A stretch of 64,000 nt of DNA, taken from assembly GCF_905475395.1 (NCBI RefSeq), contig NC_058338.1, positions 4,155,001-4,219,000 of the forward strand, written 5' to 3'. A program made the position numbers and the translations under genes. Positions 1 through 64,000 of this stretch are shown piece by piece (the first letter of the stretch is position 1; every line of letters begins with the position of its first letter). The notes under the pieces are model-generated. The model was not told where the DNA came from and made no database searches. It saw nothing but the letters and a program-made list of their open reading frames with translations. Source of the DNA: Chrysoperla carnea (lineage: Eukaryota > Arthropoda > Insecta > Neuroptera > Chrysopidae).

Positions 1-864
1 ATTATTAGCGAATTGTCATGAAAATGAAGCTATTGCTTTTGTACTGATGGTGGAATTTTGGAAAAATTTTTTTACAAATGTCCATCGATTATACCTAAGA
101 GATATCAAAAGTGACCATCGTTAAAATTTATATATAGTGTGTCGCATTTAACATGAAGACACACACCCTCACACTTTTGTCATTTATAGGAATATCGAAT
201 TGAAAATTTGCACATTTTCCTTCGTTTTCCTTCTTATCTGTCCAAAACGGTCTACATTTCTTAACGTCCATTAACAATCTTATCGAACTTTCTCAATTTG
301 TGGACACCCGGTACATTCTATATCAAAAGTGAATACACGAATGTAAATATTTTCGAAAGCAGAGATTTTTATAAAGAATGGCTTATTTTCGTAAACCTTA
401 TAATAATTTTAAAAAAAAAAAACCTTATAATGGAGCTCGTCTTTATTCGTCTGGGGGTCTCGTGTTACTTTGACTCGAGGCGAGGCAAGACACAACATCT
501 TCATGAACCCTCGAGCAAATTTCATGCCCTTTTATAAGAATGTGGAGGAGCCATTACACGCCTTCTTGATTATTGATTGTTGCAACTTGCAACAAAATGA
601 ATTGTTTAAATGCAAATTAAAAAGTTTCAATGTTAGAAGTATTGCACTATTTTTTTATAGGTTATAATTAAATTATTATTTTATGATAATTTATTTATGA
701 TATTTGATATGATGATATTGGTTCTCATCTTTAAAATTTATTATATTTGACCATATTGACTATATTGCTAAATTAAATATTTCTTGTTTACCTTCGCAAA
801 AAAAAAATAAATTTGAAATTAAGATATAAATTCAAATATTTAAAATTTTATAGAGTCAGTCAAA
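1..864. other. 5' flank of the ModSP-like gene, no gene seen
   Basis: AT-rich flank. Short open frames here (for example 298-537) have no recognisable family features and look like chance. I see no clear TATA box or other promoter element that I would defend. Confidence 0.5.
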
Positions 865-3800
865 ATGTGCAATAATTTTAGTGCAGTTTGTGTTTTAACA
901 TGCAGTAAGTTTTATCTTTATATATTTTCTCTGGGGCGATTAAGGACGTTCCCAAAAAATCACGATTTCTTAGGATCATCTTTCAACCATGTATATACAT
1001 TCTCATTTATGCCCATTTATATAACGAAAGTACAGCACAATGATAAGCTACTCAAAGTTCTGGCAGAACGAACTGCGATGAGTGCGTCAAATAATTTATT
1101 TAAAAATAATTATTTTTCGTTTATTTTCAGTCTATTTTATTAATTTATTCGTCGGAATTCAGTGTCAAAGAAACCCATGTCCGTAAGTAATTTTGAGAAT
1201 TTATCTATAAAAATTTGTTATCATAATTAAAATTTTAGAGAATAAGATTTACTAAAATTTAGCTTCTTAAGGATGTATGAGCGCCAAGGTAACGTTGGAT
1301 AAAAGGCTTGATTTTTTAACTTTACACTAATGGAAGTTATTGTCATGGGTTCGATTTTCGAAATCGAAATTTTCAACATATCTTTACGATTCATGGTTAG
1401 GACAAAGCATTTACATTATTTTAGAGAAGAAGTATGTGTGTGTGCGTGTACGTACGTCCTTAGACATTTTTTTCGCCATCGATATCGCGCGAACAAAAAA
1501 TGATATCGATTTCGTTGAGGTGTCGACTTTTTCGTGTATATAACAAAATTCATCATCAAAATTGAAAATAAGGTAAAAATAATTTCAACTGCAAGTCTAA
1601 ACTTGCCCTGGCACTCGTACTACCTTAATATTTACGGTGGAAATAATTATGTTGAATATTCAAAAATATATCAAAAGTTTGAAATGCCAAGGTAGATAAA
1701 TTGTCGTAAATTTTATTTTCTACAACTTTACTAAATATAAAAATGACTATTTATTTTAAATTAGGAGCGATGAATTTTATTGTGGCAACAGTGATGATCA
1801 ATGTATACCGAATGCTTTAAAATGTGATGGAAAACCTGATTGTAATCACAATCATGCTGATGAAAGTTATAAAACCTGCAAATCAAATATGTAAGGGTAA
1901 AATATGTAAAGATAAACCATAAATTACAGATTTCTGTAAAAATTTAAAATAGTAAATGTCAGATTAAATTTTTTTTGTTTTTATTTTCTTTGAATATATC
2001 TTTATAAATTATAGTTCATGTGTTATTCTGATATATCAGTTATATTGCTGTACAGTTTCATTAAAAACCATTCACTAGTTTTAGCGTGAAAGCGTAACAA
2101 TCAAACAAACAAACATGCTTACTTTCACATTTATAATATATATAGGGATTGACTCTTTTGATAATATTCGTTTTATGATAATAAATAGATGTAAACCAAA
2201 TGAATTCCACTGTGCTTATGGAGCTTGCGTGCCACTGAGCTCAAGATGCAATAAAATTAGAAACTGTTTAGATGGATCAGATGAATTTTATTGTGATAAA
2301 TGCGAACCAACAGAACTATGCTCGTAAGTAAAGATATTTTTTATTATATTCCATAAAAGTTCTGTTATTAAAAAACTGTTTTTTACATTAAGAGAGCCAT
2401 GGTTGACTTCTTGTGCATCTGGTGATTGTATCTATCGACATCAAATTTGCGATGGTGTCCAAGATTGCCCAGACAACTCTGATGAAACTTTTTCACTATG
2501 TACAAAAATTAGGTAAATATAAAAATTAATTTTACTTTTGATACTTTTTTTTACATGTATCAATAAAATATACCAAGGTATACTAAGTTTAGTCCCAAGT
2601 TTGTAACGCTTAAAAATTTTAGTAAAAGTGTTCATAAAATCATTGAACTAGTCCATTTCTTGTTGTCCGTCCATCAACACAAGAACTCAAAAAAGAATTA
2701 TCAAGCTGAAATTTTTATAGGCGCATAAAAAGAGAGGTCGAGTTTGTAAATGAGCATCACAGGTCAATTGGATCTTGGATCCGTTGAACCCATCTTGTAA
2801 ACCGTTAGAGATAGAACAAAAATTTAAATAACAAATCATTTTTCTTATAAAAAAATAAACAACTTTTGTTTGGAACATTTTTTCGTAAATATCACAATTC
2901 TAGATTCCTAGAATTTCCACTCCCGTCCGCGAAACCTGACTTGCTACAATGGGAAACAAATGTTTCCAATATGTACAAACATTTGGAGCTAAAACTGAAA
3001 ATAATTTCTCACTATATCTTTTTTTGAAAATAGGAGCGATGCTAATACTTTTAGATGCAAGTATGGTGCATGTATTGATTCGAATTTAAGATGCAATGGA
3101 AGAAGTAACTGTGTTGATCACTCCGATGAGTTCGAATGTGACAAAAATATTATTTCGGATAATTTTAAACCAATTTGTGGGTAAGTAGACTAAGTGTACT
3201 GCCCGAAAAAGTAGTCAATTTACAAAAGATTTCGTTACAGGAAACACAGTTTCCAATGTAACTCTTATTTATGTATCAAAGAAGAACAAGTGTGTGATGG
3301 TATTATCGATTGTGATGATGGATCGGATGAAACTTTCGCGCAATGCAACAATAAAAAATGCACAAATACAACTATATGTCCTTATGGTGCATGCAAAACA
3401 GGATCAGACTGTATTCCTGCTCCTCGTCCAACAAGAGCAACTGTACCAAAAATATCACCCAAAAGTATGATGTCAACGGCATTGGTACCTGATAATTGTG
3501 AGCCCGCTCCTGAGGTAGATGATGAAGTAGGAAGTGTGACAATTTGTCCAGATGTGTCGCCGGGTATATTGCAAAGTTTACCCTCCGGGACGATACTGTA
3601 TTATACCTGTAAAGATGGTTATTTGTTAACTACTTCAACACCAACAATTGTCTGCATGAATGGAAACTGGTCCAATGAATTTCCAGAATGCAAAAGTAAG
3701 TACCACAAATAAGTCAGAATTGTGTGCTACTTTGGAAAGATTTTTAAAGTTGGCTAATATTGTTATGTATTCAAATATTTATAGAATTATTATTTTTAGG

Positions 3801-6005
3801 AAGTTGTCCACCATTAGAGTCGGCAACCCATGAAATTAAATGTACATATATGGATAAAGAAGTTTCTTGTAATAAACCTTTCGCTGGGGTCATTGCCTCG
3901 GTTAAGTGTAAACATCCATTTATAATCCGAAATCCTCGACAATTACAGTACTACAATGGTATTGAATGTCTTGAGAATGGCAAATGGGATAACGAGTTAC
4001 ATGCATGTTATACAGGTAAATATTTGTAAAATTTTCAGTTTACATTATATACCTAAAACTATATACTCCAGTAAACGAGGATTAAACCTATAAATTCCTT
4101 CATGTAGCTCCAATTAACCTGAAGATTTGACGGTAAGTAGATAAGACTCCAATAAGCAAAAGTTATGTGGTATATTTACATCATTATTTGTAAAGATATG
4201 TTTGAGTAACAAATTAGTTTTTTTTTTAAGATTGTGGAAAAATTTCTCTGCCAGTTCAAACTGCACCATCAGAAGATGATATTACTCCGAAAATTGCCGG
4301 GGGATATGACGTCAACAGAATTGAAGATATTCCATGGCATGCTGCAATTTATGAAAAAATAAACGGAACTTACGATCAGATGTGTGGCGGAAGCATAATA
4401 ACAGAAACAATTATTGTTACAGGTCAGAAAACAGATATTTTAACAAATCTTTAGATGCGGTACGATAATTTCCTAATTTGAATAGGCGAAAAACTGCCGT
4501 AGAAACCTATTTCCCAATACTGTTCATTCAGCAGACCTTTTGCACTCGTTTTGATTCTCCTGGTGAAGTAACTATTTTTTCTATCTATCTAATTTAATGT
4601 ATACGAGCCACAAAGTCACAAAGTGTAAAAGGGATCCGATCGGCTATCCGAAACAGGTGAGAACCTTCATTGCTTCTTTCGAACCTTCGATATTGTGGTT
4701 GTTAAGCGTGAAAGAGTGAACACGAATGTCTAATTTTGAGGACTAATACAAATAAGTTAGTTATCGCACCGCATGCATCTTGTGTTAAGTGAAAGTGATT
4801 TGCAATGATGTTCCAAAATATTTTACAGCTGCACATTGTTTTTTCAATTATTCCGTTTCTCCGTATGTATTAAAAGATAACAAAAACGATAGATTTGCTG
4901 TTGCTGTAGGTAAAAAATATCGTAGTTGGGATAGTGAATTGGATACTAAAGCACAACGTTTTACGGTATTTTAAAATTTTAGCATTTACTTTAATTAAAG
5001 CAATTCCATTGTCAACCAGAATGATTTGGCACTAAATTGATTTTTATCGTTCTATATTTTTAGATAAAATTTAAAGTGCATCCAGATTTTTTGGACAATG
5101 ATTTTCGCTTTGACATAGCTGTAGTAAAATTAAATAAGCCCATAAGCTTCAATTTAAAAGTACGACCTATTTGTGTTGATTGGTCTAATAAAAAAAATCC
5201 AATTCGATTTGACAAACCTGGAATCGTAAGTTCTATAATTTCGTAATTCTCGAAGCCTAAGCCCTTCCCAATAGCCAAAAAACGAATGCATTTCTACCAT
5301 TTTTCGTGTACAGGAGGTCATAAAGCTAAAAAGAAATTTGGATGAATCTTTCATAATAATGTTGGCCATTGGGAAGTTCTTAGCGCCAGTTCTAACAATA
5401 ATAGTGCATAATTTCGTTTAAGGTTGCCGGTTGGGGAATCACGGATCGTGAAGACGTGATGTCTCATTCCGAAAAACTTCAAGCAGTCAATTTACCATAC
5501 GTTGACAAAGCTACTTGTATCAAATATTTTCAAGATAGTTTACCTGAGTTTACAGTTTTTATTACACCGGATTCTTTTTGTGGGGGGAATAGAAATGGTA
5601 AAAAACTTTGTAAAATTTACAAAAAAAATTTTGGATAAAAATGAATTTGAAATTTTAGGTTCAATCACATGTCCAGGAGATAGTGGGGGTGGATTCGCAT
5701 TTAAAGAAGGCAATCGTTATTATCTTCGAGGTATAACTAGTACTGGTCCAAGTAGAAACCTCTTCGCATGCGATATATACGAATACGCTGTTTTTACCGA
5801 TATCCAATCTCATTTAAATTTTATTAAAGAAAATATAAGTGAGTAACGAAATATTGATTTCTTATTGGTTTTAATGAATTTTAATTAAAAATTTTTAGAG
5901 AAACCGGTTAACATCAAACCAAATCGAAATAAATTTAACAATGGTCCGTCAAGACAGCCGTTTAACTCGAAAAGCAATTCTTTATTGATTGGCAATGCCG
6001 TCTAA
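865..6005 (+). CDS. ModSP: Modular serine protease (ModSP/HP14-type), 14 exons, 747 aa
   Basis: Exons by splice signal and phase: 865-904, 1131-1182, 1765-1890, 2189-2323, 2393-2512, 3034-3180, 3241-3695, 3800-4015, 4231-4422, 4829-4965, 5064-5225, 5423-5597, 5659-5838, 5899-6005; total 2244 nt, in frame. Exons 1 and 2 join to make a hydrophobic signal peptide (about residues 1-24), which supports the 865 start. Five LDLa modules follow (about 30-69, 74-108, 117-154, 158-193, 206-242, with typical CDG..DC..SDE motifs), a Ser/Thr/Pro-rich linker, CCP/Sushi modules at about 294-357 and 361-428, then a trypsin-fold domain. The activation site is probably K451/IAGG. The catalytic triad is H497 (AAHC), D557 (FDIAVV) and S661 (CPGDSGG). 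The residue six before Ser is Ile, not Asp, so trypsin specificity is unlikely. Known family members start the serine-protease cascade upstream of Toll and prophenoloxidase in haemolymph; that role is inferred here. Family members I recall are about 620-670 aa. A basic tail of about 35 residues follows the protease domain. Confidence 0.93.
939..1020 (+). repeat. Dispersed ~80-bp repeat, copy in ModSP intron 1
   Basis: The segment with AAGGACGTTC and TTAGGATCATCTTT is closely repeated at 15134-15215 (+) and, reversed and more diverged, at 32345-32412. It has no coding features. It is probably a transposon end; the family is not recognised. Confidence 0.6.
1267..1628. mobile_element. Inverted-repeat (MITE-like) element in ModSP intron 2
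   Basis: The left end TTAAGGATGTATGAGCGCCA and the reverse complement of the right end (TTAAGGTAGTACGAGTGCCA) are similar, and an internal segment with CATCATCAAAATTGAAAAT also recurs. Related sequence lies at 35792-35880, 42240-42580 and about 43818-43850. No coding capacity. The element lies wholly inside the 582-bp intron between exons 2 and 3. Confidence 0.65.
1917..2150 (+). mobile_element. RTE-like 3' tail fragment in ModSP intron 3
   Basis: This matches the 3' halves of the copies at 6230-6610 and 31907-32331, including TTTTAGCGTGAAAGCGTAAC, a short CAAA repeat and a CATTTATAATATATA end. Such tails are typical of RTE-type LINEs and their non-autonomous derivatives; the assignment rests on this tail style alone. 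The 5' part of the element is missing here. Confidence 0.65.
2571..2896 (-). mobile_element. Fragment of the ATACCATG repeat family in ModSP intron 5
   Basis: A diverged copy, in reverse, of the family seen at 17608-18168 and 48362-48880. Shared segments include the TTTAGTCCCAAGTTTGTAAC stretch, the TTGTCCGTCC stretch, and CATTTTTTCGTAAA near its right edge. The GGACGG repeat is reduced. Non-coding. Confidence 0.75.
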
Positions 6006-6046
6006 ACAACCTAGTGATGCTACAAAATTGATTCAAGATAGTGAGC

Positions 6047-6052
6047 AATAAA
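6047..6052 (+). terminator. Polyadenylation signal of the ModSP-like gene
   Basis: AATAAA lies about 42 nt after the TAA stop. A second AATAAA follows at about 6104. Either would give a short 3' UTR. Confidence 0.6.
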
Positions 6053-6229
6053 CCAACAACTAAAAATTACTTTCATTATTATTTATCTGTTATTTATTAT
6101 CAAAAATAAATATTTTTTTAAATATAAATAATTGATTTTAACCTTTTAAGATTTACCCCGAACTATAGCCTCGCCATCTGTTGGCATTTAAATACCAAGG
6201 CAATCAAAATTGAATTTTATTTAATCACT

Positions 6230-6610
6230 AGAGTGATACCCACCCGCTTCGCTGGGTTTAAAAGTAAAGTTGGACAAAGATTGCTCTCGCTTATCCCCTT
6301 TCTATAACACTAGAAAGAATGGTAAGGATTGTTTTACACAGGTAAAATATATGTATGGTTTTCTATTTTTGTAAATGTATAATAGTTGTGACAAATGACT
6401 ACTTTTACAGAAATTTATAATTTATGGTAATGTCAAATTAAATTAATTTCTATTAATATATCTTTATAAATTATATCTCATGTGTTATTTTGAAGTATGA
6501 GCTATATTGCTGTACAGTTTCATGAAAAATCATTTGCTAGTTTTAGCGTGAAAGCGTAATAAACAAAAAAACAAAGATGCTTTCTTTCGCATTTATAATA
6601 TATAGAGATT
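6230..6610 (+). mobile_element. RTE-like non-autonomous element, near full length
   Basis: It begins GAGTGATACCCACCCGCTTC and ends with the TAGCGTGAAAGCGTAA tail, an A-rich CAAA run and CATTTATAATATATAGAGAT. The whole unit recurs at 31907-32331, and its 3' part lies in ModSP intron 3. No reading frame. The tail style is that of RTE LINE derivatives. It sits about 220 bp past the ModSP stop codon. Confidence 0.7.
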
Positions 6611-6622
6611 GTACATACATAA

Positions 6623-6842
6623 CGACCGACTGAACAGTCCTGTTCTAACACCTAACTGACTGACAGCCATAACTGTTATTTATATGCAATATACAAACTG
6701 TATACTATATAACAATTTTTAGCTTTAGTTAGTTCATTTAAGTACCACGTAAAACAAAATCGTTTCGATAGCATATATCTGATCCCTGTTCTATCGTTTG
6801 CTTGACTGACCGCAGTATGTGTGTGTACACAACTACTATAAC
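6623..6842 (+). repeat. Dispersed ~215-bp repeat, copy 1
   Basis: Very similar to 10050-10262. Both contain TTTAAGTACCACGTAAA, CGTTTCGATAGCATATAT, TGATCCCTGTTCTATCGTT and CGCAGTATGTGTGTGTACAC in the same order. Non-coding; the family is not recognised. Confidence 0.75.
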
Positions 6843-7401
6843 ACATCCTCAAATGATTAGCTTTAGTAAATTCAACGAATTTTTTTTGACCTGGCTCTTC
6901 TTAATCCATAAAAATGAGCATAGCATTCATTACATTATAACCTCAAATATTTCAAGAGTTTATAACAACACATAATAATTACCGACTACATACATATACA
7001 CAAACAAGTAGTAATTACATATTTTATTGTATGCAAATTAAATTAAATTATTGATATCGATATTAATATTAAAAACAATATTCAATTTTCAAATAATTAT
7101 TGGTATAATAATAATTATACGAATATATAATAAGATTAAAAATATTTGCACTAAAAATATTATTTTAAAATAAATAATCATAAATAGTTTTATTTATTAT
7201 TATTATTAAAAACCAAAATAATTTTTGCAATAAATTTTCGCATAATCGAAATTAAAAATAATAAATTGGTTTTTTGTTTTCAATAAATAAACCGATTTTA
7301 ATTTAATATAATATAAAATATTGTTGAATTAAAATTCAAATGAATAGAGGAGATATATATGTATAGCAAATTGGCTTTTGTCAATTATTTGGTTAATCTT
7401 G

Positions 7402-7715
7402 TATACAGAATGTTCGATTTACATCTAGGCATATAAATATCACGAGTGTGACAGAATACATGCGTTAAACAATGCATCCCAGTAAGAGATGTTATATGAA
7501 ATTGCAAAAGTGACTTGTATCGTGGCTTATCTGTTGTAGTTCATCTATTCAACTTAGAAACTCCCACTCTCCAAGCGTCTTACAACTATCTCAAAGCATA
7601 TCGAAGCTTCAACACATGTATATAATACCTCTCACTTAGATGCCTTGTTTAACGCATGTATTCTGTCATACTCGTGATATTTATATGCCTAGAAGTAAAT
7701 CGAACATTCTGTATA
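7402..7715. mobile_element. MITE with ~70-bp terminal inverted repeats and TA flanks
   Basis: The left arm starts TACAGAATGTTCGATTTACA. Its reverse complement, with very few changes, forms the right arm, which ends in CGAACATTCTGTA. The arms cover about 7404-7472 and 7645-7713, with a ~170-bp core, and the unit is flanked by TA on both sides. This is the pattern of a Tc1/mariner-type MITE. There is no transposase frame. Confidence 0.8.
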
Positions 7716-9286
7716 GAGTGTTCGGTAACGAGCACATTCGAAGAACACAGTGATATAGAGTAAAATATTCTAAGGACGTTTGTCAATCTGATGTATTTTT
7801 CTAGAACCTACTTGTTTATAATATATGATTATTTACCCGTTACTTCAGACTACAGATAATTTTTTTCTGCATTAAATTACAGGAGGTAATTTTTTTATTT
7901 AAATAGTCAATAAGTAAATCGGCATAGTCGTATAAGTCATAAACGGTTAGTGATACAAAAAAAAAATTATTCTATAAAAAAGGTAGGTAATTTAATAGGG
8001 TATCGTTAGTCAAAAATAAATCATGAAATTTGAAAAAAGTTAAAATTTATGTAAAAATATACTTAAATATTCTGATTTCGAGTTATAAAAGCACATTTTT
8101 CTTTTAAAATATTAAAATTAAAAATCGTAATTTTTAAACTGTGTATCACGTTACCTAAAACGCGGGTAAGCCGTGCTGTGATGTCATAGCGGTATGAATC
8201 ATAGACCATCAGTGAATTCAGTGTAGACAGCTGGGTATAATGTATACATAGATTTATTACTTATTATTGTTGTTCACATTTAATTATGCACACAATATTT
8301 ACATCATGGTCTTTCGACTAATTTTGATATATAATATGTTACATTCAATCGTAAACTAAATTGACAAATGTCTTGTCTAGCAATCTTAATTTATTTTAAT
8401 CAGATGTCTATGAATATATCTGTCAAACTTATTTGTGTTATTTCGTCTAATGATAGCCATATTACGTCATCAAATTTAATGCCCGTGTTTTTGACAGTTT
8501 AAAAACGATTTAAAATTTAATTTAAGTTTTTGGCAAGAAAGTGTGTGTTTTTTTCCGAAATAAATTTTTAGTGGCTTTTTATTAGCAAAATCAACATTTT
8601 GAAGTACTTTTTCCAAAATAGTGGAATACAATATTATCTACTATAAAGACGATAACCATTTTTGGTCTAAATTGTACGGTTATGGAGATATAGACTAAAA
8701 CTGTTTTCCGTAAAATAGAGGCACTTCCCCTCGACTATTTTTGTAAGGATTTTGTGAATTTACATTTACTACGTGATACTGAACCTATTTAAAATAACTC
8801 CTGTAATTTAGTGCATTATGGAAAAGAGTTACTAGCTTCTTTATAACCAGAGAGAAGAAAAAAACTAACTAAAGACAAATCCAAGACAAGTAAGAATATC
8901 ATCTGATCAGACCTTCAAATGACCGAATCAAAAGAAAAGTAACACTCGTAACAACACAATTAAAACAAAAGCGCTTCACACAGACGGAATATTAGTGAAT
9001 ACAACCAAAAGTAAAAAAACAATGATGTCTAACATTTCCAAACTGTTTCAATGGAGAACTGTTTCAATGATCTCAATAGAGATTTTTGTTGAAGTACACA
9101 GAAAAAAGGTTACTTTTTACTTTTATCAAGAATGAAAAAAAAAAGAATAATTACATTGTGATCAAAGTCCATGCAGACATCAGACGGTCAGTACAATGGT
9201 TCATGGTCATGGTACAATGGTTCATGTATTTAAAACCAAAAATATTTTGTAATTAATTCAAGTATATATTACATTTGTATACCCCG
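7716..9286. other. Intergenic, no gene seen
   Basis: AT-rich non-coding sequence. A segment near 8275-8325 with TTTACATCATGGTCTTTCGA resembles part of the tRNA-tailed repeat at 15996-16195 and 35975-36210. Nothing else recognised. Confidence 0.5.
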
Positions 9287-9671
9287 ATCATCTTAGTCAA
9301 AAAAAGTGGTCAATCTATGAATTTTTGTACAAACTTTTATTTTGATAGTAAAAAAGTTGTCTCAAAAGTCTCATATGATTGCGGGTGCGCGCCTTAGATA
9401 TTCAAGGTGGAAAGTTTTTTGTGAATATCTCCTTTCTTTTGTAGAAAATTTTATACTCTCCAACTTTTATAATAAATGTTAATACGATTGGAGTCAAAAG
9501 AGATGAGATATTACCAAAAACCGATTATCGCGACCTTTGACTTTGAATATCTAAGGACGCGCACTCGTGACAACATGTGACTTTTGAGACTACATTTTTA
9601 CCATCAAAATAAAGGTTTATACAAACATTCAGTTTAGTTCGTTTGATTCCGAGATGAAACCCTAAGATGAT
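9287..9671. mobile_element. Long-TIR foldback element (~385 bp)
   Basis: The ends ATCATCTTAG and CTAAGATGAT are inverted copies. The inverted arms continue, with gaps, for over 100 bp to a well-matched inner part around GTGCGCGCCTTAGATATTCA (left) and its reverse form TGAATATCTAAGGACGCGCA (right). Non-coding core. No clear target duplication was found. Confidence 0.75.
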
Positions 9672-9851
9672 TGTACTATGTATGTATGTTTGAAAATTAA
9701 AATTTTATCACAAAATGACACAAAAATTTTTGTTAGAAAACTAAACTTTATAGACAAAGCACAATATGACATAGAAAAATGTTACCACCTTTTTATTTTT
9801 AACCACTGTATGTTGACAAAGAAAAGCCATAGTTTCTAAGGGAGATTTTAT

Positions 9852-10262
9852 GACAGCCAGTCAGTTACATATTAGAACAGGGCTGGTCAGTCAGCCCTTA
9901 TGTGTGTACAATGAATAAATGAGATTCAATACGCTAACTGTTATCTATGTTCAATATACAATCTCTATAACAATGTCCACCTTTAATAAATTCATTAAAA
10001 GATTATTGCAATCATAACTGAATCTTATTTATTTATTGTACACACATAAGAGCTGACTGACCTGCATTGTTCTAACATCTAACTGACTGATAGTCATAAC
10101 TGTTATTTATATTCAATATACAATTTGTATTACAATTTTCAGCTTTAGTAAATTCATTTAAGTACCACGTAAATCATAACCGTTTCGATAGCATATATTT
10201 GATCCCTGTTCTATCGTTCGCTTGACTGATCGCAGTATGTGTGTGTACACAACTACTATATA
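9852..10262. mobile_element. Inverted arms joined to copy 2 of the ~215-bp repeat
   Basis: 9852-9918 and 10029-10096 are imperfect inverted copies; both contain the GTACACACATAAG / CTTATGTGTGTAC block and an AACTGACTG block. The stretch after the right arm (to 10262) repeats 6623-6842. The outer boundaries are uncertain. Non-coding. Confidence 0.65.
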
Positions 10263-10894
10263 CATCCCTACTTCTTTGTGTACATAGTAGTTACGTGAGT
10301 GTTTTAAATTTAAAATTTTTCACTCTTTATAACAATGATTATTTCTACAACGGAGTATAGACCAGACAGACGGCTTCTTTTACGTATTTACATGTATAAT
10401 AAAACATAACCAAACATTTTTACTTTGAATTTTTGTTCTACAGTGCTACCATCCCACAAACGTCATTCATACATGCAAACATATATTTGAGCTATGTAAT
10501 TATCATTCTGTTGATATCATATAACAGCAGTCAGAGCTATAAAGCTCTTTGTCCTTAGTTTTCATTTATTTGATACAATTGATATTAAAAAAAAATCCCG
10601 GTGTACTTTGATATGGTTAGTCATTCTCATTTTGTAGACATGAAATGGCTTTTTATTACTTACCGTACTATAAAATAATGGAAAATTATATGTTCCTCTA
10701 AGGTAGGTTTAGTTGAGTAGTATGGATGAGAGTAGGCCAATCGCACTGCTAAACTTTAAATAGTCAGTACATTAATTAGATTTACTTTTTTTTCTCAAAT
10801 GATCGAGTATCGAGTTGTTGATTTCAGTAAAAAAGTGCTGACAAATTTTTTTATAGAAAATAAAATTCTCCACAAAAAAAATTCTATGTATCCT

Positions 10895-11232
10895 CCCACA
10901 TTTAAGTGTCTCTGTATTGGTGAAATAGTTTGATAAATATGTATTAATTTTTTGCTTTCTTTATAAATAGACAACAAATTATTTTTTTTGTATTCTCTAC
11001 CCAATAAATCAATTTACAATCAATTATTATACATTCTTAAGTGACACCTACTAATGTAATGAATTTGATAGGCCTGCGAATTCATAAATTTTTCTATTTT
11101 TCCTTTGGCCACATCTCTCGAATCAGACCTCAGATCGAAATTTGGTAAAGAGCTTTTCCATTTGTCTTGATAAGCTTAATTTACTGGTATAATTTTCTGC
11201 TATCAATAACAGAACACTTTGTATAATAATGC
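10895..11232 (+). repeat. Dispersed ~335-bp repeat, copy 1
   Basis: Collinear with 37396-37735. Shared blocks include GTCTCTGTATTGG, TTTGATAAATATGTA, AATTTGGTAAAGAGCTTTTC and TGGTATAATTTTCTGCTATC, with a shared end GAACACT.TGTATA. Non-coding. An open frame on the other strand (10795-11004) has no family signal. Confidence 0.7.
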
Positions 11233-14118
11233 AGCTACTCGATTATATCAATACGGACATTTTTATAGATAATAGAATACACACCAACATTTATATAGAT
11301 AATAGAATATTCATACAACGCACTTTAGACAACCCTTATCAATCACTATGACGTAATCATATGGTTAAAAAGAACTAAACATCTCTCCCCTAACAACAAA
11401 AAAAAAGTTTTTAACTAGATTCATTATTGTTGATCACTATTGCTGAAAAGTGAAAACAATTTTTAGACAATAAAGGGAAAATCGAACAGAATTTCTTCTT
11501 CTTTTTTTTGTGTTTTCACGGCACTATAATAGATAATAGAAACATAAATATAGTTTCTAAATGTGTAGGCAACATTGATTTCTTTTATCCGGGCTGTATT
11601 TGTATAGCCTGTATATACAGGGTGCGTCATTTCAATCTATTATATGGCTTATAGCTCGTTTTTAACCGACTTAAAACAAAAAAGGAGGAGGTTCTCATTT
11701 CGATTGTATTTTTTTTAAACGGTTTGTTACCTGTAACTTTTGATTAAGTTATTTTTTGATTGGTTAACTACAAAACGTACTATTATCCATAAAAGATTGA
11801 AATACTCCACCTTGCATATAGACTGTAAATTAAATGTTCCTTTATTTTCCAAGATAAACCTTGTCAGATATTTACTTTGGAGCTGTCCTGTTCCATCGAA
11901 TCAAACCGCTAAAGGATTTTATCGATGAACTTACAAAGAAAACAAGATGGAATATGGTAGAATTGGTACTCAAATTGAGAGCAGTAAGATAAAGATATTA
12001 CTCAGAAACATAAAAAGAACCTGGTCTGCACGAAATCACAGGCAACCTATGATTCTCCGGATGATTAAAAAATAGGAGATTACACTTTCGGCGAGGAATG
12101 TGATAAGGAAGATACCTGATAGAACATCCACTCCCTTGTTGTTAAACACTGTAAAATCGGCGTTTTAGAATCTTAAGATAATGTCGTCTTAATGGTCTGG
12201 AGTACGCGGTTGATTCGAATATCGAACAAGGGACGTTACAAAAACGAAGACCATGATTTAAAAGAAATTAATGGGTTTTCTAATATACGGTAATTTTATT
12301 CCTCCTCAGTCCTCCAAGTGAGCGTCGGCAATTTTGATTGAGCCTTGCTATGATACATGAACCTTTGTTACTTCTTATAAACAACTTTTAAAAATACGAG
12401 CTGAAAGCATGAAGAAAAAGCAATATTTTAAATTACAAATCAAGGGATATAACAAGGTTTTTCGTCAGCTTCTCTTTCCTTGTTCGAAAACTAGAAAACT
12501 ATATAGAAATATCATCAAGCTGTTATTATTATCATGATAACAGAAGGACATAGATAGTCATGTGACCAATGACATAATGAATACAAGATCCTTCTGCTAG
12601 TATTGTTAGTATATATATACAAAAGGATAACAGTCTGCTTGTATATTGTTGTCATAAGTTTCGAACTGAGAAAATCGAATCGTTATTATTCGTTTAGTAA
12701 TAAAGTGGACAGTATCTCTCATAGACTTATGTTTCATGCGTCAAATATTTCAAATGAAAAAATATTAAAAAATTTTTTATAGAAAATCTTCAAAAATTTG
12801 ATAAAAACTATGCAATCTGTAAAATATATAACAATTGCAGAGCTAATAGTATATAAATCCTGTAAATACAGAAATTATCAGTGGACTAAAACTGTAGAGA
12901 AATTTTTAAGCATATCAAAAGAAAAAACGCGATTAAAATTTGTTGCTGCGATTTTACAAGAAATTTATTTATTTTCTAGATTTTTTCCAAATAAAATTTG
13001 TTTCAGAGTCATCATATCTCTCAATTTACTGGTCCATCTATGATCATCATTTTGAAATATAAATTAAAAATTTCTTTAAAAATTAAAATAAATTCATGGC
13101 CATCTTTTCTGGATGAACTCAATGTATTTACACTTTAAAAAAATTGAAAACTGTGCGTATACTTTAGCTGTATAAGACAATCCCTTCCAGTATTATGGAA
13201 GGGGGATAAGTGAGATCAAAAGAGCTTGGTTTTGTCTTATCGAAGTGATAACTATATTAGGTTTGGTCTAGATCATGAAAAATTTGCAAGACCAAGACCA
13301 AGATTGCAAGACCGAGACTAATTTTGTTCATCACTATTTTTTACTTCTTTTACAGAAAAATTACTTGTTGATTTTCCAAGTCATCATGAACAAATGCTTG
13401 CAAGTAACTAAAAAATAATGCCTGTCGATTAAAAACTCAAACGGCTGGTCCGATTTAATAATCACTGATTTTTTAGATTCTCTTTCGCCCTGGATAGAAG
13501 AAAACATTTTCCGCGTATATTTTGGTTAAAAAAAATTATTTTATTTTTCAATAATTTTCTATTTGATATTCAATCATCCCGGTCTGCTGAAAGTCACGAA
13601 TCGACCCTCGACTATTCCTATCAAATATCTAATCGCTATCAAATTACTGTAAAATACTACCCTGGCCCTTATGTTGATATCATATCAATAACGTAAATCA
13701 TATGAAAATTAATCGAAATATTTCGATATAAACGTAATAAATTCATAAATCTTTGGTGTAGAGGTACGGTTTACGTTTCATGTTGTCTTGGTTGTGTTGC
13801 GTTTCACTTGACAATATTTATGTGTTCTAGAATTTATTATTATCTACAAATAAAATAAATACAATGTTCATGAATATTCACATATTCTAACATAAAGTAC
13901 AAACAAACGAAAACATGGATGGAATGTCCTTGTTTGTCTTATAATATCCGAGAAGACATAACAAATGCACAAAAAGGAAAAACTTAGTTTGAAATACTCA
14001 TACACGCTCTGTGCACAATATTCCTGATGATTAGGAGATCCTAATTCGAATTCAAATTGCGATCCTTCGCCCAGGTCTGTAACTAGGGCGGCGCAAAGGA
14101 CGCACCGATTATCATATT
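11233..14118. other. Intergenic, no supported gene
   Basis: Contains a fragment at about 11661-11710 (ACCGACTTAAAACAAAAAAG then GGAGGAGGTTCTC) that matches 43444-43480. The 81-codon frame at 12798-13043 has no recognisable features. The rest is unassigned AT-rich sequence. Confidence 0.5.
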
Positions 14119-14600
14119 TTTAGCTGTGATTTCACCAGCTATCACTTATGTGCTTAATTCCAGGACCAAGACTCCAAATTATTGAAACCTATTACACCTA
14201 GATTAATTTTGATCACAAATTTGTAAAATATAACTCAAATTTAGTAGGATTACATACTTCGTTTATCAAAATTGGATAAAATTTGGATGTAATAGAGCAA
14301 AAATAAATTTTTTGGATTCTGATGACGTCATAAAGTTAAAAAAATTCAATTTTTTTGATAACACAGGCAAATTTGATCCGATCTTATTGGAATTTGTTTT
14401 GAAACCCACTAATTTTGGGTCATTCTTTTCAGCTGTGATGTCAATTTTTCGCTAGCTATCACTTATGTGCATAATTCCGGTACCAAGACTCCACATTCTT
14501 GAAACCTATTAAAGCTTAGTTAATTATGATCTCAAATTTGAAAAGTATGACCCAAATTTAGTAAGATTACGTACATGGTTTATCAAAATTGCCAAAATGG
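14119..14600 (+). repeat. ~315-bp satellite-like unit, about 1.5 copies
   Basis: Two successive units start at AGCTGTGAT about 14119 and 14430 (spacing about 311 bp). Blocks such as ATTAGGTTTGATC-like stretches, CTGATGACGTCATAAAGTTA and CAAATTTAGTAGGATTACAT match the array at 18641-19660. The first unit is nearly complete, the second partial. Confidence 0.8.
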
Positions 14601-15133
14601 TACTTTTTGACATTTGTTTTAATGAACAGCGAATATATTAATGATAATTACAATTTTTATTTTGTTTAGATTACTCATTACTCTAAACCACGCCATAACA
14701 TAATCTGTTATTCTGTCAACAGTGACTGCGAAGTTAAATCTTTTACAACGCGTCTATAATTCATACGCTTGGGGAAGGTTTCCGTGAGGACATGTTTGGT
14801 TAAAAACGATTCGTATATAGAGGTAAATTTTATATTCTATGTATCGATATGATGACTGCTGTTACTTGCTATAATATTACACGATACTTGACACAACAAC
14901 AGTTGTGTATTCCTGTGATTTCAATGCACAGGATAAGAAGAACACAACACAATGTTTGTGTTAGTTTGTTTGGTATTAGCTGTGCTCTAGAATCCAAGGA
15001 CTCGATCCTTTTCAATTTTATATTATTCACAATGATATTTTCTGTTTTAAAAATACTATAGACAGCTTGCAACGCTTCGAGAAAGCTGAATTCCATTTTT
15101 TATTAAACTTAAGTAGAAATAAAATATGGTTTG

Positions 15134-15215
15134 CACTTAAGGACGTTCTCAAAAACTCGCGTTCTCTTAGGATCATCTTTAAATCGTGTATATGCCTCAT
15201 TAATGAACTTTGGCA
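15134..15215 (+). repeat. Dispersed ~80-bp repeat, copy 2
   Basis: AAGGACGTTCTCAAAAACTC followed by TCTTAGGATCATCTTTAAA matches 939-1020 in ModSP intron 1 and the reversed copy at 32345-32412. Confidence 0.6.
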
Positions 15216-15596
15216 TATATAAAGGGAATTTAGACAATTACTCTGTTTCCCGTTATCCATTTATCTTGCTTAAAAAACACAAAAAACTAAAAACAGAAAA
15301 TTAAAACGTATATTTTTTTAAATGTTTGTATTTATGTCCATGTTCAGTTTATGTAACACTCGTTTACTATCTATTCAAATGGTAAATAAACAATACCGAC
15401 CATTGTCAATAATTGTAAATGGAAATAAAAATATCGGTTCGGTTAGGAATGGATACACCTTTGATATTGAAAAGTATCTATCCAACCAAAAAGACACTTC
15501 CAAAAAAAAAAGTCCAAAAAATGTCATCAAAGCTATCGAAACCATTTTTTAATCATTCAATTAATTAAAAATTTCATGCTAATATTCAAATTTTTA

Positions 15597-15835
15597 GAGC
15601 CTAAATGGCCAAGCGGTCTAAGGCGTTTGTCTTTGTCTGTTTGTCCATTTAGGTTTAGGTTGCGGGTTCGAATCCAGACAGCGACAGTGTGAACAATTTA
15701 TAATTAATGGGAGTGCAGAATTTATCACATTGTCGTCGCTTAGATAAGAACGAAGTAACCGACTCCATCCACATCAAAATGTAATTGTAAATATGTTTGT
15801 AATTAAATAAATAAAGATTAACAAATAATGATGTG
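15597..15835 (+). mobile_element. tRNA-derived SINE-like element (tRNA-Leu/Ser-like head)
   Basis: The head has an A-box-like ATGGCCAAGCGGTCTAAGGC and a B box GGGTTCGAATCC, with spacing typical of a long-variable-arm tRNA such as tRNA-Leu. The acceptor stem does not pair, so it is not a working tRNA. The body runs on through ACGAAGTAACCGACTCCATC to an A-rich AATAAATAAAGA stretch. I see only one copy in the window. Confidence 0.65.
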
Positions 15836-15995
15836 GGTGGCCTCTTTTATAGGCGTATATGTCAGAGGAACGGAGGTTAAATCCTATTATTATATTATAT
15901 TATTATTATATTATAATCAAATTTTTGCAAGGTAATATAAACATTTTTTATGAATGATTTTAAATCCAAAGAGTTTAATTAAAAAGAATTGAAAA

Positions 15996-16195
15996 AAAAA
16001 AACACTCGAACTCGAACTTCTTGGATGCATGTCAAGCTCCCTACCAATTAGACTATTCGAGTTCTAGACACAGAGTGCAATTTTTTCAACTCATTTAATT
16101 ATTTACTTATTACTTTTTTGTTTTTGTTTACTTTTAATCATGCATACGATATTTATTTACATCATGATCTCTCGAACCGTGAAGAGTTTATATAC
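15996..16195 (-). repeat. tRNA-like repeat with attached body, reversed copy
   Basis: Reverse-strand copy of the unit at 35975-36210. On the minus strand the body with ATCATGATGTAAATAAATAT leads into CACTCTGTGTCTAGAACTCG, then an A-box-like AATTGGTAGGG and GAAGTTCGAGTTCGAGT, and ends in a T run. The tRNA-like part lies at the 3' end of the shared unit, which is unusual for a SINE. Confidence 0.65.
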
Positions 16196-17029
16196 ATAGA
16201 GAACGCGAGAGATTTGCTAGCCCGTAAGTGGACGCGATATGATGAATGAGAGAGAAGACTGTCAATGAGTTCCCCTGTGTCCCTCGTAATCATAATCATT
16301 TCCAAATGAATTAAAAATACTTACTTTTTGCTACGGAACCATGTACAATAACCAATTTCCAATTACCTGTAAAAAAAAAAAGTAATTTCACGTAACATTA
16401 AAAAAATTGTTCAAAAACAAAATTCAACTACAACAACTATTTCGAAAAGCATAAACGCAAGTTTTTATTTTTGTAACGACTTTTTTATTTATGCAAATGT
16501 TATTTGGGATAGATAGTACCTACTTGTTCTGTGACAGTTTTAAAATACTAGTTTTTACTGCTGGGTATGTATACACAACTAGCTGCCTCCATAAGTATCC
16601 TAACATCGATCGACACAAGCACCAAGAGTTTATGTCCCAATGGTCAATTTTATTCAATGGTTTTGGTCATAAACTACAGCATTTCTTAGGACTAGGGAAT
16701 TCGATTAAAAAGATAAAACTATCAAAGTAAACATAAACAGAAAATTGTTGGCAAAATATATTTAATTTTATACAGAGTGTTTTTCAAAAACAGGGCCATA
16801 ACGAGGGTACATCGCGCCGGGGGCAAGTATTTAGGTTGCGCCTTATATATATCGGGATCGGCATTAGCAATTTTGATGAAAACTCGAGTGCTGATAGTGC
16901 ATTTAAAATAAGAGTAAAGGCAAAATTGGGGATTCGCCAAAATCGTGTCATTTTACCTTGAAGAGTACATTTAATTGTTAAACTTTTTAATTTATGTAAA
17001 TGATAGAGTATCAAATTCCTGGAATTAAG

Positions 17030-17345
17030 CACAGCTGAAAAGAATGACCCAAAATAAGTGGATTTCAAAAAACATTCCAATAAGTTTGGGCCAAATTTGC
17101 TTGTGATATCAAAAAAATCAAATTTTTTAACTTTATGACGTCATCAGAATCCAAATAATTTAATTTTGCTCTATTACATCCATATTTTATCCAATTTTGA
17201 TAAACAAAGTATGTAATCCTACTAAATTTGAGTCATACTTTTCAAATTTGTGATCGAAATTGATCTAGCTCTAATAGGTTTTAAGAAAGTGGAGTCTTGG
17301 TCCCGAAATGAAGCACAAAAGTGATAGCTATAAATAAACTTAATA
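17030..17345 (-). repeat. ~315-bp satellite-like unit, single reversed copy
   Basis: Reverse-strand copy of the unit in 18641-19660. It keeps the TTTATGACGTCATCAGAATC palindrome block and the inverted forms of the CAGCTGTG and AATTTAGTAGGATTACATAC blocks. The open frame at 16784-17080 overlaps it and is not a gene. Confidence 0.75.
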
Positions 17346-17607
17346 GATTACGAGATATTTGAACTAAATTTCAAAATTGAATTCAAAATTTTTTGTTGAC
17401 TAGAATTGGATAAAAATTGAATTCAAAAGTTTGACTACATAAAAACCGTATTAAAAATAGGGTATCATTAAGTTTTCAACGGATTCCCTGTTTGATTAAT
17501 AAAAATTAATATTGACTTTTTAAAAGCTTAAAACTACCATTGCGTCTATCTAATATATTATCAAAAAAAAAAGAATTAAAAAATAAAATATTTAAAATAA
17601 TAAATAA

Positions 17608-18168
17608 ACAAGTGAAAACAAACAATTGACTGAGTTAATTGTTGAAATACCATGCATAGTCAGTGTTGATTTCTTTATCACATTACACATACAAACATGT
17701 GACACATATATAACTGATAATCAAGTATAGTACATATTATCAAATTTCCGCGTAATTGGCGCCCTCACGGGTAAACAGTGATGTTTACGAAAAAATGTTT
17801 CAAACAAAAGTTGTTTAATTTTTGATAAGAAACATTTTTTACATTTAAACTTTTGTTCTATCTCTAACGGTTTACAAGATGGGTCCTACGGACCCAAGAC
17901 CCAATTGTTCTATGATGCTCATTTACGAACTTGACCTCACTTTTTACGTCCTGAGTACGCTGTAAAAATTTCAGCTCGATATCTTTTTTCGTTTTTGAGT
18001 TATCGTGTCCACAGACGGACGGACGGACGGACAACCGGAAATGGACTAATTAGATGATTTTATGAACAGCTATGACAAAATTTTTTTCCTAGCATCATTA
18101 TTTCTAAGCGTTACAAACTTGGGACTAAACTTAATATACTATGTATATTTCATATATACATGGTATAA
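17608..18168 (+). mobile_element. ATACCATG-family element, near full length (~560 bp)
   Basis: Shares start and end with 48362-48880 and, reversed, with 30728-31255. It opens ACAAGTGAAAACAAACAATT, then ATACCATG about 40 bp in, and closes with TATACATGGTATAA. The core includes TTTACAAGATGGGTCCTACG, ATGATGCTCATTTACGAACT, TTTTTGAGTTATCGTGTCCA and a GGAC tandem run at about 18013-18030. No open frame; a non-autonomous element of unknown class. Confidence 0.85.
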
Positions 18169-18640
18169 TAAATAAACACGAAATAGAAGCAAAATACAAA
18201 CATACATAAAAATTTAAAAAAACAATAACATAACATAAATTAAAAAACTGATAATAATAATAATAAATGAAGAAGAAATGATAGCAGGTAATTTTGTCTA
18301 GACACATGAATGGCTGGAATAGGGAGTTAAAAATTAACATTAAAAACAAAATTTATTATTAACAAATTTTTTGTTTGTTTTGAGGTTAGTAAAATCAATA
18401 AAATGAATAATATCATATCAGTAAATAAGTATAATAATGTAAATAAGTTTTTATTTTAAACCGAAGATTCGATAACATTTTCACGAGAATATAAATAAAG
18501 CTTTCATGGTTCTTCCCATCACAAGGGCGTCGCCATTCAGTGATCCATGTGTAGGAGCAAAATGATGAATAGAGCATATGAATGGGGAAATAAATACTAT
18601 TTGAAAAAATTAAACTAAAATCTTCTATACACAGTGTGCC

Positions 18641-19660
18641 GCTAATTTTGGTCCATTTTTTCCGCTGTGATTTCAATTTTTTGCTAGCTATCACTTGTGC
18701 TTAATTCCGGGACCAGCACTCCACATTCTTAAAATCTATTAGAGCTAGATTAATTTTGATTACAAATTTGTAAAAAACGACCCAAATTTAGTAGGATAAC
18801 ATACTTCGTTTATAAAAATTGGATAAAATTCGGATGTAATAGAGCAAAATTAAATTTTTTGGATTCTGATGACGTCATAAAGTTAAAAAATTCAATTTTT
18901 TTGATAGCACATGCAAATTTGATCTGATTTTAATGGAATTTCTTTAGAAATCCACTAATTTTGGGCCATTCTTTTCAGCTGTGATTTCAATTTTTCGCTA
19001 GCTATCACTCTTGTGCTTCATTCCGGGACCAGGACTCCACATTCTTGAAATCTATTAAAGCTAGGTTAATTTTGATCACAAATTTGTAAAGTATGACCCA
19101 AATTTAGTAGGATTACATACTTGGTTTGTCAAAATTGGATAAAATTTGAATGTTATAGAGCAAAATTAAATTTTTTGGATTTTGGTGACGTCATAAAGTT
19201 AAAAAATTCAATTTTGTTGGTAGCACAGATAAATTTGATCCGATTTTAATGGAATTTTTTTTGGAACCCACTAATTTTGGGTTATTCTTTTCAGCTGTGA
19301 TTTCAATTTTTCACTAGCTATCACTTTTGTGCTTCATTTCGGGACCTGGACTCCACATTCTTGAAATCTATTAGAGCTAGGTTAATTTTGATCAAAAATT
19401 TGTAAAGTATGACCCAAATTTAGTAGGATTACATACTTGGTTTATCAAAATTGAATAAAATTTGAATGTTATAGATCAAAATTAAATTTTTTGGATTCTG
19501 ATGACGTCATAAAGTTAAAAAATTCAATTTTTTTGATAGCACAGGCAAATTTGATCCGATTTTAATGGAATTTGTTTTGAAACCCACTAATTTTGGGCCA
19601 TTCTTTTCGCTAGCTATCACTTATATTCTTAATTCCGGAGAAAGGACTCCACATTGATTA
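18641..19660 (+). repeat. Tandem satellite-like array, ~315-bp unit, about 3.2 copies
   Basis: Units start at TAATTTTG near 18643, 18956, 19272 and 19588 (spacings 313, 316, 316). Each carries CAGCTGTGATTTCAATTTTT, GCTAGCTATCAC, a GGGACC..GACTCCACATTC block, AATTTAGTAGGAT.ACATAC and a TGACGTCA palindrome. The units differ by a few percent by eye. Non-coding. Confidence 0.9.
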
Positions 19661-20125
19661 TAACTATATTGAAATTCTTTATATGCTGAAAAACACCTCT
19701 GGTACATTTTTCTACACATCATTCTCAATCTCACAAGGTATCACATGCAAATTTTTAAGACCAATATTTCTATATTTTACCAATTTGAACTGGTTGAACA
19801 AGACCACAGTTGACAAACGAAACTTATTTTGCAGTCAGAAAAAAAACTAAAGACAAAAAATCAAAAATTATCCAAACAACGATGATCTGTAAATTTTATT
19901 TTTTATTTTATGAAAATAAAAAATAAAATCGTAAATTTCATACCGTTTTGTTTTATCTCTAGATTAAGGATATTCTTCTTGTCTTTTTTTTTATTTTAAA
20001 TAAAAATTGTGTGAATATATTGGAAAAAATAAAGGTATTTAAATAAAATTATTATGAATTATATCAAACGATATGTTAAATGAATTTATATGTAAAAAAA
20101 ATATATTCAATATTTTGTATATATA

Positions 20126-20531
20126 CAGTCAAACCTGGATAAGCGAGAGTTCAAAGGACCACAATCTCATTCTCGCTTATAGAGGTTTCTCACTAACCCG
20201 AGCTTCTCGCTAATGTAGGTACATCGGTAGCGTTTCTTTCTTATAGAGGTACGAAGCAATACCAAGTCACAGCAAGGACGAATGTAGTAAATTGTAGCTA
20301 TAGTCCTCCTAAATAATATAAATAAATTAAGCTCGACTGTCGCTTATGGAGGTATAGATAAGTAGCAGTCTCACTTACGGAGGTCCATGAGGGAAAAACG
20401 ACTCTCTCTTAGAGATGTTTCTGTTTCTCGCTAATAGAGGTTTTGGGAGCTTAAAATGACGGGTCCTGGTTATTACTCTCACTTATAGAGTTTTCTCAAT
20501 TATCCAGTTCTCACTTACCCAGGTTTTACTG
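20126..20531. mobile_element. Pogo/Tigger-like MITE with TA flanks
   Basis: Left end CAGTCAAACCTGGATAAGCG and reversed right end CAGTAAAACCTGGGTAAGTG form terminal inverted repeats. TA dinucleotides flank both ends. The inside repeats the motif CTCGCTTATAGAGGT in several diverged forms. A CAGT-AAACCT terminus with TA target suits the pogo branch of Tc1/mariner. There is no transposase frame. Confidence 0.8.
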
Positions 20532-23267
20532 TATTTATGTATGTAATGTTTGTGTAGAAACACAAAAAAAAAAATTGAAGCTTTGTTGTATGTCGCTGCG
20601 TTCATATACAGGTGTTTATCAGGATGATTTTTAGGGAATACTTTTAAGTATCCTTAAAATTACTAGAAAAAAAAAGGAAAAAAATTGCCCGTCTTATTCA
20701 TTCTTTCGATACTTTATTATTTTTGGTCCGTATGGGCTCTAACAGGACTTTTTTTAAGAGTAAAGAAATGCGCTTGAAAATTCGCTACTCGTCTAAGACT
20801 ATTTTTAAAAGTTAGTGCAATGTGTTAAAAGCTAAAAATGTTGCAGTATTGGCATCATACTAAAGTTTTTTTACCATAAAAAACAGTAATAATTTTTTCC
20901 CATTCTAGATACACTTTTTCATGGAGTCGCTCTTCTATCATTTTTCCGTATTTTACATATTTTCGAAGATAATTCGAGGTATATTGAATTTTACTGCATA
21001 TTTAATCAACGCTTATAAAATCCCTCATATCTTTATAACGAAAAATCGTACGGCTATGAAAGCAAGCATTAATTCCATAGAAGAAAAAAAGTCGAAACTG
21101 GCAACTTTGCGTCCATCCCTTATGTTTATGCTTTTATTTATACGTTTCTTGTGTTCAACTTTTTTTTTTATATATACATTTCAATTCGATATCGAGGTAG
21201 TAACGTACTTATTTTATATCCTACTAGTAAAATTGTTCTTTTTCGCTTGGTGTATTACACGGTGTAGTGAGTAAAAAAAGGATAGAACAGTCAAAGTTGT
21301 TTATAACGACATAGAAGGGTTTAACCAATTTGGTCATTTTAACCGATAAACGCTATAAGCAATATGTACATTTCCATATTTAATTGATAGTGTGCGAATA
21401 TGAATACATGTCGATCATGATATCTGACAAATTTCCATGACAATGGATCGCTATAGCCGATATATGAGTTATAATATAGTTAATAAGTCGGGATGCATTG
21501 GAAAATTTTGGAAACAGCACTGATTTTAATAAAACTTTTTGTAATGAGGTTTTAGGGTTCTAAGGAATATTCAGCATGCTTACTCTTATCATAGGGGGTA
21601 TAGGGCCCCAAATTTTTTTTAAAATGCTTATATTGGCTTAAAATTGTCATCTAGTAGGTATTTTTGGTCGTTGAATACGATCCGATATCATATTACACGG
21701 ATTCTGGTTCTCTCATTTTTGGGCAAGACTCTATATCTATCTATGATTTAAGACTATATTATTGTACTTTCACTTAGTGTACTTACACCGAGTTAAAAAG
21801 AACAAATGGTTTATAACAAACTCAAACCCTTTAAAATTGAATGTATTTTATGTTTTATGGAGCATATATTCAAGATATGATAATTCAATAAGCTAGCTAC
21901 ACACACAAGCTCTCTTTACTACAAAAGTAGTATGTTACGATCAAATACAAAAAGAAAAAACTCTAGTCAGTAGCATAACTAAAGCACTAAAGTCATATTT
22001 CTCCCTCATTATCCACTCTTATAGTGAAAATTGGAAAAATTAACAGGATTTTCGAAAAATAAAGTAACCAGGGCAGGTAGAATATGAGTACTTATTACAT
22101 ATCCAAATTTCAAATCGATAGAGTACAGGGTATAATCGCAATGCTTGAAATTCAATTGTAACTTTGAACCATTCTAATCTGGAAAACCGCTTTTCTTTAC
22201 AAATTTTTTTCCGCTAATGCATGTTTAAGAGGATTTAAAAAAAAAAATTTAAAGTTGAATGATGTGTATTCGCACCGTGCATGAGTTTTATTGGAGGCGT
22301 TTCCATGGTAACGATACACTACTTTAATTATAGAATTGTATGGATGCATATATAATTGTATGGATTGCATTTATGATTTACATTGAAAATTTAATATTAT
22401 TGTCTAACAAATTTAAATAAATAATTATGGTAATTTATATTTGAAAAATAATATTTGTGCAATTTGATTTCTTATTTTCACAATTTTTAATGCATTAAGT
22501 TTAATTGATTAGTGTTTTTCCATAATTTTAATTTGACATTTTCTATAACATTAACATGTATAGAATTGCAAATTAGTCATAACAGCCTCCTTTATCCCCA
22601 AAAGTTTTCACTGGAAGCGCTGGCATCGTTTTTATTGTCCCTACCATAACTACCCACACACCGAATAGGACACCCTTAGTAAATAATAAGTAAATATATT
22701 ATTAAAACTACATGGATTTTGGAAAAATTCAGAATGACTTTTGAAGGGGAATTTATCTTATACTTCGAATTTGGCTGTTCATAAAACGCATTTATTATAA
22801 TAACACACCCCCAACAGTCCAGTCTATATTTTCGGAGTAAATATTACAAACAAAAAATCTTTTTCATTCTTTTCAGTTTTCAGTCTCTCTTCACACGTAC
22901 ATGAGTTCCAATACACTTACAAAAATATTTTCACATGTTGTGATTTTCTTTTTCTGTTTTTTTAAAATAAACAGATTTTGTATGAGAATTTTTTTTTTTT
23001 TTTTCAAAAATGAACAATTTTTTTAAAATATAAATCAATCATATTTTTTTATGTATAAATAATATTATTGGTTCTAATGATGGATAAAATGCGTTAGGAT
23101 TGCTGGTGTTTGTAAAATGGAAAAATTAATGGAATGAAAAAATTATTTGAAAAAGTTTTTGAACTAGTTAAACTTTTAAACATACTTTTTATTAGTTGCA
23201 TTTCTTTCTTACGCAATTAAGTTTATAATTAAATCGTAAAAGTTAATTTTTACATTCTCTTTATCTT
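20532..23267. other. Intergenic, no supported gene
   Basis: The 117-codon frame at 20921-21274 encodes a hydrophobic-rich sequence with no recognisable family and AT-driven composition; I do not call it. A long T run lies near 22986-23004. No repeats identified. Confidence 0.5.
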
Positions 23268-23740
23268 AGGTTCGGTTAGGTTAGAGTGGCTGTCCTGGGG
23301 TGGGACAAATTTAGACTATAGGGTCCGTTGTGATACCGTTTAAGAGTTGGCCCACCCCCGGCCACTACTCCATGAACTATTTGGAGCTGTTTTACAGCAG
23401 GAGAGCTTTGACGTCGACTGACTTTAGGTCGGAGAGGTCATCAAAAAGAGGCTGGCTCAAGTAAGTCCATTTCCTCATGACAAGAGCTGGGCAGTGACAG
23501 AGAAGATGAGACATTGTCTCCTCCTCGTCACCACTGTGACAGCTCCTGCAGTAGTCGTGATACACTGCCAGGACTAAGCGTTCAGCATGCTTGTCGCCCA
23601 GCCAGTGTCCCGTGATAGCCACAACAACTTTTCGAACAGAGGCCCTTGGAAGTGATGCAAGAACTTTGGAACGCCTGCGATTGTACTCAGACGATATCTG
23701 TCTTGTAGTACCACAAGTACGTTCTTCCCTTCACTTAAGA
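23268..23740 (-). mobile_element. 5'-truncated LINE (jockey/I/R1-like), C-terminal remnant
   Basis: The minus-strand frame ending at 23392 extends upstream of 23622 to about 23735. It encodes the end of the RNase H-like segment (TGHWLG..HAERL) followed by a Cys-His knuckle (CRSCHSGDEEETMSHLLCHCPAL). This is the C-terminal layout of non-LTR retrotransposons with an RNase H region. The 3' end is TAACCTAACCGAACC. There is no reverse transcriptase domain, so it is dead. A second 3' fragment lies in the SDR gene (57989-58177). Confidence 0.85.
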
Positions 23741-26700
23741 TTGGCCTTTTTCAAGGTATCCTCTTTCAGGAGCAACTTTCAGTTCGCAAATGGAACTCCC
23801 GGCTATTTATTGATGCTTGTGTTTACATTCAATTTTCAGATAAATTAAGATCTCTTCAATAATTGAATAGTTTTTGTGAGAGAATTATTATCTTAATCAA
23901 TTTTTTATTCCGTCCAATGTAAGGAATTAATTTTTTTCGAATTGAGCACATTTAGCTTAGTGGGTTAATGTTGCTCCCTCCCTTAAATATTTTCTTTTTA
24001 TTATAAAAATTTTATTTTAAAACGGAAATGTATCTTTTCAAATTATGAAACATTATCTATAATTTATCATATCCTGTATGTGAGACAGATATATCCTTGC
24101 AAGGATATGATAAATTCTATCAAGAAAATAGAAAGATCTTGTAATATGATACGATATTAAACGTCAACAATTAGTGTACGGTTCAATTTAGATTTTGTAA
24201 ATATAAGTTTTAGAAAATGTATCAAGACAGATAGATATACTTCAGTTTAAAAGAAATGAACAAGAGTTAATTCAAGCGCCAGCCTCATAATTTGTTGTGC
24301 GTTATATGATGATGGAATAAAGTACAGTGACAGTATTTGACAAAAATTATTACTCATTTTACTACAAGCTCATCTACTCTTATACATTTTTACTCGCATA
24401 CATTTCAATTAAAATCGAAATTTAAATGTGTTTATATGAAATAAATAAAATAATTTTGCTGGAATTATAAAAAAATTTTTAATTTCTAAAAAAACTTGTA
24501 TGTATTTTAAGTAATTTCCGTGTACAACAAAAAACAATATAATATTGTTACTGATTGTTTTAAAATTGCCGTATTCGGGGTATAAAAGTATAACAGTAAA
24601 AATTATTCGTCGTTTTAAGAATATATATATGTATATAAAATTTAATATAATATAAAATATATGAACAGAAATTCGTCACACTTGCTAAAATCAGTTATTC
24701 CTTATATGCCATAAATAAAATTCACACATAGTGCCATAGCTAGCGGTTGGTGTAACAATACATATCAAAATGGATAATATACATATGAATTCTGTTTATA
24801 TAGAATGTTTCGAATTTATTATAATCGTACAAAGGAATACATCAAATAATCATTTGTAGGAAGTACACAATCTTTGTATATATTGCTCAAATTCAGAAAC
24901 CTTTTTCGAAAATAAAATACAGCCCATGTTACTAACTGATAATGCAGCTTTCTATAGGTGAAATAATTTTTAAAATCGGTTAAGTAGTTCTTAAATGGCA
25001 TCCGCAGTATAAAATTAATGTCCTCTCGAAAATTCAAACTTCTATCATTAGCGATTTAGGCTGAGCGTCGATATATCAGTCAGAAGAAGACGGCTAAGAT
25101 TATATATAGACGAAGATATTAAGTCCCGAAAAACCGCTCTACCAAGAGGAAAGTTTTTACGAAATGTGTTTTTTTTTTCGAAAAATTTGCTTACAAAAAA
25201 CTTAAGATTTGTTAACCTATTACTCATAACTTCAACAAATATCAACTTTGAAATTGAAAAAAAAAAGTTATAAAAAATTTAAAAACGACTTTTTCTTCTC
25301 ATTTTTTCTAATTTTCTCGGCACCGAAATGCAATTCTCGGCAACGCATATAAATGGGGCGTCAATCTATAAGTTCTTTTTTTGAAATATATAATTTTCCC
25401 ATTTAATTTTTTCTGTATTGGACGTCAACTTTTTTTGTTGCAAGAAAACCTTTTTTTTTTTTTATTACTTATTAATTGGATTTTTATCCTAAAAACAGTA
25501 GATAATCTCTCTTTCAGTAAACACTCTGTATTCGTACAATAATACACACATATACAGTGTATATATAATATGTATAAAATAGTATTAGTTAGTGTGTTAT
25601 AATCAGACATTAGAATGTGTAGTAGCTGATGCTTAAGTGATTTCACATGTAACTATATATTTTCAGGAAATGCTATTTTACCCATTTATTTTTTTATATT
25701 CTATTCTTTTATTGATAACATTTAATGAATTGCTTGTGTTCTACGAACATTTTACCATTCCTGTACACTTCTATACAGTATGTTTATACATACAACGTGT
25801 TCCAGTTAAAAAAGTTAAAAAGAACCAGTTAAAAACTGATAATGTAGACAATAATTCATAAGTCAAAGAACACGACAGCTTTTAATATATGTATACATGG
25901 ATTTCTTATGAAATTTCTGAATGTTTGGACTCTGATAGTTCTTGTTGATAGCTCAAGTTACAAAAATTACAACTAGACGAAGAAACGAAGCACTTAAAAA
26001 AATAAAAATTCGAAAAATTTTAGCAGTAAGTCGGATTTGAATGCGGTTCTCTCTCCTCTTGGGTCTTAATGTATTAGGTGCAGGTCTCAGGCATTATTTT
26101 AAGTGTATTCAAAATATGTATACAGTTTCACTGACTCATACTGTATACATATTTGTCCCATGGTAGGTCATAATATATTATATATAGTCCAGACTCAGAA
26201 AAAGGTTAAATTTCGATTATAATTTTATTGAACGTTTAGAGAAAACAGTAAACGGAACTAATTTATTGTTTTCCCACAAAATTCAGTTTAAAAATTGTTG
26301 AATTAAACTTTATAACTATTATTACGATTTAGATCGAAAGGAAAATTGATGGAAAATGAAAATTATTTTGCAATCTGTCCTTGAAATGTTTTAGGAATCA
26401 TAAAATATGATACTCTTAAATATCTAACTTTTAAACTCAGCCAGACTAGTTTCAAAGTAAAGTGCCCATTGGAATGTAACAAAAATTTAATCACATTAAG
26501 GTCGATCGCACTTGTCGGACAATCTTTTTTTTCAAATTTTATATTAAACACCATCTATGAACATTAATCAGAAGCTATCAAAGATCAGAATCACTTAGTT
26601 AATAGTTAGCTATGTAGCTTTAATTATTATAACATAGGTGTCGTTTTTTCGTTTGAAAAAACTTTTAGTTTCCTAGGTTACGGTGTTATCTCTATAGCTA

Positions 26701-27332
26701 TATTCATAGCAAGTTGCTAATGCAAAACCATAAGATTTTACCCTGCTAAATATTACACCTTAATTTACAGATTCAAACTTTTCTGTTAAAATAAATTTAG
26801 AGTGTGCTACCAAATTTCAGTGTATTGTTCCATCAACCTTAACACAACTAAAGTGAAATTTTATTATTATTCATTTACACATTCATTCAATAAAAATGAC
26901 TGATAATAATAATGGAAGCTTCAATCTGGTTTGCTACTATTGCAGAGCATTCCACATTTTATTTTATAGGACATAAATTTGAAACAATGAAATAATATAC
27001 ATTGATCCTCCATCCATATAGCCAGCGTACTCGCTAATACATTATCGTTATTGTTTTGAAAAATAAAAAATAGCAAAAATATATTTGCTAACTACGTCAT
27101 TCAGTGCGTAAATATCGATGAGTGATTATCACAATGGATTTGTCATAGGTACAGAATGTTTCAGTGAATATAATATTTGATATTTGTGTCAATCATTTCA
27201 CAAAACGAAGGAAGTAGCTATTATATAGATTTATAGATATATATCTATATGGGTAGCTATAGAAGTCAACTCGGATAGCTCTAATGGTTAAATCCCATTG
27301 CTTGCTCGGTTACCACCGTCAAAATGCAAGTG
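23741..27332. other. Intergenic, no supported gene
   Basis: AT-rich with several T and A runs. Short open frames (24819-25037, 25048-25245, 25637-25861, 26363-26554) have no family features. No repeat family identified. Confidence 0.45.
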
Positions 27333-27722
27333 AAATTTACCAAATTTAAAAAAAACCCACGACAAATGCGATTTATTCCTTGTAAACCGATTTTTGGTAA
27401 CTTAGCTATAAAATAATCTCAACCAAGTCGGTTCGACCGTTTAGCGGCTACGATACCACTGAGAAACACACAGAAGTACAATTAAAAACTTTCAACTTAA
27501 AACACTCCTTCTTTAATCAATATCAAAGTGATGGTCAAGGACATCAGATGAGATGAAAAGGATACTCAGAGAGCTATCATTTTTTGGGACAAATTTTTGG
27601 AAATATTTTAATTAAAATTGAAATATTTGAGTTGATTTTGTTCTTTTGAATTATTGTTTTGAGTTACTTAATTATTTTACCATTTCACTTTTCGAAATGA
27701 ATTGAGCCGGATTTATTTGAAG
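27333..27722 (+). repeat. Dispersed repeat G, copy 1 (left half)
   Basis: Closely matches 39127-39520 and, reversed, the right part of 49650-50325. Shared blocks include ACAAATGCGATTTATTCCTT, GTAAACCGATTTTTGG, GGTCAAGGACATCAGATGAG and CATTTCACTTTTCGAAAT. Non-coding; a non-autonomous element of unknown class. Confidence 0.8.
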
Positions 27723-29537
27723 TTCAATGTGGACGGCCACTTTTATTAAAATATATTTCAGGAATTATGGGAATTAGCTGATGTATCGCATCACTGGCCG
27801 CTACTTATGTTACTAAAATGGCACGTAGGGTCTTTATTGAGAAAGATTACCATTAAAATATTATCGATTCATATAATTTATTTGCTACAGCTTTTAATAT
27901 TTGACATGAGTTTATAAATCAAAATCGGAAAAAAGGTCTACAGCCCATACCGTTTTCTATTCACAAGTTTCAAACAGAAGACGCTTAAAAGAAATGAAAT
28001 GATTAAATTTTTGACAAGTTTAAATCCAATATAATACCGTACAAAAATAACTAATGCGTGACGTAAACGCCATGTAACCTCCATACATATAAACAAGGAA
28101 AAATCTTTCAGATAATTTTTTTTAAGTTCAAGCCAGACTTCTATCGATTTGCATGATACTGGCAACTTTCAGCAGAGTACACAGTAAAAAAAAAGGGGAC
28201 CTGTACAAATTTATTGAGAAATATCAATGTTTTTACTCTGTATAACATGATAAAAGGGAAGAAATTTTTGTGTGGATGTCACTATGTCAGTATCGGTGTG
28301 AACGCCATAATGATTTGTGAAGAAATAGTAACATTAGCAATAGTTATGGCAGACGAGTCAATGTAGCATGGTCGTCAGGCCCATACTGGTTAGCCACAAG
28401 CACAATACTTCTGGTGGATAGCGTTATTCAATACTGTAATTAGATATACTATAGTACCTGTCTCTAAACCATACCAGTATTGTAGTAAACGCTATGTTTT
28501 TCTTACCCTGTACATTTTCTCTTGGATGTAGAGGTCACAAAACGTTTTCCCCGTTGTCAATGATGTTGTCCATGACAATATTTCATATATGTCATCATAT
28601 ATAAACACTGTCACAGTGTCACGTGTTTTAGCTATAACTAACCTCTAGACAGTATAATAATAACTTTCTTAAATTTGAAATTCAATAACAAAATCAAGAT
28701 GACTTTATTATATACCAACCAACGAACCAACGAACCGACCAACAACTAAACTACATAACATAAACAAACTTTGAAATCGTGACCAAAACCGAACTAAGCT
28801 TTAAGTTACTACACTACTATGCGTTCACCCCTTCTTTTATTCCAGTTTTTTTGGTGCCTTCGATACGATAGTACGATATTATGTATAACAAGATAATATG
28901 AAAAAAGTTTTACTTCTTCAAAATTACTTATTTACGCTTTTACAATTAAACTTTATTTATACAGTGTGTCAAATTTAAGATAGACACACCATCTCATATT
29001 TTCGTTTATTTATAAAATTTTTGCACAGTGATACAGTCATAGAATTTGTGAAATGGATCAAATCTTTTAAGATACTTGACCGAAAGTTTAAACTCTAGTC
29101 TACTACCAAATTGACAAATAGGTCCGAAAAGTATGTGATTTTTTTTCTATAAACTTAATTTTCGAAATAAAAATTCTTGGTAAACTTAAAATGTAAAATT
29201 CGATTTTAAAGAAAAATGTGTTATTTTTTTCAATCTCTGAGAGAATTTGCTTAGCTAACAAGTTCCTGCGCTACGATATTTTTTTAAATATGAATGCTGC
29301 TGGGGTTACTTTTGCAACTGACTACGTTTTACACAAACATAGTTTAAAAAAAAAAAAAAACAGCCTCTATATATGCATCAAAATATTATAATAATAGATA
29401 GTGGCGGAATGTAGAGTAATATATTTTTATTGTACTTGAAATTATTTATTTTCAAATATGCAGATCTATATACAGAGTGTAGCACTAACCAAGAGTTAAT
29501 ACAGTGTGTCCAAAAAAGTTCTTAATCTCAAAAAATT
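27723..29537. other. Intergenic, no supported gene
   Basis: No family signals in any frame. A TATACAGAGTGT motif near 29469-29480 resembles transposon termini but I could not find a partner end. Confidence 0.45.
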
Positions 29538-29822
29538 CGCCCTATTAACTCAATTGGTTAATCCGTAACCAATTCCGTCCGCGGTATTCTTAGAGTAGCG
29601 GGCTCGATTCTGGCCGTCGCTACAAAATTAATTTAATTAATAGCTGTGATGATCTGGTGTAGTAGGTACATGATATATGCATGAAGAAGGTGCACTAAGC
29701 CTCTGAAATTGAGGAGCTGATAAATGAAATAATCGGTGGAAAGGTGGTAAAACACATATATGGTATCACAATGGGCTCTAAGTGTCTTCGTGGGCAGCCA
29801 AAATTACCTAACCTAACCTAAA
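29538..29822 (+). mobile_element. tRNA-derived SINE, copy 1
   Basis: The head has an A-box-like TTAACTCAATTGGTTAA and a B-box-like GGGCTCGATTC. The body has GAGGAGCTGATAAATGAAAT and GGTATCACAATGGGCTC, and the tail is CCTAACCTAACC. It matches 34027-34306 (reversed) and 40545-40762. The last ~70 bp resemble the 3' end of the LINE at 23268-23740, which suggests LINE-driven mobilisation. Confidence 0.85.
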
Positions 29823-30727
29823 ACATTCCCTTTATACCCGTGAGGACGTCTCCGAAATACTTTCACAAAAACACACTAATTTTTCACAAAAACACACTAA
29901 CACACACTTTTAAAGTTAGCAATTTCAGAAACGGCTCCAATGAGTTTCATCTAAATTAGTATGCAGGGGTATTTTGGGGTGAAAAATCAATTTAGCTAGG
30001 TTTCATTTTTAGAAAACGTCGTTTTATCTGTGTTTTCAAGAAAAACTGAAACATTGACTGCAAAATATGACTCTTCCTGACATCTATTGGCGACGAAATA
30101 AAGTACATTACCGGGACATTCAAATTGATATTTTTGTGGAGATATTTTAAATGGTTCTTTTAGTAGTGATAAAATTTGGGCTTTTTTAAACTCAAAAAAT
30201 ACCGAGTAAAGCTCGGTCACCCAGGTACTGTCACGAACGAATCATGATCGAATGTCAAAGAACGAATTTACGCATTTGTTCTTTCTGATTATTGTGTTTC
30301 TATAAATAAAAATCTTTGTAGGTGGTGATAATAATGAATTAATAATCAACCTATATTATATATATATATAAATATAAATAATGTCAAATAAATATTTGAT
30401 ATGAATTATATACTGCGACATTTATAATATGCACTACACTTGATTATTACAATATGAGAGTAGGTACACTATATAGTATAGTACTATTATATTATATACC
30501 TATTCATATTAGTTGCATATGTCGAATATATGCAATGCATCGTATTTCCGGTCATTTATCATTATCAATATCATTTTTGAGCAGCCATATCTAAATACTT
30601 AGCATATGTGTATTAGAATATAAGGTGTGCTGTAATTACCGCATTCGAAGAGTCCAGCAATCTAGAAAACTTATGACCAATGTTTATTTAACAAAATAAG
30701 ATTTAGGATTTTTTGTGTTGATATTAT
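29823..30727. other. Intergenic, no supported gene
   Basis: Contains a short TA repeat near 30356-30370. The frame at 29996-30220 has no recognisable features. Confidence 0.45.
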
Positions 30728-31255
30728 TATACCATGTACACATGCAAGGTATACTTAATTTAGCCCCAAGTTGTAACGCTTAGAAAAATTGATGCTACGC
30801 ACAAAAATTTTCGTATAGGTGTTCATAAAATCACCTAATTAGTTTATTTCCGGTTGCCCATGCGTCCGTCTGTCTGTGAACACGATAACTCAAAAACAAA
30901 AAAAGATATCAAACTTAAATTTGTACAGCGCACTCAGGACGTAAAAAGTGAGGTCGAGTTCGTAAATGAGCAACATATGTAAACTGTGTCTGGACTCCGT
31001 AGGACCCATCTTGTAAACCGTTAGAGATACAACAAAAGTTTAAATGTAAAAAAAGTTCCTTATCAAAAAATAAACTACTTTTGTTTGAAACATTTTTTCG
31101 TAAGCATCACTGTTTACCCGTGAGAGCGCAAATTATATGGGAATATCAGTTATATATGTGTGATATGTATGTATGTGTAATGTAATAGAGTAATCAACAC
31201 TGTTTATACATGGTATTTCAACAAATAACTCAGTCAATTGTTTGTTTTCACTTGT
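30728..31255 (-). mobile_element. ATACCATG-family element, near full length, reversed
   Basis: Reversed relative to 17608-18168. It opens (plus strand) with TTATACCATGTACACATG and closes with TATACATGGTATTTCAAC and TTTGTTTTCACTTGT. All core blocks are present (CATCTTGTAAACCGTTAGAG, CGATAACTCAAAAAC). Confidence 0.85.
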
Positions 31256-31906
31256 TAAAATTTTTTTTTGTACATTTCAAACATTTGTGCGAAATATACT
31301 TATCTAGAAAGGTTTGCTTAAGAAGTAAATTTGATACCACTCGAACATTTTGTACTCTGGAATCATTATTCATCGTTCTTGGTGCATTTATTCTAAAAAA
31401 ATATTCATTTCAGTTATGAAAAAAATTATATTTTTGTCATTCTTCATTTTATAAATTTTTTTCTTGTATGAAGAACCTTTTACTCATTTTTATTCATTTA
31501 ATAAACTTGCTATGGTAACCGTAACAATAAATGGTAAAAATGTTTAATGATAAAACTGTATTTCATTTCGAACATTTTTCTTAGAAAAATTTTCTATTCA
31601 TAATGTCTGACAAATATATTAACTTGATAGAGCATAATTTAAAGAGAGTTTTATTATTTGCTCATAACGCATGTAGGCCAGAACATTGCTTCTTCGAAAT
31701 AAGTTATTATTATAACAATTAAATATGCACATTTTATGGGGTAGAAATGCCCTGTACAATTAGACAAAATGTCTAAACGGAAAAAATTAATGCATCTTTG
31801 AAATTTTCGTCATCTATGATTGTATTTTTGAAACATAAATTAAAGATTTCTAAAATTTATCACCGTTAGAGGTATTAAAAAATTTATATCTTTATAAAAA
31901 GTATCA
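31256..31906. other. Intergenic, no supported gene
   Basis: AT-rich sequence between two repeats. The frame at 31210-31419 starts inside the preceding repeat and has no family features. Confidence 0.45.
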
Positions 31907-32331
31907 GAGTGATACCCACCCGCTTCGCTGGGTTTAAAAGTAAAGATTGCTCTAGCTTATCCCCTTTCTATAACACTCGAAATAATGGTAAGGATTGTTT
32001 TACACAGATAAAATATATGTATGGTTTATATTTTTTTAAATGTATCACAGTCGTAATTATTCATTGAGTATATCAGAAAAGATGGCCGTGAAATATTTTA
32101 TATTGGCTATTTTTACAGAAATCTGTAATTTATGGTAATGTCAAATTAAATTAATTTTTTTTTTATTAATATATCTTTATAAATTATATCTCATGTGTTA
32201 TTCTGAAGTATGAACTATATTGCTGTATACTTTCATTAAAAACCATTCGCTAGTTTTAGCGTGAAAGCATAGCAAACAAACAAACAAACAAACAAACATG
32301 CTTACTTTCGCATTTATAATATATAGAGATT
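31907..32331 (+). mobile_element. RTE-like non-autonomous element, near full length
   Basis: Collinear with 6230-6610 from GAGTGATACCCACCCGCTTC to the CATTTATAATATATAGAGAT end. The CAAA microsatellite near the tail is longer here (about seven units at 32275-32300), as expected for a length-variable tail. Confidence 0.75.
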
Positions 32332-32344
32332 AATTTAGAATTGA

Positions 32345-32412
32345 ATGTATATGCAACACGATTTGAAAGATGATCCTAACAAAACATGATTTTGTGGAGA
32401 CGTCCGTAAAGG
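32345..32412 (-). repeat. Dispersed ~80-bp repeat, copy 3
   Basis: Reversed and diverged copy of 939-1020; the AAAGATGATCCTAA block and the GACGTCC block are retained. It directly follows the RTE-like element. The stretch from 32413 to 33533 holds nothing that I recognise. Confidence 0.5.
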
Positions 32413-33533
32413 TTTATGTTTTATATAGCGAAAAAAAGGAAATTTAGATGGTTTTTCAACGAGATTTATTGTAAGTAATAAATTTTCTCGAAAGTGTTAG
32501 AAAGTTATTGTTAAATGATATACATAAAGCATTAGATTTTCTTCTCTACTCCAAATAATATAATAATTTTAAGAGAATTTTAGTATACCTTTAAAAGTCC
32601 TACCTACAAACCTTAATAATAAGGTGATTATAATTTTAGTTTTGTGTATATTTAAGCCTATTATAATTATAATTTAGAATACTAAATAGGATTAATTATT
32701 TATTTACCTAATAAAACTAATGAAGCTGAAGTGACCGTTAAATAAACTATTAACTTATTATATACATATAAAATAAATTTTAAAAGTTTTTTAAAGAAAG
32801 AAATTTATTTAGGTCTATCTTCGAGCATTCTCCTTAAGGTGTTTCGATACCAAATCGAAAGTGATAAGAAAAAACTGAAATTATGTGTGTCAATTAATGA
32901 GTATTTAATACTAGTCTAATCAATGAATGTTTGTACTCGAGAGTCCTCAATAACAGCTCCAATTTTGATGATTTTTTTTTGCAAAATGATTCATTGTATA
33001 TTATTTAAATCAGAAACATTTCAGAGGGGGGAATGAGCATATATTCCGTTTACTTAGGTAGTATGTTTTTAGCAAATTTTCTCTAAATGTCATTCCTGAT
33101 CATAGATTGTGTAATATTTTCCAAAATAACATTTCCGCATTACAAAATAGATAAAAATTGTGGTCAAATTCAATTGATTTTTTTAATTTTTAATATCTAT
33201 TTACTTTATACCTAACAAAGAGTATGTAAAGAATACACATAAATTTTTTTAATCGTTGTAAAAAAAACAATTCTATGAGCCCCCCACAACCGCTATATAC
33301 ATAAATCTTTTGTGCTCCGATTTAAAAAATATATTTTAAACTAACAACAAAAACATAATTTTAAAAATTTTTGTAAAAATGATTTGGCTTGTCTTAGGGT
33401 TTCTACTTGAGAATTCTCGCCTTGAGAATTTTCAAGTTTATTTTTAGGCGAGACAGGAAAAAACGTAATGCCTCGAGAACTAGAGAAATGAATTCCGTGC
33501 GCTAAGTAACTCAAAATAATTATTTCATGATAA

Positions 33534-33900
33534 GTTTAAAGTTACAGATAGCTTTAAAAGAATTTTTCCAAAGAGAAACGAAAATACCCGACAAAAAAAT
33601 GTTCATAAAACATCGTTGTGACGTAATAAAGTTAATTGAATAGTATACACATGTATACAATTATTAGTTGACATTATGACGTTACACGATCTTTTACGCA
33701 CATTTTTCGTTTCTCTTTTGAAAAGTTCTTTTAAAAACTGCTTTACATTGTGACGTAATAATGTTAATTGAATAGTTTACACTCTATACAATTATTAATT
33801 GACATTATGACGTAACACGATTTTTAACGAAAATTTTTTTGTTCCGGACGTATTCGTTTTTCTTTTGAAAAGTTCTTTTAAAGCTGCCTGTAACTTAAAA
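33534..33900. mobile_element. Nested foldback element with long inverted arms
   Basis: The outer arms (left around GCTTTAAAAGAA, right around TTCTTTTAAAGC) are inverted copies. Inside, two hairpins in tandem each pair TGTGACGTAATAA.GTTAATT with AATTATTA.TTGACATTATG. The layout implies an internal duplication of a foldback unit. Non-coding. Confidence 0.7.
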
Positions 33901-34026
33901 ATTATTCCCATTATCTTTTTAAGTACGCATCAAATCGAATTTTAGTAAAAAAGATTTCCAATTGTTTTAATATACTTATTAAGAAAGTTATTAGTTCTGC
34001 AGTTAATTATTGAATACCCTGTATAT

Positions 34027-34306
34027 GGTTAGGTTAGGTTAGGTTATATTGGCTGCCCACGAAGAACACACTTAGGATATAGAGCTCATTGTGATACCAT
34101 ATATGTGTTGTACCACCTTTCCGCTGATAATTTCATTTATCAGCTCCTCAATTTCAGAGGCTGAGTGCACCTCCTTCCATGCACTACACCAGGCCATCAC
34201 AACTATTAATTAAATTAATTTTGTTGCGACGGCGGGAATCCAACCCGCTACCCTCAGCATACCGCGGACGGAATTGTTTACGCCTTAACCAACTGAGCTT
34301 TTAAGG
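34027..34306 (-). mobile_element. tRNA-derived SINE, copy 2 (reversed)
   Basis: The reverse strand reads A-box-like AAAAGCTCAGTTGGTTAAGG, B-box-like GGGTTGGATTCCCGCC, the body block GAGGAGCTGATAAATGAAAT, and an end of three CCTAA repeats. It is the copy with the clearest tRNA promoter boxes of the three. Confidence 0.87.
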
Positions 34307-35974
34307 TGACATACCCTGTATATAGAGGTCAGGAAATTCAGAAGCAGAAGTGAACAATCATATAATATGTACACAGCTCAATGTTGTTATCAGTCAGAGT
34401 TAGTCAGAGTCCATTACAAATTACCTAAGGGCACAATGTTCGTACGTACCTACCGACTAAAGTTTTATTAAAACCATTTCATCCGTCATTATTTAAATAA
34501 AAAAAAACAAAAAAAACAAATAACCCTATAACTTTTTTAACGCATACAACTTTTTTATTTTCCTACAAATTTTTTTATTATTCGTAAAAAATTATTTATA
34601 TTTGACTTAACGTAAATAATCTAAGACCTTTTTTTTTTAATTTAATTTTATAAAACCTTAAATGTTTGTAAATATTAATAAAAAAAAATTGTTAATCTGT
34701 AAAAGAGGTTGGTTCGAGATAGTTCGAGAGCTATTAAATATTTTTATTTAGGTATTTGAGACACCGTAAACGGAGTTAGTGTTTCAGGAGATACGAGGCG
34801 AAACGAAGTTTTGACATCACCTCGCCTCGTCATGCTTTTTTTTATAATGACCCATGCCTTGCCTCGACCTCGGTCCAAATAGAATGTTCCCTACCCTCGT
34901 CTCGATCGAGGTAAAATTTTTACCACCTTTCACTTTCAAAATTCGAAAATTTTCATGAATGTACATAATACGGCATAATATGGAAAAAAATTTGCTAAAA
35001 AAAAAGTTAAAATAAAAAAACTAACATTTTTCATTTAAACCATTTTTTCAAAAATTGCTAGCTTCCGAGGGAAATGCGACTTAAAATTTGCGGAAAAATG
35101 CTTTAGTCAAAAGTTGTCAAGGTTTAGTCAAAAGTTGTCAATTAATAATGGACCTTCACCTGTGTCTATAACTTTGATCTACAATTATCGACAAAATTTA
35201 AAAAGTATTTTGTTTCGATAAAATGAAATAATGAAATATTTTTAAGTAGCATTTTCTCCGAAAGATAATGTTTTTCGAAAAAATGTTTGAAGCAAAAATT
35301 GTTTCTTTTTTTTATGTTGATCAATTTTCTAAAGTGTTATTCTATCTCAAACCGTTTTGGATCCTAAATTGGCCTTTAAAATGATCCATCCTATATATTT
35401 CATATATTTAGAGAGTATAAAATTTAATTTTAATAATTGAATTGACTATGAAAATTATTTTTTTGTTCCTTGATATAAGGAATCAATTCTACCTTGTTTT
35501 TTATAGGTATTAGGATAATGACCCTCATATGTCACTTTTTATTTAATAATAATTATTGACATAATCAATAAATTAATTATAAAAAAATACATTATATATA
35601 CGTAATTACTTTAAATTTTATGATTCATTACTTTTGTACAAATATTAAATATTTATTTCTGTACCCAATATGAATTTAATTAATCTTCTTTTTTTTTATA
35701 TTTGTTTATTAAAAAATTATATCAACAATCCTAGTACATTAAAAAATACTTAAAAGATGATCCACTTTCGTTTCCTGATTTAAAATATAATTAAGATAGT
35801 ACGAGCACCAAGGCAATTTTAGATTTAGAGTTGAAATTATTTTTACCTTATTTTCAACTTTGATGATAATGAAAATATATTAACATATACATTTTTTTTT
35901 CAATTCTCTTTAATTAAGATCACTAGACAAGATATTTGTTAATATTTAGTTTACGCTGTATGTATCACATTAAA
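34307..35974. other. Intergenic; contains one repeat end, no gene
   Basis: At 34785-34915 there are repeated CCTCG-rich blocks, including an inverted pair GACGAGGCGA-like / CCTCGCCTCGTC. At 35792-35880 one end of the inverted-repeat family of ModSP intron 2 is present (AGTACGAGCACCAAGGCAAT and TTTTCAACTTTGATGATAA). Nothing else recognised. Confidence 0.5.
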
Positions 35975-36210
35975 AACATCAATTATAATCGAGAGACCAT
36001 GATGTAAATAAATATCGTATACATGATTAAAGTAAACAATAACAAAAAGTAATAATAATAAATAAAGCAATAAACAAAGTAAAAATAAAAATTCAATGTG
36101 TTGAAAAACTTGCACTCTGTGTCTAGAACTCGAATAGCCCAATTGGTAGGGCGCTTGACATGAATCCAAGAAGTTCGGATTCGAGTCCTGGTACGAGTGT
36201 ATTTTTTTTT
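35975..36210 (+). repeat. tRNA-like repeat with attached body
   Basis: The body (GAGACCATGATGTAAATAAA and so on) leads into CACTCTGTGTCTAGAACTCG, then a tRNA-like segment with A-box-like TAGCCCAATTGGTAGGGC and B-box-like GGATTCGAGTCC, then a T run. The reversed copy is at 15996-16195. The minus-strand frame at 35951-36283 overlaps it and is not a gene. No real tRNA: the acceptor stem does not pair. Confidence 0.7.
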
Positions 36211-37395
36211 CAAATGTCAAATATATATCTTCTCGAAGAAAACAAGAAGGTAAAAATAAATTCATTATAAAACAATAAACCAAACATCCAGACAGTTTTC
36301 CAGAAATTACAAAATATCTTTTCTATATATATATATATATTTTTTTTTTCCTAGTATATTATAAAAAAATGGATATTTAAGATATTATCTATATATAGAT
36401 GTTTATTTTTTTTTCTTTTATAATATTTTTATTTTTTTCCCCTTTTTTGCTATTTTTATAGTCCATGGGTCATAACATATTTTTATAATACACTAAGGAA
36501 ATATGAAAGGTTTTCCGGTACGCCACTTTCCATTAAAATAAAATACTTACATCGAAAAAAAAATACAAACACAAACAAAATTGTTCTTTACATGTTTTGA
36601 CATGAAAATATTTTTTTTTATATATATAGATGACACATTGCTGTTTATATATTTATTGGCTTTATTAGAAGGGGAGGGGGAGAGTGCAAAGAAAAGGTAT
36701 GAAGGAGCAAGATGGATTTATTGAACATAATGGATAATTTTTATATTTACAAGTTTAAATTATCGAAATTAAACAATTATTGTATTGAAAGAATCTTTTA
36801 TTCTGCTCAGGAATTTAACCAAGAGACGAGAGATTGCCTTTTTGACCCTCCGGAAAATTTTTGATTGAAAATGATACCAAAGAATTGAAATTTCATTAAT
36901 CAATTAATCATCTTTTTATACGTCTTCTGTAGAAAATTCATATCGATTCTCTGAACGGTTTACCAGAAATTAACTATCAAAGTCACCGTTTTTAGAAAGT
37001 AACACTTTCGTTTTGGTATCGAAACACCTAAAACTGAAATAGAAAACGTAAATCCAACCCTATTAGTATTTATAGAAAGTATGGATATTAAATAATCATT
37101 TTCACTTCGAAAATCTCACTCAAACCGTTAATAAAATTATTATCCTTTAAAAACGTAAGTAATAAGTTAATTACGAAAAATTTATCATAAAAAACTGTCA
37201 AAATGTCAAAACAAATTAATCATTTCTCACTTACTCAAAAAAAATAAATCATTAAATACTTAAATAAAGTAGATGAAAAGTACAGAAAGAACAAAGCTTC
37301 TTTAAAAAAAAATTGTATTTTCAATAATTCACAGACAATTCGTTAATAATTCAAACGAAAAAACATCTCATTTAATTGGTACATAGATTTTAGTT
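36211..37395. other. Low-complexity AT-rich stretch, no gene
   Basis: Includes TA repeats at about 36326-36345, T runs up to 36430, and otherwise unassigned sequence. Confidence 0.5.
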
Positions 37396-37735
37396 GTAAT
37401 CTAAGTACATCTAAGTGTTTCTGTATTGGCGAAATAATTTGATAAATATGTAATATTTTTTTCTTAAATAGTTTTTTTAGTATTGCCTACCCAATTAAAT
37501 CAATTATTGTTTTATGATAGTCGCCTTTATATTCTAAAGTGACACTTACTACGTTTAATGAGTTTGATTGGTCTGTGAATGCATAAATCCTTCTATTTTT
37601 CCCATAGTCATATTTCCCGAATAAGGCCTCATATCAAAATTTGGTAAAGAGCTTTTCCATTTGTCCTGACAAGCTTAATTTATTGGTATAATTTTCTGCT
37701 ATCACTAAGAGAACACTCTGTATATATAAGAAGGC
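37396..37735 (+). repeat. Dispersed ~335-bp repeat, copy 2
   Basis: Collinear with 10895-11232 (GTGTTTCTGTATTGG, TTTGATAAATATGTA, TTTGGTAAAGAGCTTTTCCA), ending GAACACTCTGTATATA, a terminus style common in insect DNA transposons. Confidence 0.7.
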
Positions 37736-39126
37736 CTCAAGGTCCCAATTGTTTAAAAATTTTTTTTTTTAGTCTAAAAGAAAATTTAAGAAAATTTTGT
37801 TAACCAACAATTGTCTAACTTATTGAAAATTTAACTTTCTTTTTTTCAAATTCTTAAATTAATATTTAAGGCTTTAAAAAAGTTATTTAGTGTTTTTGAC
37901 GCTATTACACAAATGACCCAAAAAGACCTTTTTAAAGCATTCGTGGCAAATTTTTTTTTTTTTAAATTTTCTCCATTTTAAAATATCTCAAATATTATTA
38001 TTTTATGAAAAAATGGAATAATATTTGCGAAAATCGAAACACTATTTTGTTCTTCTGTAATTGTTTATAACTTTTACAGTTTTTATGAGCTGAAAAACGC
38101 TTCCTATACATTTTTCTAGACATCATTCGGAATCCAACGAGCTATCACGCGTACTTTTGCGGCCAGTATTTCACCAATTTGAACTTAAGTGGGCTAGACT
38201 AATCGTAATACTTCAGAAGTATAAGTTTTGCAAATTTTCACATGCGTTTTTCCACTAAGTACATGTTAAATATCCACAAGAAAATTTGCTATAATACTTA
38301 CAAAATCCAAAAAGTAGAACGTTCAAAATAACTTCCGCAAAAAACAACTTCCAGAATAAATCACACAAATAACTCGCACAAAACTCACACGAAAAAACAC
38401 AAAAGAATTCCTCAAAAAAAAAAATAAATAAAATAATTCAAGTTTCAAATATTTTCAAAAAAAAATCACTAGTTAAACACACGTCGCCAAATAAAAGACC
38501 GTATTTTCTTTCGTTTCGATGATAATATTTGATGACACGTAACGTAAATAAAACACGTAAAACCGTTAACTCGTCGTACGATCGTATCTATCGGTACCGA
38601 CTCGCATGTGATACATTTGAATTCACTCGGTAAACTAACTGTTGTTATGTGTTTTCAAAAACATCAACATCCCATATTCGCTCCTAAAAGCTTTTCACTA
38701 TTCCCATGCTATAACAAAGTCGTGTATATATCGTATTCTATATATCTATATATATTTAGTATAACTTTACGATAGGTTTGAAGAAAAGTAAACCGCGAAC
38801 TCGTTATGGAGCATGCGTAGTCGTGTAGCCGTTATATTGTTTGATATAACATACGAGCGTATATATATAGTTGTATAGAAGGTATATAAAGCCTTTATTT
38901 TTAAATGATAAGCCCTGTTGCGCTTTTAATGCTTTTATACTATGAAGTAAATACTATTTTTTTGTCTATCTATTTTTATGGGATAATTTGCTTTTAAATA
39001 TGCGGTTTTTAGGAACTAACAAGGAAAAAACCGCAAACGTAATATTTTAATTATATAAAATATTTAATAAAACTGATAAAATTCCCTTTCTTTACACTAA
39101 AAGATGTATGAAAATTTCACAGAACA
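37736..39126. other. Intergenic, no supported gene
   Basis: AT-rich. I see short A-rich tandem-like stretches near 38330-38420 (repeated AACT.CACA) but no coding features. Confidence 0.45.
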
Positions 39127-39780
39127 AGTGAAAATTACAAAAAACCCCCGACAAATGCGATTTATTCCTTGTAAACCGATTTTTGGAAACTTAGCTATCA
39201 AATGTTCTCAATCAAGTCAGTTCGAATGTTTAGGGGCTGTGATGTCACTGAGAAACACACAGACGCACAATTAAACACTTTAAACTTATAACACTCCTTC
39301 TTAATTCAATATCAAAATGATGGTCAAGGACATCAGATGAGATGAAAATTATATTTAAAGGGCTATCACTTTTTGAGGCAAATTTTTGGAAATATTTTAA
39401 TTGTAATTGAAATATTTGAGTTGACTTTGTTCTTTTGAATTATTGTTTTGAATTACCTGATTATTAAATCATTTCACTTTTCGAAATTAATTGAGGCAGA
39501 TTTATTTGACCATTCATTTCCATAGTTATTATTTATATGTTAAAATTATATGTCATGCCTTTTCCAAACTGAATTGATTTTCAAGATCATTCCAATTTTT
39601 TAGTTTTTTCGGGTACGGAAATCTAAGATCGTACTTGAAACATAGCTGAAAACAGTCTCCGTTAAATTACCTTTCAAATTAAACCAACAAAATTAAAGTC
39701 AGTACATCCGTTCAGGCGCTACGATGCCACAGACAGACAAACACTCAGACACACACACTCCATTTTTTAGTTCGGAGGTT
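39127..39780 (+). repeat. Dispersed repeat G, copy 2 (long form)
   Basis: The first ~390 bp match 27333-27722. The rest (GTTTTTTCGGGTACGGAA, TTAAATTACCTTTCAAATTA, GCGCTACGATGCCACAGACA) matches, reversed, the left part of 49650-50325 and 46789-47145. This gives a family of roughly 650 bp in full form. Confidence 0.8.
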
Positions 39781-40544
39781 AATAAAAGGGCATGATATGT
39801 GAATTAAAAAACTGTAAGTTACTTGAAAGTCAGTTCAGTCGTTTGAAAGTTGTGAACTCAAAAAATTTACTAGGTACTTCTTATCTATTCCTATACATCC
39901 ATAAAACTCCACAGCGAAGCGTAGCAAAATACAGCTAGGGCTTTTACCCTAAAATTAGGATTCCTCGCCAAAATAATAAAATCTATTTAGTTGTGAACAA
40001 AAAAACTTTGTATTTAAAAATTGAAGTTTCCCAACGAAGCGGGTAGTTCACAGCAAATAATTTATAAATGATTATTTTTAAAAAAAAGTTTTTCATTTAT
40101 CCACATAAAAATGAAAGTTTTTCATTTCATTTCATATGATTATATTAATTAATATTATTAAATACATAATAATAGAAAGTTTATTAAAGAAAAATGTTGA
40201 ATAACCACTTCAGTCAGACTCATAGTTATAGTATAGTAAATGATGATTCATTTTATTTATATAAAATATATCCACGAGTTATTTATATGCCATAGATATT
40301 ATAAGAACCACATCTATAAGCTATGTGAAACAGAGTTAGTTATAGCTTTAAGCCTCAATAATATTAAACAATAAAAGGAATAAATATACATCTATAATAC
40401 TTGCATAAAGTTATATTATATATTATATTATATTGTATTCACGATTATTATTAATAGTAATCATTAAATAATGTATATGATACAATGTTTTCATGGATAG
40501 GGTAATTCATTTGAATTGATATAGCTGTTATAGAAAAGCTTGTC

Positions 40545-40762
40545 AATCCTAGTAGCTCAGCTGGTTAAGGCTTAAGCAATTCCTTTCGTGGTATGCCTTG
40601 GGTAGCGGTGATGGGCTGGTGTCTCAGCTTCTGAAAATCATTGAGGAGCTGATAAATGAAATTATCAGCGGAAAAGGTGGTAAAACACATATACGATATC
40701 ACAATGGGCTTTATAGCCTAAGTGTGTCCTTCGTGGACAGCCTATATACAACCTAACCTATA
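40545..40762 (+). mobile_element. tRNA-derived SINE, copy 3, internally deleted
   Basis: The head AGTAGCTCAGCTGGTTAAGG is intact, but about 65 bp containing the B box are missing after GGGTAGCGG. The body GAGGAGCTGATAAATGAAAT and the CCTAACCTA tail remain. Without the B box it should not be transcribed by RNA polymerase III. Confidence 0.85.
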
Positions 40763-40794
40763 GAGCTTAAAGTTTATATTTTAATTATTTTCGA

Positions 40795-41362
40795 CCAAAC
40801 GACCTCGCACAAATTATATTTAATCTGCATTTCAGTCAAACTTTTTTCAAATTTTGGGGAATGATAGTAGTCATTCTGAATAAAAGTTCCCATGGTCACA
40901 AGTCATGAAAATGACAGGATTTCAAGTTATCGCTAAATTAAAATTGGAAAATGTACTCATTTATATAAAAAAAAATTATTGTCATTTAATTGTCAAAAAT
41001 CATGTACGTATATATGTATCTGAAAATATTGACCTTAACCATTCATAATATTGATCCACTGAACATTTAAGACTGCTTCCTCTTTGAATTTCGTAACATT
41101 GTCTTCAAAAAAACAAGAATTAAAAAACAACACCCTTACATTAAAAAACACACGTATGCATGTAGTTATACATATCTGTATATGTATTTGCCTATACACA
41201 CATAGTCATATATTATACAAATAAGTATATTTTCCAACTTTAACCAACTTGTGACCATGGGAACTTTTCTTTAGAATGACTTAAACTATTATTTTCTAAA
41301 ATTTGAAAAAGTTTGACCAAAACGCAGATTACATCTGATTTTTGCGAGGTCTTTTGAGGATA
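40795..41362. mobile_element. Long-TIR foldback element (~565 bp)
   Basis: The left arm (about 40798-40905; GACCTCGCACAAATTATATT, TCAAATTTTGGGGAATGATA, AAGTTCCCATGGTCACAAGT) is inverted in the right arm (about 41244-41359; TTGTGACCATGGGAACTTTT, CGCAGATTACATCTGATTTT, GCGAGGTC). The arms are about 110 bp with a ~340-bp non-coding core. Confidence 0.8.
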
Positions 41363-42239
41363 ATTTATTATATTCTCTCCTCACTGAAGTTCGTTTCCAT
41401 AATGCCACAAGTCACAAAACTACTTGTTGAAAGTGACTTTTTTAAAAATTGGTTTTATAATTGTGGATAAAAATAAGCTTGTGTAGTGTCTCATAAATTG
41501 ACAGTCAGGTTTCCGTATGCTACAGCTTTTCACTGGTTACCTTCTGATAATAGAGTAAAATTTAATCCGATAATAAAATTTTCTATCAGTTGAATCACCT
41601 ACAATGAATTACCGAGTACATGATTTTATATTAAACATATATAAGTTTCTAAACATATTTCAACTCTAAAACATACATATCAAAATCTATATATAACTAT
41701 TTGATATTTACAAAATAATATATAAAAGATGAATTTTAGTCTATCAAACAACTATACAAAACCTTTAAGGTTTGTTGTATTTATTTAATATATTGTGTTT
41801 CTAATAGTTCTAACAAGTAGACCGTCAATTCAAAATTACTCGAAATTTTCACGGTTTTTTTTGTCTCCCAATTAGAGAATTCATAACGATAAGTTTGGTC
41901 ATAAAGAAAAATAAAGTTTATAAATAAAAGTCGTAGATCGAGTATTGAATTTATAGAAATTAATTATTTGTCTACCATGGTGGTCGAAAAACAAAAAAGA
42001 CCTGATAAAAATAGACAGAAAGTTTTATAGACCCAGAGTATTGTTGTATTTACGAGTTGGTTGGGCTGAGTTTGTCGACTAAAGACAAAGTCAAAAATGG
42101 GACACTATTACAGAAATTTTTTTCGGTTTATTTTTGCCGGGCCTATTTTTTCCAAAAATATAGTTGTTGGCAAAACTATACGAGAAAAAAGAGGCAAAAA
42201 GTTTTCAATTATCTAAGGGATTGAATAATAGAGTGCAAT

Positions 42240-42580
42240 TTGCCGTTTTAAAAACAAAATGATTGATCCTCGAGTTGAAATTATTTATAGCTTATTTTCA
42301 ACTTTGATGATTAATTTTGTTATAACATCATGAATGTTGACGAAAAATAAGAATACAATTTTTTGATATCTGCCTTGATTTTCGAAATATCGAAAGCTAA
42401 ATAATTAAACAAAATTTTCAATTTTCGATATTTTGAAAATTACTCCAGATATCTAAAAATTTTATTCTTACTTTTCGTCTTATATTGTCGAGTTAAAACA
42501 TAATTCACCATCAAAATTGAAAATATATAGTTTTTTTTTAAATTTGTATCTCCACTGCCATGCTCATACATGCTTAATTA
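42240..42580. mobile_element. Inverted-repeat element related to the one in ModSP intron 2
   Basis: The left arm with TTTTCAACTTTGATGATTAA and GACGAAAAATAAGAATACAA is inverted in the right arm (ATTCTTACTTTTCGTCTTAT, CACCATCAAAATTGAAAATA). The right end carries CATGCTCATACATGCTTAA, the reverse of the family terminus TTAAGGATGTATGAGC. 41363-42239 to the left holds nothing recognised. Confidence 0.7.
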
Positions 42581-42737
42581 GTCTGGCACAGCGCGTTTTT
42601 TTATTCAATAAGGTTTTAAGTTTAATTTAAATATATTTTTTTTAATATCCATCGAATAATTTTGGAGAAATCTATAAAAACAACCAATGTTAAATATGCC
42701 TACTTTTGAAATCATTTGTTTATTTAAATAATCGCCT

Positions 42738-42825
42738 GCTCCTGCTAAAATTTTCAGAATTGATTCTGACTTCTGACAGCCCCTGCTAAAATTTTCAGAA
42801 TTGATTCTGACTTTGTCGAACTTCA
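42738..42825 (+). repeat. Short tandem duplication, two ~44-bp units
   Basis: CCTGCTAAAATTTTCAGAAT followed by TGATTCTGACTT occurs twice in direct succession. It looks like a simple local duplication. The overlapping minus-strand frame is not a gene. Confidence 0.8.
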
Positions 42826-43436
42826 TATAACAAAAAAACCAAGCCTTTACATCTTTTAAACTTTCTTAATCTCCTTCTTAAATTTCTTTATTATCAAACT
42901 TACCATTATCAATCCTCAAAAATGCAGACAAACAATAATCATAGAAATTTCGCTTCATTATGAACTCACGATCTAATAATAGTACCTACTAGAAAATAGA
43001 AAATAGAGATATGAACTCTTACATAAATAATAAAATGTCTTCAAGCATTAATTGTCGGTTTTATATTATGAGGATTGCTCTTTAGTTATAAAGTACTTGT
43101 ACTTATGTACTTAGAGAGACGTATGATGTACATACTTCTCTATTTAAAGTCAAATATTCAAATGGTCGACGTTGTCAACAAATATATATATATATATATA
43201 CGAGAACGACATCGCATATATTGGCGATCATAATAGCTTAGGAGAAAATGATGAGAAGTCTATCTTTCTATGATGGTTATGGTTTGAAAATGAACCTAAA
43301 GTAATCAAAAACAATCCCTTTGATTTGCAAAACAAAAGAACAATTTATTATTTGTTATTGATATTGAAACTATCAATATAGAATTGTCAGGGGCGCAATT
43401 ATAAGGTTGGAGATGAGGAAACAATTCACTTAATCT

Positions 43437-43812
43437 ATTTTTAACCGACTTCAAACAAAAAAGGAGGAGGTTATCAATTCGACGTTGCTTCCCATGTGGT
43501 CCCATTTCATTTTGGTCCAGTTCTGACAACGGCATCCATGAGAAAACCATAAATGTCTTAAAAATGCATTAAGTATGCACGACAAGAGAACGAATAGATT
43601 CAGATTCACTAAAAATCACAAAATAAAAATAAAAACTTTTAACAAAAAGAAAACCGACTTCAAAAGAAAAACTTTTCCAAAACAAATAAATAACCACTAA
43701 AAAGTAAAAAATAACGATAGTATAATGTAGTTAAAATTAATGTTATTTTTTACTTTTTAGTGCTTATTAATTTGTTTTTCTTTTGAAGTCGGAAAAGTTT
43801 TTTTTATATTAT
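43437..43812. mobile_element. Element with CCGACTTCAAA ends and an inverted pair
   Basis: AACCGACTTCAAACAAAAAA then GGAGGAGGTTATC occurs near the left, a motif common in insect repeats and also present at about 11661. At 43661-43792 CCGACTTCAAAAGAAAAACT is followed, after a ~100-bp interval, by its inverted copy TTTTTCTTTTGAAGTCGG, and the bases between also pair (ACTAAAAAGTAAAAAATAAC with its inverse). Confidence 0.65.
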
Positions 43813-43849
43813 TCTCTTAAGCGGATGTATGAGCATGGTAACAATAATT

Positions 43850-46378
43850 AATTTAAAAGCTCAAAATTTTTTTATAGTAGTCTTTTACTCAAAGAATATG
43901 TGGTTAAAATTTCAGCTTAAGTATCCATGCAAGTTTTGAAAAAAAAATATCATTGGAAATCGATATAAAATAATATATAAAAAATAATGCAAGCACTGAT
44001 ATTCAACCCTTTCTATACAGAGTATATCAGCAATTAACTCATGCAATTGCTTCATTTAGCTAGAATTAAATTTATAATTGATAATTTTAACTTCTTCGTA
44101 AAATAAATCGTTACTTTAGTTCCAGGAAGAAGTCAATTACTTTTAAATGGAATATCATGATACTCGAAGCAAACCTTTAAATATTAAAATTGAGAAACCT
44201 GATCAAAGGAAGAATAACTCATCAATTTCTGATATGATGAGTGCAATATATTGCAATAAGAGGATGGCAGAGAAGTGTGCAATTTTGAAAACAGTGTAAC
44301 AAAACAAAAATCCACTATCCATATCGAAAATTTCTATTTCGAACTTTTGCGGCTTTGCTTAGTCTATCAAGTTTACTGAGTTAATTTTTTTTATACCACC
44401 TAGCGTAACGATTGCAAGTGGCTAAGGAGTTAAAGAACCTGATTTTCTAAGAAAACATATATATATATGAAGTGTTCTGCCATTCGATATTAGGTATAGA
44501 AGAAAATACCCTAAAGCCTACAAAAGTTATCGGCGTATAAGGTTTGCGAATGGCCAAGTAAGATTATGAGCCAGAAAAGTATAAATTTTTTGATGTATTT
44601 ATAACCACTCAGAAATTTTCCTCGTTTATCGACATTAAAAAAGAGAAGTGAACCAAATGTCATTAATCATTTAAGCATTTCTAGGTATATAATTTTTTTA
44701 ATGTATTTTAAAATAGTATCAAAATAATTTGGAAAAATTGATGGGATATTGTATGACTACGTTTTCAAAATCGCACACTTCTATGTCCGCCCTGTACAGA
44801 TTGAAATGTTACGTATGGCTTCTCTGTGTATTTTAAACAAACAAATCATTTTCTGATAACTATGTATAACTCTTTATCAATTCTATCTCTTACCCCATTT
44901 ATATTTTTACCCCAATTTGCATCCCAATCAAACATCAACATTTGATTTATCCATTCATATTTCTGTGTCTCTGCTCAAGTTTAACAAAAATGTTTAACTA
45001 ACAACCGCATAAAATAAAAAATTAAAAGGGAGCTTTTGCAATAGTTAGGGGGCTTTTAGCAATAGGCTTACATTACTAGAGTAGGGATGGGTGTATATTA
45101 TAAACTGTACTCTTTATTTTGTAAAAACTTACCAAATGGCATTATTAGCATCAAAGTTCGTAAATTATTTCGCTCAAATTAAAAACCATTTTATAAAGGT
45201 GTTTTTTTAATTTTGTCATTAATTTAGTAATAATCAATTTATAGATTAAACAATCTTAGAAATTATGCGTCTTGATGCCCTCAGAAAGTGGCTTCAAGCG
45301 GAATCCTGAGAAATGTATAGTTGCCGAGAAATTAAATTGTTTTGAAAATTTATTATTACGTTATTGTTATATAACTTTAAATTAGAAAGGTGTTCTTTAT
45401 AAATACTCAAACATTTTTTGTTTGAAATATTTTTTTGTATACCGAAAAGTTTATACAGTAATTGATAGCAAAAATCTAGCTTTTTTGAGTTTGTTCATTC
45501 AAAAATGGTCTTTATAGATTTCGCAGATATGCTTAGATTTCGCAGATATAACAATTTTGATACGAAAAAACAATTTTGGGTAAAGCCTTTTCAGTCCGTT
45601 GTTTGATTAAACTGTACGGTTTTGCGGGAAAATGTTTCGACCAAAAAATGTGACTTTTCTAATCAATAACAACTTTCTAATTTAAAGTGTTCATCTATTG
45701 ATAATCAGTTATGGAGTAGAGTGAGCTTTTCATTGAGCTGGAAAACTAGGTCAAGTTTATTGTCTGAAGTGCGCCTACACACCCAACATTTTTCGCTTGA
45801 AGCATTTTTATCGATAAAAGTTATTTTTTGAGTTTCAAAACGTTCAATCCGATAATTTATCAACAATTTGTAATAAATGGTATATGATTGATAACGTAAT
45901 AATAAAGTTATTGTAAATAAGTCTATAAATATTTTATTATGAAATGTTACTTAAAATGTCTTTAAAGTTATACAAAGCAATTTCACAGCATATAGTTCTC
46001 TCTCACAAAGTTGATGTTTTGCCTCAAGCAACAAATGAGTTGTTGTTATTCGAGTTGGTTTGTGCTGGTGCACCATCTATCTATAATACATAGATCTTAT
46101 TTCTATGTGTATTTCTAGTAGTATAACATTACACTCATATAACTAAATGGGAACATAGAACAATTTTTTTTTTTTTAATCATCATCCAACTATGTATTAA
46201 AGCGAATATTTACTTCTGACTCCATGCACATACTAGAAGAAGAAAAAAACCGAAAAAAAATGGTATATGTATATATATATATAGAAAATGATATGTGAGT
46301 AGTAATATTTCTTTGCTTTTTTTTTGTGGTATACTCGGAGAAATTTTTCTATTATAAAAAATAATATCTCGGTATTTT
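43850..46378. other. Intergenic, no supported gene
   Basis: Begins next to a lone end of the ATGTATGAGC family (43818-43850). A T run (46166-46177) and a TA repeat (about 46266-46282) are present. No coding features. Confidence 0.45.
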
Positions 46379-46788
46379 TATACCATGTATATATGAAATA
46401 TACATAGTATATTAAGTTTAGTCCCAAGTTTGTAACGCTTAAAAATAATGATGCTAGGAAAAAAATTTAGTCATTGGTGTTCATAAAATCACCTAATTAG
46501 TCCATTTCCGGTTGTCCGTCCGTCCGTCCATCTGTGGACACGATAACTCAAAAACGAAAAAAGATATCGACCTGAAATTTTTACAGCGTACTCAGGACGT
46601 AAAAAGTGAGGTCAAGTTCGTAAATGAGCATCATAGGTCAATTGGGTCTTGGGTCCGTAGGACCCATCTTGTAAACCGTTAGAGATAGAACAAAAGTTTA
46701 AATGTAGAGAATGTTCCTTATCAAAAATGAGACAACTTGTGTTTGAAACATTTTTTCGTAAACATCACTGTTTACCCGTGAGGGCACC
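46379..46788 (-). mobile_element. ATACCATG-family element, one end only
   Basis: Starts (plus strand) ATACCATGTATATATGAAAT and runs through TTTAGTCCCAAGTTTGTAAC, the TCCGTCCGTCC repeat and CATCTTGTAAACCGTTAGAG to GTTTACCCGTGAGGGC, where it is cut. Repeat G starts at once at 46789, so one element probably inserted in or replaced the other. Confidence 0.8.
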
Positions 46789-47145
46789 AATTCAAACAAA
46801 AGGGGAGCTATAAGTGTGACCGCTGTGTGTGTGTGATTGTTTGTCTGTCTGTGGCATCGTAGCGGCTAAACGGATGAACCGATTTTGATTTTTTTGGTTT
46901 TGTTTGAAAGGCAATTTAATGGAGAATGTTCTTAGCTACGTTTAAAGTGCGAATTTAGGATTCCATACTCGTAGAAAACAAAAATTTGCGATTATCATCC
47001 AAATCGGCTCAATTTTCTTTAAGGAAAAATTGCAATTTAATGAAGAGAGTTCTTAAATATGTTTCAAATGTTAGTTTAGGGTTCCGTACCCGAAAATTTT
47101 GTCGGCGGCTTTTTAAATTTTGTAAATTTCACTTACTATGTAATT
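46789..47145 (-). repeat. Dispersed repeat G, copy 3
   Basis: Shares AAAAGGGGAGCTATAAGTGT, CTGTGGCATCGTAGCGGCTA, the GGCAATTTAATGGAGA block and the TTTTAAATTTTGTAAATTTC end with 49650-50325. Internally deleted compared with that copy. Confidence 0.75.
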
Positions 47146-48361
47146 TAATCGGATAAAAAAATGTTTACATTATTCCAAAATAAAAAATTCTCCGTGTACT
47201 TTTTATTATTTTAAATGTTAGAAAAATGGTTTTTTCTGTAAAAGAACTTTAATTATTATATTGTTGGTTTAGCAATGTGATGGAATGGATGATGGTTCAC
47301 GTTGGTTTTTCTTTATTTTTATTTTTACAAGAAGACCTCAAACAACAATAATATATTATAGCATGATGCATAGCGGTAAGTGTGTATTGACATCAATTCA
47401 TAAAAGAATTTCGTAGCTCTTTGTAGAAAAATTGGTATGATATATTATTAAAAAAGAGAGAGCGAGAGAATTTAACCAAAAAATTTATAAGAATTTATAC
47501 ACACGGCATACTAAAAGGGGAAATTTGGATATAATAAAGAGTGATCATAAATTTCAATTTTTTCCCCAATTTCGTAGATTTTTTGTATTTTATAAATACA
47601 TATTTCGACTACCAAGTAGTCATCAGCATTATGAATTAGCTAATCGTAATTACTCTTATGTTACTCGTTGCTAATTTAGTGGCGAACTGCACAGCGGACT
47701 GTTGAAATTTATTTCGAAATATCCTAGAATTCTTATTTATTATCTTTGATAATATTTATAAAGAGTGATCAGATAAGAGTTACACATTTTTTAATTCAAA
47801 TTAAAACAAATCGGTATGAGATATCAATATTTTTTCTAATTTGAGATATTGAATCATGACATTTTTATTTAACAATTGTTCATGTAAATTAACGCTTGTT
47901 AGAAGCAACAAGACCATTTTCATATATAGTATTCAATTTCACCTCTACAAGATGGGCCATTTTTAAACATAAAAAAAACTAACAATTTTTGTTCAAGACA
48001 TTTTTTCGAAAAACGTTAGCTTTCGGATTAACAAATTAAAAATGTATAAACGCAATTTAATCCCCCTATAAAAAGACCTTTTCATTTTAAAATGTGATAT
48101 TCTATCGGTCAAAAAACTTATTACTGACTGTCCGAAACTATAATGAAGCGCAATTGAAATGAAATGGTTTATACAAATGCTTTTATAGTCAAGAATTTAA
48201 TGGTGGAAGCGCAAATAAGCCATATACGAGATATACTTATAATGTTAAATATATAGTTCACTGCGCCAACACCTATTTATACTTTTAATGACATACACTT
48301 CACAAAAATCCATTTTTAACCTTTTTTAATGTGTTTAATTATTTGATAATATCTTTTAAAA
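47146..48361. other. Intergenic; one possible retroelement remnant
   Basis: The minus strand at 47604-47636 reads GCTGATGACTACTTGGTAGT followed by CGAAATATG, a perfect 6-bp stem motif of the style common at ends of insect retroelements. No reading frame goes with it. The rest is unassigned. Confidence 0.35.
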
Positions 48362-48880
48362 ACAAGTGAAAACAAACAATTGACTGAGTTAATTGTTGAA
48401 ATACCATGTATAGAAAGTGTTGATTACTCTATCACATTAGACATACATACGTGTCACACATATATAGCTAATATTTTTGCGCTCTCACGGGTAAATAGTG
48501 ATGTTTACGAAAAAATGTTTCTAACTAAAGTTGTTTATTTTTTTATGAGGAACATTTTTTATATTTAAACTTTTGTTCTATCTTAAACGGTTTACAAGAT
48601 TTGTCCTATGGAACCACGATCCAATTGATCTATGATGCTCATTTACGAACTCGACCTCACTTTTTACGTCCTGAGCGTGCTGTAAAAATTTCAGCTTGAT
48701 ATCTTTTTTCGTTTTTGAGTTATCGTGTTGACAGACGGACGGACGGATAACCGAAAATGGACTAATTAGATGATTCTATGAACACCTATAGCAAAATTTT
48801 GTTCATAGCATCAATATTTTTAAGCGTTACAAACATGGAACTAAACTTAATGGACTATGTAACTATTATACATGGTATAA
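48362..48880 (+). mobile_element. ATACCATG-family element, near full length
   Basis: From ACAAGTGAAAACAAACAATT to TATACATGGTATAA, collinear with 17608-18168. It carries the GGTTTACAAGAT block, ATGATGCTCATTTACGAACT, ACAGACGGACGGACGG and TAAGCGTTACAAAC. The open frames at 48380-48568 and 48778-48966 lie in it and are not genes. Confidence 0.85.
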
Positions 48881-49649
48881 AAGTTACATTTATAACAGAA
48901 TCAACCATATACCTACCTATTTGGTTTGTGTTCTATACATGCATTGAAATCTTTTTTACCCATTAAAAGTATATGATATATATGTTGAATGTATATAAAC
49001 CAAAATTTTATTAATAATTTTAAAGTTTTCTTGATGGTTTTTAACTCAAAATAATAAACACACATACTTTTATTAATATTATAGAGTTTTCAGACCTTTT
49101 AAATGATTTGATTTGATGACACACACTCTACCAGTCTACCGCCTTAAACCATAAAATAATGAAGTATGTGACAAATGCGTTTATTATTAAATTTAATTAT
49201 TTAATTACATTTATCATACTTATTAAAAATTTGTTGTTTCCCGTATAATTTTAATTATTTTAATGCGTAAATTTACAATTTAACCCGTCGACACTCTAAT
49301 TTTGAGCATTTTTCTCACGCTTGATAACATTTAAAACTTAAATAACATTTATTCTTCAAATGGTATATATTGAAAATTTTTCTATCTTCATATAATTTTA
49401 TCGAATTATAAGTTTTTCAGATGTTCAATCAATCTATAGTTTTTTTTAAATATATTTTTTTACAAGTCCTTCAGAAATTGTGAGAAATTTTCTTATCACG
49501 AGAGTAAAGGTGTAAGCAAAAAAATATTCATTTCAGAAATTTTCGGGCAGAATTTTTTTATAAAGCATAATCATTTTTTGTTTGAAAACGTGGATCAAGT
49601 TCTATGTTTGCGTAAGATGTGCGCCTATAGCGCAAAGGGTTAAATACCC

Positions 49650-50325
49650 CCAAATTAAAAAAAGGGGTGTTATAAGTTTGACCGCTATGTGTGTGTGTCT
49701 GTGTGTTTGTCTATCTGTGGCATCGTAGCGCCTAAACCAATTTTAATTTTTTTGATTTCATTTGTAAGGTAATTTAACGGAGAGTGTTCTTAGCTATGTA
49801 TGTTTCAAGTGCGAGCTTAGAGTTCCGTTCTCGAAAAAACTAAAAAATTGGCGATGATCTTCAAAATCGATTCAGTTTGAAAAAGGCATAACATATTATT
49901 TTAACATATAAATAATTACTATAGAAATGAATGGTCAAATAAACCTGGCTTAATTCATTTCGAAAAGTGAAATGGTCAAATAATTAGATAATTCAAAACA
50001 ATAATTCAAAAAAACAAAATCAACTCAAATACTTCAATTTCAATTAAAATATTTCCAAAAATTTGTCCCAAAAAATGATAGCTCTCAAAGTATTCTTTTC
50101 ATCTCATCTGATGTCCTTGACCATCACTTTGATATTGATTTAAGAAGAAGTGATATAAGTTTAAAGTGTTTAATTGTGCGTCTTTGTGTTTCTCAGTGAC
50201 ATCGTAGCCCCCTAAACGGTCGAACCGACTTTATTGAGAACATTTTATAGCTTCCAAAAATCGGTTTAGAAGGAATAAATCGCATTTTTTAAATCGGGTT
50301 TTTTAAATTTTATAAATTTCATATG
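49650..50325 (-). repeat. Dispersed repeat G, copy 4 (long form, reversed)
   Basis: The left part (GTGTTATAAGTTTGACCGCT, TGTGGCATCGTAGCG) pairs with the right part of 39127-39780. The right part (CATTTCGAAAAGTGAAATGG, CTGATGTCCTTGACCATCAC, AAATCGGTTTAGAAGGAATA) pairs with its left part. Non-coding. Confidence 0.8.
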
Positions 50326-52799
50326 TTTCATATTTCATATGTAATCAATCATATGATTATATGTCAATTTAAAAAAGAGACCCCGCATATATCACAAGGA
50401 ATAATATAGGTACATATCCTCTTTAATTTAAACACACCCCCCTCCCCTACCCCCCTCACAGGAAGAAGTCACATATAATATATGTACCTATTACTACCCT
50501 CTAAATTAATAAGTATTGTTTTAATTAAAATAATTTCACAATATAACCTAAATATTTTCTAAAATAAATATTTCTATGGATACATACATACATTACCAAC
50601 CTTACGTCCTACATACATACTAAAGTTTAAGTAACAAAGAAGATCTTTTATAAATCACAATATAAAGAGTTTTGTGTATTGTAGTAGATAGGTACACACA
50701 ACAGAACAGAACACACACACACAGGAGGAGCTCTGGAAATGTGAAGGAATGTGTGGGAATTTTCTCTTTGTCACGATGAAAATAACTAAATCAAAATATG
50801 GGATAACATATATGCTACTTTATAACTACAATATATGCAATATTCATAACATAAAAGATATACAAGTACCATATTACACGAACATATTTTTCTTTGGAAG
50901 ATTAGAGAAAATTATATCAATTTATGGGTCTTTTTTTGATTGCTGGTCGTTTTTCTGGCGTTTATTGATGCAATTTCAAACTCTCATGACGACAAGCAGT
51001 CAATATGGCAGTCATAACGAGGCTTAAATCTTTTTAAAAAAAATTGCAATTATCTATGGAATATTCATTCAAACATTTGAACAATAATGTTATAAATTAC
51101 TATGGTTTCTTACAATTCTTCTATTTTTATATAATAACGCCTCCTGATACTCAGTTTTAAATACAAAAAAAGAAAAAGAAACAAAAATTGGATCTCTTTA
51201 ACGATAGACGATTAGGTAAGTAATTTCTAAGATATCAACTAAAATCGACTACGAGTAATGATATTCTGGACTAGATTCTTTGCTCGACATGACACCTCTA
51301 AAAAAATTCGAGTATATGGATCGAAGCTTCTCTTTAGGTGGAAAGAAAATGGACACTTAGTTTCTGGCCTAATTAGTGCCCTCACGGAACTATGAAAAAA
51401 TGTTTCAAACAAAAGTTGTTTATTTTTTCAATTTTTGTTGTATCTCTTACGGTTTACAAGATGGGTCCTACCGACCTAAGACCCAAAATCGCACAAATTT
51501 TTGTTTTTAACTTCTTTATGTGAGCTTTAATCAATGCAGTCGAACAGTTTTTGTAAAGATTCATTGACTGGCCCAAGATTGCAAGGTATAAATCTTACCG
51601 CCCTCTACCATTTCAGGTTTTCCTATTTTTTCTATGTGAACTCAAGGTCCAGTGAACAACAAGTGAACAACAAGTGCTGTGAGAGAAATGAGGTCTGGTA
51701 ATCCTTAAAAATAATAAACCTACAACTTTACTTTGAGAAAATGTTCATTCCAGAATTTAAAGAAAATGCATTCATAAGCAATTGCTAATTTGCTTCGAGT
51801 ACGTGATGGTTCACACAAAATAATCTTTCCTCTGGCAAATAATTCACCGTGTATCCTAGTTACATCTTCATTGGAATCTCACAATGTTGTTGCAACACAC
51901 AGAGAAAATAGTAATCTTCAAAATAACACAACAACATTCCACCATATTGTATTTGTCAATGAGAAAAGTCAACGCTCAACGCTCAACGACAACGATGAGA
52001 TGAAATATTTAACAAGAATAGTTTAGTCAAAATATAAACCATTCAACCTATGTGTACCTAACCTATACAAATTTTAAAAAAATATCAAAACAAGCAGGTT
52101 ATGTTAGGTATAAGTGAATTACAACATTCAACGCCAATGCGGTTTTCACGTGGAATGCGTTTCATACCTAGGTACTTTATATCTCTATTGTGAAAATTGT
52201 ATTACTCGAAATAGTTGACATATACCTCTCTACCATCTACCTGTGTAAAATGTTACAGAGTACACCACCAGAGAGTACCTACTCACCAGCTCTCTGGTGA
52301 GGGTTACCACATGTTTCAAATGTAAAGGATATACAATAGAGAAGTTGTTGTAGATTCACTATAACGAAATAATATTAGTAGGTGTATGTTAAATAGCTTA
52401 AATGAATGTGATGAAGAATGAGGTTATGTGTATGGGTTTCTACTACGTTGAATTCAAAGGTTTCAAATTCCATTATCATACCGTTGACGCCGTGGTTATA
52501 GATATTTACTGTACTTATATGTTTGTTACATTACCTAGCTGCTTACTTTGACATTATTATTAAGCTTAGTAATTTTATTTCGGGAAGAATATGTCTTAAT
52601 AAGGTTAAAAAAACAACTTTGAAGGAAACATCAAAAGGAAATGTACAAAGTATAAAGTTAACAATGTCAAGAAACCATAAAAATGGGTTTCTTTCTACCA
52701 TCGACAACTAGCTTAAGAAAATCGCATTATTGAAATATTGAAATAAAGCTTATTCCAAACGTTAAACGCCTAAAATCGAGGAGAAATCAAAAACAGTGT
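50326..52799. other. Intergenic, one repeat fragment, no supported gene
   Basis: 51378-51486 is a fragment of the ATACCATG family (GCCCTCACGG, AAAAAATGTTTCAAACAAAA, TTTACAAGATGGGTCCTACC). A short CA repeat lies at about 50711-50724. Open frames at 50749-51027 and 51790-52026 have no recognisable features. Confidence 0.5.
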
Positions 52800-52985
52800 T
52801 AATGACAAGTAAAATTTACAAAATTTAAAAAGCCCCTGACAAATTTTTCAGCTACGGAACCCTAAACTCGCATTTGCACATATCTAAGAACATTCTGCCT
52901 TTTTCCTTAAAAGCTGAGCCGATTTGGAAAATCATCGCTAATTTTCAGTTTTTTCGGGTAAGGAACCCTAAATTCGCGATGAACT
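52800..52985 (+). repeat. Dispersed repeat G, short fragment
   Basis: AGTAAAATTTACAAAATTTA, CTACGGAACCCTAAACTCGC and GTTTTTTCGGGTAAGGAA match the termini and the middle of 46789-47145 (reversed). The frame 52874-53086 lies mainly in it and is not a gene. Confidence 0.7.
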
Positions 52986-53339
52986 ATTTATATTGTTATA
53001 CCATTTTTGAACGCGTAGATAACATAGATAACGAACGAAAAATAAGACAAACGTTAACTCTAAATCGAGTTAATAAACCAAATTGAAGCGACCTTCTCCA
53101 AAATGGAATATTGGCAAATGATTCTACAAAAATTAAGCTTACATTCAATTAAGCTGAGTCGCTTAATAATCAAGCGTTAATTATGCCTGCTGATAAAAGA
53201 ACTTTTACATAGGTTTTACTGTACCACAAAAAAAAACCGATATTTACCTGATATCACTGAAATTTATATTTATACAACTTTCTAATTTCCCATTTTCGGA
53301 GTGAAAGCACTTACTTTTTATTTGACCTATCAGGAATTA

Positions 53340-53905
53340 CTACTATTTTGGTACATATAATGCCATCTATAAATACAAAGTAAAACATAATAATTCAAAA
53401 ATAATATTTTAGTACATAGAGTGCCATCTAATTGCAAATTAAAGAAACTATAAATATTTAAAAAATAATATTTTAGTACATAGAGTGCTATCTAATTGCA
53501 AATTAAAGAAACTATAAACATTTCAAAAATAATATTTTAGTACATAGAGTGCCATCTAATTGCAAATTAAAGAAACTATAAATATTTTTAAAATAATATT
53601 TTAGTACATAGAGTGCCATCTAATTGCAAATTAAAGAAACTATAAATATTTAAAAATAATATTTTAGTACATAGAGTGCCATCTAATTGCAAATTAAAGA
53701 AACTATAAATATTTCAAAAATAATATTTTAGTACATAGAGTGCCATCTAATAGCAAATTAAAGAAACTATAAATATTTTTAAAATAATATTTTAGTACAT
53801 AGAGTGCCATCTAATAGCAAGTTAAAGAAACTATAAATATTTTTAAAATTATTTTAATAACATAGAGTTCTATCTATGAACAACCAAGTAAACTATGGAT
53901 ATAAT
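53340..53905 (+). repeat. 64-bp minisatellite, seven good units plus two degraded edge units
   Basis: The unit begins TATTTTAGTACATAGAGTGC and continues CATCTAATTGCAAATTAAAG. Good units start at about 53405, 53469, 53533, 53597, 53660, 53724 and 53788 (spacing 63-64). The units at 53340 and 53850 are diverged. The last two good units share ATAGCAA in place of TTGCAA, so the array grew by local duplication. Confidence 0.93.
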
Positions 53906-54550
53906 TTATAATCAATTCCATGAAGCATATAGGCAGGAGAACGATCGCTATAGAAAATATTGTCCCCGAAATATGGATAAAATAAGTGAGGCGCTGCGAT
54001 CAATACGTAGTATCAATAAAAGCGGGCTGTTGTGCGCTAATTTCAAATGATATATCAATTTGTACATTATGCTAACAACAACAGCTAACTTCACAAATAC
54101 TACTTCTTGATGACACGCTAATGCTTTAGTTTAATCTTTCTCCTGTTCTATAACCTTCATGGAATTTTAAAAGCTTCTATTCAAAACGATGTATTATATC
54201 TTTAAATAATTGCTTTTTATGTACTTGATTAGTATTTGATGATGATTAGTTTTAGCTATCAAATTAATAAACAAATGCAATAAACTTTATAAACAATATA
54301 CATTGATTTATTGATTTATTATATTTGTAATTTCATTTATTTTTCAGAGATATGAGAACAAATATTATAATTTTGGAGATTATCGACAAAATAATAATTT
54401 TTTCTCTGAACTTTTAAAAGAATTATCTTATTTTAGGTTTACAAAACCTATGTTTTAATTAAACTATTTAAACTGATGTTTAATTATGTTATTTATTTTT
54501 ATCAATATTAATATTTATAATGTAAAGTATTAAGTTAATTATAAGATTAC

Positions 54551-54640
54551 AAATAAGCCGATTAGCTGAGAGAGTATAGCACTTGACTATGAAGCTAAAA
54601 CACGCTATAGTTCGTATCCTGGTGGGATTAACATTTTTAC
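54551..54640 (+). repeat. tRNA-like module 1
   Basis: An A-box-like TTAGCTGAGAGAGTATAGC, an anticodon-arm-like stretch and a B-box-like GTTCGTATCCTGG. The T-arm and acceptor stems do not pair, so this is a tRNA relic or SINE head, not a tRNA gene. 53906-54550 to its left holds nothing recognised. Confidence 0.55.
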
Positions 54641-54799
54641 TTTTAGATTAAATAAAATTTTTCTGAAAATCGTTATATATTTTAAATTTTGTTTTATTTT
54701 TAAAATTTTCTATCCTAATTTTTATTTAAGAACAAAATTATCAATTAATTAATTATTTAGTAAAGGTAAGTAAGTAGTAAGTTAATTATGTGGTATCAC

Positions 54800-54876
54800 A
54801 TAAGCTGGGTGGCTGTGTGGGTATGTCACTTCCGTCTGAAACAAAAGTACGCCGGTTCGTATCCTGGTGTGGTTAA
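54800..54876 (+). repeat. tRNA-like module 2
   Basis: A GCTGGGTGGCTGTGTGGGTA segment in A-box position and GCCGGTTCGTATCCTGG in B-box position, about 40 nt apart. Stem pairing is poor. It shares the GGTTCGTATCCTGGT end with module 1. Confidence 0.55.
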
Positions 54877-54939
54877 ATTTTTACATTAAAATAATTGAAT
54901 TTTTCCTGTTTTTTAAATTTTCCACTCTTTTTATAGTTA

Positions 54940-55400
54940 AACCCGCCCTCTTGTCATAAATCATGTTAATTATACGTATGTCATAAATCACTATTATTTC
55001 AGGGGGTGGGAACTTAAATAATCATAAATATTCTTTAAAATCATAAATCATTTTTGAATAGGAAAACATGTAACAAGGTTTATCTCACTCATATTCTCCT
55101 ATTACAAAATATTAAAATTGTAGTAAAAATATTAAAAAATAGCTTGCTTACTCTAAAATTTGAAACTTTTTAATAGGAGAACATGTCATATAGCTAACCT
55201 CCATCATATTCTCCTATTACAAAATATTAAAAAAATACTTATTTTTCTTGCTTGCTTTTTGTTGTTTGTTAAAATTCTTGTTAAATAAAATTTTAGAAGA
55301 TTTTGTAATAGGAGAACATGATATTTCACAAAAAAAAAGGAATTAGTTTAGTCCCACTTTCTTAATTATATCATAACTCACTCTTCTATCAGGGGTGGGA
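54940..55400. repeat. Hairpin-rich core with repeated ATAGGAGAACATG motifs
   Basis: TAATAGGAGAACATG or a near copy occurs at about 55056, 55171 and 55306. The inverse ATATTCTCCTATTA occurs at 55090 and 55206, giving short hairpins in tandem. CCCAC...GGGGTGGGAA blocks bracket the core (about 54940-55015, 55350-55400) and occur again at 55706-55760. Confidence 0.7.
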
Positions 55401-55514
55401 ATTAAAATAATATAAATCTTACTTATTTGTCGCTTATGGTTCATCACAACAATTATCTAAAAAAGTGACAATTTATCGGTATAACTTATTTAATTAAAAA
55501 TTTATTCGACACAA

Positions 55515-55585
55515 TACTAGGTACGAACCGAGGTTCTCTATAACCAAAGCCGATTATGCTAACCACTACCCCATCGTATACAAAT
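55515..55585 (-). repeat. tRNA-like module 3
   Basis: The minus strand reads GGGGTAGTGGTTAGCATAAT (A-box-like) and CTCGGTTCGTACCTAG (B-box-like), the best tRNA likeness of the four. No paired acceptor stem. A CCCACCCC...GTGGGACTAA body segment lies downstream on the same strand (55400 to 55345). Confidence 0.6.
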
Positions 55586-55809
55586 AAAAAATGTTATTAT
55601 ATAAAACTTTCACTCACCTTTTTCTAATAAACTTATTTTCTTAAACTATTACCTATGAATAATTAATTGTTATTTCATAAAATAAGAAAAAAAGTAATTA
55701 TGTTAGTCCCACCTTCCTACTTATGTCATAAATCAATCTTCTGTCAAGGGGTGGGAATTAAAATAACATAAAATATACTCTCTTACTTAATTAATAAAAA
55801 AAATTCGGG

Positions 55810-55885
55810 CCAAAGCTAGATACGAACCGACGTGCTTTGTAACCGGAGACGACTGAGCTGTCCACTACTCCACCTTGGACATATT
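55810..55885 (-). repeat. tRNA-like module 4
   Basis: The minus strand reads GGTGGAGTAGTGGACAGCTC and GTCGGTTCGTATCTAGC. As with module 3, a CCCACCCC...GGTGGGACTAA segment follows downstream on the same strand (55760 to 55700), so modules 3 and 4 look like two copies of one tRNA-headed element. 55886-56215 holds nothing else. Confidence 0.6.
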
Positions 55886-56215
55886 AGGATAATCAATAAC
55901 GTACTATAAATAACTTTTACTCAACTTTTTACTATGTATAAACTTATTTCCTTTCACTGACCTTTTTTCATTTAACTCATATTAAACTTACCCATCATGA
56001 ATTTCTTTTTACTTACCTTTTTTTCAATAAACTTACCTATAAATGAATAATTGTAGTAATATTTTGTTAAAAATGTAGGTTCTGTTTGATATTCCTGAAA
56101 TCAATGTAAAGGATGAAAGATAAAGGGAGGTATAATATTGAATAATAATAATTAAACCAGAAAAATTGATAAAAACAATATTTTATTATATATATTTATT
56201 TGTACATTCCTTGTA

Positions 56216-56408
56216 GAAATAAATCTGTTCTGGAAGTCAGAATATTTAATTTGAAATTCAGAAAAAGAATATGTAAAGTAAAAATATCTCTGAAAAAGTC
56301 TGAAAATATCAAATAAATTTATTAATCAATCATTTAATGATAGTAAATGGTAATTGATTGAGACTCTTTCGGAAGAAATATTCTGACTTCCAGAACAGAT
56401 TTATATTG
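56216..56408. mobile_element. Short MITE (~190 bp) with near-perfect 29-bp inverted repeats
   Basis: ATAAATCTGTTCTGGAAGTC plus AGAATATTT at 56219-56250 is inverted almost exactly at 56376-56405. AT-rich core, no coding capacity. It lies 350-540 bp past the FKBPL-like stop codon. Confidence 0.8.
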
Positions 56409-56755
56409 CACAAGGGATATTTCACCCAAAATAAATATGAATGAATAATAATGGTTATTTTAAACAGTATAAAATTATTTTTCGGGATAACGTTCTCATT
56501 TTTTCTAAATTTTCAATAATTTTATCCTGAATTTTTTTTAACAGTTCTTTGTTAAATTTTATTTTGAATTTCCTTGGTGGAAAAAATATTTGAAAAAAAG
56601 ATAAGTCTTAGAAAACTCTGAAAAAAACTTAGAAACTTTAAAAAAATATTAGAAACTCTGAATAACTCTGAATTAGACTAGTCCGAAAACGTTGAGAAAT
56701 TCAAAGTTCCTAAGAAAAAAAAAAACAATTTTTAACATAAAAAAACAAACAGTAC

Positions 56756-56761
56756 TTTATT
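56756..56761 (-). terminator. Polyadenylation signal overlapping the FKBPL-like stop codon
   Basis: On the minus strand the stop and signal read TAAATAAAG, so AATAAA shares its first A with the TAA stop. The 3' UTR would be very short. Confidence 0.55.
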
Positions 56762-57600
56762 TAGAACATTCTTTTACACATTTCAGCATATCTTTCTCGA
56801 CTTAAAACTAATTCATGCCGAACATAATTTAATTTTTCATGTACAAATTTATTATTTGGTTCATATTGTAAAAATTTAACCAAATCATTTTCAGCCTTCT
56901 CAAAATCCCTTACCGCCGTATAAGCTAAACCCCGTTTATACAATGATTTCACATGTTCCGAATCTTGAACAAGTATTTTCGAACATAATGGAATCACCTC
57001 TTCATAATTATTCTGCTTTAACTGACAACTAGCTAAATTTCCATACAAGATTAATTTTAAATTTTCAATATCAATCAATTTTACACCATCGATTTCTGTT
57101 GATTCGACATCATCGATTTCTAAAATACATGTGATCAATAATCGACATGCTTTACTAAATCGATAAAATGCATCAATATAACGATTCTGTTGAAATAGTT
57201 CAACACCGCGTTCTTTATGCTTTGTAGCTAATGCATATTTTTTATCAGCTGGAAAATCGAAAAAATATCCGTTAAATTCTAACTTAAGTAATTTTATTTT
57301 AAATGTAATGATTGTTTCATTTAATTGTATTTTCACATCACTAAATTCATTTTCCAACATGGTTTCAAGTAATTTTTCAAATTTACGATCTAATTTCGTA
57401 TCGAATTCACCCATAATACAATTTTGTTCGATACCATTTTTCTCTTGACGAATATATTCGGTGTCATAATTCGATCCATTAATTTCGATATCACTTAAAA
57501 CTATCGTACATACACAACATTCAACTGGTTTTTCACCTATAACGCCATTTTCAATCACTGTTTTGTGTATACCATCTTTGGAAAATACTTTTGACGACAT
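56761..57600 (-). CDS. FKBPL/Bride-of-doubletime-like TPR co-chaperone, intronless, 279 aa
   Basis: A single uninterrupted frame starts at an ATG in a strong insect context (ACAAAAATG). Residues about 10-115 fit a divergent, probably inactive FKBP-like domain; I see no conserved prolyl-isomerase residues. Residues about 120-250 hold three TPR motifs (KERGVELFQQNRY..., NLASCQLKQNNYEEVI..., SLYKRGLAYTAV..DFEKAENDL). The end (CKRMF) parallels the C-terminus of vertebrate FKBPL. FKBPL works with HSP90; the Drosophila relative Bride of doubletime binds the CK1 kinase Doubletime and supports the circadian clock. That role is inferred here. The start codon lies 10 nt after the stop codon of the SDR gene on the same strand, so the two may share a transcript. 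Human FKBPL is about 349 aa, so this version is short at the N-terminus. Confidence 0.88.
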   Translation of the reverse strand: MSSKVFSKDGIHKTVIENGVIGEKPVECCVCTIVLSDIEINGSNYDTEYIRQEKNGIEQNCIMGEFDTKLDRKFEKLLETMLENEFSDVKIQLNETIITFKIKLLKLEFNGYFFDFPADKKYALATKHKERGVELFQQNRYIDAFYRFSKACRLLITCILEIDDVESTEIDGVKLIDIENLKLILYGNLASCQLKQNNYEEVIPLCSKILVQDSEHVKSLYKRGLAYTAVRDFEKAENDLVKFLQYEPNNKFVHEKLNYVRHELVLSRERYAEMCKRMF

Positions 57601-57610
57601 TTTTGTTTTT

Positions 57611-60084
57611 CTAGACTAAAGATTGTGATGGAATTTTACAAGAATTTATAATTGTCTCTTGTAGCAGATCAAATAAACGAATATCTTTAGCTAATGATGA
57701 AAATGGTATTTGTTGATAGTCTAAAATAAAACTACCAGTGGGAAAATTTGATAATAAAGTATGAATTATCGATTGAGCAGCGTCCACGGATGATTTTACG
57801 ATGAAAGAATGTATTGGAGTGTTTAATATGAATAAAACTGGATTGGTTAGTTTTGGAAATTTTGGAAATACTTGTTTTTCACAATTTCCAGGATCCACTG
57901 CGTACACAGAAACGTTGGTCTCTAAAATCAAATAACCAAAAATATTAACAACAAGATTTAAAACAGTTATGAAAACTACTGGCCTTCTGGTTAGATTAGG
58001 TTAGAGTGGTTGTCCTGGGATGGAACACACTTAGAGCAAAGAGTTCATTGTGATACTGAAAGTGAACCAATTGAAGCTGTTTAAAAACAGCAGGAGAGCT
58101 TTGACGTCAACGAACTTAAGGTTGAAGAGGTCGTCAAAGAAAGGCTGGTTTAAGTGAGTCTAACCCCTCATGGCAGTCTATCCCAATAATTGGACAGTTA
58201 TGAAAACCACAAGCAGTTATGAAATGCAAAAGACCAAGAGCAAATCGTTTAAAATTCCTCGGGATTGATGTTTTTTATAAGGTCAGTCTTGGAGAGTGCT
58301 TAAAATCTAACTTCTAATTGATATTGGCTCTTGGATTTGTAATTACGACAAGTACTTAACTATAAAAATCATTCACCTTTCAGTTCTTCAGATAAATGAA
58401 ATGTAAAAGCTAATAAAGCTAATTTTGAAACACTAGTTGCTTTAATATGACATCGTTTCAATATATGATTTCCAATAATTTCTTCTACATCCCGAAATTT
58501 CGGAACATAGTGACACTGTGACGGAATGTTAATAATTTTCGCCGATTTTGAGTTCTTCAATAAGTCTAATAACAAGTAAGTTAAAAAATAAGCACCTAAA
58601 ATTTAAAAACATGTTAAAATTGTTAATTTTTGAAAAAGGGGGCTAGTAAAATGAAACTAAATGTAATTAATATTTACTTATAAAATTAATTTGTAATATA
58701 GAATTAAAACCATCAACAGTGACATTTTGATTTTGATAGACTACTTCAGCGATGTTAATTAAAGCAAAGATTTCTTTATATTCATTATGAATATCAACTG
58801 AAAAATATTTAATAGTTTTCAACGAACTTAAATCTAAGTATTTCACCGAAACACGTTCATTGCCAGTTAAAGTTTTTATTTCTTTACAAATTATATTTGC
58901 TAACTTTAAATTTCTACAAGCAAGAATTACATGTGCACCTGAAAACAATAATAAAGTTCGATTATTTTTATAAATCTACAAGCCCATGCTAAAATTTTTC
59001 GGGTGCAATGACCCACCATGAAGCATGTTGAAAAAGATACTCCTATGTGTAAAATTTAGTTTAAGCACCATGGCGTCAGCTTGCTCAGTACAGGTGAGAA
59101 TAAGAATGTCACACCCCTGGACTGGCAAATATATACGGCGTTGCTAAATATTAACTCTGCATAAGTATTCGAAGTATTCGAAGCGAATTACAGATATAAA
59201 TCACGCAAGGCTTCGGTAATTGACGGGAGATCAACAATTTTTTTTAACTTCCAATGCAGAAATTACCCGATTAATTTCTGTGAAACACCTGTATCCCTTA
59301 AAATTGACGCCCTGATGCTTAAACTAACGTTTACATATAAGAGCATCTTTTTTAAACATGATTCCTGGGTCATTTCATTCGAAAATTTTTAGCATAGGCT
59401 TGTAATCTTTTGGGGATATATTTCACAGAACTAAGAAGGGGCGGATTATCCAGGCGGTTTGTTTAAAAATTTTCAAACGCACGCCCCCTTAATAACGTCA
59501 CGCCTGAAGGCAAGTAGTACGTGCCTACAGGCGTCACTTCATAAAGAGGACGTGTGTGTGGAAGTTTTTAAACAAACATAAAATTAAAGTACTCAAAAAT
59601 TTACAGAGAGACATTCTTTACATGCTCCCCTGGTGAGTATATTATTTTTGTCTCTGGCAGAGGCGGGAAGCGACTTGATTTTGCACAGTTGCCAATGCTT
59701 TTGACAAGTCCTAAAGAAATTTTGATTGAAAGCGTGAGCTTAAGTTTTAAAACAACTTGATTTTAGACGTATGCCCGTAAAAATAACCAACTGAAAACTT
59801 TGTCAAGACAGTAAAATTAATTTACCTCTTTGAGCTAATTCCAAAGCTGTCGCTTTTCCAATCAAAGTAGTTGCACCTGTTACAATAATATTTAATCCAT
59901 TTATTTTGGATGAACAACATTTATAATCAGAACCTGATTTGTATTTTCTAAAAATAAGGCAGAAATTTTTAATAAAGCCATATTTTGTAGAAATAAGCAG
60001 ATTTTGAAATTACTTTAATTGGTATAAGATTATACCAAATACGGAACTCCCAAGGAAAAATTCAATTAAAAAAGTATATTTCAT
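57611..60084 (-). CDS. RDH11-14-like short-chain dehydrogenase, probable pseudoenzyme, 5 exons, 327 aa
   Basis: Exons on the minus strand: 60084-60014, 59947-59826, 58938-58678, 58595-58377, 57921-57611; 984 nt in frame, all introns GT-AG. Exon 1 encodes a hydrophobic N-terminal anchor (about residues 4-20), then KKYKSG...C.SK as in retinol dehydrogenases 11-14. The Rossmann fold follows: cofactor motif TGATTLIG (47-54, middle Gly lost), ACRN (71-74), LDLSSL (99-104), NIAE (126-129) in place of NNAG, N149, S177, then T205-S-V-S-K209 where the family has Tyr-x-x-x-Lys, and a V.PG motif (233-236). With the Tyr gone, oxidoreductase activity is doubtful, though length and fold are normal and the frame is open. 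Family members reduce retinal or lipid aldehydes in membranes. The substrate here is unknown. Intron 4 carries a LINE fragment. The stop codon is 10 nt before the FKBPL-like ATG. Confidence 0.87.
57989..58177 (-). mobile_element. LINE 3'-end fragment in SDR intron 4
   Basis: Matches 23268-23470: GGTTAGAGTGGTTGTCCTGG, TTCATTGTGATAC, AACAGCAGGAGAGCTTTGAC, GAAGAGGTCGTCAAAGAAAG. It is in the same orientation as the host gene. The frame is broken relative to the longer copy. Confidence 0.85.
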
Positions 60085-61519
60085 TGTTTTACTTTAATTT
60101 TTTAGGATTTTTTATTTTGAAATATTTAAAAAAAATACAACAATTTTAAAATAGTATAAATGTCTGGAAAAAATTTATTGTTTACTAGTTTTCAATTGAT
60201 TTATCATAAACAAATTACAGCTTGTGAATTTTTTCTGGAGAAAATCTAATAAAAATTTGATTTTGATTTTCATTTATAAAATAATAAAATAAACAAAAAT
60301 TGGTTTTTGAGGGCAATAATCGAATTTATTAGAATTTTTTGGAAAGTTATTTTGGTTATGTTTTGATTGTGTTTTTTCGGTAATAATAAAAAGATGCTTT
60401 ATTAAATAATTTTTTCTTATAAATGAGTATTTAAGATACATTACCTTTTATTTTTTAATTTATAAAAACTTAATTAATAAGTAGATTTATTAAAATTAAA
60501 TAAATAACACTTTTAATAACAAATCTTTCAAAATATTGTAGTTTTTGTCTGCCATCTATGAATTATTTCATAAACTAAAATATGTGTATGCCAAAGAGCA
60601 TAGGATAGAGGAGAAGCAGCCCATATGAGCTAATGTAAAATCGTAGTATACGAGTTTCAGCGCCTCTACCGAGTCAGGCTTTCAAACTTAATAGTTAACC
60701 CCCGCAAAGTAGTTAAACTTAATAGCCATACCCGCAAAGGCCTACAAACTTAATAGTTGATCGCCTCAGACTCCAGATGTCACTTATAATTATACTTCTG
60801 CTTCTTGTCTATCCTATAGTCTTTGGTGTATGCAAAGTTTGAAAATTTCTTTGGGTCAAATCCGTTTCATTTTAAATGCTAAATACCTTTTTCCAAATAA
60901 TTCAACCTTATTTTCTACACCACCAGAATTTTGAATTGGATTAATCGAAATTGTCTATAATTTCTGCGGGATATTTTCAAATTATTTTTATGTCCAAAAA
61001 CTTTTGAGTGTTTAAATCCTCCTTCGGTTTTAATTGAACCGTCTGTCTGTTGTTACATATCAAATGCATATACAAACGATTCAGAATATTCGAGTCAACA
61101 GCAAGGGATTTCCGATGAATTAAAAACAAACTACATAGGCCTATTCAAAAGCCTATTTTTTGCAAACTTCCCCCCTCAATAAAATTTTTTGTACAAGTGG
61201 GATTGATGGGGACTTTTCACAATTCATTTATAATAGTATTCTGAACATTCATTTGACTGGATAATTGGATCTTTAGGTGAAAGCAGAATTCCACAAACAG
61301 TATAGCCTGGAATGAGACTGTATGAGTCTAAACCTAAACTTCACACTGAGCTGTAATGTAGGAAGAAAAAAAAATATAAATACAAAATTATTCGAAAGAT
61401 TATATATTCTTTATTTTTAAATAAAGCTAAATTTTAACAAAATGTTCTTATATTTAAATTTTATTTATAAAATAAAGATGGCGTACAATTTATACAAAAT
61501 AAGATCTTAAATAATTATT
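60085..61519. other. Spacer between the SDR and RBM5/10-like genes
   Basis: Holds the SDR 5' flank and the RBM5/10 3' flank. A reversed AATAAA at 61460-61465 is a likely RBM5/10 polyadenylation signal about 55 nt past its stop. The motif AAACTTAATAG occurs three times at about 60685-60760. No coding exon was found. Confidence 0.55.

Positions 61520-64000
<2,481 letters not shown>

What the first reader, a model, noticed from the sequence alone, without database searches (positions are those of the whole stretch)
57598..57613. SDR stop and FKBPL-like start only 10 nt apart: likely dicistronic unit
The SDR ends with TAG at 57613-57611 and the TPR co-chaperone starts with ATG at 57600-57598 on the same strand. 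The 10-nt gap is A-rich, out of frame (so no simple readthrough), and has no room for a promoter. Either one transcript carries both proteins, or the FKBPL-like promoter and 5' end lie inside SDR coding or intron sequence. The SDR mRNA has many upstream AUGs, so plain scanning would not reach the second frame. Insect dicistronic genes are known but few, and I know of none with this pair.
Basis: partly seen in the sequence, partly recalled or inferred. Interest (0 to 1): 0.8.

Follow-up and report, generated by a model that had tools for sequence, protein, structure and literature searches.

The report
Lacewing two-gene mRNA: SDR plus Bdbt-like
In a genome that fits the green lacewing, a gene for a degenerate dehydrogenase ends ten bases before the start of a co-chaperone gene related to a fly clock protein, and the first gene lacks internal start codons, as expected if one messenger RNA makes both proteins.

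Summary
In detail: a five-exon SDR gene (60084-57611, minus strand) ends with TAG at 57613-57611, and a 279-aa ORF starts with ATG at 57600-57598, out of frame, after AAAAACAAAA. If both are genes, their transcription units must overlap.

The second protein is better named Bride-of-doubletime-like than FKBPL-like. It exceeds Pfam's cut-offs for FKBP_N_2 and Bdbt-like_TPR. One FKBP_N_2 match was found in this genome. Scaffold number and chromosome lengths fit Chrysoperla carnea (inferred).

New here: the SDR frame has no internal methionine in 326 codons, against 2-7 in the 195-residue core of each of 14 paralogue models from the same genome (P about 0.002). No AUG in any frame lies between the last internal AUG and the second start, 398 nt apart (P about 0.004). 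Papers that cite Wall et al. 2005 report AUG-poor first cistrons for the Drosophila stoned and Snapin dicistrons. The SDR has also lost its catalytic Tyr and NNAG motif.

Most likely the locus makes a dicistronic mRNA whose second ORF is reached by scanning and reinitiation. An internal promoter remains a strong rival. It is a candidate new member of a known kind; no transcript data were available.

The parts
60014..60084 (-). SDR exon 1 (model), start ATG at 60084-60082; encodes a hydrophobic N-terminus
   Evidence: splice model and translation; start context AACA-ATG-A; not supported by homology
59826..59947 (-). SDR exon 2 (Rossmann start, TGATTLIG)
58678..58938 (-). SDR exon 3 (NIAE in place of NNAG)
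58377..58595 (-). SDR exon 4 (TSVSK in place of YxxxK); the last internal AUG of any frame is here, at CDS offset 596
57611..57921 (-). SDR exon 5, ending in TAG 57613-57611; contains no AUG in any frame
57601..57610 (-). 10-nt intercistronic gap AAAAACAAAA
56761..57600 (-). Bdbt-like ORF, 279 aa, single exon: FKBP_N_2 domain (residues 8-108), Bdbt-like TPR (122-203) and C-terminal TPRs
   Evidence: Pfam; one FKBP_N_2 match found in the genome
56756..56761 (-). AATAAA overlapping the Bdbt-like stop codon, followed by a T-rich stretch: likely poly(A) signal of the unit
57922..58376 (-). SDR intron 4 (455 nt), a possible site of an internal promoter for the second ORF (TATAAA at 58279; ATGs at 58372, 58171 and 58048)
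   Evidence: consensus matches only
60085..61520 (-). 1.4-kb region between the end of the upstream RBM5/10-like gene and the SDR start, where the promoter of the unit would lie
   Evidence: inference

Best explanation
The SDR and the Bdbt-like ORF are two cistrons of one transcription unit. A promoter in the 1.4 kb upstream of 60084 makes a spliced mRNA that ends at the poly(A) site just after 56761 and carries both ORFs. A Bdbt-only mRNA from an internal start may exist as well. The second ORF is translated by ribosomes that pass the SDR start codon without using it. They meet only short out-of-frame frames, resume scanning, and after nearly 400 nt without an AUG start at the well-placed AUG at 57600. 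The SDR frame has been cleared of internal in-frame AUGs because initiation at one would carry ribosomes to the stop 10 nt before the second start and use them up. The SDR itself has lost its classical catalytic motifs and is probably a pseudo-enzyme. Shown: adjacency, intact frames, AUG pattern, motif losses, poly(A) layout. Inferred: a single mRNA, the translation route, and selection on AUGs.
For: 10-nt same-strand gap between two intact ORFs with known domains. The gap lies inside the -34 to 319 nt range of exclusively polycistronic D. melanogaster loci (PMC4528330). Most T-rich poly(A) hexamer tail is at 56761, after both ORFs. Zero internal Met in 326 codons (0 of 303 in exons 2-5, which does not depend on the exon 1 model) against 2-7 in about 195 residues in 14 of 14 counted paralogue models; P(0 in 326) = 0.0017 at the paralogue rate. 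AUG observed/expected by base composition is 0.63 in the SDR CDS, 1.61 in the Bdbt-like ORF and 1.21 in the RBM-like gene. The 398-nt run before the second start has P = 0.0045 by synonymous resampling. Second start matches 4 of 4 positions of a recalled insect start consensus, first start 3 of 4. Drosophila stoned and Snapin first cistrons are deficient in internal AUGs, and added in-frame AUGs attenuate the second ORF (passages of PMC11892635, and PMC3372440; the original Wall et al. 2005 is not held).
Against: No transcript, 5'-end or ribosome data. The SDR start is in a good context (A at -3), unlike the divergent contexts reported for stoned and Snapin, so leakage past it may be low. Out-of-frame AUGs are only slightly below expectation (10 against 12.2, P = 0.15); the RBM-like control gene is also low (24 against 28.9, P = 0.042), so a mild deficit is not special. 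One out-of-frame AUG (CDS offset 406) has a 4 of 4 context and three others have 3 of 4. ATG-free gaps of 389 nt or more also occur elsewhere in raw window DNA, two on the minus and one on the plus strand. The missing Met has a modest P and was noticed before it was tested; in the 195-residue core P is 0.022, and in a 109-residue core one of 13 paralogue copies also had none. The all-frame AUG ratio of the core (0.67) is only just below the lowest paralogue (0.70). AATAAA at 57298 and 56853 and ATTAAA at 57325 and 56833 inside the Bdbt-like ORF, or ATTAAA at 57827 in exon 5, could end a separate SDR mRNA. Adjacency could not be tested in any other species.
Confidence: 0.5

Rival explanations
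1. Nested genes with an internal promoter. The Bdbt-like gene has its own start site in SDR intron 4 or exons 4-5 and makes a monocistronic mRNA whose 5' leader is SDR coding sequence. SDR mRNAs end at a poly(A) site inside or after the Bdbt-like ORF.
For: The stretch of nearly 400 nt of spliced sequence before the second ATG has no AUG in any frame, so a leader starting there would be clean. In D. melanogaster monocistronic forms of the 3' gene usually come from a downstream promoter, and at 69 of 159 dicistronic loci one gene has both mono- and dicistronic forms (PMC4528330). TATAAA at 58279 and 57650, and poly(A) hexamers inside the second ORF, occur.
Against: Does not explain the missing in-frame Met codons in the upstream SDR exons. 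The motif matches are bare consensus hits without a computed chance expectation; neither TATAAA has an initiator match of the pattern used 20-40 nt downstream.
Confidence: 0.35
2. Shared first exon with alternative splicing: exon 1 (60084-60014) joins the AG at the SDR stop codon, giving a membrane-anchored Bdbt-like protein in frame, or a leader that skips the SDR.
For: The exon 1 to 57610 join is in frame with the Bdbt-like ORF, a one-in-three chance; the ends of exons 2-4 are not.
Against: The acceptor at 57611 scores -0.75, below 31 of 33 modelled acceptors, and 38% of AGs on the minus strand score at least as well; the AG at 57616 scores 1.18, reached by 24%.
Confidence: 0.05
3. Dicistronic mRNA, but the second ORF is entered through an internal ribosome entry site or by termination-coupled reinitiation over the A-rich 10-nt gap.
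For: A-rich gap; the 201 nt around the junction fold somewhat better than their shuffles (z = -2.2, 5 of 200 shuffles as stable); FlyBase authors think IRES use may be common among fly dicistrons (PMC4528330).
Against: Neither route needs the Met-free first frame. Reinitiation after a 327-codon ORF is expected to be rare in animals (general knowledge). No known entry element was identified, and no dedicated model was run.
Confidence: 0.1

Closest known systems
Drosophila stoned (stnA/stnB) and Snapin dicistrons (Wall, Phillips and Kelly 2005; seen only through passages and reference lists of PMC11892635, PMC3372440, PMC4528330)
   Same: First cistron poor in, or without, internal AUGs; unrelated second protein
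   Different: Different genes and insect order; first start is not in a weak context here; mRNA and translation not shown
FlyBase dicistronic gene pairs (159 in D. melanogaster release 6.04, PMC4528330)
   Same: Two intact ORFs on one strand; 10-nt gap is inside the range of exclusively polycistronic loci
   Different: No cDNA evidence here; an SDR plus Bdbt-like pair was not found in the paper searches made
Adh-Adhr dicistron of Drosophila (Brogna and Ashburner 1997; seen in the reference list of PMC4528330; that both are SDRs is recalled)
   Same: An SDR as first cistron of a two-ORF unit
   Different: There both cistrons are related proteins (recalled); here the second is an FKBP/TPR protein
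Green-algal bicistronic loci (PMC11892635, section 8 and passages)
   Same: AUG depletion before ORF 2 and short inter-ORF regions
   Different: ORF 1 there tends to have weak start contexts; here it is good
Drosophila Bride of doubletime (Bdbt, CG17282)
   Same: FKBP-like N-terminus plus TPRs, both Pfam models over cut-off
   Different: Non-dipteran; orthology not shown; this genome's best doubletime/CK1 match has TKRQK, not the dipteran NKRQK

Membership tests
Dicistronic gene (FlyBase sense) | One processed mRNA carries both ORFs | not testable with these tools
   No RNA data held; no second copy of the junction found in the genome (one match, the locus itself)
Dicistronic gene (FlyBase sense) | Stop-to-start distance within the range of exclusively polycistronic loci (-34 to 319 nt) | tested here: met
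   10 nt; range from PMC4528330
Dicistronic gene (FlyBase sense) | No separate 3' end signal for the first gene | tested here: inconclusive
   No AATAAA/ATTAAA in the 10-nt gap, but hexamers exist in SDR exon 5 (57827) and inside the second ORF (57325, 57298, 56853, 56833)
stoned-type scanning dicistron | No in-frame AUG after the start in the first cistron | tested here: met
   0 in 326 codons, 0 of 303 in exons 2-5; 14 of 14 counted paralogue models have 2-7 in the core
stoned-type scanning dicistron | First start in a divergent (weak) context | tested here: not met
   AACA-ATG-A, A at -3, 3 of 4 positions of a recalled insect consensus; second start 4 of 4. Depends on the exon 1 model
stoned-type scanning dicistron | Second-cistron output falls when in-frame AUGs are added to the first | not testable with these tools
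   Needs a reporter assay
Bride of doubletime family | FKBP_N_2 and Bdbt-like_TPR domains over Pfam cut-off | tested here: met
   47.3 bits (cut-off 27) and 41.5 bits (cut-off 27)
Bride of doubletime family | Groups with dipteran BDBT in a phylogeny of FKBPs | not tested
   No insect protein set held. PMC9794997 (passages) could not reliably identify BDBT outside Diptera; PDB chain 4it4 (CG17282) scores 31.5 bits against 59.2 for FKBP4, and the first 120 residues alone find no BDBT chain
Bride of doubletime family | Partner kinase with NKRQK (a dipteran correlate, not strictly defining; also seen in Locusta) | tested here: not met
   TKRQK in the best doubletime/CK1 match (L038/L040), TKKQK in a second CK1 gene (L039/L042)
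Catalytically active classical SDR | YxxxK with Tyr | tested here: not met
   TSVSK in the window; Tyr in 13 of 14 paralogue models, the 14th (L033) unreadable there (L030 and L031 read by eye in the alignments)
Catalytically active classical SDR | NNAG motif | tested here: not met
   NIAE in the window; NNAG in 13 of 14 paralogue models, HNAG in L024
Catalytically active classical SDR | TGxxxGxG cofactor motif | tested here: not met
   TGATTLIG: the middle Gly is Leu; adh_short still matches at 7.3e-24

The most novel reading that the evidence does not exclude
A once-enzymatic SDR has been turned into a methionine-free, catalytically dead first cistron whose main role is to meter ribosomes to, or to be made in fixed ratio with, a Bdbt-type cofactor of the doubletime/CK1 kinase in a non-dipteran insect: a translational gate built out of an old enzyme gene.
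Probability: 0.12. Interest if true: 0.7.

Novelty: new member of a known kind. Interest (0 to 1): 0.45.

Why it matters
If confirmed it extends the AUG-cleared first cistron, described for two fly loci in the papers I could see, to a lacewing and to a new gene pair. That would make AUG depletion a usable sequence test for dicistronic genes in unannotated insect genomes. It would also place the one Bdbt-type protein found in this genome, related to a regulator of the clock and polarity kinase in flies, under translational coupling to a degenerate SDR. Automated annotation could easily split such a unit.

Tried and rejected
Looked for relatives of the Bdbt-like protein in viral contigs: two pattern matches, none confirmed. 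Folded the Bdbt-like protein from its single sequence: pLDDT 38.9, unusable, so no fold search was made. PDB search with the first 120 residues: four hits at E 0.21 or worse, none BDBT. Own-genome search with the whole Bdbt-like protein: itself and one weak TPR match (27% identity, L003). The FKBP_N_2 family search gave nothing in the 14 control genomes, so it had no positive control. Stop readthrough: 19 residues then a stop, rejected. A +1 frameshift at the stop would join the two frames, but I saw nothing to support it and did not test it. Alternative splicing into the SDR stop: in frame from exon 1 but the acceptor is poor. RNA fold around the junction: z = -2.2 over 201 nt, 5 of 200 shuffles as stable, not distinctive enough to build on. 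A second copy of the junction in the genome, as a processed mRNA copy would give: none found. Promoter and poly(A) motif scans gave nothing decisive. Papers on an SDR/Bdbt pair: none seen in the listings (25 of 90 papers were listed and 12 of 87). The original stoned/Snapin paper is not held. Rows dropped: the own-genome SDR search returned 21 matches from 40 scored candidates, a lower bound; four are this gene's own exons and two (L020, L023) are one gene, leaving 16 genes; two (L021 with 4 Met, L022 with 1 Met) were left out of the paralogue count for low scores; L033 was counted although its C-terminal half is mis-modelled. The resampling used codon usage from three window genes, the SDR included.
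Full report
Observation. On the minus strand a TAG at 57613-57611 is followed by AAAAACAAAA (57610-57601) and ATG at 57600-57598. The SDR model has five exons, 60084-60014, 59947-59826, 58938-58678, 58595-58377 and 57921-57611, joined by GT-AG introns of 66, 887, 82 and 455 nt, and translates to 327 aa. It matches Pfam adh_short at 7.3e-24. Exon 1 is placed by its start codon, hydrophobic stretch and splice site; no homology covers it. The second ORF, 57600-56761, encodes 279 aa in the +1 frame.

Names. The second protein exceeds Pfam's cut-offs for FKBP_N_2 ('BDBT FKBP like N-terminal', 47.3 bits against 27) and Bdbt-like_TPR (41.5 against 27), and the first match begins at profile position 5 on residue 8, so the ATG at 57600 fits the natural start. 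An own-genome search with FKBP_N_2 found one match, at this locus; the same search rang in none of 14 control genomes, so it had no positive control. Against solved structures the best scores include SPAG1 (73.7 bits) and FKBP4 (59.2), with the Drosophila CG17282 chain at 31.5; the first 120 residues alone find no BDBT chain. I therefore call it Bdbt-like and do not claim orthology. A published phylogeny of FKBPs could not reliably identify BDBT outside Diptera and links it with an NKRQK motif in the doubletime kinase, with Locusta as an exception for the motif (PMC9794997, passages). The best doubletime/CK1 match in this genome has TKRQK and a second CK1 gene has TKKQK.

Organism. The window is contig C2 4155001-4219000 of a 559,487,470-bp assembly in 337 contigs. 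C2 is 100,744,152 bp long, and C1, C4 and C5 are 139,979,878, 77,476,099 and 76,427,138 bp. The Chrysoperla carnea assembly has 337 scaffolds and chromosomes 1, 2, 4 and 5 of 139.98, 100.74, 77.48 and 76.43 Mb at about 29% GC (PMC10116181, passages). Its stated total, 560,248,701 bp, is 0.8 Mb larger than the held assembly; I do not know why. The window has 29.4% GC. Identification as the green lacewing is an inference from these numbers.

Do the transcripts have to overlap? Yes, if both are genes: ten bases hold neither a 3' end nor a promoter. The hexamer with the most T-rich tail is AATAAA at 56761, overlapping the Bdbt-like stop. Other hexamers lie in SDR exon 5 (ATTAAA 57827) and inside the second ORF (ATTAAA 57325 and 56833, AATAAA 57298 and 56853), so a separate SDR 3' end is not excluded. 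The gap of 10 nt is within the -34 to 319 nt range of D. melanogaster loci that produce only polycistronic mRNAs. Dicistronic pairs are not rare there: 159 loci, of which 45 appear exclusively dicistronic, 45 have monocistronic forms of both genes and 69 are mixed (PMC4528330, section 6).

The AUG pattern. The SDR coding sequence has 11 AUGs in 984 nt: the start, eight in the +1 frame and two in the +2 frame. All ten internal ones open frames whose stops lie at or before CDS offset 605. None is in frame, so the 327-aa protein has a single methionine; exons 2-5 alone have 0 in 303 codons, whatever the truth about exon 1. Observed/expected AUG by base composition is 0.63 for the SDR, 1.61 for the Bdbt-like ORF and 1.21 for the RBM-like gene of the window; against a first-order expectation the counts are 11 against 17.9, 32 against 27.5 and 39 against 37.2. 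From the last internal AUG to the second start there are 398 nt (395 bases strictly between them). Synonymous resampling of the SDR protein gives P = 0.0045 for a run this long. The number of out-of-frame AUGs (10 against 12.2) is not unusual, P = 0.15. Of the two control genes, the RBM-like one is also low (24 against 28.9, P = 0.042) and the Bdbt-like ORF is high (27 against 21.7). In raw window DNA, ATG gaps of 389 nt or more occur twice on the minus and once on the plus strand.

Paralogue control. A search of the own genome with the SDR gave 21 matches: four are its own exons and the rest come from 16 other genes. I modelled these with a spliced aligner over SDR residues 43-237. The 14 that scored well have 2-7 methionines each (7, 5, 2, 4, 5, 2, 3, 3, 4, 4, 3, 2, 4, 4), none has zero, and their rate is 1.94%; the window SDR has 0. 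At that rate zero in 326 codons has P = 0.0017 and zero in the 195-residue core has P = 0.022. The two dropped low-scoring genes have 4 and 1. Over a shorter 109-residue core one of 13 copies has none. All-frame AUG observed/expected in the core ranges from 0.70 to 1.47 in the 14; the window's 0.67 is the lowest, though only just. These tests are not independent of one another and the feature was noticed before it was tested.

Meaning of the pattern. Two fly dicistrons, stoned and Snapin, have first cistrons deficient in internal AUGs and divergent start contexts, and second-cistron translation there was reported to depend on leaky scanning and to be attenuated by in-frame AUGs. I saw this in passages of PMC11892635 and PMC3372440; the original paper (Wall et al. 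2005) is not held. In lemming, whose first cistron has three internal in-frame AUGs, the second was not detected in S2 cells (PMC3372440). Green-algal dicistrons show AUG depletion before ORF 2 (PMC11892635, section 8). In-frame AUGs would commit ribosomes to end 10 nt before the second start, whereas short out-of-frame frames allow resumed scanning; the pattern seen, no in-frame AUGs and near-normal out-of-frame ones followed by a long clear run, fits that logic (inference). Against it, the SDR start is in a good context (AACA-ATG-A, 3 of 4 positions of a recalled insect consensus), one out-of-frame AUG has a full match and three others have 3 of 4.

The first protein. Compared with the paralogues the window SDR has lost the NNAG motif (NIAE; NNAG in 13 of 14 models) and the catalytic Tyr of YxxxK (TSVSK; Tyr in the 13 of 14 models that can be read there). 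An alignment to a solved SDR shows the Tyr-to-Thr change as well. The middle Gly of TGxxxGxG is Leu. The frame is intact across five exons, so it is not an obvious pseudogene. It is best read as a degenerate, probably inactive SDR.

Rivals. An internal promoter in intron 4 or exons 4-5 would give a Bdbt-only mRNA with an AUG-free leader; downstream promoters are usual for monocistronic forms at fly dicistronic loci and this cannot be excluded, but it does not explain the missing methionines upstream. Splicing from exon 1 to the AG of the SDR stop would be in frame and give an anchored Bdbt-like protein, but that acceptor scores below 31 of 33 modelled acceptors. Stop readthrough fails after 19 residues. 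A second copy of the junction was not found.

Verdict. It is a candidate new member of a known kind, notable for a methionine-free degenerate SDR ahead of a Bdbt-like protein in a non-dipteran insect. No paper on this pair appeared in the listings.

Noticed in passing
window 59457-59577, SDR intron 2: An imperfect palindrome (two 60-nt arms, 80% complementary, 1 nt apart), next to further inverted arms at 59028-59355 and 58977-59404: possibly a MITE-like insertion in SDR intron 2.
   Followed up: partly
window 54600-55900: Two tRNA-like stretches with a box-B-like GGTTCGTA (55828, 55529) on the minus strand and two GGATACGAAC motifs (54864, 54619): possibly tRNA-derived SINE copies; ARAGORN does not call them.
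   Followed up: no
window 61521-64000, minus strand: 3' part of an RBM5/RBM10-like gene (named by eye from OCRE-like and G-patch-like stretches, not by a family search), same strand, ending 1.4 kb upstream of the SDR start.
   Followed up: partly
G000 C5 66.25-66.59 Mb (L026, L029, L030, L033-L035): Six SDR paralogues within 0.35 Mb, with intact catalytic motifs where readable, and modelled introns at other positions than those of the window SDR.
   Followed up: partly
L038 (G000 C3 30.54 Mb): The doubletime/CK1 candidate has TKRQK although the genome holds a Bdbt-like protein; a published correlation ties BDBT to NKRQK in Diptera.
   Followed up: partly
window 3215-3712 and 5460-5846, plus strand: ORFs resembling LDL-receptor-A/sushi repeats and the end of a trypsin-like protease: possibly a modular serine protease gene (read by eye; the Pfam check failed).
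   Followed up: no
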